NCBI RefSeq assembly: GCF_012863495.1 | Contig: NZ_JAAVJL010000001.1 | Location: 3,343,501-3,407,500, forward strand | Direction: 5' to 3' | Source: Pseudanabaena yagii GIHE-NHR1 | GTDB lineage: Bacteria > Cyanobacteriota > Cyanobacteriia > Pseudanabaenales > Pseudanabaenaceae | Length of the DNA stretch: 64,000 nucleotides | Shown: piece by piece, positions 1-64,000 of the stretch | Layout of the letters: each line of letters opens with the position of its first letter | How positions within the stretch are numbered: position 1 is the stretch's first letter | The notes under the pieces: generated by a model | The model's input: only the letters and a program-made list of their open reading frames with translations | Told to the model about the DNA's origin: nothing | Databases searched by the model: none | Translations under genes and position numbers: made by a program

Positions 1-217
1 GAAAACCTTCTCCTTCGATATCCAGCTCTACATCAAAGTTATTAAAATACTCTTCTTCAAAGGTGATTCCCTCGGAGCGATAAGTCTTACGAAAACGCTC
101 ATATCCCTTTAGTAAAGCTTCACGTAAGGCATTTTGGACGGCGTGTTTGGGGAGATTACGCTCTTTGCTAATCACTTCTACCATCTGTCCCAAACCAGGC
201 AAATTCAACAATGACAT
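1..217 (-). CDS. nusA: Transcription factor NusA, N-terminal part (cut by window edge)
   Basis: Reading from ATG at 217 down to position 1 gives a 72-residue N-terminus starting MSLLNLPGLGQMVEVISKER, then a KHAVQNALREALLKGYERFR stretch. This matches the NusA N-terminal RNA-polymerase-binding domain. NusA modulates pausing, termination and antitermination. It lies 30 bp downstream of rimP on the same strand, the standard rimP-nusA-infB order, so the two are probably co-transcribed. The S1 and KH domains lie outside the window. Confidence 0.9.
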   Translation of the reverse strand, partial: MSLLNLPGLGQMVEVISKERNLPKHAVQNALREALLKGYERFRKTYRSEGITFEEEYFNNFDVELDIEGEGF

Positions 218-247
218 AATTTTTCTCGCTTTTATTCTATTTAGTTT

Positions 248-709
248 TTATTCTGTTTTTGCTAATTCCACCCGATCAACAAGTTCGCGGGGAATATTGA
301 TCAGGCGACCTTTGATGCTGATCGTGACTTGCGTTTCATTTCGAGAGACCAGATGCCCAACCCAACTTTGTTTACCTTCATGGGGAACTTTCGTGCTGAC
401 TGTCACCATAAAGCCCTTGAAAGCAATAAACTCGCGATCACCCTGTAACTGACGTTCGGCACCAGGGCTAGAAATTTCCAACACGTAGGCATGGGGAATG
501 ATATCAATTGCATCAAGGGTTGGTTCTAGTGCACGGCTCATGCGTTCGCAGTCGTCTAGCCCTGTATTTTGCTCAGGATTACGAATATCGACCCGCAACA
601 CTACAGGGTTTTTATTGGTATGTAGCACGACATCAACAACCTCCAACCCAAGGGGAGAGGCAACTTCTTCAGCAATTTGAAAAATTTGCGGAATTAGAGG
701 ATGACTCAT
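248..709 (-). CDS. rimP: Ribosome maturation factor RimP
   Basis: A 153-residue protein of normal RimP length, needed for maturation of the 30S subunit. The N-terminal half carries the family pattern (PLGLEVVDVVLH, then VLRVDIR and a DDCERMSRALEPTLD helix) and YVLEISSPGAERQL follows near residue 80. The C-terminal half is the SH3-like barrel. It is the first gene of the visible rimP-nusA operon. Nothing unusual is seen, and start ATG 709 fits the family N-terminus. Confidence 0.95.
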   Translation of the reverse strand: MSHPLIPQIFQIAEEVASPLGLEVVDVVLHTNKNPVVLRVDIRNPEQNTGLDDCERMSRALEPTLDAIDIIPHAYVLEISSPGAERQLQGDREFIAFKGFMVTVSTKVPHEGKQSWVGHLVSRNETQVTISIKGRLINIPRELVDRVELAKTE

Positions 710-820
710 AGATTTACAATTTGAGCTTCTTAGCGTGTGGGCTTCGCGAGTTATATAGTTGAGAGTTTTTGCGTCAAGCTTTTAAAAGCGCTGCTTAAAA
801 ACAGGCTTGAAAACTAGCTT

Positions 821-850
821 AAAAACAAAAAAGTGGGACAATTGCCCACT
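821..850 (-). terminator. Rho-independent terminator, minus strand
   Basis: Read on the minus strand, AGTGGG pairs with CCCACT around a 7-nt loop (stem at 850-845 and 837-832) and is followed by a T-rich run (831-821). This is a textbook intrinsic terminator for leftward transcription. The nearest upstream gene on that strand is the ferredoxin, whose stop codon is about 300 bp away. The transcript therefore has either a long 3' trailer or a separate small RNA between 851 and 1151, where no gene is visible. Confidence 0.75.
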
Positions 851-1151
851 CTTTGAGTGCTTTTATCTAATAACCGATCACAGTTAAGCACATCACAATT
901 GCGATGTCTTAGCTGATATAGACTCAGATGCTACTTGTAAAACATGCAACAAGTAAAATTTGAGTTCCTCTCTATCGGAGCTTGCGTACCGTAGGTACAA
1001 CACTAAAAGACGAAAAAATACTTAAACAGATTTTAAGTATATCTAAACTATTCAGTGCTTACTTTTGACTACTTGCCTACTAGTCCTGAGATTTATACTA
1101 TCACGACCATCCCAGATCGAGAAAAATAAACGACATAAAACGACATTCTGC

Positions 1152-1370
1152 CTAGATCACTAATTCTGGTCGCTCCTCAGGCAAGATTGCTCCTTGGATG
1201 GGGCATACCTCTAAGCAAACCCCACAATCGATACAGATTGAGGCATCAATCTTAAACCAAATTGTGCCTTTACTATTTGCGCCCTGTCCCTGTTCGATAC
1301 AAGCTACGGGACAAGCAGGTACACAATCTGCTACACCTTCACATATGTTTGATGCGATCGTATAAGCCAT
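1152..1370 (-). CDS. 2[4Fe-4S] bacterial-type ferredoxin
   Basis: A 72-residue soluble ferredoxin. The first cluster motif is atypical, with CEGVADCVPACPVACI near the N-terminus, and the second is the regular CIDCGVCLEVCP. Both clusters are fully supplied with cysteines, so two [4Fe-4S] clusters are expected. The basic and acidic spacer between them is longer than in clostridial ferredoxins. A TTG six bases upstream is in frame, but ATG at 1370 (MAYTIAS) is the normal start for this family. It stands alone between divergent or intergenic regions, and its redox partner cannot be told from context. Confidence 0.9.
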   Translation of the reverse strand: MAYTIASNICEGVADCVPACPVACIEQGQGANSKGTIWFKIDASICIDCGVCLEVCPIQGAILPEERPELVI

Positions 1371-1758
1371 ATTCAATCTGAATTTTACAAAAACTGTAAT
1401 GAATTATAGCGATCGCTTCAGTAGTTTAGAGATTTCTGCCCAAAATCATTATTAGATTGTTTGAAATGGTGTTTGAGATGGTTGTATATAACCAAGATAT
1501 AACCTAAACATAACTTTTTGGCGAAGAAAGATGCGATTTAGTAGTTGTGTATTAAATTTTTTCGTGTATTATACATACATTGCAGACAGACCGTAGGAAG
1601 TCAACTGCGATTAATCTAACTATATTTTCATCTTTTTTAAAATAAACCAAACAAATATTGATGAAAAAAATTTAGTTAGTTAGTTTTCTAAGTGTGACTC
1701 AGATAGGGCAAGTTGGTCTACTTAGAGAAAGAAATATGCAATCTCTAGCAATAAGCAA

Positions 1759-2005
1759 CTTAGTTAAGACAAAACTAAGTGGTGATGGTTCAGACAAGAC
1801 CATGCTTACTACTAGCTAGTCAGCCTAGTATTAATGTAGCTTGATATCGGGCGAATTCAAGCGGTGATGGAGTCGATAAAATCCATACTTTTTACTAGTT
1901 GAGTCCAAATGCATCTATAAATCTTTATCTGTCTAGTAATTACGTAACTTAACTTTGACGAAGTTAAGTGGTGATGGTACTGGGTAAAACCATGCTAATT
2001 ACTAC
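1759..2005 (+). repeat. Three tandem copies of an RNA-like stem motif upstream of the CTERM protein gene
   Basis: Three units (1759-1812, 1839-1896, 1948-2005) share one architecture. First comes an AT-rich hairpin (for example CTTAGTT/AACTAAG, CTTGA/TCAAG, CTTAACTT/AAGTTAAG). It is directly followed by GGTGATGG, a variable 11-14-nt loop, CCAT and a TTACTA block. GGTG-ATGG can pair with CCAT-bulge-TTACTA(C), leaving a bulge on the 3' side. Arms vary while pairing is kept, which suggests RNA structure rather than a DNA-binding repeat. The last unit ends about 80 bp before the ATG at 2084. I do not recognise it as a known riboswitch. Confidence 0.6.
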
Positions 2006-2083
2006 AGCGTCAATTAGATCATCTCAAGCTCTTACGCTAAGTAAGGCACACTTGTTAACTCTATCTAAATTGATGGCAAAATT

Positions 2084-2734
2084 ATGAAACTATCTACGTT
2101 CGGTATTGGTTTAGCTGTTGCTTCTAGCTTATTAGGTGTCGCTTCTCTAGTACAACCTGCTAATGCTGCAAGCATTCAAGTAGCTAATGGGACTTTTGAT
2201 TTTAGTGGACTATGGGAATTTAAGTACTTTGGTTCTTATGGTAATGCTCAGTCTGACTTCTTCATCAAAGAAGGTTCAAGTACCACTACCATGATTTCTG
2301 AGAATGGTCCAGGTGTGGTTACTACTGCTACAACACTGAATTCATATTATAGCTTTACTCAACCTACTGCCCAATTTGGATTAACGTTTCCTGGCGAAAG
2401 TAACATCCTATCTGGTAACAATATTCATTTCTGGGTTGGTTCTGCTACTAATCCATATACTGGTTTCCTATTTAGCTATGACCCTGATGAGTATTCTCAC
2501 AAGTTTCAGGAAGCTATTAGTAGTCTTGGGGCTTCGGGTTATACCTATGCTATTGGCGTAGAAGATAGAGGTCCTGGTCTAGGTGATACTGATCATAATG
2601 ACTTTATTGTTCTTGCTAAGCCTGTGCCAGTGCCAGCAATTGTTCCTGGTATTGCTCTAGCTAGTGCTTTCTTCGGAGTCAAGTCGCTTCGCAACAAGAA
2701 GAAAGTTGATGAAGCTAGCCAATCAGTTGCTTAG
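2084..2734 (+). CDS. Secreted DUF4114 protein with PTPA/PEP-CTERM-type sorting tail
   Basis: A 216-residue protein. Residues 1-28 are a signal peptide ending ANA. The middle carries a DUF4114-type Ca-binding-like patch (YAIGVEDRGPGLGDTDHNDF). The C-terminus has the cyanobacterial sorting signal: VPVPAIVPG, a hydrophobic segment, then a basic RNKKK tail. Such tails are read by cyanoexosortases, which cut and anchor the protein at the envelope or into extracellular polymer. No exosortase gene is in the window, but HpsJ-like and exosortase-associated genes lie at 41995-43758. The gene is monocistronic, with a terminator at 2788 and tandem RNA-like repeats upstream. Confidence 0.8.
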   Translation: MKLSTFGIGLAVASSLLGVASLVQPANAASIQVANGTFDFSGLWEFKYFGSYGNAQSDFFIKEGSSTTTMISENGPGVVTTATTLNSYYSFTQPTAQFGLTFPGESNILSGNNIHFWVGSATNPYTGFLFSYDPDEYSHKFQEAISSLGASGYTYAIGVEDRGPGLGDTDHNDFIVLAKPVPVPAIVPGIALASAFFGVKSLRNKKKVDEASQSVA

Positions 2735-2787
2735 TTCTAGTACAAATTCAAACAAGAGAATTGCTCTAAGCTCCTAAAAAATATACT

Positions 2788-2825
2788 AAAGCCGAGGATG
2801 ACGTTATGCTATCCTCGGCTTTCTT
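2788..2825 (+). terminator. Rho-independent terminator
   Basis: GCCGAGGAT (2791-2799) pairs with ATCCTCGGC (2811-2819), with flanking A and T runs, just downstream of the CTERM gene. It is strong in the plus direction and sits 22 bp before the next start codon, separating the two genes. Confidence 0.85.
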
Positions 2826-2846
2826 GCATAGATATCATAAAGTTAT

Positions 2847-3986
2847 ATGCAATCATTACAGATAGGTACAAGCTGGTTCCCAGAAGAAGCAGGTGGCTTA
2901 GCTCGCGTTTATTATGGCTGTATGAACTATTTACCACAGGTTGGGGTTGAAGTAAGTGGTTTAGTGGTCGGTTCTGAGCGTGTTTGGTTTAGTTCAGGAC
3001 AAAAAGTGAGGTCATTTGCTCCGCCTGATAGTTCGACTTGGAGGCGATCGCTAAATCTCCGTAAAGCTGTTCATCAGACATTAGCAAGCGCTAAATTTGA
3101 TTTGGTTGCCTCACATTTTGCTCTATATACTTTTCCTGCCCTAGATTGTTTAGGCGATTTACCTTTAGTGATGCACTTTCATGGACCTTGGGCTTTAGAA
3201 AGTCAAGCTGAGGGTGCAGGCAGGTTATCGGTTTGGGGGAAATGGGCAATTGAGAAGCTTGTTTATCAAAGGGCAAATGGATTTATTGTTTTGTCGGAGT
3301 CATTTCGGCAGATTTTGCATCAAACTTATCATGTGCCGCTAGATAAAATTTTTATTGTGGGGGGTGGCATCAATACGACGGAATTTGATCTGGATTTATC
3401 GATCGCCCAAGCTAGGGAAAAATTAGGATGGCGACAGGATCGGCGGATTCTGCTTTGTGTCAGGCGATTAGTGAAGCGGATGGGGTTAGAGAATTTGATC
3501 GTAGCGATCGCTATAGTACGCCAGCAATTTCCTGATGTGTTGCTATTGATTGCTGGTAAAGGGGCGATCTCAGAAACATTGCGATCGCAAATTCAGGAAT
3601 TACAACTGGAAGATCATGTGCAGTTATTGGGGTTTGTGAGTGATCAGGATTTAGCGATCGCCTATCGTGCAGCAGAGTTGAGCATTGTGCCAACAGTCAC
3701 GTTGGAAGGATTTGGATTAACTGTAATTGAATCTTTGGCAACGGGAACACCTGTTCTCGGAACCCCTATCGGCGGTATTCCTGAAATCTTACAGCCCTTA
3801 AATCGCAACTTGATTTTAGAAGGTAGTAGTTCTGAGCAATTAGCCCAAGGCATTATCGAAGCATTGTCAGGACAAAGGCAAATTCCTACAGCAGCAGCTT
3901 GCCAAACCTATATCAAGCAAAACTACGATTGGCAGGTAATTGCTCAACAAATGAAATCAGTTTATGAGCAAGTTATTCAATCATAA
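2847..3986 (+). CDS. Family 4 glycosyltransferase
   Basis: A 379-residue GT-B fold enzyme. The N-terminal half has a PEEAGGLARVYYG loop, the acceptor side. The C-terminal half has the nucleotide-sugar site with LLIAGKG, the loop LLGFVSDQDLAIAYRAAEL and the GT4 E-x7-E signature in EGFGLTVIESLATGTPV. It probably transfers a sugar onto a cell-surface or exopolysaccharide precursor; donor and acceptor cannot be told. It follows the CTERM gene but is separated from it by a terminator, and ends convergent with the NB-ARC/WD40 gene. Confidence 0.85.
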   Translation: MQSLQIGTSWFPEEAGGLARVYYGCMNYLPQVGVEVSGLVVGSERVWFSSGQKVRSFAPPDSSTWRRSLNLRKAVHQTLASAKFDLVASHFALYTFPALDCLGDLPLVMHFHGPWALESQAEGAGRLSVWGKWAIEKLVYQRANGFIVLSESFRQILHQTYHVPLDKIFIVGGGINTTEFDLDLSIAQAREKLGWRQDRRILLCVRRLVKRMGLENLIVAIAIVRQQFPDVLLLIAGKGAISETLRSQIQELQLEDHVQLLGFVSDQDLAIAYRAAELSIVPTVTLEGFGLTVIESLATGTPVLGTPIGGIPEILQPLNRNLILEGSSSEQLAQGIIEALSGQRQIPTAAACQTYIKQNYDWQVIAQQMKSVYEQVIQS

Positions 3987-4005
3987 TTCACTGCGCTTCC
4001 CGCCT

Positions 4006-4076
4006 AAACCAGAGGCAAGAAATTTTTTAAAAGTTTGGCTTTGCCAAACTTTTAAAAAATTTCTTGCCTCTGGTTT
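4006..4076. repeat. Perfect 34-bp inverted repeat with 3-nt loop
   Basis: AAACCAGAGGCAAG at 4006 begins an arm of 34 bases that is repeated exactly, inverted, after a TTT spacer and ends at 4076. It lies between the convergent glycosyltransferase and NB-ARC/WD40 genes, so it probably acts as a terminator in both directions. It is the most perfect member of a family of intergenic palindromes in this window. Confidence 0.8.
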
Positions 4077-4080
4077 GCTT

Positions 4081-4130
4081 GATCGAAAATTAAAAGTCTT
4101 GCTTAGCAAGGCTTTTAATTTTCTTCGATC
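4081..4130. terminator. Second palindrome, containing the stop codon of the NB-ARC/WD40 gene
   Basis: GATCGAAAATTAAAAGTCTTGC, a TTA apex and the nearly exact reverse complement (one mismatch, one 2-nt bulge). The TAA stop of the leftward gene (4117-4115) is inside the right arm. The CTTGC/GCAAG core recurs in the hairpins at 11769 and 15836. Confidence 0.7.
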
Positions 4131-7100
4131 GCACCTAGGGCAATCAGCTTTGCTTTTTGGGCTGGGGTCAAACCTGTAGCTTCGTAAATATTTAACCCTT
4201 CGTAGGGACGGGGATCGCGATAGGTTCTGATACATTGACCTGTCTTGATATCCCATAGTTTCACAGTTTCATCTCGACTGCTACTGGCAAGTAGATTGCC
4301 ATCAGCCGAGAAAGTCACATCATAAACTGTGTCAGTATGCCCAACCAAAGTATTGATTGCTTCACCCTTTTCGCGATTCCAGATGCTGATTTGGGAGTCT
4401 TCTCCCCCACTTGCGAGAAACATCCCGTTGGGAGAACCAGCAATGGTCAATACATTACTGTTGTGCTCCATTGGTTCAATGGTTTGATCTTCCTGTTCAG
4501 TATGCCAATGATAAATACTTGTGCCACCACAGCCAACTATGATTTGAGGCTGTGAAGGCATGAAGATCACATTAGAAACGCTTGCTGGAAGTTCGCCAAA
4601 AGTTTTTACACATTCTCCTGTCTTGGTATCCCAGATTTTGACAGTCTTGTCACGACTGCTGCTAACGATATAGCGATCATCGGGACTAAAGGCGATCGCC
4701 AAAATCGCAGATGTATGTCCTTGGAGTACTTTAAAGCATTCACCTGTGACAATATCTCTGAGCTTAATTACCTTGCTCGTTTCACCTGTTGCTAGCAATT
4801 TCCCATCATGACTAAATACTAGGGTTCTTGCTAAATCGGGGTGCTCACTGATTGTGGCTAAACAATTACCACTGCTAACATCCCATAGTTTAATCGAGCA
4901 ATCCTCAGCGCAACTAGCAAGGAGAGTACCACTAGGGCTAAACTTAACTTGCCAAACATGCCCTGCATGACCATGGAGCGCACGAATACAGGTGCCTGAT
5001 TGGATGTCCCAGAGACGCACAATTGAGTCATCACCTCCACTAGCGAGGATCGTTTGTTCGAGATTGAAAGTAACGGAACGCACGGCATTGGTATATCCCT
5101 GCAAGATTCGAAACTGTTGCCCTGATGAAACTTCCCAGAGGTTGAGGAGATGTTCATTAGAAACATTGTCTGAAACTTGGTTATCACTAAGTTCTGACCA
5201 AGATCGCCCAGTATGACCTTGGAAAGTACGGATGCAAAAGCCTGTATCAATCTCCCATAGCTTTACCATCTCATCACCACTGCTGCTGGCTAATACTAGG
5301 CGTTCAGGATGGAAAGCTACGGAGCGTACCCAGTGATTATGTCCAGTTAAGGTCTTAAAGCATTGTGCAGTTTTGAGATCCCATAGACGAATGGTGCGAT
5401 CGCCACTGCCTGTTGCCAAGGTCGAACCATCGTGACTAAAGCTAACCGCAAAAACAGTATGGGTATGCCCTGTAAAGGTTTTAACGCAACCACCTGTTTC
5501 GACATTCCATAGACGCGTCGTTTTATCCTCACTACCACTGGCTAAGACATTGCCATTATGGCTAAAGGCGATCGACCAAATGATGTCTGTATGTCCTTCT
5601 AAAGTATGCAAACATGCTCCTGTATCAGGATCCCATAGGCGCACAGTGCCATCATCACTGCCACTCGCTAGTAAATTTCCCTTGGGACTAAAAGTAACAG
5701 CCTCAACAATGTCCTCGTGCCCCTGCAAAACCTTAATGCATCTGCCCGAATTCCATAGTCGCACAGTGCGATCGGCATGACCACTAGCCAAAATTGTCCC
5801 GTCAGGACTAAAAGCAGCCGACATCACAGCACCAATGTAACCTTGGAGTGTATTTAAACAATCTCCTGTTGATACATCCCATAGTTTGATGGACTGATCA
5901 ATGCTGCTGCTGGCTAATATAGTTCCCGCAGGATTAAATGATACAGAAACTACCCAGCCCTTATGACCTTTATAGGTCAGCAATGGCTTGCCATCACTAA
6001 CTCGCCATAAATGGATATCACCTTTGGTGTCGCCGATCGCTAATAATTTGCCATCAGCACTAAAGGCTACCGATAATACCCCACCAATTACTTCGGCAAA
6101 CACCGATTTAATCAGTGCAGTTTTGGCAAAGTTAACTCGATGTAATTTGATTTCTGATAGGTAAGCTTGACGAATCGCGAGATAGGAAAAATCAGTACCC
6201 GTGAGATCAACGCCAAGATTGCATAACAAATTAATAATATTGCCCCCACCATAGCCAAAGGTTGACTTGAGTTCACCTTCGGGGCGCAGTTCGCGTCGCC
6301 TTAACTCAGAAAGGGTTTGAAATAGTTCTTTTGCAACCATTTGCTTGCTACCCAGTCTCCCCAATAGTCTTGTGACCAAGGGTTCTAAAATGAGGCGAAT
6401 CTGACTTTGGCGGACATAATCTTTGGATGTTGCCTTGATCAATGCATAGTGGCGTAAATAGAAAAGCTGACGATTGAGCTTTGATTGGATACTAGGCAAA
6501 ATTCCGAGGGGATGCTCTTGGGTAATTTCTTGGTAAATTTGCTCAATTAATAGGTTGGTAACAAATTCCATGACCACAGGCTGCTGTGTAAAGCCTGCTG
6601 CTGTATGCTCAACTAATGATCGCCGCTTGAGCGATCGCAAAGACATCATCAAGTAGTTCTGTTCAATTGTTGGCACAATATCCGAACGTAATTCACTAGG
6701 CTGGACTGGTTCACGATTAATGGCGAGCCACAGCATAATTTGTTTTTCATAGGCAGTGAGTCTCTGATACTGCTGCTCAATGAGATTACTAATGCCACTA
6801 AAAATAATGCTTTTTTGTTCTAAAAACCGATTAATGCTGCCTGAATAAAGATCCTTAATTGACGTAGCAGCAATTTTAAGAGCTAGTGGATTACCACGAT
6901 ACCATTGCACCAAACGATGCAGATCACTGGACATAGCTTTGATACCCTTCGCCTCAAGAACACGCTCGGCTGCGGATTCATCTAGCCCATAGAGCTGCAA
7001 AGCCCGTACAGGTAGGATGTCTCCTTCCAGGGTCGCGACCTCCTCAGGCATTTCACGGCTAGTAATTACCAGACAACTACGATGCGAGACCTCTCCCACC

Positions 7101-7843
7101 CTGCGTAATAGAGAACCGTAACCTTCATAATCCTTACGATATGCGCCAGTTTGGGCTTCGTCCTTTAAAACTGACTCAAAGTTATCTAGTACTAATAAGC
7201 AGCGATAGCGCTGTAAATATTCCAATAGTCGAGAGATGAGCGCATTGGGATCGCTGGTTTCAGGGGTCTCGCGCTGTTGGGAGAGGAAATGAATAATTGT
7301 CGCCAGCATTTCGCTGGGCGTTTTGGCATTATTAAGCGATCGCCAAACTACAAAGTCAAACTTATCCTGCAATTGTTGGGCAAGCTTGACCGATAAAGTC
7401 GTTTTACCTAATCCCCCCATCCCTAAAATGGCAACTAACCGACAACGATCACGATCGACCCACTGTTCTAAAGTATTTAGCTCAGGCGATCGACCGTAGA
7501 AAAAAGTTACATCAACTACTTCACCCCAGTCTTGGTGGCTACCTGTCTGATTATTTAAGTTAGGGATAGTTGTATTTACATCGGACTTTTTACCTTGCAT
7601 CTGGCGACGAATGACGTTTTGTACCGTGCTTTTAGTCACTTTTTCGCCAAAGGTTTCCGTTAACAAGTGCCAAAGCTTATGGCTTACTAACTTGATATAG
7701 CCCGCATCATATCCAGTTTGTTTCGCAATCTCTGAATAGGATAAACCTTGCCATACTCCCAGAAAAACAGCCTGCTCAACACGAGTTAGACTGCGCTCTT
7801 CTAACGACAACTCTATAAATGTTACCGCTTCATCAGCCGTCAT
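4115..7843 (-). CDS. NB-ARC (STAND) NTPase with N-terminal helix-turn-helix and WD40 repeats
   Basis: A 1242-residue signalling NTPase. Residues 1-80 form a helix-turn-helix of the type seen in vWA-MoxR-associated proteins (LSYSEIAKQTGYDAGYIKLV). The NB-ARC module has Walker A GMGGLGKTT at 141-149, Walker B LLVLDNFE and the GNPLALKI motif. From about residue 590 to the end there are WD40 blades with repeated LASGS-D-TVRLWD endings. One blade around EHLLNLWEVSSGQ has lost its first half. Such proteins sense a ligand through the propeller and oligomerise through the NTPase. Roles in signalling or defence are known for relatives, but none is shown here. No separate catalytic effector domain is visible. 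Confidence 0.85.
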   Translation of the reverse strand: MTADEAVTFIELSLEERSLTRVEQAVFLGVWQGLSYSEIAKQTGYDAGYIKLVSHKLWHLLTETFGEKVTKSTVQNVIRRQMQGKKSDVNTTIPNLNNQTGSHQDWGEVVDVTFFYGRSPELNTLEQWVDRDRCRLVAILGMGGLGKTTLSVKLAQQLQDKFDFVVWRSLNNAKTPSEMLATIIHFLSQQRETPETSDPNALISRLLEYLQRYRCLLVLDNFESVLKDEAQTGAYRKDYEGYGSLLRRVGEVSHRSCLVITSREMPEEVATLEGDILPVRALQLYGLDESAAERVLEAKGIKAMSSDLHRLVQWYRGNPLALKIAATSIKDLYSGSINRFLEQKSIIFSGISNLIEQQYQRLTAYEKQIMLWLAINREPVQPSELRSDIVPTIEQNYLMMSLRSLKRRSLVEHTAAGFTQQPVVMEFVTNLLIEQIYQEITQEHPLGILPSIQSKLNRQLFYLRHYALIKATSKDYVRQSQIRLILEPLVTRLLGRLGSKQMVAKELFQTLSELRRRELRPEGELKSTFGYGGGNIINLLCNLGVDLTGTDFSYLAIRQAYLSEIKLHRVNFAKTALIKSVFAEVIGGVLSVAFSADGKLLAIGDTKGDIHLWRVSDGKPLLTYKGHKGWVVSVSFNPAGTILASSSIDQSIKLWDVSTGDCLNTLQGYIGAVMSAAFSPDGTILASGHADRTVRLWNSGRCIKVLQGHEDIVEAVTFSPKGNLLASGSDDGTVRLWDPDTGACLHTLEGHTDIIWSIAFSHNGNVLASGSEDKTTRLWNVETGGCVKTFTGHTHTVFAVSFSHDGSTLATGSGDRTIRLWDLKTAQCFKTLTGHNHWVRSVAFHPERLVLASSSGDEMVKLWEIDTGFCIRTFQGHTGRSWSELSDNQVSDNVSNEHLLNLWEVSSGQQFRILQGYTNAVRSVTFNLEQTILASGGDDSIVRLWDIQSGTCIRALHGHAGHVWQVKFSPSGTLLASCAEDCSIKLWDVSSGNCLATISEHPDLARTLVFSHDGKLLATGETSKVIKLRDIVTGECFKVLQGHTSAILAIAFSPDDRYIVSSSRDKTVKIWDTKTGECVKTFGELPASVSNVIFMPSQPQIIVGCGGTSIYHWHTEQEDQTIEPMEHNSNVLTIAGSPNGMFLASGGEDSQISIWNREKGEAINTLVGHTDTVYDVTFSADGNLLASSSRDETVKLWDIKTGQCIRTYRDPRPYEGLNIYEATGLTPAQKAKLIALGAIEEN

Positions 7844-8301
7844 GTATACGCCTTAATTATGTAAATATAACTTTTATATAACCTTACTCTTGTCATTCTA
7901 AGATGTTTTACGCTTCGTGGTATTTTGTTGTGAGTTTTGATTTTTGTTATTTTTGCCTCTAGTCAGCCCTATCAGAATCAAGTAAGCTCTATATCTATGG
8001 TTTTTCGTCAAAAAGCAACAATTTACTGAAACTAGAATAAATATATTAGTTTAATACTTATTCTAACTATCTGTAGGAGTTGCTCCATCCACGTACATAT
8101 GTATACTTCCTAAACCAGCGTGTTTTTACTCTCAACTTCCGTACTTCTTGCAAATTGGCAACAAAAATCAAACAAAGAAGTCCTTTAACCGAGGATAATC
8201 CAAATTTTATAAAAGCATTAGCTGGTAATACTTTTATAAAAAAATTTGATTTTGTTAGAGATATGCATGGTTATATTGATACCGTTTTTTAGTTGGAAAT
8301 T
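7844..8301. other. Divergent intergenic region
   Basis: 458 bp, AT-rich, between divergent genes. It must hold promoters for the NB-ARC protein and the glycosyltransferase, but I see no clear -35/-10 pair. A 70-codon ORF from 8080 has a composition typical of non-coding sequence here and was not called. Confidence 0.5.
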
Positions 8302-9432
8302 ATGAAAATTGCTTTAGTTCACGATTATCTTACGCAACGAGGTGGCGCTGAAAGGGTATTTGAACAATTATGCAATTATTTTCCAACTGCTGATGTCTAT
8401 ACATCCATATATGACCCCAAAACCACAATTGATTTAGGCGATCGCCAAGTCAATACTACATTTTTACAAAATATTCCTGCAACTCGAAAATACTTCCGTT
8501 TATTTGCACCTTTTTATTATGCAGCCTTTCGATCATTAAATCTTAAGGAATATGACTTAATTATCAGTAGCAGTTCGAGTTTTGCTAAGGGGGTGCAAAA
8601 ACGAGCCGATGCAATTCACATTTGCTTTTGTCATAACATCACTAGATTTTTATGGGACACCAACACTTACTTGAGGGAATATGGAGCCTATAGCCTGCTA
8701 CAACCGTTAATTGAACTGGTTTTTAAAATCATGCGTCGTCAGGATTTTGTTTATGCTCAATCTCCTGACTATTACATTGCTAATTCCACAACGGTTGCTC
8801 AACGTATCCGTGACGTATATAAAAAAGAAGCTATTGTTATTAACTATCCGATCGCCGATCACCGTTTTACCTTCTCAGATCAAAAAAGTGATTATTCTCT
8901 AGTCTGTTCACGACATATCAGCTACAAGCGACTCGATATCATTGTTGAAGCCTTTAACTTTTTAGGCTTACCTTTACTGATTACAGGTGATGGTCCCAAA
9001 ATGAAGCAGTTACAAGCTCAAGCCCATGACAATATTAAATTCTTGGGACAAGTTAGTGATTTAGAACGCTGTAATTTGATGACAAAGGCAAGGTTTGTGA
9101 TCGTAGCAGCTTTAGAAGATTATGGACTTGTGCCCATCGAAGCTAATGCTAGTGGAACACCTGTGATTGCCTATGGTGCTGGGGGAGTAATGGATACCCA
9201 AATTCATGGACTAACAGGGTTTCTATTTGAGCAGCAAAATGCTGAGTCCTTAATCAATGCGGTCATTAAAGCCAAAGAAATGGATTGGAATTATGCGAAA
9301 ATCCGTGACCATGCGATCGCTAATTTCTCCGAATCCGTTTTCTTCCAAAAAGTAGAACAGAAAATAGGGGAAATCTTTGGTAGCACAGAAATCATCAAAG
9401 AGATTAATCAAACAGCTAATAAATCAGTCTAA
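8302..9432 (+). CDS. Family 4 glycosyltransferase (exopolysaccharide group)
   Basis: A 376-residue GT-B enzyme starting MKIALVHDYLTQRGGAERVF, the glycine-rich acceptor-side loop typical of GT4 mannosyl or galactosyl transferases. The donor site has SRHISYKRLDI, LLITGDGPKMK and EDYGLVPIEANASGTPV (E-x7-E). A TTG nine bases upstream is in frame, but ATG 8302 gives the family N-terminus. It is followed 65 bp later by the Wzz/BY-kinase gene, so it probably adds sugar to the repeat unit exported by that system. Confidence 0.87.
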   Translation: MKIALVHDYLTQRGGAERVFEQLCNYFPTADVYTSIYDPKTTIDLGDRQVNTTFLQNIPATRKYFRLFAPFYYAAFRSLNLKEYDLIISSSSSFAKGVQKRADAIHICFCHNITRFLWDTNTYLREYGAYSLLQPLIELVFKIMRRQDFVYAQSPDYYIANSTTVAQRIRDVYKKEAIVINYPIADHRFTFSDQKSDYSLVCSRHISYKRLDIIVEAFNFLGLPLLITGDGPKMKQLQAQAHDNIKFLGQVSDLERCNLMTKARFVIVAALEDYGLVPIEANASGTPVIAYGAGGVMDTQIHGLTGFLFEQQNAESLINAVIKAKEMDWNYAKIRDHAIANFSESVFFQKVEQKIGEIFGSTEIIKEINQTANKSV

Positions 9433-9497
9433 ATAGGTCAACTAATCTGAAGCTAATGTGAATCAGCTATTATCATAAACATCTTGAGGTTACAACA

Positions 9498-11705
9498 ATG
9501 AATATAGCCACTGTTCAGTCAAATAAGCCAGTTATCGTTGAACAAGATCCAGGATATGGAAAGATTTTTGCGGTTCTGGTGCGTAGGCGTTTTTGGCTTT
9601 TAGGTGGCTTAACTCTAGGATTAGTAATTGCTGTCGTTGTAAATATTGTTGCTAAGCCTAAGTACACTAGCTCAATGCGATTATTAGTTGAATCAACCTA
9701 TAAATCCAACTCATCGTCATCATCGGCATTTATTGACTCTAATGTCCAAATTGACTATGCAACCCAACTAAATTTGCTACAAAGCTCTTCAATGTTTCAG
9801 AAAGCAGCAAATTTATTAGCTACGGAATATCCCGATATTAGTGTTAATGATTTGCAGTCATTAAAAATTGGAATGTTAGGTGGGAAAGAAGCCCCAACAA
9901 AGATTGTCGAAGTGCAATATACATCTAAAGATCCAGTTAAAACTCGCCAAGTTTTAAGAGCTTTTCAAAAAGTTTATACGGATTACAACCGTGAACAACA
10001 GGAAAAACGATTACAAAAGGGGTTGGCGGGTATTGATGATCAAGTTGAGAAAGTACGCAAAAGTATTGCTGATGTAACTGAATCACTCCAAGAATTTCGT
10101 CGTAGAAATAATTTATTTGATGCTAACCAAAGAGTAACCGAAATCACATCAGCTTTAAGTGGCATTGAACAACAGCAGCGCAATACTAAATTAGAATATG
10201 AACAAGCAAATACTCGATTAGCATCTCTGCAACAAAAGCTAAATTTATCACCACAAGATGCTGTATTACTCACCCGTCTCAATCAGTCACAGCGCTATCA
10301 ATCCCTAGTGTCGGAAATGCAAAATACGGAAGTTGCACTTAATCGTGAAAAAGCAAGATTTAAAGATGATAATCCCATTGTTGAAGCTCTAAAATTAAGA
10401 TTTAATCAACAGCAAGCAAGCCTTGAAGAAGAGCGCAAAAGTATCTTAGGGAATGCAAATTTAGCCTCTTCTTCTAAATGGAATGGGGATCAACTTAGCG
10501 GAATTGATCTAACCCTAGCATCACAAATCGTTGAAACGCAGACTCAACTTACACTCTTACAATCACGCCTTAATTCTCTAGCAAATCAGGAAAAGTTGTT
10601 GCGTGCTGAAATGAATCGATTACCTAAGTTACTAGGTGAATATGAGTCATTAAAGCCAAAGCTCCAAATTCAACAGGATACTTTACAAACATTACTTAAA
10701 AATCGGCAAGAACTCAGTCTAGAAATTGCTCGTGGTGGTTTTGATTGGCAAGTTGTCGAGGAACCTACTCTAGGATTTACAGATGCCACGGAGACTTTAC
10801 GCAGAAATTTATTACTAGGGATAGTCGCGGGTTTATTTATTGGTGGTGTAGCCGCCTTCGTTAGAGATATGCAAGATGATACTGTCCATACTTATGATGA
10901 ACTGGAGCAACAAATATCTTCTCTGTTTCTCCTAGGTATGACTCCGCAGTACCTACAGGATGCATCAAGCTCTAACTTTCTACCTCAATTTCTCAAAGGA
11001 CAATCAGTTTCTCCACTGGCAATTGAGATTATTCAGTGGTTGCCCTTTCGAGAGTCTTTGGATCTAATTTATAAAAATATTCAGTTAAATATTTATTCTC
11101 AGGAAAATGCTGTGCGATCGCTAGTGATTACCTCAGCATTACCGAATGAAGGTAAATCAACGATCGCCCTTGGCATTGCAACCAGTGCGGCAAGACTACA
11201 TCAACGGGTATTACTTATTGATGCTGATATGCGATCGCCAACTCTACATAAAAAACTAAACCTGCCCAACGAAAGAGGACTATCGACGTTATTAGCTAGT
11301 AAGGGTAATGTAGTTAGCCGCGATGTGATTCAATCTTCTAGCACTACTATCGACATTCTCACATCTGGTCCCATTCCTAGTGACTCTGTGACTCTATTAA
11401 GTTCTGAATGGATGCATAAGTTGATGGAGAGTTTTGAGCAAGACTATGACCTTGTAATTATTGACTCACCGCCAATCCTAGGAACTGTTGATACGATGCA
11501 AATTGCTTCTTGCTGTGGCGGAGTCGTTGCCGTTGCTCGAATCGATCGCATTACTCGTGGTGAATTTTCTCAAGCTATCTCAATCCTCCAAAAACTTAAC
11601 CTGATTGGAGTAATTGCTAATGGAGTCAAGGAACTGCCCCATAGCTATAAATCTGTAGCAGTTGATGATGAAGAGATAGATGAAGATGACGACGAAGAGG
11701 AATAA
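9498..11705 (+). CDS. Polysaccharide chain-length regulator fused to BY-kinase (Wzc type)
   Basis: A 735-residue inner-membrane protein. TM1 at about 30-52 and a Wzz domain with long coiled coil (about 170-420) are closed by TM2 near 435-455. A cytoplasmic P-loop kinase follows, with Walker A LPNEGKST, Walker A' VLLIDADMRSPTL and Walker B VIIDSPP. It would control length and export of exopolysaccharide through a Wzy-type pathway. The C-terminal tail is acidic (DDEEIDEDDDEEE) with a single nearby tyrosine instead of the usual tyrosine cluster, so autophosphorylation control may differ. It lies between a glycosyltransferase and the initiating sugar transferase. Confidence 0.88.
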   Translation: MNIATVQSNKPVIVEQDPGYGKIFAVLVRRRFWLLGGLTLGLVIAVVVNIVAKPKYTSSMRLLVESTYKSNSSSSSAFIDSNVQIDYATQLNLLQSSSMFQKAANLLATEYPDISVNDLQSLKIGMLGGKEAPTKIVEVQYTSKDPVKTRQVLRAFQKVYTDYNREQQEKRLQKGLAGIDDQVEKVRKSIADVTESLQEFRRRNNLFDANQRVTEITSALSGIEQQQRNTKLEYEQANTRLASLQQKLNLSPQDAVLLTRLNQSQRYQSLVSEMQNTEVALNREKARFKDDNPIVEALKLRFNQQQASLEEERKSILGNANLASSSKWNGDQLSGIDLTLASQIVETQTQLTLLQSRLNSLANQEKLLRAEMNRLPKLLGEYESLKPKLQIQQDTLQTLLKNRQELSLEIARGGFDWQVVEEPTLGFTDATETLRRNLLLGIVAGLFIGGVAAFVRDMQDDTVHTYDELEQQISSLFLLGMTPQYLQDASSSNFLPQFLKGQSVSPLAIEIIQWLPFRESLDLIYKNIQLNIYSQENAVRSLVITSALPNEGKSTIALGIATSAARLHQRVLLIDADMRSPTLHKKLNLPNERGLSTLLASKGNVVSRDVIQSSSTTIDILTSGPIPSDSVTLLSSEWMHKLMESFEQDYDLVIIDSPPILGTVDTMQIASCCGGVVAVARIDRITRGEFSQAISILQKLNLIGVIANGVKELPHSYKSVAVDDEEIDEDDDEEE

Positions 11706-11731
11706 TGCAATTAGGATAATTTAAAACGTTC

Positions 11732-11813
11732 TTTGAGAGAGGGCGTGCGTAGCACACCCTCTCTCAAATTCCAGAAACAAAAGCCCTGCTTAGCAGGGCT
11801 TTTGTTTCTGGAA
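11732..11813. terminator. Two back-to-back palindromes after the BY-kinase gene
   Basis: 11732-11768: TTTGAGAGAGGG and GTGC pair with GCAC and CCCTCTCTCAAA around a GTA apex, with one internal mismatch. 11769-11813: TTCCAGAAACAAAAGCCCTGC pairs exactly with its complement around a TTA apex. The pair closely resembles 15800-15882 in layout and in the ACAAAAGCC core. It probably terminates the 8.3-11.7 kb operon. Confidence 0.75.
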
Positions 11814-12324
11814 TAGTAAAATTTGCAAGTTTAGCTCGAACTGAAGTTAAAAACTAGCCCAAAATCCTGTAATGGAAGCAAAGTAAGCTTTTGACGGATT
11901 ACACCTAGCTACTTACATTGCTCCTTGAGAGTAAATATAACTTTTCTATATAACTTTTCTATAACTTTAGGTATGACCTTTTAGTAACTTATAGTGGTTG
12001 CTATGCGCGGGGAATCGAGAGATAAGTATATTCAGTAAAAGCTAATACTTAAGTCAAAACGTACTACACCTAAGTTAAGTTCATTTTGATTATGTATAGT
12101 TGCACTTTTGTCAAGCAAGAACCTTACTTAGCCCTATCTAGTGAGTTCCTACTTGTAAAGTGCAATTGATATAGAGTTCCTGTATGACTCCTACTAAATT
12201 ACTGGAACTCTACTTCATTTAAATCACAAGTTTATGGATTAAGTTTTTAAGTTTATTTCGTTGTCAAGACAATTCAAATCAATATCTGCATTTACGAGAC
12301 ATAAGGTTAATTGAGAGGAAGGAC
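11814..12324 (+). promoter_or_regulatory. Long structured leader of the sugar transferase gene
   Basis: 511 bp without a gene. TTGCACTTT (12100-12108) is the inverted copy of AAAGTGCAA (12157-12165), and TAGAGTTCC (12172-12180) that of GGAACTCTA (12204-12212). Together they would fold a 5' leader of two consecutive stem-loops. A short AT-rich repeat, ATAACTTTTCTAT, occurs at about 11937-11965. Whether this is a regulatory RNA is an inference. Confidence 0.4.
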
Positions 12325-13254
12325 ATGATTGGTCTTGTTACAAATAAGCTTCAGGTATTTCAAGTTTCAGAAGGTGTGAAAGAAACTACTTTGCTGGCTA
12401 ACTTAAAAATTCGAGTTAAGGAAGGAAGAGCTTTCATGAATTCAGTTTTTAATAACAACCTCAAGAAGCTTGTCTTACCAATTACTCAATTTAATCTCGT
12501 TGCCCAAAATACAAACAAGCGTGATGTGAATTTGGTTTATGCCAAGCCTGAAATTGGCGAAGCAAGACTGCGAAACTTGGCTGATGTTTGCCAAAGATCT
12601 GATAAGACTGTATTACTAGCACTTCCTCACGCAGATGAATTGCCCCAAAACAATAAGGCGATCGCATGGAATGTGAAGCGAATCATTGACTGGCTTGCGG
12701 CTTTGGTAATTCTGATGATTCTTAGCCCAGTCATGCTATCACTAGGAGCAATTATCGCTAGCACCTCTAGCGGTTCTGTGTTCTTTCATCAATGGCGTGT
12801 GGGTGAGCAAGGAAGACTATTTCGGATCATTAAATTCCGCACCATGATTACAGATGCTGACAAATTGCATCATTTAGTCATGACAGGTCAGACAGGCTTG
12901 CATAAATGCGAAGATGATCCTCGTATTACTCCCGTCGGTCGCTGGATGCGTAAATATAGCCTTGATGAACTACCTCAACTTTTTAATGTTTTACGTGGTG
13001 AAATGAGTCTAGTTGGTCCTCGTCCTTGGGCTTTGTATGACGCTTTACGCATTAATGGTAATGGTAAGAGAAGATTGCAATCTTTACCTGGCGTAACAGG
13101 GGCTTGGCAAGTAAGCGCTCGTTCTACCATGCTTGACCTAGATGCAGTTACCGAATGTGATCTCAGCTATCTTCGCAACTGGAGTCTATGGTCAGACTTA
13201 AAGATTTTGTTGATGACCGTACCCAAAGTATTATCTGGATTTGGCGCTTTTTAG
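12325..13254 (+). CDS. Undecaprenyl-phosphate sugar-phosphate transferase (initiating exopolysaccharide enzyme)
   Basis: A 309-residue bacterial sugar transferase of the monotopic phosphoglycosyltransferase superfamily. About 110 N-terminal residues are family-unspecific. A membrane-entering helix follows (IIDWLAALVILMILSPVM), then the catalytic core KFRTMITDAD, DDPRITPVGRWMRKYSLDELPQL and LVGPRPW. It loads the first sugar phosphate onto the lipid carrier, starting the repeat unit later polymerised under control of the Wzc-type protein. GAGGAAGG lies just before ATG 12325. Its own long leader and terminator suggest separate regulation. Confidence 0.88.
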   Translation: MIGLVTNKLQVFQVSEGVKETTLLANLKIRVKEGRAFMNSVFNNNLKKLVLPITQFNLVAQNTNKRDVNLVYAKPEIGEARLRNLADVCQRSDKTVLLALPHADELPQNNKAIAWNVKRIIDWLAALVILMILSPVMLSLGAIIASTSSGSVFFHQWRVGEQGRLFRIIKFRTMITDADKLHHLVMTGQTGLHKCEDDPRITPVGRWMRKYSLDELPQLFNVLRGEMSLVGPRPWALYDALRINGNGKRRLQSLPGVTGAWQVSARSTMLDLDAVTECDLSYLRNWSLWSDLKILLMTVPKVLSGFGAF

Positions 13255-13334
13255 GATTTGGTGATATCTAGCTTCTTAGTAATTCAGGAAGCTTATTCCT
13301 AAGTTTGTATTCGTCATTCGTCAGTCAAAGGTTT

Positions 13335-13358
13335 GCCTATGTATATGCATAGGCTTTT
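13335..13358 (+). terminator. Intrinsic terminator of the sugar transferase gene
   Basis: GCCTATG pairs with CATAGGC across a 6-nt loop, followed by TTTT. It lies 80 bp after the stop codon. Confidence 0.7.
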
Positions 13359-13365
13359 CTCTAAT

Positions 13366-13408
13366 CAAACAAATAGAGGCAGCGCTTAGCGCTGCCTCTA
13401 TTTGTTTG
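13366..13408. terminator. Palindrome between convergent genes, overlapping the [2Fe-2S] gene end
   Basis: CAAACAAATAGAGGCAGCGC pairs exactly with its complement around a TTA apex. The last codons and stop of the leftward gene (from 13398) are inside the right arm. Confidence 0.75.
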
Positions 13409-13691
13409 GATGCAATCTTGGATGCATGATTGATTGTATTTGCGTATTGCCAAGTAAATGTGTGGTGATAATTGCCTGTGCTTTTTTGGGGTTAATGTGC
13501 CAGTAATATACATTGTCTGGTAAAACAACAACCATTGGTCCAGATCCACATAGACCTAAACACCCAGAAGCTTTGATGGTTACATTAGGAATTGGCTCTT
13601 GTTGAAATGTTGCCAAGACCTTTTGAGCACCATCTTTCAAGCAGGTGCGGTATTGGCATACAAGTACTTGACGTTTAGGTGGACTATCCAC
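13398..13691 (-). CDS. Thioredoxin-like [2Fe-2S] ferredoxin-domain protein
   Basis: A 97-residue protein with the thioredoxin-like [2Fe-2S] fold. Cysteines sit in VCQYRTCLKDG near residue 12 and in CLGLCGSGPMVVV near residue 44, the C-x4-C plus C-x3-C set of the NuoE and shethna-like ferredoxins. The start is GTG at 13691; no in-frame ATG lies before the first cysteine. Its C-terminal coding end runs into the palindrome at 13366-13408, so the tail sequence may have been set by that element. It probably carries electrons; the partner is unknown. It lies 22 bp downstream of the Usp gene, perhaps in one transcript. Confidence 0.82.
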   Translation of the reverse strand: MDSPPKRQVLVCQYRTCLKDGAQKVLATFQQEPIPNVTIKASGCLGLCGSGPMVVVLPDNVYYWHINPKKAQAIITTHLLGNTQIQSIMHPRLHPNK

Positions 13692-13713
13692 GATCGCAAT
13701 TTTTCACTAGATC

Positions 13714-14166
13714 CTAGCGCACGATGAGAACAGGAGAGACACAATGATGCACTACATAGTCACTGACACTACCCAGCATCAACCGTTCAATTGAACCCAA
13801 TCCCCTTGATCCAAGTACTAATAAATCTGGGCTTTCCTCTTTTGCCACGTAACAGATTACGTCACGGGGCTGACCTGTTTCTAGTCTAGTACGACTTTCT
13901 AGTTGTGCGGACTGACAGGTATCCTGAGCCTTTTGTAATAAGGCTTGTCCTGCACTCAAGATTTTGCGCTCAAGCTCCACATCAGGTAGTCCTCGCCAGC
14001 CAACCCAATCGCCTGTAGGTAACATCACTTCAGGGACATAGCTGCTGAGAGGCTCAACGACAGTCAACAAAACAATTTCGGCTTTGAGCGGTGCGGCGAG
14101 AGCTAGGGCTTTGTCAAGAGCATGTTCGCCAGCTTGAGAGCCATCAATGGCGACTAAGAATTTCAT
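13714..14166 (-). CDS. Universal stress protein, UspA family
   Basis: A 150-residue single Usp domain. It opens KFLVAIDGSQAGEHALDKAL and ends with the nucleotide-binding loop LGSRGLGSIERLMLGSVS (G-x2-G-x9-G-S/T), so it should bind ATP. Members act in stress survival in the cytoplasm. It is directly upstream of the [2Fe-2S] protein on the same strand. Length and motifs are complete. Confidence 0.9.
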   Translation of the reverse strand: MKFLVAIDGSQAGEHALDKALALAAPLKAEIVLLTVVEPLSSYVPEVMLPTGDWVGWRGLPDVELERKILSAGQALLQKAQDTCQSAQLESRTRLETGQPRDVICYVAKEESPDLLVLGSRGLGSIERLMLGSVSDYVVHHCVSPVLIVR

Positions 14167-14384
14167 ATGTTTATTTTGATGTTAGAGATGATATTTGTCT
14201 GTAATGCACTTTTTCTGGATTCAGTTAGTTTCGTTCGTTTATTGGCAATAAATGACGGTTAGTCGAAATAAACTGAGAAAATGCAAATTTGCGAATATCT
14301 ATATAACTAATTACAGACCCAAATATACTGATATTGATCAACAAGTTGTAAATCTTTGCTGTAGTTCATTTCTTTTAATATTCC

Positions 14385-15392
14385 ATGACAAGAGATATTC
14401 GGATTGGCTTTGCAAATTCTGTGGGTAATACTCCCCTGATTGAAATTGAGTCTCTATCAGCAGCAACTGGCTGCACGATTTTAGGTAAGGCAGAATTTCT
14501 CAACCCTGGTGGGAGTGTTAAGGATCGGGCAGCTTTGTTTATGGTGTTAGAAGCTGAAAAAGCAGGGCTTCTGAAGGCAGGTGGCACGATTGTAGAAGGT
14601 ACAGCAGGTAATACTGGTATTGGGCTATCTCTAGTTGCGAATGCCCGTGGATATCGCAGTGTGATCGTTATGCCTAGCAATCAATCACAGGAAAAAATTG
14701 ATTTGCTGAGAACTCTGGGTGCGGAGGTGGAACTAGCTACACCTGCACCTTTTACCAGTTCTGATAATTACTATCATGTGGCTCGAAGACGAGCTGAAGA
14801 AATTGAAAATGCTTTTTGGGCAAATCAGTTTGAAAATATATCTAACTCTGATGCTCACTATCACACAACCGCCCCTGAAATTTGGAAACAAACGGATGGA
14901 GAACTTGATGGCATTGTGATGTCGTCTGGTACTGGTGGCACTATTGGTGGTGTTACGGCTTATCTCAAAGAACAAAATCCGCAGATCTCGACCTATCTGA
15001 TTGACCCTACAGGTTCGGGTTTGTATAGCTATCTCACCACAGGTGAATTTAAGGCTGAGGGTAATTCAATTACTGAAGGAATTGGCATTAATCGAGCGAC
15101 GGCTAATTTTAATCGCGCTAGATTAGATGGTGCTTTTCAAGGAACTGATCAGCAGGTAATTGAGATGGCGCAGTATTTGCTCAAACATGATGGTTTATTT
15201 GTTGGTAGCTCGGCAGCCCTGAATGTGGTTGGTGCGGTTAAACTGGCTCGGAAATTAGGCAAAGGGCATACGATCGCCACCATTCTCTGTGATGGTGGTG
15301 GCAGATATCAAAGCCGAATGTATAACCCTGAATGGTTAGCAGAAAAAGGTTTAACCCCTGTGGCTAAGGGCTTGGAGTTTATTGATGACTAA
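14385..15392 (+). CDS. Cysteine synthase family PLP enzyme
   Basis: A 335-residue fold-type II PLP enzyme. GNTPLIEI, the PLP lysine in NPGGSVKDRA, the substrate loop EGTAGNTGIGLSL and the phosphate loop SSGTGGTIGGV are all present. It is expected to make cysteine from O-acetylserine and sulfide. The A in EGTAGNTG, where S is more usual, and the DGGGRYQSRMYNPEW C-terminus place it in the longer cysteine-synthase-like branch rather than classical CysK, so the exact substrate is open. Its stop overlaps the Nudix gene start by 8 bp, which suggests translational coupling. Confidence 0.85.
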   Translation: MTRDIRIGFANSVGNTPLIEIESLSAATGCTILGKAEFLNPGGSVKDRAALFMVLEAEKAGLLKAGGTIVEGTAGNTGIGLSLVANARGYRSVIVMPSNQSQEKIDLLRTLGAEVELATPAPFTSSDNYYHVARRRAEEIENAFWANQFENISNSDAHYHTTAPEIWKQTDGELDGIVMSSGTGGTIGGVTAYLKEQNPQISTYLIDPTGSGLYSYLTTGEFKAEGNSITEGIGINRATANFNRARLDGAFQGTDQQVIEMAQYLLKHDGLFVGSSAALNVVGAVKLARKLGKGHTIATILCDGGGRYQSRMYNPEWLAEKGLTPVAKGLEFIDD

Positions 15393-15804
15393 TGTTGCTA
15401 TACCGCCCAAAAAGTATCGACGCATTGGAGTTGGTGTGGTCTGGGATCGCGATCGCCAGCGTATTCTAATTGATCGCCGTTTACCTGAGGGTGAACTAGC
15501 GGGATATTGGGAATTTCCTGGAGGTAAGATTGAGCCAGATGAGGATGTGGCAGCCTGCATTAAGCGAGAGGTACAAGAGGAGCTAGCGATCGAGGTGGAG
15601 GTTGGCGATCACTTAATTACTATCGATCACGAATACGAAACCTTGAAAGTTAGTTTAATCGTGCATCATTGCCGACATATCTCAGGTGAACCACAAGCGA
15701 TCGCCTGTTCTGAAATTCTATGGGTAACAGTTGATGATTTAGATAGCTACCAATTACCCGCCGCTAACTACCAAATTGTTCAAGCTTTAAGGAACAAGAT
15801 TTGA
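15385..15804 (+). CDS. Nudix hydrolase, MutT-like (8-oxo-dGTP diphosphatase type)
   Basis: A 139-residue Nudix protein. The Nudix box is GGKIEPDEDVAACIKREVQEE with all metal-binding glutamates. RIGVGVVWDRDRQRILIDRR upstream is typical of (deoxy)nucleoside triphosphate pyrophosphohydrolases that clean oxidised nucleotides. A TTG three bases upstream is in frame, but ATG 15385 is taken. It overlaps the cysteine synthase gene by 8 bp. Its stop TGA (15802-15804) lies in the hairpin at 15800-15836. Confidence 0.87.
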   Translation: MTNVAIPPKKYRRIGVGVVWDRDRQRILIDRRLPEGELAGYWEFPGGKIEPDEDVAACIKREVQEELAIEVEVGDHLITIDHEYETLKVSLIVHHCRHISGEPQAIACSEILWVTVDDLDSYQLPAANYQIVQALRNKI

Positions 15805-15882
15805 TATAGGGTTTGCGTAGCAAACCCTATATCAAATCCCAGAGACAAAAGCCTTGCTATGCAAGGCTTTTGTCTCTGGGAT
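15800..15882. terminator. Two back-to-back palindromes at the Nudix gene end
   Basis: 15800-15836: TTTGATATAGGGTTTGC, GTA, exact complement; the Nudix stop codon is in the left arm. 15836-15882: ATCCCAGAGACAAAAGCC then TTGC, TAT, exact complement. Layout and core match 11732-11813, so the two pairs appear to be homologous repeats. Confidence 0.75.
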
Positions 15883-15941
15883 CATAAAAATTACAAGCTT
15901 GGGGACTTGCTATTAATTAAAGTACCTGTAGCTTTGAATCC

Positions 15942-15992
15942 GCTAGCTTCGACTCCGCTCAGCCAACGTTAGCTGAGCGAAGTCGAAGCTAG
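15942..15992. repeat. Imperfect inverted repeat
   Basis: CTAGCTTCGACT plus CGCTCAGC pair with GCTGAGCG plus AGTCGAAGCTAG around CAACGTTA. It is intergenic, 130 bp before the TPR gene. It is the kind of TCGACT/GCTGAGC palindrome often scattered in cyanobacterial genomes. Confidence 0.6.
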
Positions 15993-16123
15993 ATAACTTT
16001 GATGGGACATTTTTTATCCGCAAGAGTCTTAACCAGACCTGAAATTGTTGTAACTTTTGAGATGTTTCTTTAGGATAGGGAAGATATGGTAAATCTCGAA
16101 AATATGGAGGCAAAAATTTACTG

Positions 16124-16633
16124 ATGGAAGAAATCAGTGCCGATCAACTAGCATCAGAACTATACCAAAAAGGGGTAAATAGCTTTGAGAGGGGCAACTA
16201 CCAACAATCGATCGCCCTGCTAGAGCGTGCCCGTGCGCTAGCAATTGTAGAAACTAATTTAGGTGGTGACATTCTAATCTGGCTAGCCAATGCCTATGAT
16301 GCGAATGGTCGTACTGAAGAGGCGATCGCCATATGTCGTAGTTTAAAAAAACATCCCATTAATAGCATTCGCAAATCAGCTCGCTATATGTTGGGAATTT
16401 TCACCGCGATCCCCTTGAGTAAACTGAAAGGTGTTGTCTCCGAAGTTCCGATCTTGGAATCTCCTGATAGCTATCAATCTAAACCCGCGAGAAGCAAAGG
16501 GCTAGGTGGTGCTAATCAAAAGCCATTCCGTGAGGTTCCCCTAGAAAGACCTAATACTAGTAATGACGATAGCTTTTTATGGTTTGCGATCACTGTTACT
16601 GTAGCGTTTTTATTGTTCTGGGCATTGAAATAA
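16124..16633 (+). CDS. TPR protein with C-terminal membrane anchor
   Basis: A 169-residue protein. Residues 5-100 form two to three TPR helices (ELYQKGVNSFERGNYQQSIALL and LIWLANAYDANGRTEEAIAI). A polar linker follows, then one hydrophobic segment at 148-167 (FLWFAITVTVAFLLFWALK) at the very end. This fits a tail-anchored protein with a cytoplasmic TPR scaffold for protein contacts. It is a conserved cyanobacterial type of unknown partner. The next gene, cruF, is on the same strand 210 bp away. Confidence 0.75.
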   Translation: MEEISADQLASELYQKGVNSFERGNYQQSIALLERARALAIVETNLGGDILIWLANAYDANGRTEEAIAICRSLKKHPINSIRKSARYMLGIFTAIPLSKLKGVVSEVPILESPDSYQSKPARSKGLGGANQKPFREVPLERPNTSNDDSFLWFAITVTVAFLLFWALK

Positions 16634-16843
16634 CAAAAAACTTAGCAGTGATCCTTTCTCGGTTTCAGTGCCTCAAACATCAAACTCAAAAATGAATGGT
16701 ATGCTAGCCTATACTTTTGTTAAGTTAATTAAAGCAAAGTTTAAACTCTAGGGATTATTTTGGGGCAGAGCAAAGTGCCATGCCTAATAACCCTGAGATT
16801 ACTAACAAGTAAATTTCAACTATTTCTGGGAGTACATGGCGTG

Positions 16844-17767
16844 ATGAGGCGAGCGATCTCCGCACAATGGTTTAATTTAGGGATGCACCTAGTTTCGATG
16901 TTATTTGGGCTATTTGGTCTAGTTTTTGTACTGCCCAATAGCTCCTTTATTGAAAGCTTATCTGAGGCTGGTTTGCAGGTCTTTTCATGGGGAATGCAAA
17001 ATGGCGGCGCATCCTACATGATTTTTGGGGCGATCGCCGCCTTTCTGTACGGTAAGCAAACTATCGGTCTAAAGCGTACCCTTGCATTCTGCATCCCTGC
17101 GATCGGGATTTCTGTCAGTAGCGAATTACTTGGCACTAGCACAGGTTTTCCCTTTGGTGCTTATTCTTACCTCAGTGGTTTAGGCTACAAAATTGCAGGA
17201 TTAGTTCCATTTACGATTCCCCTCTCTTGGTTTTACATGGGGTTTTCTGCCTTCCTGATTGCCGCAACAATTATGCGCTTTGGTACAGGATGGGGTTACA
17301 GAATTGGCGCGATCGCCCTTGGCGCATTAATGCTTACATCATGGGACTTTGTGCTTGATCCCGCGATGAGCCAAACTCCATATCCTTTCTGGGAATGGCA
17401 TCAAGCAGGTGAATTTTATGGAATGCCTTACCAAAATTTCTTTGGCTGGTTTGGTACTGGGACATTGTTTATGACAGTTGCTTCGCTCATTTGGGGCAAG
17501 ACAAATCAAGCAATCCTTAATCGTCAGCAAATCCTATTTCCTACCATTATCTATGCAGGTAACTTTGCCTTTGCACTGATCCTTAGCTTTAATGCAGGAT
17601 TCTATGTACCAGCATTACTAGGCATTTTAGTTGGAGCATTGCCCCTAGCTGTACTTTATTTCACCACACCTAAGGGAGATGAAGATGCAGCGATCGCTAA
17701 TCCTTCGATCAACATTCCTGTAGTCACAGTGGATGCTGCTCCAGTAGAAACGATTGCTACTCGTTAG
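16844..17767 (+). CDS. cruF: Gamma-carotene 1'-hydroxylase CruF
   Basis: An integral membrane protein of about 307 residues with seven or more hydrophobic segments. The CruF/carotenoid hydratase family regions are present: SSELLGTSTGFPFGAYSY, the WDFVLDPAMS segment and the YGMPYQNFFGWFGTG loop. CruF adds water across the psi-end of gamma-carotene on the way to myxoxanthophyll glycosides. The frame is open back to a TTG at 16760, but the first ATG (16844) with GGGAG 11 bp upstream gives the usual N-terminus. CruG is not adjacent. Confidence 0.78.
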   Translation: MRRAISAQWFNLGMHLVSMLFGLFGLVFVLPNSSFIESLSEAGLQVFSWGMQNGGASYMIFGAIAAFLYGKQTIGLKRTLAFCIPAIGISVSSELLGTSTGFPFGAYSYLSGLGYKIAGLVPFTIPLSWFYMGFSAFLIAATIMRFGTGWGYRIGAIALGALMLTSWDFVLDPAMSQTPYPFWEWHQAGEFYGMPYQNFFGWFGTGTLFMTVASLIWGKTNQAILNRQQILFPTIIYAGNFAFALILSFNAGFYVPALLGILVGALPLAVLYFTTPKGDEDAAIANPSINIPVVTVDAAPVETIATR

Positions 17768-17776
17768 ATTTCCATC

Positions 17777-17817
17777 AAATAAAAAAGGGAGGCACTTAGT
17801 GCCTCCCTTTTTTATTT
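17777..17817. terminator. Bidirectional terminator between cruF and response regulator
   Basis: AAATAAAAAAGGGAGGCAC, TTA-like apex, exact complement with T runs on both strands. The leftward response regulator stop (TAA at 17814-17812) is inside the right arm. Confidence 0.85.
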
Positions 17818-18516
17818 GCCTTGCAAGCTTTTCAGCTCTCTTAGAATCAGCATCAAGCCTTTGTTTTGATGATCAATTTGCTCAGAAATTTTATCCATGC
17901 GTTGATTTAACATCTTAATCGCCTGATCCTGATGATCGACCCTTGTATTTAACTCATTGATTCGCGCTACTACCTCACGCTGAATCAAGTTCTCGATTCC
18001 TTGTACTAACAACGTTTCCGTTGATGTGAGTCGATTGAGAATCATTTGTAGACTAGGCTCTTCCCTAACAGGCGGCACATCTCTAATTACAGGTGTAGCA
18101 GATGAAGAAGAGCTTCTCGAAGTTGCAGTCGATGCTGCCTGTTCAGGCTCTGTATTTAAGAAGTTTTGGATTCGTGAAACCAATACATCGGCTTCAAATG
18201 GCTTCTCCAGAAAATCAAACTCTGTAAATGGCTCAGGGACATGCTCAGTAACTTGTTCCTTGAGACCTGAAATCATGATTACAGGAACTTTCTGTAACCC
18301 TTCGACGCGACGAATTGCTTGTAAAGTTTGATAGCCATTATATTTGGGCATCACGAAGTCAAGCAAAATCAAGTCAGGAAAAGCTCGGCGAGCAGCATCT
18401 AAGCCTGATTTACCGTCACTTGCTTCTAAAACATCATATTTACCCGCCAAAATGCTTTTGACCATTTTGCGGATCATGATGCTGTCGTCAATTACCAGTA
18501 CTTTCTTTGCAGTCAT
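17812..18516 (-). CDS. Response regulator with C-terminal coiled coil
   Basis: A 234-residue protein. The receiver domain (1-120) is complete: acidic pair D10/D11, phospho-acceptor D53 in ILLDFVMP, S/T in MISG and K105 in FLEKPF. A Ser/Pro-rich linker follows, then a coiled coil of about 75 residues (LNRLTSTETLLVQGIENLI to the end) and no DNA-binding domain. It probably signals by protein contact, as in cyanobacterial motility or surface-control regulators. No cognate kinase is adjacent. Confidence 0.85.
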   Translation of the reverse strand: MTAKKVLVIDDSIMIRKMVKSILAGKYDVLEASDGKSGLDAARRAFPDLILLDFVMPKYNGYQTLQAIRRVEGLQKVPVIMISGLKEQVTEHVPEPFTEFDFLEKPFEADVLVSRIQNFLNTEPEQAASTATSRSSSSSATPVIRDVPPVREEPSLQMILNRLTSTETLLVQGIENLIQREVVARINELNTRVDHQDQAIKMLNQRMDKISEQIDHQNKGLMLILRELKSLQGK

Positions 18517-18692
18517 GGATTTGAAGAATCCGCCCCAAATAGCTATGCGAGACCATCATATTACATCACAAAACTCGATTGGTTGAAATAGTTTCTGCGT
18601 AATTGCATAGCTTTTTCTATGCTGATTGGCTATGGCTGTGCAAGAGGGGCGCGATCGCGTTAGACTTAAAACACTCATTTTCTTTCGGATGT

Positions 18693-18917
18693 ATGGCAAA
18701 ACGCTACACTATTGACTCATCGCAAATTATTCGTCGTGTCGAAGAATTGATCAACGCTTCGTCTAACCGTTATCGCATTACTGTCCAAGTCGCTAATCGT
18801 GCCAAGCTCAGACGCTATGAAGATGATGATTATGACGATCGCATGATGAAGCCGATCCTCCGCGCCATTATGGAAATGTCTGACGAAATTTCCCAGCCTG
18901 AAATTCTAAGCGACTGA
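18693..18917 (+). CDS. rpoZ: RNA polymerase omega subunit
   Basis: A 74-residue protein, [20 protein letters not shown] then [20 protein letters not shown], the cyanobacterial omega signature. Omega assists assembly of the polymerase core around beta-prime. The frame is open 30 codons further upstream, but ATG 18693 matches the family length. It is followed by the DUF1818 gene, a neighbour pair conserved in cyanobacteria. Confidence 0.93.
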
Positions 18918-18926
18918 AAGGCTTGA

Positions 18927-18965
18927 ATTTGTAGTTTGTTGCGCGAAGCGTGACAAACTATAAAT
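18927..18965. repeat. Inverted repeat between rpoZ and DUF1818 genes
   Basis: ATTTGTAGTTTGT pairs with ACAAACTATAAAT around a 13-nt GC-rich loop. It could weaken read-through from rpoZ, or process the message. Confidence 0.55.
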
Positions 18966-18977
18966 TCTTAAAGGAAT

Positions 18978-19367
18978 ATGTTAAATTTCACGGATCAAAA
19001 AGCACCAAAACAGCTACTTTGTGGTGAAGGCTGGCGGATTGGCTTTCGCTCAGATGTAGATATATATAAGGGTCTGATTGGGGCAGACAGTTGGGCGATC
19101 GAGCTAACTGAAGTTGAATTTAAAGATTTTTGTAAATTAGCATCGCAACTCGCGGAGACGATGCAATATATGGCTACTGAGCTATCGGATGGGGAAAAGG
19201 TTTGTTGCACGCTAGAGACTGAGGATATTTGCCTTGAGGTAAATGGCTATCCTCATGCTTTTAATTTACATTTTCAGTTATTAACAGGGCGACGCTCGGA
19301 AGGTCTTTGGGATGAGGGTGCTGTCCCTTTTTTGATTGAGGCGATCGCCCATTTGCTAAATAAATAA
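18978..19367 (+). CDS. DUF1818 family protein
   Basis: A 129-residue cyanobacterial protein of the DUF1818 family (QLLCGEGWRIGFR, DSWAIELTEVEFKDFCKLA, EGLWDEGAVPFLIEAI). Family structures show a small antiparallel-beta fold like nucleic-acid-binding whirly proteins, but no function is established. AAGGA lies 6 bp before ATG 18978. It follows rpoZ, hinting at a transcription-linked role, which is inference. Its stop codon sits in the palindrome at 19359-19397. Confidence 0.83.
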   Translation: MLNFTDQKAPKQLLCGEGWRIGFRSDVDIYKGLIGADSWAIELTEVEFKDFCKLASQLAETMQYMATELSDGEKVCCTLETEDICLEVNGYPHAFNLHFQLLTGRRSEGLWDEGAVPFLIEAIAHLLNK

Positions 19368-19397
19368 TGGCGCGGCGAAGCCGCGCCATTATTTATT
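19359..19397. terminator. Palindromic terminator containing the DUF1818 stop codon
   Basis: AATAAATAATGGCGCGGC, apex GAA, exact complement. The TAA stop (19365-19367) is within the left arm. Confidence 0.8.
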
Positions 19398-19448
19398 AGT
19401 TCCTGCCCTAGAAATAGCGCTTAGCGCCCCGATATCTAACTTATGATC

Positions 19449-19655
19449 TTATTGCATAGATTTTCGGGCGAGGCTCACGGCTTTGACAAAACTATAGACT
19501 CCTACAGGTACGCTGAGTAATAAAATTGCCCAAGTTGCTGCAAAGCCCAAATCTGGTGCGCCATAAGAGATTTCGTAAATGCAGCCCACAAAGGCAATTC
19601 CAGCAACAATGGAAATAAGTAGGATTAATTGAGCTTTTATATAATCGGGTGACAT
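19449..19655 (-). CDS. Small two-helix membrane protein
   Basis: 68 residues with two hydrophobic segments (about 8-30 and 38-58) separated by a short polar turn, and a basic end (LARKSMQ). Such small proteins are common in cyanobacteria, often attached to photosynthetic or transport complexes. I do not recognise this one. ATG 19655 is the only good start. It is flanked by IS relics on its 5' side. Confidence 0.55.
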   Translation of the reverse strand: MSPDYIKAQLILLISIVAGIAFVGCIYEISYGAPDLGFAATWAILLLSVPVGVYSFVKAVSLARKSMQ

Positions 19656-19907
19656 AACTTAAGTTGTATTCGGTTGGTTGAGTCTTAATACTTAGTATTA
19701 TTGCTGAATGTGACACTGGTCAGTTAAGACGACAAAAAACGAAAACCTTGCAATAATAGCAATCCCAGTTATAGAAGGTAGTCAATGATATAGCCCGCCA
19801 AATAACCAATCTATTGATGTCTTGCCACGAGCCACTATGCTTTGGAAGAGCTTATGCAGATTGATCGTGATCGGTCAATTGTGTCAGACATCCAATGAGG
19901 TTGAATC

Positions 19908-19997
19908 GAGACTGTAAAAAATTTTTTGTAAACTCAGGCTGAAATTATTGATTATTCGTTAAATTTGCCAATGAAACACTAAAAAAATTACAGTCTC
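19908..19997. mobile_element. 90-bp MITE with IS256-like ends and 8-bp target duplication
   Basis: It begins GAGACTGTAA and ends TTACAGTCTC (perfect 10-bp inverted termini). It is flanked on both sides by GTTGAATC (19900-19907 and 19998-20005), an exact 8-bp target duplication. GAGACTGTAAAAA termini and 8-bp duplications are typical of IS256-family elements. No coding capacity, so it must move with a transposase supplied elsewhere. Confidence 0.75.
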
Positions 19998-20012
19998 GTT
20001 GAATCTACACAA

Positions 20013-20309
20013 CTAATACCTGTACATTCTCCAAAACAATGTTTCAGGTATATGCAAAGTGGCATCATTGCTGCTCCCATAAACTCGACAAACCTGTTTT
20101 AGCTTGGGTTTTGGAAATTCCTTGTGCCAATACTGACACATATGTTTTTGATAGAAATGATTGAAGTCTCGGTAGTGGTTTTGCTGAAAGGCGATCAGGA
20201 GCGTCATGATTTCACTCATACTCAGATACCTTGTCCTTTGCTTTTGCTGTAAACCTTTGCCCAGCAATAGTTGTCGCCATTTTTGGCTCCAATATTTGTC
20301 AAAAATCAT
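20013..20309 (-). pseudogene. IS982-family transposase, N-terminal relic
   Basis: A 98-codon reading frame. LSMSEIMTLLIAFQQNHYRDFNHFYQKH and the EFPKPK that follows match the N-terminus of IS982 transposases. After about residue 75 similarity stops and the catalytic DDE core is absent, so the protein cannot be active. The frame ends next to the MITE at 19908. Part of a relic cluster upstream of groESL. Confidence 0.65.
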
Positions 20310-20490
20310 CGACGTGACAGAATAGGGCTTCTAAACTATTAATCATGGGAGTTGCTTTGCTAGACTTGTTTCTCTTATTTTCAGCTTATCGGTTTCTCCT
20401 TTTTTGTCCTTAGCGCTTATCCCGAACTCACGTTAATTTACAGACGCATCAACTATCAATATATTTTACTATCCTCCTTATCACAGCAAG

Positions 20491-20742
20491 TATAATCCCA
20501 TTGAGAGAGGCTGAGTGGCTTTAGAGAATTACTGGCGTGGGGCTATTTTAGATTCCGTCCAATAGTTGATACGCTGGTCAGCCAACATGACTTAGAAGAG
20601 GATTAAACAAATTATTCATCTGGTTTCTCAAACCTATGAGGAGAAAAGGAAATTTGCCCCTGATGATTTGCAGCAGTATCAAGATTTCTGGCTTCCTTCC
20701 AAATTATTGCTCACATGGGATATTACGATTCTCCCTCATTGA
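20491..20742 (+). pseudogene. ISAzo13-like transposase, C-terminal relic with in-frame stops
   Basis: Translation of one frame gives YNPIERG, stop, VALENYWRGAILDSVQ, stop, LIRWSANMT, stop, then QIIHLVSQTYEEKRKFAPDD and FWLPSKLLLTWDI before the final stop. This order fits the C-terminal end of Rhodopirellula-type (ISAzo13) DDE transposases. Three internal stops and the missing N-terminal two thirds make it a dead fragment. Confidence 0.6.
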
Positions 20743-20839
20743 TTAGTACTTTATTTTGCTGTGAATCCCTAACTAAATCAATTTGTCTAGATTCAGTTCG
20801 GTAAACCACACTATAGACATTGCAACCCTTTCGGTTAAA

Positions 20840-20866
20840 TTAGCACTCAGTCACCTAGAGTGCTAA
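20840..20866. promoter_or_regulatory. CIRCE operator (HrcA binding site)
   Basis: TTAGCACTC, nine bases, GAGTGCTAA: a perfect match to the CIRCE consensus, 48 bp before groES. HrcA repressor binds it and releases it on heat shock. A possible -10, TATAGA at 20812-20817, would place the start point just before the operator; the -35 is unclear. Confidence 0.95.
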
Positions 20867-20914
20867 AACACTCTAGACAAAGCCTCAAAACGCTAGTCCA
20901 ATGAGTGAATACCT

Positions 20915-22928
<2,014 letters not shown>

Positions 22929-22942
22929 TCATCAATCTTTGT

Positions 22943-22981
22943 AAAAGTAAAGGGAGCGCAACGCGCTCCCTTTACTTTTTT
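22943..22981. terminator. Terminator of the groESL operon
   Basis: AAAAGTAAAGGGAGCGC, AAC, exact complement, then a T run. Confidence 0.9.
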
Positions 22982-23055
22982 GGGTTAGTATTTCATGTCA
23001 AAGTAGATCTTCATTGTGCATAATTGTGCATATAAAACTAAGAAAAATTAAAACT

Positions 23056-23096
23056 GAAAAGAGAGTTGTGGAGCAAAGCTCCACAACTCTCTTTTC
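23056..23096. repeat. Perfect 19-bp palindrome
   Basis: GAAAAGAGAGTTGTGGAGC, AAA, exact complement. It lies 32 bp before the next ATG and 75 bp after the groEL terminator. It may insulate the next gene from groEL read-through. Confidence 0.7.
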
Positions 23097-23127
23097 GGGT
23101 TTGTATCATAAAGTGTGGGGGTAATAG

Positions 23128-24435
23128 ATGTTTTGGAAACCGACGGAAGAACAAAAATTGCAGTTGGAGTGGAAATGGCTACAAAGTATTGCGATTTTCC
23201 TGCCAGTTAGTAATGTATTTATGCCATTTTTTGCAGCATTATTGGCTTTACTCGTTTCATTTCGTTATGGCTGGAAAGCGATCGCCACACCTGTCACTCG
23301 TGCATATTTTGGTTTGTCAGTATGGATGATCTTGACGACGATTATTGCTTTTAATTTTGGTACTGCTGCGGGTGGTCTAGCGAACTTTTTACCCTATTTT
23401 CTATTAGCAGCTACTACTAGTTTTATCATCCGTACACCTACTCAATTTGTGCAGATTTTGTGGCTGTTAGTATTCAGCTCCATTTTTGTGAGTGGATTTG
23501 GGATTTTGCAAGCAATTATTAATCGACCAGATTGGATCTTTCCTAAGGTGTTTTTTGATAGTTATCCGATCCCTATGGGCTTTAGTCCCGATCGCCGCAT
23601 TCAATCTATTTTTGGACATTTTAATGAAGCCGCCGTTTATTTATTAACAATTATTCCGATCACTTTTCATTTTGCTGTTGGTAAAGTAAAAAGTATTTCT
23701 AAAGCTCAAAAGTGGATTGCCTTAATTGCGCTTTCTTTGGCGATCTGTGTTCTCATTCTCACGAGTTCCCGTAATGCTTGGGTCTTAGCGATCTTGGGAT
23801 TTGTGGCGATCTCGTTATATTATCGCCAGTGGAAACTCGTGGGGGGATTTGGCTTAGCGATGTTGTTAATTGCTTGGGCGGTATTTGGTCAGAAATTTGG
23901 GTTGGGCGGGGAATGGTTGCGATCGCTTTTACCAGAAGGATTTGTCAATCGTTTGACTAGTACCGTCGATCCGAAATTAGGAGACTACGCATCGACAGCC
24001 GATCGCCTGAATGCTTGGCAATTTGCGCTCTCATTAATTTCTCAGCATCCGATTCAAGGTTGGGGTTTACGAAATTTTCCATTAATCGCGCAGTCTATAG
24101 GTTATGATTTGCGCGGCTTGCCCCATGAGCATAATTTTTTCATGGCGATCGCCGTGGGTTCTGGGATTCCAGCATTATTAGGGTTTGTTACGATTATTAT
24201 CTGGACAATCTGGACATCGCTGAGATCAGTACTTGCTCAACAGACTGAAGGAACGATAGTCATTGTTGCCATCAGCATTATTTTATGTTTACTATCGGGC
24301 TGGTTAGACATAGTATTTTATGAACCCCGCATTAGTATATTGCTGTGGTTATTACTCGGCAGTATGTATGGATTAGCAAAATCATCACAACTTACTCAAA
24401 TAGATGAAGTTTCAAGGTCAAATCCCCAATCATGA
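23128..24435 (+). CDS. O-antigen ligase/polymerase family membrane protein
   Basis: A 435-residue protein with about ten membrane segments. The large loop typical of the Wzy_C/WaaL fold carries FGHFNEAAVYL, TSSRNAWVLA, DRLNAWQFALSLISQHPIQGWGLRNF and the histidine motif LPHEHNFF. Members join or polymerise lipid-linked glycans. In cyanobacteria the related IctB was once called a bicarbonate transporter, but the shared domain is the ligase one. It overlaps the next gene by 32 bp. Confidence 0.8.
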   Translation: MFWKPTEEQKLQLEWKWLQSIAIFLPVSNVFMPFFAALLALLVSFRYGWKAIATPVTRAYFGLSVWMILTTIIAFNFGTAAGGLANFLPYFLLAATTSFIIRTPTQFVQILWLLVFSSIFVSGFGILQAIINRPDWIFPKVFFDSYPIPMGFSPDRRIQSIFGHFNEAAVYLLTIIPITFHFAVGKVKSISKAQKWIALIALSLAICVLILTSSRNAWVLAILGFVAISLYYRQWKLVGGFGLAMLLIAWAVFGQKFGLGGEWLRSLLPEGFVNRLTSTVDPKLGDYASTADRLNAWQFALSLISQHPIQGWGLRNFPLIAQSIGYDLRGLPHEHNFFMAIAVGSGIPALLGFVTIIIWTIWTSLRSVLAQQTEGTIVIVAISIILCLLSGWLDIVFYEPRISILLWLLLGSMYGLAKSSQLTQIDEVSRSNPQS

Positions 24436-25693
24436 CGAAGCATTTTATACTAACTTTCTTTTGCCAATTGTCTGGTTAAAAAGGGGATTAGAATCTATTC
24501 AAAAATATATTAATAATGTAATTTGGTCAGAACTAATTGCGGGGGAAACATTAGATAATGACTTTTTAAATTTCATTCTTTTTATTGTGTTTTGCCTTTT
24601 ATCGATCGCAACCTATCGATTTCAGCATTACCATATCCAAATTATTTTTATCTGTAGCATTATCTGGTATCTAGATAAGATTTTCACCCAACAAAGATAT
24701 TTTAATTCCAAAAAGAAAACGATTACTTCGCTTGTTCATACCAAGGATGGCAATGTAGCTTGGAGCATGACATCATCACAGGGTGAAACCAGACAGCTAA
24801 AATTTCATGAGAATAATATTAATTATATTCACATTAAGTCTATTGTTTTTGTGGGAGGAGCATTCAAAGAACCTATTGCTAATGCATGGCAAGTGGCAAT
24901 TTGTTTGAATGATGATCAAAAGCTATTGATGTATGAAGAGTTTAGTTCCATTGATGCCATTAATCATGCACTCGAACTTGCCGATCACTTTAATATTTAT
25001 CTAAAATTTGATGATAGTGAAGGGTATACTAATTATACTGACCAAGATATTCATACTATTATCAATAGTCCTGATAAATTATCAAGAAAAATTGTAGGTA
25101 GTAATAGTATTAAATTAACGAAGACAGCAAAAAATTGGCATATATATTTCTACTGGACAATTAATAATTCATGGAAATTTTTTGGCAAAGTACTCCATGA
25201 TTCTGGTTTTTTATTATTTGTGCTCATCATCTCTAGATTTATGTCGCGTTTTGGGGAAATGCTCGATACGATGATTGCTTATTACAAGGCAGAGCAAGTA
25301 ATTTATTTGAATTTTAATGGCATTTTAGGTGTTTTTACAAATCCCCAATTATCGGTGAATGACTGGCTGGGAATTATGAGCGCGATCGCCTTAATTATTA
25401 TTCGAGGCGCTCAAATTAGCCAATCCAAACATATTTACATTGACAAGCACCAACTCAAGGGAATTGTCAATAAATTGCGATTACCGATTATGACTACGGT
25501 TAAGGCTAAAGAAGTTCATCATTTTAATCTCCATGATGTTAAGGGGGTTGTCTTTATTAAGAAACCAGAGCCATTATTTCTGATCTACGATCGCAAGCAA
25601 GCCTTAGAGATAAGCGATTTGTTCCAAGAAAAGGATTATAGAAGTCTGCTAAATAATACTGAAGATGCGATCGCATACTTTAAAAGCAAATAA
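24404..25693 (+). CDS. Uncharacterised membrane protein
   Basis: 429 residues, not recognised. About four hydrophobic segments: two near 55-95 (FILFIVFCLLSIATYRFQHY), one near 270-290 and one near 325-345. Between them a soluble stretch of some 170 residues carries repeated lysine and isoleucine-rich strands, and a soluble C-terminal part of 90 residues follows. Composition is more AT-rich than its neighbours. ATG 24404 overlaps the O-antigen-ligase-like gene by 32 bp, and 11 bp separate its stop from the EAL gene, so the three genes look co-transcribed. Confidence 0.7.
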   Translation: MKFQGQIPNHDEAFYTNFLLPIVWLKRGLESIQKYINNVIWSELIAGETLDNDFLNFILFIVFCLLSIATYRFQHYHIQIIFICSIIWYLDKIFTQQRYFNSKKKTITSLVHTKDGNVAWSMTSSQGETRQLKFHENNINYIHIKSIVFVGGAFKEPIANAWQVAICLNDDQKLLMYEEFSSIDAINHALELADHFNIYLKFDDSEGYTNYTDQDIHTIINSPDKLSRKIVGSNSIKLTKTAKNWHIYFYWTINNSWKFFGKVLHDSGFLLFVLIISRFMSRFGEMLDTMIAYYKAEQVIYLNFNGILGVFTNPQLSVNDWLGIMSAIALIIIRGAQISQSKHIYIDKHQLKGIVNKLRLPIMTTVKAKEVHHFNLHDVKGVVFIKKPEPLFLIYDRKQALEISDLFQEKDYRSLLNNTEDAIAYFKSK

Positions 25694-25704
25694 GCATTAT
25701 TGCT

Positions 25705-26634
25705 ATGGAAAATGAATTTGATCCCTCCGCGACCGCTCATGTCGATCTTCAGCTAGAAGAAGTATTTCCAGAGATACGGTTGCAAGCAGATAAGTTTGAG
25801 TTATGGTTTCAACCTGTCTATGAACTAGCAACGGGGAAGGTTTTACATAATGAGGTGCTAGTACGCTGGCGGGACGCTCAAGGAAATCTCCGTCAACCGC
25901 AAGAATTGTTAATGGCGCTCCAAGACACTCAGTTGCTCTACCAGTTAGATCGGATTGTGGTTGAAAAATCCATTCAAGTCTTAGCCCAACAGCCTAAAGT
26001 AACGGTTTCGATCAATTTATCTGACGAAATTTTTGCCGATCAGAAATTTCCGTATCAACTTCACCAATGGCTGAGTAAATACAGTGTTGCCGCTAAACGC
26101 ATTAGTTTTGAAGTTGGGGAATCAATACTTTGTCAAACGCAACCACAGGCGATCGCTTTTATCACAGAACTAAAAATGATCGGTTGCTCGATTGTAATTG
26201 ATGACTTTACTGGCAAATATTTTTCCTTGTTACAACTTCAAGAGCTACCGATCTCGATGATTAAGTTAGATCGTAGCTTTGCTCGACAGCCTTTAGATCC
26301 AGAACAGCATAAACGAGCTAAGGCGATCGCCTACATCAGCAAAGTCTTTCAAAAACCTTGCATTATCAAAGGTATTGATGATAAATACTCTTTGAAATTT
26401 GCTAACGATCTGGGGGTAAAGGGTGTGCAGGGCTATTCCCTCAGTCAACCGCAAGATAATCCCAAAACCTTTGGCTCGATTGGCTTACTGATCTCTAGAA
26501 TTGTTGCCAGTGCGATCGCACTGTTAATTTTGTTATACATTTTCAAGAGCCTCATGGGGATCGATCTTTTCAAAGATCGTCATGCATGGGAAGTGATCTC
26601 AGATTTTTTTGAATCCATCTTTGGCGGTAAGTAA
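25705..26634 (+). CDS. Degenerate EAL-domain protein with C-terminal membrane segment
   Basis: 309 residues. The EAL domain (30-250) keeps E50 in NEVLVRW, N104 in INLSD, E136, D166/D167, K187 in IKLDR and Q242. At the EGVE position it reads IKGID, so the metal-site glutamate is replaced by K222, and DFGTG is DFTGK. Cyclic di-GMP may be bound but hydrolysis is doubtful. A TM helix at about 262-285 and a short tail end the protein, an unusual order for EAL proteins. It may read c-di-GMP at the membrane for the polymer genes before it, which is inference. Its end overlaps mutS by 36 bp, convergently. Confidence 0.8.
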
Positions 26635-29307
26635 ATCATCAATGGTCATCTGTGACTCTTGAGTTAAATCTCTCCTAGATTTTGATGAGGTCTTAGGGGA
26701 TTTATCACCAGATTTATTTGCTGTTTTCTCCGAACCGCCTGATCGCAACCCTGTGGCAATATGACTATTTTTAGCAATTTGTTCTAATACTTGCTTAGCT
26801 CGACTAATCACACTAGGCGGCAAACCTGCCAAGCGCCCCACCTCAATACCATAGGAGCGATCTGCACCGCCCTCTTGAACTTGGTGCAAGAAAATAATTT
26901 CATCTTCCAATTCCTTCACCGTGACTTGGAAATTTGCCACATTAGGGAGCAGACTTGCGAGTTCATTCAGTTCGTGATAGTGGGTAGCAAATATGCCCCT
27001 AGCCTTAATTTTGTTGGCTATATATTCGGCGACTGACCATGCGATCGCCATGCCATCAAAGGTGGAAGTACCACGCCCAATTTCATCAAGAAGTACTAAG
27101 GAATTCTCTTTGGCATGGTTGAGAATATTCGCGGTTTCATTCATTTCCACCATAAAGGTTGATTGCCCTGTAGCGAGGTCATCCACTGCGCCGACACGGG
27201 TAAAGATGCGATCGCAGATGCCCAAGGTTGCCGACTCCGCAGGCACAAAACTCCCGACTTGAGCCATTAATTGAATCAGCCCCACTTGCCGCAAATAGAT
27301 ACTTTTGCCACTCATATTGGGTCCCGTTAGGACAATCAGATCGGGGCAATCAGGAGATTTTTCATCATGACCAAGATAGGTGGAATTAGGAACAAAAAAG
27401 CCTGCGGGTAATGACTGCTCAACGACAGGATGACGACCATTATGAATAGCAATAGAGCGATCGCTCCTGATTTCAGGACGGCAATAGTTATAGGTGACAG
27501 CAACTTCTGCAAGGCTACATAGCACATCGGCGGCGGCAAGGGCTGTAGCGAGGGTTCGCATTGGCTCGATATATTTGGCGGCAAGCGATCGCAGTTCTAC
27601 AAAAATATCATATTCCAATTGCTTCAATTCATTATCCGCATTGAGAATCCGCGTTTCCCGTTCCTTCAATTCAGGGGTAATGTAACGTTCCTCATTAGTA
27701 AGAGTTTGCTTACGAATATAGTCGGCGGGAGCCTGTTCGCTCTTGCCGCGAGAAATACTAATGTAATAGCCAAAAGCTTTGTTAAAGCCAACTTTGAGCG
27801 TATTAATACCCGTGCGTTCCTTTTCCTGTTTCTCAAAGGCTGCCAACCATTCCACATCATCGCGACTCTGTTGGCGCAGATGATCTAACTGTTCATTCAC
27901 TCCCGAACGAATAATATTTCCTTCCGTAATATAAATTGGCGGCTCTTCCACTAGTGTTTTTTGCAACTGTGCGCCCAATTGAAGCAGTTCTGATGGCACG
28001 GATTGCAGAGCTTTTAAATAACGAGAATTGGACTTCGCCACAACATCGGCAACATCACGCATTCGATCTAAGGATACGGCTACAGCGATGAGATCCCGTC
28101 CATTTGCCGTGCCTGCACCAATGCGACTACATAACCTCTCAATATCATAAATTTGACTCAAACAACTTCTGAGATTCTTACGGAGAGAATGTTGTTTATA
28201 TAATTCGGAAATGGTATCAAGACGTTCGTTAATCGCGGCAATATCCTTAAGAGGTTGCAATAGCCAACGCCGCAAAGCCCGACTACCCATGCCCGTTGTC
28301 GTTTTATCCAATGCCCAAAGTAGCGAACTAAAATATGTGCCATCGCGCACGGTTTGGGTAATTTCTAAATTGCGGCGCGTTTGGTTATCGAGAATCAAAT
28401 AATCCGCGATCGCATAGGTAGAAATCCCTTGCAAGGGCATCTTCACACTTTTTTGAGTCGATTCTAAATATTCTAAAATCCCCCCTGCGGCGCGGATAGC
28501 TAAGGGCAAAGACTGACAGCCAAATCCCTCTAGCGATCGCACCCGAAATGTTTCAAGAATTCGTTGCTTGGCTTCGGCAAGCGCAAAAGAGGATTGCGAT
28601 CGCGGCGTATAACAAAAGCTCTCAGGTAAAGCGCTAAAGGGTTCGGGCAAAGATGATTGCTTTTTCTGGGCGATGCCTTCCCAAAAATCGGCAGCTTTTT
28701 CCGATTTGGAACCACGAAATAATTGCGGATTTGGGACATCAATGGGAATGAGAACTTCCGCAGGTTGCAAGCGCAAGAGTTCTTGAATTAAATGCTCAGT
28801 ACTATTTAGCTGTGTGACTGCAAACTCACCTGTAGAAATATCGGTATAGGCTAAGCCCCAGTTATCGCCACCATTAGCGATCGCGACTAAAAAATTGTTT
28901 TTCTTCGCCGCCAGCATCCCCTCCTCGATCACAGTTCCGGGGGTAATTACTCGCGTGACTTCACGACGAACTAGCCCCTGTGCTTCGGAAGCTGCCTCCA
29001 TTTGATCACAAACAGCGATCGAGTAGCCCTTTTCAACTAATTGATTAGCATAGCGATCGAGGGCATGGTGGGGAATCCCTGCCATCGCAATCCGCCCGAT
29101 CACCTTACCACCATCGCGCCCCGTCAGGACTAATTCTAACTCCCGTGAAATTAGTTCTGCATCCTCAAAAAAAGCCTCAAAAAAATCCCCTAATCGATAC
29201 AGCATGACCGCATGGGGATACTGCTCCTTCATTTCGATATAGTGCAGCATCATCGGTGTGAGGGCAGCGCGATTGATTTGAGTCGAGGACAGAACTAATT
29301 CAGCCAT
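26599..29307 (-). CDS. mutS: DNA mismatch repair protein MutS
   Basis: 902 residues, full length. The mismatch-binding N-terminus has [15 protein letters not shown] (the F-x-E wedge motif). The ATPase has Walker [15 protein letters not shown], Walker [15 protein letters not shown] and the ATHYHEL motif, and a Ser/Lys-rich tail follows. It recognises mispairs and starts repair with MutL, which is not in the window. The 3' end overlaps the convergent EAL gene by 36 bp, so antisense transcripts are possible. Confidence 0.96.
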
Positions 29308-29363
29308 TAAATTTCAGACATAAAACAACATGGTAAAACCCATTGTAAACGCCATATTGTATT

Positions 29364-29474
29364 ATTTAAGTAGTTCAGCATAGTTATAAATAAAACCCAG
29401 ATTGCCGTGCCGTTAACGTAGAGATCGGCATGACAATCTGGGTTTTAAGTTTACTTATGTTTAACTACTTAAAT
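29364..29474. repeat. Nested inverted repeat between mutS and VanZ genes
   Basis: Outer arms ATTTAAGTAGTT (29364-29375) and AACTACTTAAAT (29463-29474) enclose a second pair, AAAACCCAGATTG and CAATCTGGGTTTT (29392-29446), with CCG-rich inner arms. The whole 111 bp can fold on itself, like a small non-autonomous element or a two-way regulatory structure in this divergent promoter region. Confidence 0.55.
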
Positions 29475-29491
29475 ATGTCCGTATTGTTGTG

Positions 29492-29863
29492 ATGAAACCT
29501 AACAATTTAGTCTGGAAGGTTTTGGCTTTAATCTATTTGAGCGTATTTACGCTGATCATTGTCCTTGCCTATAACCGTGCCTTACCCGAATATCTGACCC
29601 AAAATGATAAAGTTGGGCATATATTTCTGTATGGGTTATCAACTTTCTTAGGACAGATGGCTGGCAATCATCGTACTTTCAAGTTTGCAGCTTGGACATT
29701 GCCACTGTTCCCATTAGTGTTTAGTATCTTCACTTTTATAGAAGAATTATGCCAATCACTTTCACCAAATCGAACCTTTGATATTGGAGATTTGGCTGCA
29801 AGTTGTCTTGGGATTTTAATTGGATATGGTCTAGCGGAAATAAGCAAACCATCATCTGAGTAA
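29492..29863 (+). CDS. VanZ-like family membrane protein
   Basis: 123 residues with four hydrophobic segments. NDKVGHIFLYGLSTFL and the later EELCQSLSPNRTFDIGDLAAS are the VanZ family marks (conserved K/H and R-x-F-D-x-x-D). Function is unclear outside teicoplanin resistance clusters, and none of those genes is here. GTG 29489 precedes ATG 29492; the ATG is taken. The next gene follows after 46 bp. Confidence 0.82.
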   Translation: MKPNNLVWKVLALIYLSVFTLIIVLAYNRALPEYLTQNDKVGHIFLYGLSTFLGQMAGNHRTFKFAAWTLPLFPLVFSIFTFIEELCQSLSPNRTFDIGDLAASCLGILIGYGLAEISKPSSE

Positions 29864-29909
29864 GAATTGAGCAAGAATAAAGGGAAATTAGTACTGCTGC
29901 AAAATATTT

Positions 29910-31133
29910 ATGCTACCTAGCGATCTCTTGATGCACCGACTGAATGGCGAAACTGTCATTCCCAAAAGACTGAAATTGGATGATCCGCATCAGGCGATCG
30001 CTACGGAATTAATCACTATTTTTGAAAGTTGCAAGGGACAACCCCAGAGCGAACTCGATCGCCAATTGCAAGAACTAGAAGGTGATACGCCAGATTATCG
30101 CGTAAAGCGGGGATTAGCGCATATTCTCAAATCTAGCTTTAGCACCTTTGAAATTATTAGTCCATTAGAACCGCAGGAATTGCGCCGCCGCGTCTTTGAA
30201 CTTTCGGCTCAAGTTATTCCTAGTCAACAAGCTACTAGCGAAACGTTAGAAAAGCTTGCGGAAAAACTCACTCAAGAACTCAATCGTGAAGTGATTCCCT
30301 CTCAAATTAAGCAGGGGCTGTATGCAGATCTCATGGAGAATCAAATTCTGACCCAATTTGATACACCAACTACTGAAGACCTCATCCATCGCTATAATCT
30401 CTCGCAAGTACAAGGAATTTTTTATCGCGCTAGTCACATGACACTGAATGTGCATCGCAATGATCCGGGGGAATATAAGCTGCTCTTTCGCTATCTCAAG
30501 CTCTTTCAATTAATGTCTTATATCGAAGGAGATGTGGATTATGGCTTTACGATTACCGTTGATGGCGCAACTAGTTTATTTGGCACAAGTACACGCTATG
30601 GACTAGCGATCGCTAAGCTTCTCCCTGCTTTACTCCATGTCACGAAATGGAGTCTGCAAGCCACGCTCGTTGAAAAGGATACCTATTCTAAACAAAAGCG
30701 TAAGGGTTTATTTACCCTTGATTCGGAATGTGGGTTAGTCAGCCATTATCCTGTGGGCAAAATGTATGATAGTGCGCTTGAAGCTTCCTTTGCGGAGAAA
30801 TGGGCTGATTTAAAAACGGAATGGAAATTAGAAAGAGAAGTGGATTTAATTCCTATTCCCGGAAGTGTGATGATTCCTGATTTTCGCTTAGTGCATCCTG
30901 ACGGACGCAGTTATTTATTAGAGATAGTGGGCTATTGGCGACCTGAATATTTACGCAAAAAGTTTTCGCAGGTACGACAGGCTAATTGTGAAAATTTAAT
31001 TTTGGCTATTTCCGAACGGCTAAATCTCGAAAAAGCGGGTGTGAAGGTAAGCGATACTCCTGCATTAACAGTTTGGTTTAAAGACAAGCTGTTACCAAAG
31101 TCAGTTTTGCAAGTAATTCCATCAGAAAGCTAG
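29910..31133 (+). CDS. DUF790 family nuclease (Bax1-like)
   Basis: 407 residues. The N-terminal part is the DUF790 region (MLPSDLLMHRLNGETVIPKRL, DYRVKRGLAHIL). The C-terminal 120 residues look like a PD-(D/E)XK-type core: VMIPDFRLVHPDG then YLLEIVGYWRPEYLRKK. Relatives bind an XPB-like helicase and cut DNA in repair. No XPB helicase gene is adjacent, but a candidate DNA-annealing protein follows after 115 bp on the same strand. Length is normal. Confidence 0.8.
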   Translation: MLPSDLLMHRLNGETVIPKRLKLDDPHQAIATELITIFESCKGQPQSELDRQLQELEGDTPDYRVKRGLAHILKSSFSTFEIISPLEPQELRRRVFELSAQVIPSQQATSETLEKLAEKLTQELNREVIPSQIKQGLYADLMENQILTQFDTPTTEDLIHRYNLSQVQGIFYRASHMTLNVHRNDPGEYKLLFRYLKLFQLMSYIEGDVDYGFTITVDGATSLFGTSTRYGLAIAKLLPALLHVTKWSLQATLVEKDTYSKQKRKGLFTLDSECGLVSHYPVGKMYDSALEASFAEKWADLKTEWKLEREVDLIPIPGSVMIPDFRLVHPDGRSYLLEIVGYWRPEYLRKKFSQVRQANCENLILAISERLNLEKAGVKVSDTPALTVWFKDKLLPKSVLQVIPSES

Positions 31134-31248
31134 CCTAAATCAAAGAAAACAATTTTTTGCTAGATTTTGCCTATTTCTAGTCATAAATGACAGGTGACAG
31201 ATCTCTTTGATAAATGTACATTATTCAAAGAGTTTTTTGGTTTTGACT

Positions 31249-31845
31249 ATGACTCATGTTTCTGATGCTTCCGATCCCATTTTGTTGCTGTCAGCATCTA
31301 AGGCTCGCTCGTTTGGTATTGCCACCCAGAGTAGTTCTTGCAGTGAAGGCGATCGCCAAAATTATTCCGAATTTTTTACCGTTTGGTTGATGCTCTGCTC
31401 AAGGCTTGATGCTCTGAGCCATGATTGGAATGTGAGTTTCTCCGATCCTGTGGCGGTGTCGGACTACATCACGATGCGTTGTTCATTGACAATTGATCGC
31501 GTTACCCGTGAGGCGACGGGCAGTGATAAAGGCTGTTTGATTCAAGTAGGCGAGGCAACCATCGGAGTCCATGCGCCCGAACGCGCAATGCTTAATTCCT
31601 TTTGCAATGCTGCTGCTCAATTTGGGGTGCTGTTGCCCTTTGCAAGACTACGCACCAAGAAACCTCCAGACAACCGCGAAGATTTGATGGAAGTGGTCAA
31701 GATCCTGCGTCAGATGCAACGCAAGCACAAAAGCTTTACGGTGTTTGGTTGGAATTTGCAACCCTTTGCAAATAATTCAGCTAACACCTCGGCGAAATGC
31801 TCTGCGAATGTCTCTTCAAAAACTCAACGCGATCGCCAAGCATAG
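31249..31845 (+). CDS. Conserved-looking protein, possibly Rad52-like DNA annealing
   Basis: About 198 residues, not firmly recognised. VSDYITMRCSLTIDRVTREAT, a glycine-containing loop and APERAMLNSFCNAAAQFGV follow the order seen in Rad52/Red-beta-type annealing proteins (beta strands, then a helix with A-x-x-x-A-x2-FG). The tail (NNSANTSAKCSANVSSK) is low in complexity and probably disordered. The frame is open to a TTG at 31207; ATG 31249 is preferred. It lies downstream of the DUF790 nuclease. The assignment is a weak fold guess. Confidence 0.5.
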   Translation: MTHVSDASDPILLLSASKARSFGIATQSSSCSEGDRQNYSEFFTVWLMLCSRLDALSHDWNVSFSDPVAVSDYITMRCSLTIDRVTREATGSDKGCLIQVGEATIGVHAPERAMLNSFCNAAAQFGVLLPFARLRTKKPPDNREDLMEVVKILRQMQRKHKSFTVFGWNLQPFANNSANTSAKCSANVSSKTQRDRQA

Positions 31846-31846
31846 T

Positions 31847-31875
31847 TTGTTATACCGCCAAAGGCGGTATAACAA
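31847..31875. terminator. 13-bp perfect palindrome
   Basis: TTGTTATACCGCC, AAA, exact complement, starting 2 bp after the preceding stop codon. Confidence 0.7.
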
Positions 31876-31940
31876 TAAAATTAGTCTGAAAGATGCGATC
31901 GCTATAATTATTGTTATTACTCTTCCCAGACTAAAGATAG

Positions 31941-31987
31941 CCAAGAATTAGTAGTGCGGCGCTTTGCGCCGCACTACTAATTCTTGG
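31941..31987. terminator. 22-bp near-perfect palindrome
   Basis: CCAAGAATTAGTAGTGCGGC, GCTTTGC apex, exact complement. The second hairpin between the same two genes, repeating the double arrangement seen at 11732 and 15800. Confidence 0.7.
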
Positions 31988-32049
31988 GGTAAGAGAGTAT
32001 ATTGCGATATTACGCAAGCCTCATATAAATAAAAATATGGGATAAAAAT

Positions 32050-32484
32050 ATGGAAGAACTTTTAGCATTGAAAGAATTTCTGCTTAAAGGCGATATAGAT
32101 GGAGCTTTGGGAATTGTTGATGAATTAGAAGAAATGAGCCGAGATGACAAAATCAACAATATTCGTAGCTATGCCGTAATTCTGCTCATGCATCTAATCA
32201 AGCAAAAAGTTGAGAATCGCACCACCAGATCTTGGGAGCTATCAATTCGTAATTCTATACGTGGTATCCAAACGAAAAATCAACGCCGTAAAGCTGGCGG
32301 GACATACCTTAATACTGAGGAATTACGCCTAGCAATTGCCGAGGCTTATCCCGAAGCTGTTGATCGTGCATCCGTAGAGGTTGAGGAAGGTCGATATGAG
32401 CCTAAAGAGTTAGCGCAATTAGTCAACCGTCAGGAAATATGTGATCGCGCCATGATCCTCATCTCCACAAATCTAGAAATTTAG
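32050..32484 (+). CDS. DUF29-type protein
   Basis: 144 residues, all-helical by composition. RSYAVILLMHLIKQKVENRTTRSWELSI is the DUF29 signature (hydrophobic helix then R-x-W-x-x-S-I), and YPEAVDRASVE follows. DUF29 proteins are numerous in cyanobacteria and of unknown role; they often accompany mobile or stress genes. It stands alone between hairpin arrays. Confidence 0.75.
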   Translation: MEELLALKEFLLKGDIDGALGIVDELEEMSRDDKINNIRSYAVILLMHLIKQKVENRTTRSWELSIRNSIRGIQTKNQRRKAGGTYLNTEELRLAIAEAYPEAVDRASVEVEEGRYEPKELAQLVNRQEICDRAMILISTNLEI

Positions 32485-32511
32485 GTATTGCAACATCGCT
32501 AAGGCGCATAC

Positions 32512-32582
32512 AAAAAATAAAGAACCGATTTTTTGTTGCGCGGCAAAGCCGCGCAACAAAAAATTTGGTTCCTTATTTTTTT
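32512..32582. terminator. Long inverted repeat after the DUF29 gene
   Basis: AAAAAATAAAGAACC, then TTTTTTGTTGCGCGGC, AAA, the complement with one small interruption, then T run. 71 bp in all. Confidence 0.75.
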
Positions 32583-32604
32583 TGCAGAACCCTAACTGCT
32601 TCTC

Positions 32605-32655
32605 AAAAACTGATTGTGATGGCGTAGCTACGCTATGCCATCACAATCAGTTTTT
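32605..32655. repeat. 19-bp palindrome with GTAGCTACG centre
   Basis: AAAAACTGATTGTGATGGC and its exact complement flank GTAGCTACGCTAT. It is the second of a tandem pair before ndhB. The 220 bp from here to ndhB show no further feature. Confidence 0.65.
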
Positions 32656-32875
32656 ATAGTGTAATGACTATTATTTTTAAAAAAATCATAGTATTCAATC
32701 TATAATATGGCTTGTATAAACTAATAACAAACTCAATAGCTCATTGAGAGCTTCTTAGAAGCTGTAAAACCCTGATTCTAGTTCGATTTCTTTGCTACAG
32801 AGAGAGAAAATAAGAAATTAGAGGGGCTTCAAGTTTTGCTATACAATTGCCATAGAAACAACACATAAATTAAGT

Positions 32876-34423
32876 ATGGATACAGCAAGTCTCAATGCTC
32901 TACTCAATAGTGGCGCGATCTTGCCAGAACTCATTGTCATTGGGACATTGGTACTCGTGCTAGTCGTCGATCTGATTGCATCAGGGCGCAAGTCGGCAAA
33001 TGTTCTTCCTAATATTGCGATCGCAGGTTTAGTCGCATCCACAGCCGCCCTTGTGTGGCAATGGACAGGCTTAGAAAATCCGATCGCCTTTTTGGGCAGT
33101 TTTAATAGTGACAAACTCAGCATTATTTTTCGCGCCATTATTGCCCTATCGGCTCTATTTACGATCCTCGTTTCGATCCGTTATCTAGAGCAGTCAGGCG
33201 TAGTAGTTGGCGAGTATCTAGTCATTTTGCTCAGTGCTACCCTCGGCGGCATGTTCCTCACTGGCTCCGACGAAATGGTGATGGTATTTGTCTCCCTTGA
33301 AACCCTGAGTATTTCGTCTTACTTGCTGTCGGGTTACACCAAACGCGATCCACGCTCCAATGAAGCGGCACTCAAATATTTATTAGTCGGTGCAGCAAGC
33401 TCGGCGATTTTCCTTTATGGGATGTCCTTACTCTACGGACTTTCGGGCGGCGAAACCTCTCTATCCGCGATCGCCTCAAAGATTACCGTTAGCAACACGG
33501 CTTTAATTATTGCGATGGTATTTGTAATTGCTGGGGTTTCCTTTAAGCTCTCCGCAGTACCTTTCCACCAATGGACTCCTGACGTTTACGAAGGTTCACC
33601 AACGCCTGTAGTTGCCTTTTTGTCAATTGGCTCTAAGGTAGCTGGTTTCGGCTTGGCACTCAGATTTTTGATTACCGCATTCCCTCTGGCTTCTCTCCAA
33701 TGGCATTACGTGTTTGTCGTATTGACCGTTTTAAGTATGGTCTTGGGCAACGTGGTAGCGATCGCGCAAACCAGCATGAAACGGATGTTGGCTTACTCCT
33801 CCATCGGTCAAGCAGGTTTTGTGATGCTCGGTATGGCGATCGACTCCGAAGCAGGTTACGCCAGCATGGTGTTTTACTTGATATTGTATCTGTTCATGAA
33901 CATGGGGGCATTCGCCTGTATGATTCTGTTTGCCTCGCGCACAGGAACCGATCAAATCAGTGAATACAGTGGCTTATACCAAAAAGATCCTTTGCTGACC
34001 CTAGCTTTGAGTGTATGTCTCCTCTCCCTTGGTGGTATTCCTCCCCTCGCAGGTTTCTTTGGTAAGCTCTATATTTTCTGGGCAGGTTGGCAAGCTCAAG
34101 CCTATGGCTTGGTCTTACTAGCTCTAGTAATGAGTGTGGTTTCTCTCTACTACTACATCCGCGTCGTTAAGATGATGGTAGTTAAAGAACCTCAAGAAAT
34201 GTCTGCTTCTGTCAAGAATTATCCAGCAATTACATGGACTCAAGTTGGTATGAAGCCTCTCCAAGCGGCGATCGTCTTTACGCTGATCTTCACAGCGATC
34301 GCTGGTATTGCTTCTAACCCTCTCTTCTCCCTATCCAATCAAGCCGTAAAAGAAACCCAGTTTCTCCAAGCTAAAGCTCCAAATGCAAAATCAGTAGCAG
34401 TCTTACCAACTACTGCACAATAA
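32876..34423 (+). CDS. ndhB: NAD(P)H-quinone oxidoreductase subunit 2 (NdhB)
   Basis: 515 residues with about 14 membrane helices. [30 protein letters not shown] and the lysine-bearing helices ([14 protein letters not shown]) are NdhB/NuoN proton-channel features. It is part of the thylakoid NDH-1 complex for respiration, cyclic electron flow and CO2 uptake. A single gene, as usual in cyanobacteria, closed by a terminator at 34421. Confidence 0.96.
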
Positions 34424-34453
34424 AAAAAGGGGGCGCATCGCGCCCCTTTTTTA
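34421..34453. terminator. ndhB terminator
   Basis: An A run, GGGGGCGC, ATC, GCGCCCC, T run. The ndhB stop TAA (34421-34423) is its first base triplet. Confidence 0.85.
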
Positions 34454-34485
34454 TGAAGTTTGTGGAATTTTTAATTCTGCGTCTG

Positions 34486-35148
34486 TTAGGTAATTGGTTT
34501 TTCTGCTATCAATTTTGTTACTAACTGAAAGCTATCCATCCATTCAGATGTCACCTTATTCCTCCAAGATATCATCTTAAGAATCTTGTTGTAGTCATCT
34601 ATTGTATTGCGTGAAAATATTGGTTCATGATGAGCAATTCTATTTCTTAATTCTCGTATCTGACCAATATCATTATAGATACATGATCTTATTTGACTAA
34701 CAGTCATTGCAGTTGGAGAATATGGAAGTATAACTTTGAGATGATCATTCCAAATCCTTGCATCATGACGCGTAGTAAACATCTTTTCCCAAAACACAAA
34801 CTTTAGTTCAGCGACGACCTTTCCCATTGTTGGCTCTCTTCGTGCTACTGACATAAGATCTTTTCTAGGACTATATGTAGAGGTTGGATTTGGTAAGCTC
34901 CTTATGAAACCTTGAGTCCACGGCCAGTTTGATGTATGTATATTCTCTAATGCCTCAACCACTGCATTACGGATACTGACTTCCAATAGATGTATTGGAA
35001 TAACAAAAGCAGAGGATAGCTGTAAGTTCCATTGATAAAGTTTAAGTGCTTTTGTCCTGTCATTACAACAGTATTGGAGATAGGTCGCAAAGCGTGGAGC
35101 GGAAATTATGTGGGGAATATTTGACAGTTGCTCATTAGAAAAATGCAT
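34486..35148 (-). CDS. Abi-like HEPN-domain protein
   Basis: 220 residues, mostly helical. IPIHLLEVSIRNAVVEAL and the C-terminal IRELRNRIAHHEPIF match the Abi-2-like family. The R-x4-H motif (R168, H173) is the catalytic pair of HEPN ribonucleases that act in abortive infection and toxin systems. It has no MNT-type antitoxin gene next to it, so it may work alone or be controlled by an RNA. The small RNA candidate at 35186 is transcribed divergently from it. It begins the accessory island to 38.3 kb. Confidence 0.75.
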   Translation of the reverse strand: MHFSNEQLSNIPHIISAPRFATYLQYCCNDRTKALKLYQWNLQLSSAFVIPIHLLEVSIRNAVVEALENIHTSNWPWTQGFIRSLPNPTSTYSPRKDLMSVARREPTMGKVVAELKFVFWEKMFTTRHDARIWNDHLKVILPYSPTAMTVSQIRSCIYNDIGQIRELRNRIAHHEPIFSRNTIDDYNKILKMISWRNKVTSEWMDSFQLVTKLIAEKPIT

Positions 35149-35185
35149 TGCGGAAAGGTCATCTTTGTTTTTTTTAAGAGTATAG

Positions 35186-35305
35186 TTGCTTTTTTAGCGT
35201 TTGCATACTAATATTAGGTTTATAGATGCCTTGAGGTTGCGGGTGCAAGCCTCCCCTCTTAGCGAAACGAATATCTCAAAAGCTCACTCTCAGGGGTGGG
35301 CTTTT
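35186..35305 (+). ncRNA. Candidate small RNA with promoter and terminator
   Basis: TTGCTT (35186-35191), a 17-bp spacer and TAATAT (35209-35214) form a good sigma-70-type promoter. From about 35221 a transcript of some 85 nt would run GAGGTTGC-GGGT-GCAAGCCTC (a tetraloop hairpin with one bulged G), then CCCTCTTAGCGAAACGA. It would end in AAAAGCTCAC/GTGGGCTTTT (35278-35305), an intrinsic terminator. There is no ORF. CCCCT could also pair with AGGGG of the terminator loop. I do not recognise the family. Confidence 0.5.
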
Positions 35306-35406
35306 GTATTGGAATATTTAAAATAGTGATCATCGCTTACAGCGAACTCTGACAATGAACTTTTGAGCAATCGCATAGCTGAGTTAAGATAGTACTCACA
35401 GAGAAG

Positions 35407-36102
<696 letters not shown>

Positions 36103-36194
36103 AGGTGTTCTAAAACTATTTTCAAGAATGGTTAAAGAAAGAACTGTTAAAAGGGATCGTTAGGGTGCGATCGCATAGAGAACTAATTTTTAAG

Positions 36195-36228
36195 GCGATC
36201 GCATAGCTGAGCTAAGATATCACTACAG
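36195..36228. repeat. Direct repeat of 35367-35401
   Basis: GCGATCGCATAGCTGAGCTAAGATA followed by a CACTACAG end nearly matches the 35-base segment at 35367-35401. One copy precedes the DUF433/BrnTA module, and this one precedes the PD-(D/E)XK gene by 16 bp. Such copies can promote deletion of the segment between them. Confidence 0.6.
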
Positions 36229-36244
36229 ATCCGAAAACACTCTT

Positions 36245-36880
36245 ATGGCTGTCACCCTACCTATCTCTAAAACAATTTTGTCCATAGCGGATGTTGAAGA
36301 CAAATTTCAACTGTTGCCATGCACCGCGCCGACATTTTTTAGAGAGTGGCAGGATAATTTACCAGAACTAACAGAGATTGAAAAAGCCGTACTTGATCGC
36401 CTATTAGTAAGATTTGCAGCACATAGAAGGCGTAGAATCTTAGCCGAAGGTGCTGTTGACAAGCTCATGATCTCGCCATTACTAGATTTAGTCGGATTCT
36501 ATGAGCCTGAATATGAAGTGCGTACAGAAGAATCAGTTGAATTTGCTTTAGAAGGTGATGAAGAAATTTTGCGCGGTAGAATTGATACTTTAATTGTGCA
36601 TGAAAAGCTATGGGTATTAGTGATTGAGGCAAAACGCACGATTATGGCTTCGTTAGCAATGCCACAAGCTCTGTCATATATGATGTGTAACCCACAACCT
36701 GATATTCCATCGTTTGGAATGATCACAAATGGTGATGAGTTTATTTTTCTGAAGGCGATCGCTCAGCCAACGCCTCTATACAGTGCTTCGCGATCATATT
36801 CAATATTTTTTCCTACTGGCAGTCAAGATTTAGTTGAAGTGTTCCGCGTCTTAAAAAAGATTAAAAATCATCTTAAGTAA
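36245..36880 (+). CDS. PD-(D/E)XK nuclease-like protein (HsdR N-terminal type)
   Basis: 211 residues. LMISPLLDLVGFYEPEYEV, then GRIDTLIVHE and VLVIEAKR form the PD-(D/E)XK core (D114, E128, K130), followed by PQALSYMM and ITNGDEFIFL as in stand-alone HsdR_N-like cyanobacterial proteins. Whether it cuts DNA is not known. It is a paralogue of the split gene at 60098-61860. It lies in the toxin-antitoxin island with direct-repeat flanks. Confidence 0.75.
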   Translation: MAVTLPISKTILSIADVEDKFQLLPCTAPTFFREWQDNLPELTEIEKAVLDRLLVRFAAHRRRRILAEGAVDKLMISPLLDLVGFYEPEYEVRTEESVEFALEGDEEILRGRIDTLIVHEKLWVLVIEAKRTIMASLAMPQALSYMMCNPQPDIPSFGMITNGDEFIFLKAIAQPTPLYSASRSYSIFFPTGSQDLVEVFRVLKKIKNHLK

Positions 36881-37028
36881 TAGCAAACTTGCGATCGCAT
36901 AGAGAGCAGGTTAAAAAAGAACTTTTACTCATCTCATAAAAATATATTTTTGACTTAGCGATCGCATTAGGCGTTAACACAGTTTCATTGCCAAAAGCTA
37001 TAATCAGTAATGATTTGCAAATCAAATT

Positions 37029-37361
37029 ATGCTTCTGCCCACAAACGCAGTAATTGCCAAAGAAAAATTGACAAAATACCTTTTGGTGCTTTTGCCTAAA
37101 GATGACAAATCGCAATTTCTTCAGAAAGCAGGATATATACTAGAAAACTGGCAGCAGCTAGAAATTGACCTGAGAGAGCAAATTTTGACACAACCTGCCA
37201 AATTTGTAGAGACGACAATCTATGGGAGTAAGTATAGAATTGATGCAATCCTAAGAGGAGTTAACGGAGTAGAGCTTGAAGTTACTACCATCTGGATGTT
37301 AACAAATCAACAAGCAAAGTTTGTTACCCTAATTCCTAAACGTTTGAGCGATCGCGAGTAA
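37029..37361 (+). CDS. DUF6883 domain protein
   Basis: 110 residues. MLLPTNAVIAKEKLTKYLLV, AGYILENWQQLEIDLREQIL, and YGSKYRIDAILRGVNGVELEV then TIWML match DUF6883, a small RelE/EndoU-like fold proposed to be a toxin domain. The DUF4926 gene starts 4 bp downstream, the usual partner. The pair probably acts as toxin and inhibitor; that role is inferred from pairing, not shown. Confidence 0.78.
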   Translation: MLLPTNAVIAKEKLTKYLLVLLPKDDKSQFLQKAGYILENWQQLEIDLREQILTQPAKFVETTIYGSKYRIDAILRGVNGVELEVTTIWMLTNQQAKFVTLIPKRLSDRE

Positions 37362-37365
37362 ATAT

Positions 37366-37695
37366 ATGAAACCTAAATTTCCTTTATTCTCTGAAGTGGT
37401 CTTACTGCAAGATATCCCCACATATAATCTCAAGCGTGGTTCAGTTGCTACGGTTGTAGAGCATTACAACATAAACGAATTAGGACAAGATGGCTATAGT
37501 CTCGAAGGTTTTGATATTCCAAATGTGACCGTCGAAGTCGCAGAATCACAAATTATTTCTGTCGAACAATGGCAAAAAGAGATGGAAATCCTAGAAAAAC
37601 TGCATCGATTAAGTGTAGTAAAACTAGTTCATTTAGAGTCATACATCGAGAAACTATTAAGCGAAGAAAGTAGCGATCAGCTGAAAGTATCTTAA
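37366..37695 (+). CDS. DUF4926 domain protein, partner of DUF6883
   Basis: 109 residues. MKPKFPLFSEVVLLQDIPTY, LKRGSVATVVEHY and YSLEGFD are DUF4926 features. A C-terminal extension of about 40 residues (EKLHRLSVVKLVHLESYIEK) goes beyond the usual length. The stop TAA lies at the edge of a DUF433 relic, so the end of this gene may have been set by that junction. A truncated second copy is at 38020. Confidence 0.78.
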   Translation: MKPKFPLFSEVVLLQDIPTYNLKRGSVATVVEHYNINELGQDGYSLEGFDIPNVTVEVAESQIISVEQWQKEMEILEKLHRLSVVKLVHLESYIEKLLSEESSDQLKVS

Positions 37696-37938
37696 GCGGC
37701 TATAGTCCTGAAGAAATTTCAGAATAACTAACAAGCTTAAACCTAGAAAAAATCTATGCTGCAATTACCTATTATTGAGCTAATCGCGCTCAAATTGATG
37801 AGTATATGTTTTTTCGCCTAGAACAGTCATAGGAACAACACTATCAAGAATGGCTAAAAAAAGAACCTTTAGAAGCGATCTCAAGACTGCGCTCAAATGG
37901 AAAACCCACAAAAAAGAAATTGTTACTCTTCTCATGAA
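37692..37938 (+). pseudogene. Second DUF433 relic with in-frame stops
   Basis: LSGYSPEEISE, stop, LTSLNLEKIYAAITYY, stop, ANRAQIDEYMFFRLEQS, stop, then HYQEWLKKEPLEAISRLRS. The first two parts match 35509-35605 almost base for base. The last part matches a separate scrap at about 36116-36165 (YFQEWLKKELLKGI). In this copy the pieces are contiguous. Confidence 0.65.
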
Positions 37939-38019
37939 AAAATGATCACCTACAGCGATCATCAGACAATGAGTTTTTAGAAAATAATCACGACCTCTTG
38001 GCGATCGGGAGTAAATATT

Positions 38020-38100
38020 ATGAAACCTAACTTTCCGCTGTTTTCTGAAGTTGTCTTAACGTTAGTTCGACGAACTAAAAGTAAGCAGGAGGGAGAGTAG
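38020..38100 (+). pseudogene. Truncated copy of the DUF4926 gene start
   Basis: ATG at 38020 gives MKPNFPLFSEVVLT, the same as the DUF4926 protein at 37366, including the upstream GATCGxGAGTAAATAT. After 14 codons the similarity ends at GTTAGTTCGACGAACTAA, a palindrome that opens an unrelated GC-rich segment. Confidence 0.7.
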
Positions 38101-38301
38101 GTAAGCCTTTGACCTGAAGCGCCAAAGCAGGTTAGCTCAATAGATGTTTCGGGGGAGGCGGGGAGGTATTTTATCTTAAAGAGCTGAAATGCTTGATGTG
38201 CAATAGTTTTAGCCTCGGAGGTCTTCGATATCTGAAACACCCGTCATTAAAAGCATTGAGCCCTTTGTCATGTTGGACTTCCTAGATTCGCCTATTGAAC
38301 C
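38055..38301. other. Unidentified GC-rich insert with palindromic edge
   Basis: It begins with TTAGTTCGACGAACTAA and is rich in GGGAG/GGGGAGG blocks, unlike the AT-rich island around it. The minus strand is open for about 60 codons (GQRLTYSPSCLLLVRRT) but that frame runs on into the antisense of the DUF4926 relic, so a gene is unlikely. It may be a non-coding repeat or the end of a larger element. Confidence 0.4.
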
Positions 38302-38350
38302 AAAAAAATAATGAAGTACCGTGCTTTGCAAGGCACTTCATTATTTTTTT
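38302..38350. terminator. Palindrome overlapping the histidine kinase stop
   Basis: AAAAAATAATGAAGT pairs with ACTTCATTATTTTTT around a GTGCTTTGCAA apex. The kinase stop codon (38351-38349) touches the right arm. Confidence 0.75.
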
Positions 38351-40391
38351 AGCTAATTGGTAACAACACTTCAAACTCAGTGCCTATAGTGACATCACCT
38401 TGGTGATTGAGATAGGGCGATCGCAACACGATTTTGCCATGATGCTGTTGGGTAATGATTTGATGGCAGATAGCTAGCCCCAAGCCAGTACCTTTACTTT
38501 GACCTTTAGTTGTAAAGAAATTATCAAAGATGCGATCTTGAATCTCATGGGGAATACCCATTCCATTATCCGCAATCTTGACTGATATCCATTTACGATT
38601 ATCGAGTTCAGCAATCGCCGCAGAAATCACAACTAATGGTTGCCATGCAATATCAGATATAGTCTGAACTTGACCTAACCGACGACTGTCCTCATTTTCC
38701 TCTTTATGTAAAGCTTGATTGCGCTTCTGGATTAAATCAGGTTGCGATCGCAAATCCATCAAAGCATCAATGGCATTACTGAGCAAATTCATAAACACTT
38801 GGATTAAGCGATCGGTATATCCATTAATTTTGGGAAGATTAATGTAGTTTTTGATAATCTGCACATTTCTAGTTCTGCCACTGAGAATCGTTAGGCTACT
38901 ATCTACACATTCCAGTAAATCAATCGGTTCTGGGCTAGCCTGATCTTCCATATGTGAAAGACTTTGTAATGTATCCACCAAGCGACGCAGATATTTTGAA
39001 CCAGATTGAATACTTCGCACAACTTGGGGTAAATCAGAACGAACAAAATCCCAATCTACTTGTTCTAGAGTTTTACTGATCATTGGCGATGAGGTCCCAT
39101 ATTCTGCCTCATAAGCCTTTAAAATCTGCATTACACCTTCGATATAGGTCAAGAGACATTCCGTATTTCCATAAATCGCTGATACAGGATTACGAATATC
39201 ATGGGATACCTCAGCAACAATCTGCCCCAAACTTGCCATCTTTTCCGTTTGAAACATCGTTGCCTGTGTCTGTTCGCGTAATAACTTAGTCGCTAGTTCG
39301 TGAATATGGGACTGTGCTTGTAACAAATCGTGAATATCTAGTACGGAATAAACTTCATCCTCTTGATGCACAACTACGGGTTCATAAATATCTCCACTAG
39401 CACGACTAAGAGCCTTTTGCGATGCCATGACAATCGAGATATTTCCCTGCAATCGGAGAATCTGAGTTTCTGCTTGTTCGTAGAGAACTCGTAAAGGTCT
39501 TTTTAAAAATAATTCAAGGGCATAGGGACGACTCAAACATTCTAAAAATTTACGCCGAGATAGCATCCCCACAAAAAATTCTTTCTCATAAATGATCAGT
39601 CCTGGCAAAAGGGGATCATCCTGAAATAGTTTTTGGGCAGCACCACCAACTTCATCTAAATCAATTTTGACCCTATATAGCTTTAATTCTGAGATAGTTG
39701 CATCTAGTGCTATTTGCCTTTGAGAACTAGGTAAGGAATTACTGATTGATTTGACTTCAGGCTCACTTGCCATGACCATCAGAGGAATCATTGCCATTTT
39801 TCTGGCTAACTCCTCAGTTGCCGTTTGTCGAATGTTTTTACCCTGCAATGTACCGCGATCAGGCTGATTCTGTCTCAACTTCAGTGCACTAATCGATGCT
39901 TTCAAAACCTCTGGCTTAACTTCTATCCCTATAGATTTTGCGGCAATCACCAATGATGAACTGAGGTTATGGATAGAGACCTTAGGTAAGAGATCGATCG
40001 CGCCACGACGAATTGCCCAACGCTTTTCTACTTCTTTAATTTGAGTCTGTCTTGGATTAATAAGCAGAATTTTTACTTGAGGAGCATTATCTGTACACCA
40101 CTTACAAAGTTCCGTCGCCAATAATGATGTTCCACCCTCATGCCTAACACCAATATCGGCAATTATTAGCTCAGGTAAGGATTGATTAGCTTTTAATTTT
40201 TGAGTGAGCAGTTTTAGTAAATCTTGGGATTCAGGGGCTGCCCAAACTTCAAGTTGATGCGATGATAAAGCTTTATGCCAAATCATCGCTTGCTCTTCTG
40301 ACAATTGAGCAAGTAAGACAGATTTAACCACACAGTCCCCAACTAACAAAGTGCCTAATTGATAGTAAAGTCTGACAATGTGTATACACAA
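38349..40391 (-). CDS. Sensor histidine kinase with pseudo-receiver and CBS-like domain
   Basis: Up to 680 residues. Residues 23-160 resemble a receiver domain (D79 in IIADI, K137) with weak motifs. Residues 235-360 look CBS-like (LYRVKIDLDEV, then VVHQEDEVYSVLDIHDLLQ). A coiled linker leads to the HisKA H-box EVSHDIRNPVSAI with H397, then N-box NLLSNAIDAL, G1 KIADNGMGIP and G2 GTGLGLAICHQI. It is a soluble phosphotransfer kinase. GTG 40331 with GGGGA just before it is an alternative start that would drop 20 unlikely residues. No response regulator is adjacent. Confidence 0.85.
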   Translation of the reverse strand: MCIHIVRLYYQLGTLLVGDCVVKSVLLAQLSEEQAMIWHKALSSHQLEVWAAPESQDLLKLLTQKLKANQSLPELIIADIGVRHEGGTSLLATELCKWCTDNAPQVKILLINPRQTQIKEVEKRWAIRRGAIDLLPKVSIHNLSSSLVIAAKSIGIEVKPEVLKASISALKLRQNQPDRGTLQGKNIRQTATEELARKMAMIPLMVMASEPEVKSISNSLPSSQRQIALDATISELKLYRVKIDLDEVGGAAQKLFQDDPLLPGLIIYEKEFFVGMLSRRKFLECLSRPYALELFLKRPLRVLYEQAETQILRLQGNISIVMASQKALSRASGDIYEPVVVHQEDEVYSVLDIHDLLQAQSHIHELATKLLREQTQATMFQTEKMASLGQIVAEVSHDIRNPVSAIYGNTECLLTYIEGVMQILKAYEAEYGTSSPMISKTLEQVDWDFVRSDLPQVVRSIQSGSKYLRRLVDTLQSLSHMEDQASPEPIDLLECVDSSLTILSGRTRNVQIIKNYINLPKINGYTDRLIQVFMNLLSNAIDALMDLRSQPDLIQKRNQALHKEENEDSRRLGQVQTISDIAWQPLVVISAAIAELDNRKWISVKIADNGMGIPHEIQDRIFDNFFTTKGQSKGTGLGLAICHQIITQQHHGKIVLRSPYLNHQGDVTIGTEFEVLLPIS

Positions 40392-40439
40392 GCCAAAAAA
40401 GATAACCTAAACTTAACCCGAAGTTAATTTTTTAAGGAT

Positions 40440-40532
40440 ATATAGCCATCCTAAATGGTTTGTGGAAACGCACCCCAAAGTGTTGGTCTTCCACAAACCC
40501 AAAAATCTACCAATGATTTAGGACTGCTATAT
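40440..40532. mobile_element. 93-bp MITE, copy 1
   Basis: The ends are ATATAGCCATCCTAAAT and ATTTAGGACTGCTATAT, inverted with mismatches. Inside, GGTTTGTGGAA pairs with TTCCACAAACC. The whole element can fold into one hairpin. A related copy lies in inverse orientation at 41887-41958. Confidence 0.65.
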
Positions 40533-40701
40533 GACGCTTTTTGTCAGACAGCGGTAAGACTTTTATAGTACTTTGCTGCAATCATAACGATGTACAGAGG
40601 TTTGAGTCATTACTGAATGTGATGACTCAAACCTCTGTACTAACTGGAAAAGCTATATCTCAGCGATCGTATAGAATAAAAAAACTGAATTGGATTTTTT
40701 C

Positions 40702-41889
40702 ATGACACGAATTTGTATTCTTGGTGGTGGTTTTGGCGGTTTGTATACTGCGCTTAATCTCGCACGGCTACCTTGGGCGGTCATGCCTGAAATTATCCTG
40801 ATTGATAAAAGCGATCGCTTCTTATTTACACCATTTCTCTATGAGCTAGTCACAGCCGAAATGCAAGAATGGGAAATCGCGCCCACATTTACGGAATTAC
40901 TCGCTGATACAGGGATTCAGTTTATTCAAGGTCTCATAACTAATATTAATTTTGAAGCGAAGCAAGTAGAAGTTAATATCGGTCAACCGAATGTATTGTC
41001 ATACGATCGCCTAGTTTTAGCGATCGGTGGCGAAACACCGATGCATTATGTCGCAGGAGCTTCGGAATATGCCATTCCTTTTCGGAATCTCAATGATTTT
41101 TATCGACTTAATAGCAAACTGGAATTGTTAGAAGCTTCCAATCGCGACAAGATTCGTGTATGTATCGCAGGTGGTGGTAGTAGCGGGGTTGAGCTTGCTT
41201 GTAAAATCGCTGATCGCCTCAAAGATCGTGGTCGAGTCCGCCTAGTTGATCGCAATGCCAAAATTTTAGCTAACTCCACAGAGGCAAATCGGGCGATCGC
41301 CGAACTTGCCCTGTCCCAACGTGGTGTATGGACAGATCTAAATACCAGAGTTTCCCAAGTAACTGAAGATGAAGTTACTCTAGACTATGCCGACGGCAGT
41401 GATACCTTGCCAGTTGATATTGTGCTTTGGACAGTGGGAAGCACCTTCTCTAAAGTAATTCAAAATCTCCCAATTGGTCATAATCGGCAAGGTGCGATCG
41501 CTACTGAGCCAACTTTACAGGTTAAGGGGTATGCCGATGTCTTTGCGATCGGTGATTTAGCAGGACTAGATGTCAATGGTGAGCCTTTGCCAGCCACAGC
41601 ACAGGTTGCCTTCCAGCAGTCACAATATTGTGCATGGAATATCTGGGCAAGCCTCAATCAAAAATCCCTAGTCAACTTTAACTACATTCCTCTCGGTGAA
41701 TTTATTAGTTTAGGAGTTGATGGGGCAACTGCTTCTATTTTTGGTAAATTTAGCATTGATGGACTGCCCGCCAGCGCCATGCGAAGATTAGCCTACTTAC
41801 TAAGAATGCCAACCCTCCAACATCAATGGAAGATTGGCACTCATTGGCTAACTAAACCCTTAATCGAAATGTTTAGAAAGTCTGTGTAG
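40702..41889 (+). CDS. Type II NADH dehydrogenase-like FAD oxidoreductase
   Basis: 395 residues. MTRICILGGGFGGLYTALNL is the FAD-binding Rossmann motif, VCIAGGGSSGVELA the NAD(P)H one, and DVFAIGDLA the C-terminal FAD contact. This is the NDH-2 family. In cyanobacteria its members serve redox sensing and demethylnaphthoquinone reduction; which applies here is open. TTG 40690 is in frame, but ATG 40702 begins the Rossmann strand. The stop TAG (41887-41889) is at the edge of a MITE copy, so the tail may have been altered. Confidence 0.85.
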   Translation: MTRICILGGGFGGLYTALNLARLPWAVMPEIILIDKSDRFLFTPFLYELVTAEMQEWEIAPTFTELLADTGIQFIQGLITNINFEAKQVEVNIGQPNVLSYDRLVLAIGGETPMHYVAGASEYAIPFRNLNDFYRLNSKLELLEASNRDKIRVCIAGGGSSGVELACKIADRLKDRGRVRLVDRNAKILANSTEANRAIAELALSQRGVWTDLNTRVSQVTEDEVTLDYADGSDTLPVDIVLWTVGSTFSKVIQNLPIGHNRQGAIATEPTLQVKGYADVFAIGDLAGLDVNGEPLPATAQVAFQQSQYCAWNIWASLNQKSLVNFNYIPLGEFISLGVDGATASIFGKFSIDGLPASAMRRLAYLLRMPTLQHQWKIGTHWLTKPLIEMFRKSV

Positions 41890-41958
41890 TAGTCCCAAAT
41901 CATTAGTAGATTTTGGGGTTTGTAGAAGTGCGCCTCGAAGGCGTAGGCTTCCACAAAA
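41887..41958. mobile_element. Truncated MITE, copy 2 in inverse orientation
   Basis: TAGTAGTCCCAAATCATT, then GGTTTGTAGAAG, inner CGCCTCGAAGGCG and CTTCCACAAAA match the reverse complement of the element at 40440-40532. The far terminus is missing. It begins at the stop codon of the oxidoreductase gene. Confidence 0.6.
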
Positions 41959-42003
41959 GATCAATAAGAGAGATAGGACGTTTTCCCATCTCTCTTATTG
42001 ATC
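41959..42003. terminator. Palindrome containing the HpsJ-like stop codon
   Basis: GATCAATAAGAGAGAT pairs exactly with ATCTCTCTTATTGATC around AGGACGTTTTCCC. The HpsJ-like gene ends inside the right arm (41995). Confidence 0.75.
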
Positions 42004-42792
42004 TTCGGAATCTAAAGAATCATTTTCAAAGGTAGGTGTACTGGCAACATCAGCCAAACTAGTTGCGGACTTAGAGCCTTTTTTCTTGCGACGTTGATTA
42101 GTTCTTGTCCACTTCGTTTGATTCCAAATGCCAAATAGGACGAACGCCGAAACTATCGCTTCAAAATACCATTTAAGTGCTTGCTTAACGAGCTGACGAA
42201 ATGTCTTATTTTTGCCTTCCTCAATGTTTTGCTTAATCGCCTTCTCATTCTTGGTAATTTCTGCCTCTAATTGATTTCTCAACTCCGCAGGATTATTTTT
42301 ATCCAATTTGATATTTGGCGATCGCTTCTCAATAAATTCTGCGGCTTTCTTTAAATTAGCATCATTAGTATTTTTGATATTTTCTTTGATGGCATTAAAT
42401 TGAGCAATTTGTTGGGATGCAACAGCGCTAGCTTGAGTGTTATTGTCGCCATTGATCCGAATTGCTGCACTAATACCGATAAATAGCATGATCACAAAGA
42501 AAATGCTTAATAATAGTGATAGCCATGACAAAAACTTGAGGATATTTTTACCAAAAGCAGAACGCGCTGTTGATTCACCATAAAATACTAAAACTAAGCC
42601 AATAATCGGAACAGGAGAAGTACCAACTAGCTTGCCTAATGTAGTAAATTCCCATGTGGGATCTTGGACAAACTTGGGAGGTAATAGTGCATCCGCAAAG
42701 TTAGAAAGTGCTAGTAATAAAAGTCCATAACCTGCGAGACGAAGTAGGTTAGCGGTAATTACCTCAGTGGAATTTGAATTTGAATTACTCAT
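41995..42792 (-). CDS. HpsJ-like membrane protein (exosortase/polysaccharide-associated)
   Basis: 265 residues. Two N-terminal TM helices (about 15-35 and 60-80) frame LPPKFVQDPTWEFTTLGKLV and VPIIGLVLVFYGE, the HpsJ-like signature. A third TM follows near 95-120, then a charged coiled coil (about 135-205), a fourth TM and a basic-acidic tail. HpsJ is tied to hormogonium polysaccharide, and relatives accompany cyanoexosortases. TTG 42822 is in frame upstream; ATG 42792 is used. The exosortase-associated gene is 93 bp upstream on the same strand. Confidence 0.7.
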   Translation of the reverse strand: MSNSNSNSTEVITANLLRLAGYGLLLLALSNFADALLPPKFVQDPTWEFTTLGKLVGTSPVPIIGLVLVFYGESTARSAFGKNILKFLSWLSLLLSIFFVIMLFIGISAAIRINGDNNTQASAVASQQIAQFNAIKENIKNTNDANLKKAAEFIEKRSPNIKLDKNNPAELRNQLEAEITKNEKAIKQNIEEGKNKTFRQLVKQALKWYFEAIVSAFVLFGIWNQTKWTRTNQRRKKKGSKSATSLADVASTPTFENDSLDSEDQ

Positions 42793-42885
42793 GTTTTGTA
42801 AATTAAAAGTTACATTAATCAATCACAGCAAAAGCTTGGATATTTTGATTACGCCTATAGCAAAATGCAAATTGATATAGTGATG

Positions 42886-43758
42886 TTAAGGCTGGGGAAA
42901 GTTTGTTTTCCACCATTCATACCACGAAATCCAAATTTTCTCTAATTTTTGATTAGTAGCAGCCCTATCCTTATCTGCTGTTAATGGTGTAGACATTAAT
43001 GTCCATAGACAACGCCGATCTCGTAGATCTTTCTGTCCTAATAACCAACTAATGATCACATCCCGATCCATAGCGCGATCGCTAGCATTATCATCAAACT
43101 GTTCTTTGGTGACTGTCGATATTCCCCTTGGATTAATGCAGGCAGTTAAATAAGCTTGATTTTGATAAGTAAACATTGCATAGTAGCCGATGGGGTCTTT
43201 ACGCACAATTTTTTGGCGGATCTCATCTTCATTCATATCAATATTGGCTAGTTCTTTCAGGAAAATGGGAATATCCCCTTCCGTTCCTACGCCATAACGC
43301 AAAGCAATATCTATAGGCTGATTATCTACCAAAAATTTGTAACGGTGTCCCGATAAATATTTGGGTTTAAAATAGAAATCTTTTGTATCGATGAGAGGTT
43401 CTGATTGTGTCAACTTCGCTTCAGTTAGCTCAAGCCGTTCAGGAAACATAGCAGGTGTAGGTTTACCAATATTACCATCTACAAGAGAGCGTAGGAAAAT
43501 TAACAAGCTACCAGCAACTAAGATAGCAAGTAATCCAAAGCGTAATTTTTGATTCTTATAATTGTAATTAGGCTGATAATTGGTTACATCATTAATAGAA
43601 TCTTTCGGTTTATCTACTGGCTTAATTCCGTCAGCTTGCTCTACTTCATTCATCTTATGAATAGTGTCATCAACAGAAGTAATCTTTGGTTGTTCAGGAT
43701 TAACTGCATCAATTGGATTTACTTTTTGGGAGTCTGATTGATCCTCTGCGTTTTCCAT
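42886..43758 (-). CDS. Cyanoexosortase system-associated protein (EpsI-like)
   Basis: 290 residues. The charged N-terminal 70 residues look disordered, one TM sits at about 73-92, and a periplasmic domain follows. The C-terminus has RRCLWTLMSTPL and ends WYEWWKTNFPQP, as in cyanoexosortase A/B system-associated proteins. These sit beside the transpeptidase that processes CTERM proteins. No exosortase is adjacent. It forms a two-gene unit with the HpsJ-like gene. Confidence 0.65.
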   Translation of the reverse strand: MENAEDQSDSQKVNPIDAVNPEQPKITSVDDTIHKMNEVEQADGIKPVDKPKDSINDVTNYQPNYNYKNQKLRFGLLAILVAGSLLIFLRSLVDGNIGKPTPAMFPERLELTEAKLTQSEPLIDTKDFYFKPKYLSGHRYKFLVDNQPIDIALRYGVGTEGDIPIFLKELANIDMNEDEIRQKIVRKDPIGYYAMFTYQNQAYLTACINPRGISTVTKEQFDDNASDRAMDRDVIISWLLGQKDLRDRRCLWTLMSTPLTADKDRAATNQKLEKIWISWYEWWKTNFPQP

Positions 43759-43911
43759 AGAATTCTTGATAATGCTTGGATTTTGTAGTTCTTAAAGTGA
43801 TTTTGTAACTATTTTTTAACTATTTAACGGGATAACTACTCATAGAGTTTTGTTCTGACTATCATAAAATCTAATCGCACCTGATCGATTAGCGATCGCC
43901 TAAAATGACCT

Positions 43912-45510
43912 ATGAACAATTCGCCAATGAATTCTCCAGCAGCAATATCTTGGCTTGATCGCGTTGGTAATTGGAATCCTCAATTATTACGAGAGATTCG
44001 TGGCAAGCTCAAATTAAGGAATCTGATAGTCGCGATTAGCATATCACTACTATTCCAAATCATATTACTTCTGTTCTATAGCCAACGCATACCTAGCGAA
44101 GAGTGCTATGCCCAAGTACGTGGATTTGGCTGTGCAAAATCTTGGGCAGATTGGTGGTTAGAGCAATTTCGATTTATTACTTGGACTGAGCCTTTTGTTT
44201 TATTTCTAGCGGGAGTTTATAGTCTCATCTCAGATATTTCCCTTGAAGACTATAAGGGTACGCTCAACTTTATTCGGATCAGTCCGCGATCGAGCATTAG
44301 CATTCTCATGGGCAAAATCATGGGTGTACCATTGCTTGCCTATATTGGGCTTGGCTTAGTTATCCCCTATCACTTGCTAGCCGCCATTAATGCCAATGTC
44401 CCGATCGCTTTTTTATTAAGTTTTTATGTATTACTGATAGGCACTGCCTTTCTTTTGTTTAGTGGGGCAATTTTGTTGGCTTTGCTTAGTGGTTGGCAAG
44501 CCAAGTTTGGTGGACAAGTAACCGCAGGAGCCTTAGTATTTTCGTTTGTTACCTTTGTTTGGATTGTGCCTGCATTTATGTGGTGGAATATCTTCACTGC
44601 ATGGAGCAGTTTCAGTAAGGTTTTAGTAGGCGGACGCATCAACGCTATCCAAGCAGAATGGTGGTATTTACCAATTACTTCCAACATCTGGACTTCACAT
44701 ATTTTTACAGTTGTAAATCTAGTGATTTTAAGCTTAGCGATCTGGCGCATTTTAGAAAGACGCTTTCACAATCCCACCGCAACTATAGTCAGCAAAGGGC
44801 AGAGCTATCTGGTAACTCTGTATCTAGAAATCTTGATGTTAGGATTTTGTATCCAATCTGGTTTTGCCGATAAGGGATTTTACGGAGAATTCCAGTTCCT
44901 GCTGATGTTGTTTATTTACATTGCTAACTTCTTTGTGTTTTTAGCCGCGATTACCGCTCTCACGCCCCAAAGACAATCCTTGCTGGATTGGGTAAGATTT
45001 GGAGCATTGTCCACCACTGAGGAGCATCCATCGGGTTTTGGCTATATTTTGCGGGATTTGATTTGGTCAGATAAAAGTCCCGCCCCGATCGCGATCGCCA
45101 TTAACCTCTTAATTACCCAGTTACCAATTTTAGTTTGGGTAAATTCGTGGAATAATGCCGAAATGCGGAGTAGGGCGTTGATAGTTATTGCTTCCTTTGC
45201 GATCTCGATCTTGATCCTATCTTTAGTCACCCAGTTGATTTTATTACTCAAAAACCGTAACCCTTCAGCATGGGCAACAGGTACAGTTTCAGCATTGATT
45301 TTTCTACCAGTATTGATCATGCTTAGTCTGTCGATCACCCCCGAACGCTATGCAGGAGTCTGGTTGTTTTTTGGATTCCCTTGGGTTGTGGTCGCAAATA
45401 TCAAACTTTCTGATATCATTCTTGCCTTCGGAGGACAAATTTTCGTAATAATTGCCTTGTCATTACAACTCATTTATCAGCTACAACGCGCTAAAATGCG
45501 AGAGACTTAG
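43912..45510 (+). CDS. ABC-2-like membrane permease
   Basis: 532 residues, about 12 hydrophobic segments. NPQLLREIRGKLKLRNLIVA before TM1 is the cytoplasmic coupling helix of cyanobacterial ABC-2 permeases, and DISLEDYKGTLNFIRISPRS follows. The substrate is unknown. The ATPase downstream is of the importer type, so it is probably not the partner. It is followed by potA at 44 bp, which may only share the transcript. Confidence 0.75.
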   Translation: MNNSPMNSPAAISWLDRVGNWNPQLLREIRGKLKLRNLIVAISISLLFQIILLLFYSQRIPSEECYAQVRGFGCAKSWADWWLEQFRFITWTEPFVLFLAGVYSLISDISLEDYKGTLNFIRISPRSSISILMGKIMGVPLLAYIGLGLVIPYHLLAAINANVPIAFLLSFYVLLIGTAFLLFSGAILLALLSGWQAKFGGQVTAGALVFSFVTFVWIVPAFMWWNIFTAWSSFSKVLVGGRINAIQAEWWYLPITSNIWTSHIFTVVNLVILSLAIWRILERRFHNPTATIVSKGQSYLVTLYLEILMLGFCIQSGFADKGFYGEFQFLLMLFIYIANFFVFLAAITALTPQRQSLLDWVRFGALSTTEEHPSGFGYILRDLIWSDKSPAPIAIAINLLITQLPILVWVNSWNNAEMRSRALIVIASFAISILILSLVTQLILLLKNRNPSAWATGTVSALIFLPVLIMLSLSITPERYAGVWLFFGFPWVVVANIKLSDIILAFGGQIFVIIALSLQLIYQLQRAKMRET

Positions 45511-45553
45511 TGACTGGAATTTTGATTAATTTAGTAGACGCTTGAGCAACAAC

Positions 45554-46708
45554 ATGGCACAGTCAACCACTGCTAAACAGTTCGCCACTTCCACAGGTAC
45601 AGTTCCCGATGTCGAACTTCAACGGGTTTTTAAAATGTTTGGAGCCAATACCGTGGTGCAGGGTGTCGATCTGCAAGTCCAGAGAGGCGAACTTTTTAGT
45701 ATCCTCGGTCCCTCAGGTTGTGGTAAAACAACGCTACTCAGGCTAGTTGCAGGTTTTGAGGAACCATCAGCAGGAGAAGTGCTGATTCAAGGCAATCCGA
45801 TGACCTACATTCCTGCTTATCAACGACCTGTAAATACCGTATTTCAAAGCTATGCTCTTTTTGGGCACATGACCATTTTTAATAATGTCGCCTTTGGGCT
45901 ATCGGTCAAGGGTGTGGCAAAGCCAGAAATTCAACAGCGGGTTAAAGAGGCTCTTAAGCAAGTTCGGCTTGATCATTTGAGCGATCGCTATCCGAACCAA
46001 ATCTCAGGTGGGCAGCAACAACGGGTAGCACTAGCAAGGGCGCTAGTTAATCGTCCTAAGGTAATTTTGCTGGATGAACCACTCGCCGCGCTAGACTTCA
46101 AGCTGCGTAAGGAAATGCAGGTAGAGCTGTCAAATTTGCAATATGACTTGGGCATTTCCTTCATCATGGTTACTCACGATCAAGGTGAAGCCCTTGCGAT
46201 CTCCTCTAGAATTGCGGTGATGAATCAAGGCAGGATTGAGCAGATCGGCACACCTGCGGAGGTTTATGATCGCCCATCCTCAGCCTTTGTTGCTGATTTT
46301 GTCGGCGAAACCAATTTATTTGAATGTCGGGTAATTGAGCAGGATGGGGCATTTGTAGAGTTGCGATCGTCTACTGGTTTAGCGATCGTCGCCGCCAAGC
46401 CTAGACATTGGCTGCCTATTCCTGAAGCCGTAGTGAGCGTCCGTCCTGAAAAAATTAAACTCTCTACTGAATATCCCAATCAACCCTACAACACCTATCG
46501 CGGCATTCTCAATAATGTGCTTTATTTGGGCGATCACTCTCAGTTTGTAGTTGATCTCCATGCAAGTGAAAATGTACCACCCGTCCGAGTCACCCTCGTG
46601 CGTTCTAATCATCAAGGCGAAAAGACTCCTCCTTTTAACAGTCAAGTCTATGTTTCATGGATGCCCGAAGATTGTGTTGCACTTCCCAAAACTACCGTTG
46701 CAACCTAA
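45554..46708 (+). CDS. potA: Polyamine-type ABC transporter ATPase
   Basis: 384 residues. Walker A GPSGCGKTTLL, Q-loop, signature SGGQQQRVALARAL, Walker B VILLDEPLAALD and the switch histidine VTHDQ are complete. The C-terminal TOBE-like region (NLFECRVIEQDGAFVELRS) is regulatory. The sequence most resembles PotA. TTG 45542 is in frame; ATG 45554 is chosen. potD follows after 64 bp, while potB and potC permeases are absent from the window. Confidence 0.85.
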   Translation: MAQSTTAKQFATSTGTVPDVELQRVFKMFGANTVVQGVDLQVQRGELFSILGPSGCGKTTLLRLVAGFEEPSAGEVLIQGNPMTYIPAYQRPVNTVFQSYALFGHMTIFNNVAFGLSVKGVAKPEIQQRVKEALKQVRLDHLSDRYPNQISGGQQQRVALARALVNRPKVILLDEPLAALDFKLRKEMQVELSNLQYDLGISFIMVTHDQGEALAISSRIAVMNQGRIEQIGTPAEVYDRPSSAFVADFVGETNLFECRVIEQDGAFVELRSSTGLAIVAAKPRHWLPIPEAVVSVRPEKIKLSTEYPNQPYNTYRGILNNVLYLGDHSQFVVDLHASENVPPVRVTLVRSNHQGEKTPPFNSQVYVSWMPEDCVALPKTTVAT

Positions 46709-46772
46709 TAGCAATTAAGTAAATGACATCTGAAATGTCGTCTATGAAACTAACATCATTTCCTGATCAGTA

Positions 46773-47933
46773 ATGTCAAACTCTATGAGTATCTCTCGGC
46801 GTAAATTTCTTAGACAGACTGCCTACGTCACATCTGCTTTAGCTGGTGCATCTAGTCTCTCCGCTTGTGGCATTTTTGATAAAGATCCGCAAGGAAATGA
46901 ATCAGCCAAAGAAGATGCCCCACGTCCAGTTACTCAAGACAAACAAACTTTATATATTTATGGTTGGTCTACCTACATCAATAACCAAGAGGTTTTAGAG
47001 GGATTCACCAAAGAGACAGGCATAAAAGTTGTGGGTGATGCCTATGATTCTAACGAGGTGATGTTAGCCAAGCTAGAAGCTTCAGGTGGGCGATCGGGCT
47101 ACAGCATCATCTATCCCAGTGACTATATGGTTACGCAGATGCGGGACAAGAAATTGCTTGCCCCACTTAATAAAAAATTACTGCCTAATATTAGTAATAT
47201 TGCCAGTAATTATTTAGATTTGCCCCACGATCGCGGCGCAGTATTTAGTATCCCCGTCAGTTTAGGGACAACAGGGCTTGCCTATAACGTCAAGGCAGTT
47301 AACTCGATCATTGGAGAAGAACCAACCGATTGGAGTTATCTATGGGAGCACAAGAGTAAGTTACGAATTACCTTGGTTAACGATCCTCGCGAAGTAATGG
47401 GCATGGCGTTACATATTTTGGGGCATTCCTACAACACCAAAGAGCCCGACAAGATCGAAAAAGCTTTTCAAAAATTACGTGAACTCATGCCTGCGATCGC
47501 CAATTTTACTACCGATGCTTGGAGAGATCCATTATCTTCAGGGGATTTGATGATTTGTATGGCTTTCTCAGGAGATGCGATTAGCTTAGCAAGGCAAGAT
47601 CCTAATATCAAATATATCTTGCCCAATAGTGGGACATCGATCTGGACAGATACGATGGCGATCCCTAGGGGTGCGTCTAATATCGAAGGTGCTCATGCTT
47701 GGATCAATTATGTGATGAAGCCAGAAGTTGCGGCAAAAATCAGTGATGCTAATAGTTTTGGGACAACTAATAAAATTGCTAAATCTATGATCCCTGATGA
47801 TCTCAAAGCAATTAAAGCCTTAGAACCGACAGAAGGCATGATTAAGTTGAGCGATCGCATTACCAAACTTGATCCTGAAGTGTTGCAGATTTATGAAGGT
47901 TTTTGGACTCGTTTAACTACTGGTTTAGGATAA
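46773..47933 (+). CDS. potD: Periplasmic polyamine-binding protein (PotD-like)
   Basis: 386 residues. SRRKFLRQ and a hydrophobic stretch ending LSAC give a twin-arginine lipoprotein signal, unusual for PotD. The mature part has LYIYGWSTYI, a YDSNEVMLAKLEA segment and WTDTMAIPRGASN, the PotD family pattern. It binds putrescine or spermidine outside the membrane. It belongs to the potA operon; the acidic-tail membrane protein follows after 65 bp. Confidence 0.85.
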   Translation: MSNSMSISRRKFLRQTAYVTSALAGASSLSACGIFDKDPQGNESAKEDAPRPVTQDKQTLYIYGWSTYINNQEVLEGFTKETGIKVVGDAYDSNEVMLAKLEASGGRSGYSIIYPSDYMVTQMRDKKLLAPLNKKLLPNISNIASNYLDLPHDRGAVFSIPVSLGTTGLAYNVKAVNSIIGEEPTDWSYLWEHKSKLRITLVNDPREVMGMALHILGHSYNTKEPDKIEKAFQKLRELMPAIANFTTDAWRDPLSSGDLMICMAFSGDAISLARQDPNIKYILPNSGTSIWTDTMAIPRGASNIEGAHAWINYVMKPEVAAKISDANSFGTTNKIAKSMIPDDLKAIKALEPTEGMIKLSDRITKLDPEVLQIYEGFWTRLTTGLG

Positions 47934-47998
47934 AAAACTAGGTACAGGAGACGCATCTCAAAAGTTTAAAAAACATATAAATTATTTCTGAATGCCCT

Positions 47999-50900
47999 AT
48001 GACATCACCAAATCCCAGTGCCTTAAGTGGCAAGACCTCAATCAGTAGCCATCCATTTATTTGGGGAAATATCGCTTTTCTCGCTGGTGTGCCGTGGTTA
48101 TTGACGCTAAGCATGGCAGGTTTAGCGGTGGGCGATCCTGTATTTCCCACATGGTTAGAGATATTTTTACTGGGGTTTCCTGCGATCACCGCAGTTGTAT
48201 GGCTACAGTGGCAACAACCTTTTTCGCCTTTTAGCCTCTGGTTTTTAGTGAAGCCATCCGAGAGCTTGAGCGAAGCTGAACGTCGTGTACTAACTCTAGT
48301 TAAGCAGCAACGCAATGGTTGGTATGTCACAGGCTGGGTGGCGATCGCAGTTGCCTTTGTGATCAGTGCGATTTTTTGTAAACTCTACATAGAAGCACCA
48401 CTTGCTCAAGCGATCGCGCCATTTCCTGCGGGGCTGCGTTTATTTGGGATTATCTGGGCTGAGATTTGCTTTTTATTAAGTAACGTTTTATTGCAATCAG
48501 GGGTTTCAGCACTACGAATTAAGCTCACGGCTGAGTCAGAAATAACCAGCCTGCAACCCTTTGCAGTTGAGAAAATCAGAAATAACTTTACCAATATCGG
48601 CTGGCAAGTACCTCAGCTATTAAAGTTTTTTGAAGAAGCTCTAATTCCTGAAACTGTCGAGGAAAAAGATGCGCCTCAAGAAACAACATCTGAACAAACT
48701 CAAGATGTTATGGAGGAATCTCAAGATACAGAAATTAGTGATGCTGCTGAAGAATCTATAACTGAAGCAAGTCCAGAAGTTGTTGAAGTCGTTGAGTCTT
48801 TAGATGAAGATTTTGAGGTTAACAACTTTACTGAAGAAGTAGTTTCTGAGGAAGTTGAGACCTCCCAAACAGAATCAGATCTCCAAGAAGAATCCGCCCC
48901 TGAGTTAAGCTTAGAAATTTCTGAGCCTATTTCTGAGGAATTGGTGTCTGAAGATGATGCGATCGCTGTTCAGGAAGAATTAAATATCGCAGAATTTGAA
49001 GTCGAATCTCTTGTAGAAGTAACTACAGAAGTTGAAGTAAATCTTGGCGAAGATGTAGCGATTGAAGAACCTACACAAACTGAGTCTGAAGTAGTTGCAG
49101 AATTTCATGATGATACTCTCGGAGAATTAACCGAAGCAATTGTTGATGAAGCGCCCGAAGAATTAGTAAATGATGAATCTCTAGATCAACTAGAGGCAAC
49201 CTCAGAATTTAATGAATCTATAGATGAGAGCCCAGTAATCTCAGATGTCATTGATAATAATGCTGATTTAAGTTTAGAGGAATTACCAGAAACTTTTGCA
49301 TCTCAAGAAGTGGCTAATAACCTTGTTGAGGAGGTTACAGAAGCATCTGAAGAATTAGAGATTAATGAAGATACTTTAGATACTATTGAAACTTCAGATA
49401 TTAATGAAGTAGTTGCCGAGTCTGAATTAGAAATATCTGAAGATTTGGACAGTAATGATTTGATAGAGCCTTCTGCCGAAAAGGTTGCACAAGCAGAGTT
49501 TAACGAACCTGAACCTAATTCAATTCTAAACATTACTGAAGATATCCCAACTTCTGAATCGCATGAGGTTGTAGAAGATACTTTTGATACTAGCTCTAAT
49601 ATTTCTGACATTAAGTTAGACACTCAAGAAACTGCTAACGATTGCACTGAAGATAGTCTAGATTTGACTGTTAATGATACTGCTGCTGAACTAGAAATTG
49701 ATGAATCCTCAGATTCCACAGATGAAGAAATTGATGTAAATCTGGATAACCCATTCGCAGATATCACTGAAGAATTAGCATCTGATAATTTTGATGAAGA
49801 TACCCATGAAGAGATCACTGATTCTTCAGATTCAGAATTAGAAATTGTGGAGCCTGAGATTGAGGCGATCGCTTCAGTTACTGACGAACCCAATGCAGAA
49901 ACCTCGGAAATTGTTGAAGAATCATCTATTAGTGAGATTACGGAGGAATCTGATCATGCAATAGATTTAGAGTCTGTTGATGTTGCTACAGATGGCTCAG
50001 TTGAAAATACTGAAGAGTTGGCAATCAATGAGATTGGAGGTTTTACTACTGAATTATCTGACGATGTTTCTGCCGAAAGTGCAATTGGGACAAACTTAGA
50101 AATTAACGCTAATCTGCCAGATACACAAAGCATAGAAGATCAGATTTCTGAAGAAACCAATGCTCTAGAGATTAATGAATCTAGTCAAGAATCTGAAAGC
50201 GAGGAGATTATAGATTTTGTAGATAATCCTGTAGATTCAGAAATTGCTGAAAGTTCCGAATCTGAAGATAGACAGATCGATGCGTTAATAGAAGAGACAG
50301 TCGATGATGCTATCAAAGAGACTGAAATTAATAATTCCGTTGAGACTGATTTAGCTACGGAGGCAAAGTCCCAAAAATCAAAAAAGTCTATAGACCTCTT
50401 TAGAAAGTCTCGAAAAAAGGGTTTCTCACAGAAAAATTATGGGTTTGGTAAATCAGCAAAGACCATTACTACCAAAGAATCTGATACTGATCAACTAGAA
50501 GCCAGCGTTGAAGATGATGAGCTAGAAGTCACTGACATTGTTGCTGAAGAATCTGTGGAGTCTAGATTTGATATTGCTGATACTAATCTAGAACTAGAAG
50601 AGATTGTAGAAGAACCAACTAATGCACTAATTTCAGACATGGAAACAGATGTGCATGCGGAGCTCACAATTGAGCAAGTAGAAACTTCAGAGAATGTAAC
50701 CTCGGATTTTGATGAAGAACTGGATGAGCTGATTGCCTTCAATGCCTATGTAGAGAATATTCTACAAGAATATCTAGGCGACTCTAGTGAAGATGCTGAT
50801 AATGAAACTCAAGAAGTTGAGGATATTATAGAAATATCCTCGGTCTCAGAACAAGCTACTGAGATCGCCGAAGAGGTCTTAATTGCTGAGGAGATTTTGG

Positions 50901-51235
50901 AAACAGCTATTCCTGAATCGATTGAGCCTCCAGCAACACTTGAGACAACAGAAGCGATCGCCCAAGATGCACAGGAAAACACACCAGAAAGTAATCCAGA
51001 GTATAAAGATCCTAAATATCTAGTGCAAGAGTTTCTCGTAGATAAGTTTTTAGCCAAGCTAGAAGAGCTAAATAATGCTGATAAGGCAAATAAGACCAAT
51101 ACTGAAAATACGGAGATAACTCCAGAAATCACCTTTGATAGTAATCCTAATAAGTCGTCTAATCCTGTACTAGATGAGTTTGCTGATCTTGAAGCACTTC
51201 TCAATAGAAAGCCATTATCTGATAATCCTGAATAG
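47999..51235 (+). CDS. Low-complexity-tail membrane protein
   Basis: 1078 residues. Residues 1-215 are a membrane domain with four helices (about 22-45, 52-70, 108-128, 146-168), conserved in cyanobacteria. From about 217 to 1000 follows a tail of E, D, S, T, V and I with almost no aromatics. A basic island (KSQKSKKSIDLFRKSRKKGF and on, about 789-825) lies inside it. The end is ordered again (YKDPKYLVQEFLVDKFLAKL, then NPVLDEFADLEALLNRKP). The role is unknown. It is placed after potD but a link is not evident. The tail probably expands and contracts by slippage. Confidence 0.8.
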   Translation: MTSPNPSALSGKTSISSHPFIWGNIAFLAGVPWLLTLSMAGLAVGDPVFPTWLEIFLLGFPAITAVVWLQWQQPFSPFSLWFLVKPSESLSEAERRVLTLVKQQRNGWYVTGWVAIAVAFVISAIFCKLYIEAPLAQAIAPFPAGLRLFGIIWAEICFLLSNVLLQSGVSALRIKLTAESEITSLQPFAVEKIRNNFTNIGWQVPQLLKFFEEALIPETVEEKDAPQETTSEQTQDVMEESQDTEISDAAEESITEASPEVVEVVESLDEDFEVNNFTEEVVSEEVETSQTESDLQEESAPELSLEISEPISEELVSEDDAIAVQEELNIAEFEVESLVEVTTEVEVNLGEDVAIEEPTQTESEVVAEFHDDTLGELTEAIVDEAPEELVNDESLDQLEATSEFNESIDESPVISDVIDNNADLSLEELPETFASQEVANNLVEEVTEASEELEINEDTLDTIETSDINEVVAESELEISEDLDSNDLIEPSAEKVAQAEFNEPEPNSILNITEDIPTSESHEVVEDTFDTSSNISDIKLDTQETANDCTEDSLDLTVNDTAAELEIDESSDSTDEEIDVNLDNPFADITEELASDNFDEDTHEEITDSSDSELEIVEPEIEAIASVTDEPNAETSEIVEESSISEITEESDHAIDLESVDVATDGSVENTEELAINEIGGFTTELSDDVSAESAIGTNLEINANLPDTQSIEDQISEETNALEINESSQESESEEIIDFVDNPVDSEIAESSESEDRQIDALIEETVDDAIKETEINNSVETDLATEAKSQKSKKSIDLFRKSRKKGFSQKNYGFGKSAKTITTKESDTDQLEASVEDDELEVTDIVAEESVESRFDIADTNLELEEIVEEPTNALISDMETDVHAELTIEQVETSENVTSDFDEELDELIAFNAYVENILQEYLGDSSEDADNETQEVEDIIEISSVSEQATEIAEEVLIAEEILETAIPESIEPPATLETTEAIAQDAQENTPESNPEYKDPKYLVQEFLVDKFLAKLEELNNADKANKTNTENTEITPEITFDSNPNKSSNPVLDEFADLEALLNRKPLSDNPE

Positions 51236-51251
51236 AGGGAGATCTTCGGTA

Positions 51252-52010
51252 TTAGGCGATCGCAATCCCTGACCATTGCACTTGTGGCGCTCTTGGTTGG
51301 GGATTCGGATTATTCAGGAAATATCGACGATAGGAAAAGAAAATTTCCTCATGTTGTAACGTGCAGTAAGGTGCGATCGCCACATTTTCTGAGGGCATTC
51401 CCAATTCTTTAAGCTGTTGCACTTGCACTTGGCGCAAATCTAGCTTCACTCGTTCGGGATGTTCATCAGGATGGATACCAACTGATTGATTAATTGTCGC
51501 TGTCACCTGCTGGGCAACATCCTGCGAAACTTGGTAAACCTGTCCTGAAATCGCGGGGCCAAGAGCAATTCGTAAATCCTTTAATTCGCTACCTTGTTCG
51601 CATAATGTAGCGATCGCCTTAGTTACAATTCCCGAAGCTGTGCCGCGCCAACCTGCATGAACGGCAGCGACCGAGCCTAATTTGCGATCGCCAATCAATA
51701 CAGGTACGCAATCAGCTGTACATACCCATACCGAGCGATTGCTATTAGTATTGTGGCGATCGGGGGTTGCCCATACGCCATCGGCTTCAGGCAAGACGGA
51801 ATCGGGAATAGTTTCAATTTCATTAGCATGAATCAAGCGATTACCATGTACTTGCTTAGCCCGATAGGCTTTACCTGATTCAGCCAGATGATTATGGAGA
51901 TCATTAGGTAATTTAGGAGCGTGCGATCGCGTAAAAAAACCATGTTGCCAGTCAGACAATAATTCACAAGTTAATACACCGTCTCGCCATTGCCATTGAT
52001 TTGCATTCAT
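51252..52010 (-). CDS. pgeF: Purine nucleoside phosphorylase / LACC1-family protein
   Basis: 252 residues of the YfiH/PgeF (LACC1) family. The zinc site is given by KQVHGNRL, CTADCVPVLI and AAVHAGWRGT, with H, C and H in the usual places. Members act on purine nucleosides or edit peptidoglycan precursors. Complete; it ends convergent with the acidic-tail gene with 16 bp between them. Confidence 0.9.
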   Translation of the reverse strand: MNANQWQWRDGVLTCELLSDWQHGFFTRSHAPKLPNDLHNHLAESGKAYRAKQVHGNRLIHANEIETIPDSVLPEADGVWATPDRHNTNSNRSVWVCTADCVPVLIGDRKLGSVAAVHAGWRGTASGIVTKAIATLCEQGSELKDLRIALGPAISGQVYQVSQDVAQQVTATINQSVGIHPDEHPERVKLDLRQVQVQQLKELGMPSENVAIAPYCTLQHEEIFFSYRRYFLNNPNPQPRAPQVQWSGIAIA

Positions 52011-52225
52011 GGTTTTTCAGTTCACAAGTTCAAAAATTAACGATGTTTTAATGATGCTCATTTAGCGCGATCGCTAGCCCTATCAGTAGACAATGCGATC
52101 GATCTAAAGAGGGATTCTGAGGTCAGTTAGACAGATTCTAGACTGCTTGCGTTAAGATTAGTTAATAAAATCATTCGTTCTTGGCAAAATCAACTAAGAA
52201 CATCTCTATTGATGGAGCAGTAGTA

Positions 52226-54097
52226 GTGAAAAGCAATAATAAAAACGACAATAATAATAAAAAGTGGAAAAATTTTGGTTTATACGCACTGCTTGGCATT
52301 GTCGTCATTACCTTAGGGACAACGCTGCTCGATAGTCAGCCCGCCACTCAAGGGGAATGGCGCTATAGCAAACTGATCGAAGAAGTTAGAAAGAAACCCG
52401 CAGGCGTTTCTAGAGTTACTCTCAGTCCCGATCGCACCTTTGCCGAAGCAACTGTACCAGGAGGTCCTGAAGGTAAGCGCAAAGTTCGCGTCAACTTGCC
52501 CAACGACCCTGAATTCATCAAAACCCTCAGAGAAAACAATGTTGAATTAGATGTAGCCCCCCGTCGTACCGATGGCGCATTGATTCAAACCTTGAGCAGC
52601 TTGATTTTGCCAATTTTGCTTTTAGTCGGCTTATTTTTCCTACTACGTCGTGCCCAAGCAGGTCCTGGCAACCAAGCCATGAACTTTGGTAAGTCCCGCG
52701 CCCGTGTCCAGATGGAGCCTCAAACCCAAGTCACCTTCACCGATGTCGCGGGTATTGAGCAAGCCAAATTTGAACTTACCGAAGTCGTAGACTTCCTCAA
52801 AAATCCCGATCGCTTTACCGCCGTCGGTGCAAAAATTCCTAAAGGCGTACTCCTCGTTGGACCTCCCGGAACAGGTAAAACCCTACTAGCCCGTGCGGTT
52901 GCTGGTGAAGCTGGCGTACCTTTCTTCAGCATCTCTGGTTCAGAATTCGTGGAAATGTTCGTTGGTGTCGGAGCATCCCGTGTCCGTGACCTGTTCGAGC
53001 AAGCCAAGGCGAATGCACCTTGCATCGTATTTATCGATGAAATTGATGCTGTCGGTCGCCAGCGTGGCGCTGGTCTCGGTGGTGGTAACGATGAGCGTGA
53101 ACAAACCTTGAACCAATTGCTCACCGAAATGGATGGCTTTGAAGGTAACACAGGCATCATCATCGTGGCTGCAACCAACCGTCCTGATGTATTGGATGCA
53201 GCGTTATTACGTCCTGGTCGTTTCGATCGCCAAGTAGTTGTTGATCGTCCCGACTTCGCAGGTCGTCTGGAAATTCTCGGAGTCCATGCCCGTGGCAAGA
53301 CCCTATCTAAGGATGTTGATCTGGAAAAGATTGCCCGTCGTACCCCCGGATTTACAGGTGCGGATCTGTCTAACCTCTTGAACGAAGCTGCCATCCTCGC
53401 AGCACGTCGCAACTTGACCGAAATCTCCATGGACGAAATCAATGATGCTGTCGATCGCGTCTTGGTGGGTCCCGAAAAGAAAGATCGCGTCATGAGCGAA
53501 AAGCGCAAAGAATTAGTTGCTTACCATGAAGCAGGTCATGCCCTCGTTGGTGCTTTGATGCCCGACTATGATGCGATCCAAAAGGTGACTATCATTCCTC
53601 GCGGTCGTGCTGGTGGTTTGACATGGTTCTTGCCTACGGAAGAAAGAATGCAAAGCCGTGCTTACCTACAAAACCAAATGGCTGTTGCCCTCGGTGGACG
53701 TATCGCTGAAGAAATCGTCTTCGGTGAAGAAGAAGTTACCACAGGTGCATCCAGTGACTTACAACAAGTCGCGGCGATCGCTCGTCAAATGGTGATGCGT
53801 TTCGGTATGAGTGAGAAGCTGGGACCCGTTGCCCTTGGTCGTTCTAATGGCAATATGTTCCTCGGTCGTGACATTGCTGCTGAGCGTGACTTCTCTGAGG
53901 AAACTGCGGCAACTATTGATGAGGAAGTTGGCATTCTCGTAGCTGATGCTTATCGCCGTGCTAAGCAACTGCTCGTTGATAACCGTCACGTTCTCGATAA
54001 GATTGCGAAGGATCTCGTTGAACGTGAAACCGTTGATGCAGAAGAACTTCAACAAATCTTAGAAACCAATGAGTTGAAGTTAGCTGCTGCTCTCTAA
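52226..54097 (+). CDS. ftsH: ATP-dependent zinc metalloprotease FtsH
   Basis: About 623 residues. Two TM helices (about 18-36 and 118-138) enclose a thylakoid-luminal or periplasmic loop, then the AAA ATPase has [16 protein letters not shown] and the second-region-of-homology arginines, then the zinc protease motif [10 protein letters not shown]. It degrades damaged membrane proteins, such as D1 in photosystem II repair. A TTG at 52181 is in frame, but GGAG at 52214-52217 sits 8 bp before GTG 52226 and gives the usual N-terminus [17 protein letters not shown]. Confidence 0.95.
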
Positions 54098-54123
54098 ATC
54101 TTAAGATATACCTTAATATTTCA

Positions 54124-54161
54124 AAAAATGCATACAGTACTTTGTACTGTATGCATTTTTT
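54124..54161 (+). terminator. ftsH terminator
   Basis: AAAAAATGCATACAGTAC, TTT, exact complement, followed by TTGTTTTT. Confidence 0.9.
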
Positions 54162-54339
54162 TGTTTTTAGCAATGTAAGCCTTGTAAAGAATATAAAACA
54201 CAAAAAAACAAATTGGCGTTTCACAGATGAAAGAATAATCAAGACAATGAAGGAATCAATTTGTACTTGAGATAATGAATTAACAGACGAATTGAATGTC
54301 TCAACATGTGTTCCGATAAAGTTGTTCTATGCAATCGGG

Positions 54340-55401
54340 CTAAGTACAGGACAAAAATTTAATGGAGTTAAAGAAGGCTTGAGAATTGAGATGTAAGTCA
54401 AAGATGATGTGACGAAGGAAATCAAAACCAAGGCGAAAAATGCTTTTAGGAAGACGACCGTGTTTTTTAGGCTTGAGGGGATTTAGTTGAGCCAACCAAA
54501 GCCCAGAAGAAAAAGCCCAACATAAAGCCAGAGTAAGCAAAGCAATTAGTTTGGAAAGACGTTCAGGATCTTGAAGATGAGTGGACTCCAAACAAAAGCC
54601 ACGGGTTTTAAAGCACCCGAATAAAGTCTCAATAGCCCAACGCTTAGCATAGTCAGCAATAGCCGTATCAGGGTCATGAGTCGTCGCGACAATTAATAAA
54701 TCGCCATCATCAAGACGCATAGCGGCTATACGAAGCCAATGGTTCCAAACCTTTCTGGGCTTGGACAATACTTTGGACTGACCAACTTGGAGGTCTTGAA
54801 AACAAATGTCGGCACGCAGTTTTTTCTGCCCGTCATTGAGCAAAGTATTTTTACGAATGCGGATACGAAAACGGTTACATGGTTCACACAACAAGTAATC
54901 TAACCAATCCTCACCGACAAACTCTCGGTCTGCACTCAAAAAGTCGATTTTGCGGTCTCCAAATATTTCCAGAAATCGATTACACAATTCACAGCGCTCA
55001 CGGGTGTTTGAGTTACCTTTTTTGTCCAGCATCATCCATACCAACGGGAATGCAATACCGTAATGCACTATTCCCAATGTCAGCACATTAAACACGGTTT
55101 TACCGAATTCCCAATCGGTGCGGTCGATAGAAATTACCCAAGGTTCGGGGATTTGCATGACTTTGACGACCATGAGTGCGATCTTTTCATAGTCCACTTC
55201 AAAGTCTCGAAAAAATCTCTGTAACCTCTTATAGTGTGATTCGACTTTGGCATAACCACTAAATCCTGTGGCAATTTCAGCTAGGTTTACTGTCTTTACT
55301 CGCATTAGCGCGATCAAGAACATGGACACAAAGGCTAGTCTTGCTCTATTCCATTGCAGATGTTGCTGCAACTTTTCTCGGAATAGGTTAATCTCTTTCA
55401 T
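54340..55401 (-). CDS. IS4-family transposase
   Basis: 353 residues. VISIDRTDWEFG, LSADREFVGEDWLDYL and YAKRWAIETLFGCFKTRGF give the D-D-E triad with the Y-(2)-R-(3)-E signature of IS4. Full length, no frameshift. The stop TAG (54342-54340) lies in the first bases of the terminal repeat. Confidence 0.92.
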   Translation of the reverse strand: MKEINLFREKLQQHLQWNRARLAFVSMFLIALMRVKTVNLAEIATGFSGYAKVESHYKRLQRFFRDFEVDYEKIALMVVKVMQIPEPWVISIDRTDWEFGKTVFNVLTLGIVHYGIAFPLVWMMLDKKGNSNTRERCELCNRFLEIFGDRKIDFLSADREFVGEDWLDYLLCEPCNRFRIRIRKNTLLNDGQKKLRADICFQDLQVGQSKVLSKPRKVWNHWLRIAAMRLDDGDLLIVATTHDPDTAIADYAKRWAIETLFGCFKTRGFCLESTHLQDPERLSKLIALLTLALCWAFSSGLWLAQLNPLKPKKHGRLPKSIFRLGFDFLRHIIFDLHLNSQAFFNSIKFLSCT

Positions 55402-55480
55402 AGGGGTTTTATTTACGATGTGGTTATCTTTTATAAAACCCCTCCCTGCCTACTTTTGCAACTTTTTGTCCTGTACTAAG
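54340..55480 (-). mobile_element. IS4-family insertion sequence with 9-bp target duplication
   Basis: 1141 bp. The ends are CTAAGTACAGGACAAAAA at 54340 and, inverted, CTTAGTACAGGACAAAAA ending at 55480. GCAATCGGG stands on both sides (54331-54339 and 55481-55489), an exact target duplication. The element is intact with one transposase gene, so it moved here recently. Confidence 0.9.
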
Positions 55481-55496
55481 GCAATCGGGATAAATA

Positions 55497-55721
55497 ATGA
55501 CTCAGTCTCGTATTCTCACCCTCAACTCTGGTCATGTAGGTTTTGCTAATAATTTGATCTTCCGAGTTGACAAACATTTTGTAGACGCAGTAGCCATCAG
55601 TAACCCAGAAATAGCATTGCCAAACTTTAATCAATGTCCACAAGTTTTCAAAGGTTTGATGGTTACTGAGCCTGTCGAAGTACTAATCCTATCCCCTAAG
55701 ACCCAAGCCAATATGCCTTGA
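55497..55721 (+). CDS. Short hypothetical protein downstream of the IS4 element
   Basis: 74 residues, MTQSRILTLNSGHVGFANNL then FVDAVAISNPEIALP. Not recognised. The IS4 element sits 16 bp before its ATG and has cut it off from its original upstream region. It may be a remnant of a longer gene truncated by the relics that follow, or not coding at all. Confidence 0.35.
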   Translation: MTQSRILTLNSGHVGFANNLIFRVDKHFVDAVAISNPEIALPNFNQCPQVFKGLMVTEPVEVLILSPKTQANMP

Positions 55722-55739
55722 CTAAAATGATTCACCTCA

Positions 55740-55980
55740 GTCCATAGCCAAATCAAGTTTTTTTGACCCAACAAAGGTCTGGGGTCCATCTAATTCACCC
55801 ATCTCAGGAATAGTTTCTATGGGGGGATGTTTTGGTAATTGCTTTGCTACTTCTTTTACCCGGTAGTCCTAAAAAGGAAAGGATGAACGAGCAGGCAAAG
55901 AAGCGTTGTAGTAATGAATAAAATTCCAAATCGCACCAATGTGGTTTTCCAACTTTTTAGAAAAGGATTGAGAGACTTAA
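55740..55980 (-). pseudogene. IS1-family transposase scraps, leftward
   Basis: On the minus strand [20 protein letters not shown] (C-terminal IS1 motif) is followed by VAKQLPKHPP, IPEMGELD, TFVGSKK (central IS1 motif). The order is reversed relative to a normal transposase, so two partial copies or a rearranged one are present. Stops interrupt. Confidence 0.6.
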
Positions 55981-56009
55981 CTGCACTTTGAGGCAGAGAG
56001 TTGGACGGC

Positions 56010-56106
56010 TAGTAAGAAAGACCCTTTCGTTTTCTAAAAAATTAGAAAATCATATTGGTGCTATTTTCTTCTTTGCTCACCATTACAACTCATCCTTACC
56101 TCTTTA
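56010..56106 (+). pseudogene. IS1-family transposase C-terminal scrap, rightward
   Basis: [20 protein letters not shown] and HHYNSSLPL then stop. This is the same C-terminal motif as the leftward scrap, facing it. No element ends are recognisable. Confidence 0.6.
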
Positions 56107-56154
56107 ACACTACCTGAAAATCAATATTTAAGTTTAGGTTAGCGAATATCTGTA

Positions 56155-57363
56155 CAGGGCAACCGCATAAAAAAGTGAATAAAATTAGGAGAAAATAACA
56201 AAAGTAAAACAGCAATGAATAACCCTATCGAAGTCAGTTTACTAAGACACTTTGAAGGAGTAGAAGACCCGCGAGATAATCGAGGGAAAGAGCATAACTT
56301 GCTAGACATAATCGTAATCGCAATTTGCGCGGTGATAAGTGGGGGAGAAAACTGGGAAGATATAGCGCTATTTGGAGCATCAAAACAAGAATGGCTGGGG
56401 ACATTTCTGCAATTACCGAATGGGATACCCTGTGATGACACATTTGCAAGAGTGTTTGCACGAGTGAACCCGCAACAGATGCAAAATAGCTTCATCAGTT
56501 GGGTGAAATCAGTAAGTCAAGCGCTGCAGGGAGAGGTAGTAGCCATTGATGGCAAAACCTTGAGACAATCCTACGACCGAGGAGCAGACAAAGGCGCAAT
56601 TCACATGGTGAGTGCATGGGCAAGCGCAAATCGGTTGATATTAGGTCAATGCAAAGTCGATGAAAAATCCAACGAAATCACCGCCATACCAGAGTTATTA
56701 AAACTGCTGGAAATTAAAGGTTGTATTGTGACGATTGACGCAATGGGCTGCCAGAAAGAAATAGCTAGCCAAATCGTGCAACAAGGAGCCGATTATGTCT
56801 TAGCGCTCAAAGGTAATCAGGGAGGACTATTTGAAGATGTGCAGTGGTTATTTGAGCAAGCTATAAACACTGATTTTGTGGATGTAGACCATGACTTTTG
56901 CCAGTCCATAGATAAAGGACATGGGCGTTTAGAAATTCGACGTTGTTGGACTTTATCTAACTTGGATTACCTGACTCAATTGCCTCTATGGGCTGGTTTA
57001 CAGACTATTGCCTTAGTTCAAAGTGAACGCAGAATCAATGGGAAAGTCTCCACTGAAAATCGCTACTACATTTCTAGCTTGCCTTCTAATGCTGCTCTTA
57101 TTGCCAATGCTGTTCGTACTCATTGGTCGATTGAAAATTCTTTACATTGGGTTTTAGATGTCTCTTTTCACGAAGATGCTTCCCGTATTCGCAAAGATAA
57201 TTCTCCTGAAAATATGGCGATGCTGCGTCACTTTGCTCTTAATCTCTTAAGTCGCGATAAGTCTTCTAAGTTCAGTATGCGGGCGAAACGTAATAAGGCG
57301 GCTTGGGATCTGGCTTATCTAATTCATCTCCTTAACCTTTGACTTTTTTATGCGGTTGCCCTG
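56155..57363 (+). mobile_element. ISAs1-family insertion sequence
   Basis: 1209 bp, with inverted ends CAGGGCAACCGCATAAAAAAGT. AATATCTGTA (56145-56154) is the left target duplication. The right copy is split by a later insertion into AATA (57364-57367) and TATCTGTA (59986-59993). The element itself is intact. Confidence 0.88.
56215..57342 (+). CDS. ISAs1-family transposase
   Basis: 375 residues. HFEGVEDPRDNRGKEHNLLD at the N-terminus, VVAIDGKTLRQSYDR, VTIDAMGCQKEIA, and RTHWSIENSLHWVLDVSFHED carry the DDE residues of the ISAs1 group. Full length and apparently functional. Confidence 0.93.
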   Translation: MNNPIEVSLLRHFEGVEDPRDNRGKEHNLLDIIVIAICAVISGGENWEDIALFGASKQEWLGTFLQLPNGIPCDDTFARVFARVNPQQMQNSFISWVKSVSQALQGEVVAIDGKTLRQSYDRGADKGAIHMVSAWASANRLILGQCKVDEKSNEITAIPELLKLLEIKGCIVTIDAMGCQKEIASQIVQQGADYVLALKGNQGGLFEDVQWLFEQAINTDFVDVDHDFCQSIDKGHGRLEIRRCWTLSNLDYLTQLPLWAGLQTIALVQSERRINGKVSTENRYYISSLPSNAALIANAVRTHWSIENSLHWVLDVSFHEDASRIRKDNSPENMAMLRHFALNLLSRDKSSKFSMRAKRNKAAWDLAYLIHLLNL

Positions 57364-57371
57364 AATATACC

Positions 57372-57753
57372 TTAACAGGGAATAGACTTAACATTATCAA
57401 AAGACTGAAAGCGCAAAGTCAATAAAGAATCCAAAGCTGCTTTATGAGTAGTGCGGGAATTCTCAAGGCAAGAAGCAATAGCAAACTTGAAAGAATCAAA
57501 ATCAGGGTAATAGACGGAGTAGAGACACTGTTTCTTCACAAATTTCCAAAGACGCTCAATCAAGTTTAAGTTTGGAGAGTAAGTAGTCAAATAAAGAAGC
57601 TCGATATTTAATGACTGAGCCAACTCAAAAACTAAAACACACTTTTGATAACGAGCATTATCCAAGACAAGAGTAATGGGTATAGTCAAACCCAAAGCCG
57701 CAAGTTTGTGGAGTAAGTCACAAACACTTTGAGCATTGATGTAAGAATCATTA
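57372..57753 (-). pseudogene. IS630 transposase, 3' part (catalytic end)
   Basis: SYINAQSVCDLLHKLAALGL, then ITLVLDNARYQK (second D) and YSPNLNLIERLWKFVKK (E). The stop TAA is in the terminal repeat. Its 5' part continues at 59249. Confidence 0.8.
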
Positions 57754-59248
57754 CTGGAGTTTAGACTAAGTTGATTGAGATAATCAGAAAAAGAGCAGGA
57801 AAAAACAACTCAGAGAATGAAGAACTGAGCAAAACCAAGAGAAAGAAAACGAGAATATTGAGGATTAGGAATTAGGGTTGTCTTTGTTGGTCTTTTTTGG
57901 ACGAGAAGGACGTTTTTTGATGATGGGAAAGCGAGGAAAAGGAGAGCGCTTACGCCCAGATTGCCAACCAAGAGACTTACCGCGAGGTTTCGGAGAACAA
58001 GCAGGAGAGCCAATCCTAACTAAAAGTGTCGCAAAGCCCTGAGCGACCCGACCAAAGGTGAGATTAGTTTGAGGCTTCTGCCAAGGTAAAGGATTATCAA
58101 TGACCAGTTTTCGAGCGAGCCACAATTGCCAAGAGAGTAAAGGCATGAGGTCACTCCAGCGCAAAGCTTGTTGAGGAGTCAGTAATTGTGGCAGAGTCCA
58201 ATGTAAACGCTGTTTGGCAAAGCGATACCAATGGTCGATGGCAAAACGACGTAAGTACAAGCGCCAAATTTGCTCTAAAGATGGCATTTGCTCACCCACC
58301 CAAGCTAACCACAAACCAGAGCAATGGGGATGGGTAACTCGCATAACTTGGAAATGTCGTTGGGATGCTTTTTTAAAGTGTAAATCAGACCATTGCTGGA
58401 TTTGCACTTGTCCAACCGTCTCATCCTCTAAGCTAAAAGTTGCTGATGGCTCTCCCCAACTATCAGACTTGGCAAGTTGGAATTTATCCCCATGCTTACG
58501 GGGACGACCACAGCCACTATAGGGAGCAGGGACTTTGTATAAGCATCGGTTAGGACGTAGACGCAGCAGTAAGTCTGCGGGGATATCCTCTGTCAAATTC
58601 ATAAAGGCGGCACTGCCATATTCACTGTCATAGGTAGCGATCGGTCTTACCGTTAAATCTCGACATACTTGCCTCAGTTGAAATGTAGCTCTTTGTGCGG
58701 CTGTCTCAAAACTACTGATGCGTTCATGACATAACGGAATTGCCCAACTCCCTGTCATTTCTGGTATCCATGCCAAGGTGCTGTAGTCATGCCCTAACAT
58801 GATCGGTTTGTTCCCTTCAACCAAATTCGGTTGATGCACAAAACTCCTATCTTTTAGAGTTTGGTCATGGGGTCTTTCCCATCCTGTATGGTCTCCTGCT
58901 AGCAAGGGTCGTATATCTTTGGGTATTTGTTCGACGCACAGTCCTCTGAGTCTCCCTCGTCTCGGACGGCTATCTTTTAACGATTCATACAAGCTTGACC
59001 ATTTCCGTCGATACACTGCTGATAATGATAATTCTGCAAATGACTTTACACTTGGACTGGTCAATACTGCATCCATTAGGTCAAATATTGCATCTCGTCC
59101 GTTCCCTAAAAATCTATATACCTGTTGACGAAATTCCTGTAGTTTCTCAATAATCATGGCTGTAGATGTGCTTTTTCTTTTTCATCTACTTTAGGCAGTT
59201 TGTATCTCTTTTACTCTGCCTTTTTTCCTTTTTTAGTCTAAACTCCAG
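57754..59248 (-). mobile_element. DDE_5-type (IS701-like) insertion sequence with 8-bp duplication
   Basis: 1495 bp with inverted ends CTGGAGTTTAGACTAA. AATCATTA is present on both sides (57746-57753 and 59249-59256). It lies within the IS630 transposase gene. Confidence 0.85.
57865..59157 (-). CDS. Transposase of the DDE_5 superfamily
   Basis: 430 residues. LAGDHTGWERPHDQTLKDR (first D region), IATYDSEYGSAAFM (second D), and LRRFAIDHWYRFAKQRL (E-like or D end) fit the large cyanobacterial DDE_5 transposases named NF041680-type. A basic tail ends the protein. Full length. Confidence 0.8.
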   Translation of the reverse strand: MIIEKLQEFRQQVYRFLGNGRDAIFDLMDAVLTSPSVKSFAELSLSAVYRRKWSSLYESLKDSRPRRGRLRGLCVEQIPKDIRPLLAGDHTGWERPHDQTLKDRSFVHQPNLVEGNKPIMLGHDYSTLAWIPEMTGSWAIPLCHERISSFETAAQRATFQLRQVCRDLTVRPIATYDSEYGSAAFMNLTEDIPADLLLRLRPNRCLYKVPAPYSGCGRPRKHGDKFQLAKSDSWGEPSATFSLEDETVGQVQIQQWSDLHFKKASQRHFQVMRVTHPHCSGLWLAWVGEQMPSLEQIWRLYLRRFAIDHWYRFAKQRLHWTLPQLLTPQQALRWSDLMPLLSWQLWLARKLVIDNPLPWQKPQTNLTFGRVAQGFATLLVRIGSPACSPKPRGKSLGWQSGRKRSPFPRFPIIKKRPSRPKKTNKDNPNS

Positions 59249-59915
59249 AATCATTAGTCACAGTAATCAACTCATGAGTAACAGCATTAAGTGCACCGAG
59301 GACATTAAAACGCTGCCTTCCCGACCCAGATTTAAGAAACAAGCGTTCAAAACACCACAAAAAGCCTAAATAGGCTCCAAGGACAAAGTGAGCAGCATCA
59401 ACAAAGAAAACGGCTCTTTGTCCAGATTTAGCTTCCTCTAAGCGCGGTTCTAGTTTTTTTAAGAAATTCCTCTTGTGCTGCTGGGTCAGCCTTTGCAGGT
59501 ATTAGCCCCACTCGACGACAACTCATTCCCATCGATTTCAGGAAATGACGCACCTGTTCTCGACTACGGACAATCCCTGTCAACTCGGTAATTGTTGCTG
59601 CTGCATGAGCCAGCGTTTTAGGTGGATGTTCTCGAAAATATATCTCTAAACTTTCTTGATGCTGTTTTAGTTCACTCTGGGGCGATTAAAGGTCAGTTCT
59701 TTGAGTTGGCTTATCCCACCTTCTTTATAATCTCGTAAATAGCTCAACAGTGTCGGTTCAGTGATTCTTAGTAGTTTCGTAATTTCCTTGTGTGGGTATT
59801 TCTGGCTTTTTAGGTATAGTGCTTCCATTTTTCTCTGCACTCGTGGATGCGGGTGATGGAATCTTTCGTAATGTAGCGCATCTATTTCTTCTTTGGTAAA
59901 TGTTATTCGGAGCAT
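59249..59915 (-). pseudogene. IS630 transposase, 5' part with frameshift
   Basis: The helix-turn-helix part (FTKEEIDALHYERFHHPHPR, KEITKLLRITEPTLLSYL) ends in a stop at 59667. After a shift near 59690 the frame continues SELKQHQESLEIYFREHPPK, VFFVDAAHFVLGAYLGFLW and FNVLGALNAVTHELITVTN, where the inserted IS cuts it. The rest is at 57372-57753. Confidence 0.75.
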
Positions 59916-60111
59916 CTTGGAGAAAAGTTAACGTTTCTTCCATCTTTACTCTTATGAAAAATAAAGTCTACCCCCTGTCAAGGTATATCTGTATTGGGCT
60001 AATGTTGTTTCTCTTCATATATTGTATATTAGGTATTGGAACCTAGAGCAAATGTCTAGACTTCTAAACTTCATGTAATTACTACAAGGATTTAACTGTG
60101 ATTACAAATGG

Positions 60112-61234
60112 TAAGTAGGTAAACCAAAGAAAAGTTAAGATAAAAAAGTTAAGTAACGTCCAAAAAAATGCCAGCCGCCCTCAAAGTAAAACTGAGTATA
60201 GAAGAAGACAAAAGACTGCTGGAAATTAGCCAAAAAGAAGCCACAGGAAAACGAGTAAAACACAGAGCCGAAGCGATACGACTAAGCAGCCATGGGTGGA
60301 AAGTCGCCCAAATAGCCGCCTATTTCGAGTGGCATGAACAAACAGTGCGAGAAATCATCCAAAGATGGAAACAAAATGGCGAACAAGGGTTGTATGACTT
60401 GCCCAAACAGGAAGACCGAAACAATGGCAGGAAGAAGACCTGAAATATATAGAAACCTGTCTGGAAGAAGATGGTCAGGTATACAACAGTCAGCAATTAT
60501 CCACCAAGCTACGAGAAGAAAGACAAGTAAGCCTAAGTAGCGACCGAATTAGGAAACTACTAAAAAAAAGGGATGGGTATGGAAACGAGCGCGAATTTCC
60601 CACCAAGACAAACAGGATCAAGAAACTAAAGCCATAAAACAAGCCGATTTAGATTTCTTAAAGTTAGCGGCAGCAGCAGGCGAGATTTGTTTGAAATATC
60701 TAGATGAGACGGGATTTAGTTGTTGGTCACCTGTGCCGTATGGTTGGATTCGGCAAGGGCAGAGTAAACGTCTTGAGCAAACAGCATTGCGAGGTAAGCG
60801 CGTCAGTTTAATTGGTGTGTTGGAGCCTGAAGTAAGTTTTGATGCTGCTTATCGCATCGGTAGTATCACCAGCAAAGAATATATTGAAATCATGGATCGA
60901 CAGGCTGATTTAGCTGCGGATTTATTCCTGCGTCATCGTGTGATTACTGTCATTGGTCAAGATAATAGCTCTACCCATACCTCTAAGGCGGTACAACTCA
61001 AAATTCCTGAGTGGCAGCGTAAGGGCTTATTTTTATTTCAGTTACCTCCTTACTGCTCTGAGATGAATCCCATTGAATTGGAATGGTTACATTTAAAGCG
61101 TGACCATCTTTCTGGACAAATGTTTGACTCTGAGGATTATTTAATGTGGGGTATCGAAGATGCTCTGCTTTCCCGTTACGATTCTCTTGGCTTTGATACT
61201 TCTTATTTTGAGTTTTCTTATGCCTAGCTACTTA
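60112..61234 (+). mobile_element. Second IS630-family element
   Basis: About 1.1 kb with related inverted ends: TAAGTAGGTAAACCAAAGAA at 60112 and, inverted, TAAGTAGCTAGGCATAAGAA ending at 61234. TA stands at both borders. It differs from the IS630 at 57368. Confidence 0.75.
60168..61227 (+). pseudogene. IS630-family transposase in three frames
   Basis: The N-terminal part (KRVKHRAEAIRLSSHGWKVA, HEQTVREIIQRWKQNGEQGL) stops at 60443. A shifted frame gives EDLKYIETCLEEDGQVYNSQ to RKLLKK. At the A8 run (60552-60559) a further shift leads to KGWVWKRA and on to YLDETGFSCWSP, GQDNSSTH and NPIELEWLHLKRDH (DDE). The A run could be a programmed -1 site; the first shift, near 60405, looks like damage. 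Confidence 0.75.
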
Positions 61235-61272
61235 GTAGCTTTACTCTTAGCTCTCTCCGTCAAACCTTTGGT

Positions 61273-61860
61273 TTGAGATTTGACTCTAGCGATCGCTTTT
61301 TTGATGAATGGTTAAATAATGCACCGACTCTAACCGAAGCGGAACTACAAGTATTAGAGCGCCTCACCCGCAACTATACCTATCTCAGTCAAGAAGAACC
61401 ACCTCTCGAAGAAATTGTTAAGCTTGTCGTAGTATCTCCATTGCTAGATTTGGCTGGGTTCTATCAGTTTCCATTTTTGGTAAAAGCAGAAGTAAGTACT
61501 AATATCGAAGTTGCGGACGAAGCTAATGCTATGGCGGTTCAAGGCAGAATTGATATTTTGGTAATCCAAGATAGTTTTTGGATTTTGGTAATCGAATCAA
61601 AACCTGCAAGGATAGATGTTACGGCAGGAATTCCCCAAGCACTTACTTATTTGCTGAGCGCTCCCAATTTACAGCCAAGTTGCTATGGAATGGTTACAAA
61701 TGGAAGAGAAGTATTGTTTTTAAAATGCGATCACCACCAAAATGCCCCTCAATATACGAGATCGCCTACTTATAGGTTACTTGAAAATACAGCAGAACGT
61801 ATCCAAGTTTTGCAGGGGCTTAAACAAATTGGGTCTTATATTGGTGATTTGAGGAGTTAA
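61273..61860 (+). CDS. Remaining 3' part of the PD-(D/E)XK gene
   Basis: A 195-codon frame that could restart at TTG 61273 after the IS630 insertion. It keeps VVVSPLLDLAGFYQFPFLVK, GRIDILVIQDSFWILVIESK and PQALTYLL, so the catalytic core is whole and only about a dozen N-terminal residues are lost. Expression would need the IS to supply a promoter. Counted as part of the split gene at 60098. Confidence 0.6.
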   Translation: MRFDSSDRFFDEWLNNAPTLTEAELQVLERLTRNYTYLSQEEPPLEEIVKLVVVSPLLDLAGFYQFPFLVKAEVSTNIEVADEANAMAVQGRIDILVIQDSFWILVIESKPARIDVTAGIPQALTYLLSAPNLQPSCYGMVTNGREVLFLKCDHHQNAPQYTRSPTYRLLENTAERIQVLQGLKQIGSYIGDLRS

Positions 61861-61861
61861 G

Positions 61862-61970
61862 CAATCGCTAGCACTGTAAGTCGTGATTTCTAGGCGATCG
61901 CTTTAACGATATGTTTTCTATAGATTTGCTGAAGGCGATCGCTAGTACTGTGAGTCGTGATTTGTGAGTG
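61862..61970. repeat. Direct repeat pair with HIP1 sites
   Basis: ATCGCTAGCACTGTAAGTCG near 61864 and ATCGCTAGTACTGTGAGTCG near 61938, each followed by TGATTT, about 74 bp apart. The 126-bp gap between the PD-(D/E)XK and DUF6745 genes holds nothing else I can see. Confidence 0.6.
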
Positions 61971-61986
61971 ATTACTCTTATTTCTT

Positions 61987-63960
61987 TCACCGATTTAGCG
62001 TATTCAAACAATATCCATCTGAATATTGAATAATGAGTTCATCTTTATCTACGAGTGATTTTGAAGCTTTTATCAGAGAGATATTTGTAGGACGATCGCA
62101 AACAATACATGCATTCTTATAAGGATAAATCCAGCCACAATGCTGAACGACTTCCTGAAACATACTCCATGTTGACCGATCGTAACTACAACCTAAAACA
62201 GAAAAACAGAAATCTAAATACATCCCTTCGATTGCCCATAATTCAGGATGATTATGAACCATCAATAAGCGATCATCTCCAGCCCATCTTCGCCAACGAA
62301 ATGAGTTTTGACCAAACTCACTGTCCAATGTTATTAATACACCCTCACTATAGGCTTCTATTGCTAAGGATATATCGATATCTTTAAATTTTCTATCTCG
62401 ATCTCTGAATTTCATCCGAAGCCGAAACAAGAATTCAGGTTCTAATTGTTTTTTTATTTGCTCCTCTAACGAAGTTATGATTCCTGCCCAAGATATCCAA
62501 GGTCTTTGCTGCTTAAATAAATCGCTGCTCCATGCTGCGTGGGGACTGTCACAAAAGATAATATTTGGTTCGGGTTGATTGCTATATTGATATAAGGTTT
62601 TGATTGCCTTTGAGGCTTTCAGGTGATCGATGCGTTCGGTAGACAAAGCTATACGATACCACTTTTTTTGATATCTAGAAATCTCAGTTTCTTGCGTAGT
62701 TGTTAATTGCGAGATAGGTTGGTCTGATTTTGTATAAGTAGTATGTATCAATATGAGAGATTCTTTTATAACGAGATTAGGTTCTTGATGCAACCAATCT
62801 ATCTGCCAATTTTGAGGTAATACCCTACCATACTTCTCTGGCAAAATAGTTCCATGATTAGCGTAGATACTATATCCATCGGCAAACAGCAAAGCAGGTT
62901 CTCCTTCTCCATGTAGCCGATCTTGATTGTCTAAAGATAGCTTGGTTGGGCGATCGCACACTAAACAAACGTCTTCGTGGGGAAAGATAAACCCACAATT
63001 TTGTGTTAACGCTTGGAAAACTTCCCAAGTTTGGTGATCGTAATCACAATTTAATTCAGAAATGCAAAAGTCAATAGTTACCCCATCACGATCCCATAAT
63101 TCTGGGCGCATAGATTGAAATAAAGGTGGATGAGAACAGCTAAAATTTTGAGTTAGATTCTGAAGAATACTTCCTGCAAAATCAAACTTTTTTTGCTGCT
63201 TGAATTCTGGACTAACTTGTGTATCTGTTTGTTTCTCTAGTGCTTTCCATAGTATTGTCTCTAGCTCTTCACGAATTTGGTAAACAAGCTGACTTGCGAC
63301 TTGATTCCACAAAAAGCTACTGTACTTGTTTTCCGAAACTGTATAAATTTGACTCCAACTACAGTTTCCCAATATATCTGAAGTGGGATGAAGTAAACTA
63401 TAGGAAATAAGCGTTCGATCTCGAATAATACCTGTCAAAAAATTCGCTTTCATTTCTGGATCGATTGGAACGTTTCCGAAATTAGCTTCACAAATCCTTT
63501 GAAGTAACTCTTCTTCAGGCAAAATCTGATTGGCAATTTGTAACCATAGATCTGCCCAGATAGTATCCTGCATTGCGAGAACACTTTGCTCCCACAAAAT
63601 CTTTTGAAGATTCTCACAGAGTGAAGTCAGTAATTGGCAACGCTGATCTGGAAGAAAATGATCTTTAAGTTTCTCTTTTATGATTTTCCCTCGGCGAAAG
63701 AGAAGATACCGCATGGCACTACGAGGACTAGCGAAAAAAAGAGTTTCTGGTTGCGCTTTTTGTTTAAGTTTGTATAGATCGCGAACTGCTGCTTTGGCTT
63801 TTGTTCTATCTATGCGTTCTGTAGAAAGACTGAGCGATCGCCATTTCTGCCGATAAGCGTTAAGCAGCTTCTCTTGAGTTTCCGTTAGCGTTGTAATCAT
63901 ATGATTTACCCAACCACGATCATCTATCAATTTCTCACATTTTGTGATTGCTACTCCCAT
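61987..63960 (-). CDS. Tandem DUF6745-type protein
   Basis: 657 residues with two related halves. Each starts with a W-x2-[LI]-[SA]-LSTERID helix (about 43 and 435), has a SP-x-[SA]-A segment (FFASPRSAMRYL and IFCDSPHAAW), and near its end a C-x2-CDRPT motif (about 337 and 622) followed by a DGY strand. This is the DUF6745 pattern, of unknown function. The second half is shorter. ATG 63900 (MITTLTE) is a plausible later start, which would drop 20 residues. It has no close partner gene. Confidence 0.65.
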   Translation of the reverse strand: MGVAITKCEKLIDDRGWVNHMITTLTETQEKLLNAYRQKWRSLSLSTERIDRTKAKAAVRDLYKLKQKAQPETLFFASPRSAMRYLLFRRGKIIKEKLKDHFLPDQRCQLLTSLCENLQKILWEQSVLAMQDTIWADLWLQIANQILPEEELLQRICEANFGNVPIDPEMKANFLTGIIRDRTLISYSLLHPTSDILGNCSWSQIYTVSENKYSSFLWNQVASQLVYQIREELETILWKALEKQTDTQVSPEFKQQKKFDFAGSILQNLTQNFSCSHPPLFQSMRPELWDRDGVTIDFCISELNCDYDHQTWEVFQALTQNCGFIFPHEDVCLVCDRPTKLSLDNQDRLHGEGEPALLFADGYSIYANHGTILPEKYGRVLPQNWQIDWLHQEPNLVIKESLILIHTTYTKSDQPISQLTTTQETEISRYQKKWYRIALSTERIDHLKASKAIKTLYQYSNQPEPNIIFCDSPHAAWSSDLFKQQRPWISWAGIITSLEEQIKKQLEPEFLFRLRMKFRDRDRKFKDIDISLAIEAYSEGVLITLDSEFGQNSFRWRRWAGDDRLLMVHNHPELWAIEGMYLDFCFSVLGCSYDRSTWSMFQEVVQHCGWIYPYKNACIVCDRPTNISLIKASKSLVDKDELIIQYSDGYCLNTLNR

Positions 63961-64000
63961 GAGTCTTAATTTTTATGGTAATCGCATCAACAATCTATCT

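Follow-up and report, generated by a model that had tools for sequence, protein, structure and literature searches.

A gene for a CTERM-type surface protein in the window (the whole 64,000-nucleotide stretch of DNA that was analysed) is preceded by three tandem copies of a ~75-nt element that is almost certainly a structured cis-acting RNA, and these copies belong to a strongly covarying family of cis-regulatory RNAs that appears to be undescribed. Every copy has the fold of a three-way junction in which the helix P1 encloses two hairpins, P2 and P3. The cores of the units, GGTGATGG, are on the + strand at 1781, 1863 and 1970. A first-pass annotation made from the sequence had described three tandem copies of a two-stem motif at 1759-2005. 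All three copies are present on the + strand and the units do lie there, but their true extents are about 1743-1817, 1824-1900 and 1932-2007, and the two stems are replaced by a three-way junction, in which the TTACTA string is the P1 3' strand and has its partner upstream of P2. The units and the gene are as follows; the P1 sides in this parse are fixed 14-nt stretches that are partly unpaired.

1743-1817, + strand: RNA unit 1, parsed, matched by covariance models R1 and R2 (P1 5' side 1743-1756; J1/2 A 1757; P2 hairpin 1758-1780; GGUG 1781-1784; P3 1785-1803; P1 3' side 1804-1817)
1824-1900, + strand: RNA unit 2, parsed, matched by R1 and R2 (P1 5' side 1824-1837; A 1838; P2 1839-1862; GGUG 1863-1866; P3 1867-1886; P1 3' side 1887-1900)
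1932-2007, + strand: RNA unit 3, parsed, the genome's best model match (R1 5.0e-24; R2 1.4e-20) (P1 5' side 1932-1945; A 1946; P2 1947-1969; GGUG 1970-1973; P3 1974-1993; P1 3' side 1994-2007)
2084-2734, + strand: CTERM-type surface-protein gene, 216 aa

The pattern GGTGATGGN{6,20}CCATN{2,6}TTACT was matched three times in the window and was not matched in 100 dinucleotide shuffles. A looser pattern was found at four places in the whole genome, namely the three window units and L001. L001 was rejected as a chance match and has no R1 match at E ≤ 1. A weak match within the window at 61695-61796 (E 0.0058) was also attributed to chance, with no R2 match there at E ≤ 0.1. An inverted-repeat component was observed within the tandem repetition of the units.

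The strands that join the helices at the junction are short and fixed, with a single A between P1 and P2, GGUG between P2 and P3, and 0 nt between P3 and the P1 3' side. In the unit alignment P2 starts with R-C and ends with G-Y, and P3 has the form RUGR/YCAY and a loop in which one A is constant. The unpaired A, the GGUG and the P3-loop A were invariant in 19 units by plain alignment and in the larger set of 24 units, an invariance that is somewhat favoured, since the units were found by GGTG-holding patterns and models and the parser required an A before P2. The invariant unpaired positions number only about six. The pairs bordering the junction, on which its strand lengths depend, were also kept, the innermost pair of P1 in 24/24 units, the first pair of P2 in 24/24 and the first pair of P3 in 23/24.

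Covariation across the 24 units was considerable, with a score of 0.472 compared to 0.268 when shuffled (0/500), and changes on both sides were seen in 19/24 pairs (1/500). Cells of the alignment were paired at 81.4%, compared to 32-44% with the partners slid, a comparison in which the structure is favoured over its slid versions as it was drawn from one member sequence. By helix, the paired cells were 97.9 and 91.7% for P2, 93.3% for P3 and just 66.3% for the outer part of P1, because this outer part is bulged. When helix arms were swapped between units, the native pairing was stronger than the swapped pairing for P1 (-8.10 versus -3.70 kcal/mol), for P2 (-7.84 versus -3.69 kcal/mol) and for P3 (-3.45 versus -2.74 kcal/mol), with 0/20000 swaps as good for each helix. 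The P2 figure is favoured, since the P2 boundary was picked by native folding, and the P1 figure was not picked on P1 pairing; the sequences compared are not independent events. The same result was obtained when three near-duplicate units were left out (21/24 kept). As a control for lineage, arms were swapped within genomes: native P1 and native P2 came top in 6/6 multi-unit genomes, and in the window genome each beat all five other arm assignments, in keeping with the first-pass observation that the stems differ between units while their pairing is kept. P3, which hardly varies within genomes, was sole first in 1/6 genomes and last in G007. The compensatory changes back one fold, strongly for P1 and P2 and weakly for P3, and the covariation found in P1 and P2 bears out the earlier suggestion of selection on RNA structure. 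At fixed stem positions we counted 32 G·U and 3 A·C combinations, which indicates that the element is an RNA on the coding strand. Minus-strand energies were weaker for P1 in 19/24 units and for P2 in 20/24, and no strand preference was detected for P3 (7 versus 6).

The three-way junction was the minimum-energy fold in only 6/24 units; in 21/24 it lay at most 2.2 kcal/mol above the best fold, P3 being the weak part. Alone, P3 is marginal, with a pair probability below 0.15 in 12/24 units. Taken by themselves, window units 1-3 did not fold strikingly better than shuffled sequences (z -0.91, -0.70 and -2.35). The pairing proposed in the first-pass annotation, GGTGAT with TTACTA, beats P1 in window unit 1 (-8.3 versus -6.9 kcal/mol) and in window unit 3 (-8.9 versus -7.5 kcal/mol). 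It was also somewhat stronger with native than with shuffled P1 3' strands (mean -4.49 versus -3.37, lower in 17/24). P1 was the stronger duplex in 18/24 units and GGTGAT/TTACTA in 6/24, and the two-stem model was therefore rejected as the general fold. In units 1 and 3, the GGTGAT-TTACTA pairing might represent an alternative state. Kissing of the P2 and P3 loops was considered and dismissed, by eye only.

Searches with the protein and with sequence patterns located the element before homologues within the genus. To follow it further in relatives, as the first-pass annotation had proposed, the covariance models R1 (19 units, alignment A2) and R2 (24 units, alignment A4) were run on 38 family genomes. 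R1 identified 24 units in 14/38 genomes at E ≤ 1e-4, 12 of them among the 26 genomes of the genus and two in a second genus, g7, so that covarying units were recovered upstream of CTERM-type genes in 14 genomes of the family. Five of these units lay outside the R1 seed and were found by the model: three belong to G024, one to G036 and one to G031. R2 recovered the same 14 genomes and a weak match in G012 (E 0.069), which was attributed to chance. The number of copies ranged from one to three (one unit in 8 genomes, two in 2 and three in 4); three copies before one gene, as first described, thus holds for the window and is not general. In the 4/4 three-unit genomes the spacing of units 1 and 2 was 80-82 nt and the second spacing 107 to 131. 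The units occupied one locus in each of the 14 genomes at E ≤ 1e-4, and the same was found with R2. Several dispersed copies, as scattered mobile repeats would give, were not found in these genomes with either model.

A number of further matches were rejected. Five family genomes had only matches at E 0.04-0.9 (G022, G023, G025, G026 and G034), which were attributed to chance; that of G034, the one locus inspected, lies inside a reading frame. The second matches of G031 and G036 were also set aside as chance. No convincing match outside the family was obtained from a class sample of 388 genomes or a phylum sample of 386, which overlap, include family members and were searched with strict filters. 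Matches at E ≤ 0.01 were present in 18 genomes of the class sample and 5 of the phylum sample, of which 4 and 2, respectively, were outside the family (E 0.001-0.004). In the four non-family genomes of the class sample the matches lie inside reading frames and were taken as chance. The three matches in the two non-family genomes of the phylum sample were judged by eye to be chance, one locus lying in a pentapeptide-repeat-type frame and the other having weak similarity only.

A CTERM-type gene follows the units in the same orientation in 14/14 genomes, as the first-pass annotation had stated for the window, where the gene starts at 2084. One of these genes, in G014, is broken, and both RNA units are retained there. 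At this locus (L041, about 3540-4090 on its minus strand), the gene has a changed start codon and an internal stop. In 12/12 genus genomes the units are followed by the CTERM-type gene and then by the same glycosyltransferase. In the two g7 genomes the units precede a CTERM-type gene at another locus, adjoining a long reading frame, which suggests that the element is tied to the CTERM gene and not merely to the place. We take this long reading frame to be glyS.

The CTERM protein was detected in 11/23 genus genomes searched and in 0/15 others, and the 11 are exactly the RNA carriers among the 23. Eight of the 14 RNA-less genus genomes keep the glycosyltransferase and the adjoining ferredoxin-like gene. 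In these 8/8 genomes the intervening stretch is 306-641 nt, too short for the leader and the gene together, and no R1 or R2 match at E ≤ 0.01 was found in them. The leader and the gene are absent together in the 8/8 relatives examined at the locus. A feature at the level of DNA, such as recurring binding sites for a protein, or a repeat that is mobile or palindromic, could account for the tandem repetition and its inverted-repeat component. This explanation is strongly disfavoured and we consider it very improbable, given the excess of G·U over A·C (32 versus 3), the weaker minus-strand energies of P1 and P2, the single locus per genome at E ≤ 1e-4, the constant orientation with the gene (14/14) and the joint absence of units and gene.

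The 216-aa protein encoded in the window has a signal-peptide-like start, a DUF4114-like region (21.7 bits, compared to a cut-off of 27), the tail VPVPAIVPG, a hydrophobic stretch and a basic end. Two kinds of ectodomain were observed behind the common leader, a DUF4114-like kind and the Npun_F0296 exosortase-dependent domain (NF050191). The former was supported by weak matches in 8/8 members of A5 (E ≤ 0.1). NF050191 matched 3/4 members of A6, above the cut-off for G007, and the fourth A6 member, the window protein, had no NCBIfam match. The general CTERM models gave, for the eight DUF4114-like proteins, E values of 0.44 or weaker (TIGR02595) and 0.19 or weaker (NF050011). At the same locus in G007, G015, G004, G021 and G002, the Npun_F0296-type ectodomain replaces the DUF4114-like one; those of G004 and G002 were assigned by likeness to G015 and G021, without a domain scan. 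The Pro-rich tail VPxPxxxPG is common to both kinds of protein. From the sequences, it is as if the surface part of the CTERM protein had been exchanged while the leader units, the tail and the neighbours were kept. Prediction of the CTERM protein structure from one sequence gave a mean pLDDT of 35.6 and was not used, and a sequence profile of the protein searched against solved structures had a best E of only 0.12.

With its Pro-rich motif, hydrophobic stretch and basic tail, in a genome that encodes an exosortase, the protein resembles an exosortase substrate. Exosortase PF09721 was present in 12/12 genus genomes with the RNA and 4/14 without it, and outside the genus in 2/2 genomes with the RNA and 5/10 without it, a link that is an association only, among related genomes. 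By score, the PF09721 matches form two grades, one at about 1e-26 and a better one at about 1e-30 or stronger. The better grade was seen in all 12 RNA-bearing genus genomes and, among the 14 others, only in G009 (5e-30).

The units are predicted to sit in a ~500-nt 5' leader transcribed from an upstream promoter. Its features are as follows.

1488-1514, + strand: three ATAAC direct repeats with 11-bp spacing, upstream of the predicted promoter
1565-1576, + strand: predicted promoter -10-like box, TGTATTATACAT; a like box was matched in 7/14 genomes
1582-1608, + strand: predicted 5'-terminal hairpin with loop GUAGGAA, pairing read by eye
2009-2074, + strand: hairpin separating unit 3 from the AUG, folded, with GTCAATTAGAT / ATCTAAATTGAT as its outer stem

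The loop sequence GTAGGAA is present in 8/14 genomes and lies 28-31 nt after the -10-like box in the 6 genomes that have both; by eye, the stem of this hairpin appears to covary. A second leader hairpin was observed at 1687-1726 (TCTAAGT/ACTTAGA) with ATAGGGC in its loop, and by eye it is similar in G003 and G014. At least three ATAAC copies, including one or more pairs spaced by 10-11 bp, were found in 12/12 genus genomes with the RNA, and the arrangement was absent from the 560 nt scanned in the two g7 genomes. The repeats resemble a response-regulator site of the OmpR/Pho-box type. Only one other exact ATAAC-repeat site was seen in the genome, at the non-coding position G000:C3:333947, near genes that we take to be of polysaccharide type. 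Similar ATAAC repeats also stand before two other CTERM-type genes that lack the RNA (L049 and L050).

At the other end of the leader, 78-97 nt separate the final unit's P1 3' side from the start codon in 12/12 genus genomes; in this comparison the start codon of G036 is misplaced (8 nt), and both g7 genomes are outside the 12. The outer stem of the hairpin before the AUG also folds in G003, G014, G001 and G018, and arm swaps gave it weak support (1293/20000). From this folding, the hairpin at 2009-2074 is a possible expression platform. A competing helix, in which the P1 3' strand of the last unit would pair with the pre-AUG region, was rejected, since its native pairing was no better than swapped pairing (-3.10 versus -3.28; 14019/20000 as good), and no switching mechanism was thereby found.

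The first-pass annotation had recognised no known riboswitch class in the units, and comparison with Rfam 15 agreed: no matches were obtained at gathering scores in the window or in 11 related loci, and none at E ≤ 5 in 1480-2100. A string like GGNGAUGG is a feature in common with the crcB (fluoride) riboswitch (RF01734); the units have no Rfam match to it, and they differ from it in forming a three-way junction and preceding a CTERM-type gene. Riboswitch aptamers are known as tandem doublets and triplets, according to passages of PMC9481103. The glutamine riboswitch glnA (RF01739) is similarly a cyanobacterial leader RNA that is often in tandem, with four triplets listed (passages of PMC2864571 and PMC9481103). 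It differs in that a CTERM-type gene lies downstream here rather than a nitrogen gene and in that no Rfam match was found here at E ≤ 5. The c-di-GMP-I and c-di-GMP-II riboswitches also form doublets and triplets, a likeness in the way of working only, and the majority of c-di-GMP-II tandems have a surface-anchor gene downstream (both from passages of PMC9481103). The window units have no Rfam match to these classes. The small A/GGUG/0 junction also appears to differ from the c-di-GMP-I and c-di-GMP-II cores. The pan motif likewise occurs as tandem cis-acting copies that precede a single type of operon (passages of PMC2864571). In contrast to the units, which have no Rfam match to it, pan has just one stem, from which two A residues bulge, and serves other genes. 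In the open-access text searched, no report of a riboswitch with exosortase or PEP-CTERM was found and no description of the element, including in the passages of PMC2864571, PMC9481103, PMC12188702 and PMC6316151 that were covered; a subscription paper could describe it.

The units are probably a dedicated control for the surface protein. Most likely, they are stacked cis-acting control modules of a ligand-sensing, riboswitch-like kind. We put the chance that every unit binds a small ligand or ion, with the stack making the response sharper, only slightly above even; this guess is based on the constancy of the junction lengths and of the unpaired A/GGUG/A, on the marginal stability of P3 and on the tandem habit of riboswitches. 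P3 is marginal alone and its pairing is nonetheless kept (93.3%), as expected if something stabilises it. In such a mechanism, one to three head-to-tail junctions of ~75 nt in the 5' leader of the CTERM-type mRNA would each act as a small receptor, in which the invariant A, GGUG and P3-loop A would form a binding site at the junction. An occupied site would make P3 and P1 more stable, and this stabilisation may, via the hairpin just before the AUG, alter translation or transcription; several copies would give a steeper response. The pairing of the GGUGAU core with the P1 3' strand in some units could be the unbound state. Against ligand binding, the regulated gene offers no metabolic clue, the invariant unpaired positions are few for a metabolite pocket, and a range of one bacterial family is narrow for a riboswitch class. 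The stronger proposal, that the units form a new class of riboswitch whose minimal A/GGUG/0-nt aptamer stacks up to three times for digital on/off control of exosortase-dependent surface proteins in cyanobacteria, is tentative, with a chance somewhat short of even.

The small number of invariant unpaired bases is also what would be expected of the main rival explanation, in which the units are tandem sites where a protein binds the mRNA and so represses or protects it, with the GGUG junction as the recognition element. The variation in copy number from 1 to 3, the failure to find an expression platform and the tandem pan motif, which in passages of PMC2864571 is taken as a hint of dimeric protein binding, are consistent with such sites. 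The whole junction is, however, kept in every unit with fixed lengths of 1, 4 and 0 nt, in place of a simple hairpin, and we regard this explanation as unlikely, if still a serious one. The long predicted leader, with several hairpins including the predicted 5'-terminal one, would also suit an element for mRNA stability or processing (a nuclease barrier or cleavage sites) or a source of small RNA, acting without sensing. An invariant A/GGUG junction would be superfluous in a stem that serves stability alone, whereas this junction is unvarying in the 24 units (to which the bias of the search applies), and an element of this kind is improbable.

Together, these results make the units a candidate for RNA-based control of a surface protein sorted by exosortase. 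The ~75-nt size of the units, their tandem stacking and their association with one gene make this candidate directly testable, and the ligand, if there is one, could reveal the signal that controls this part of the cell surface.
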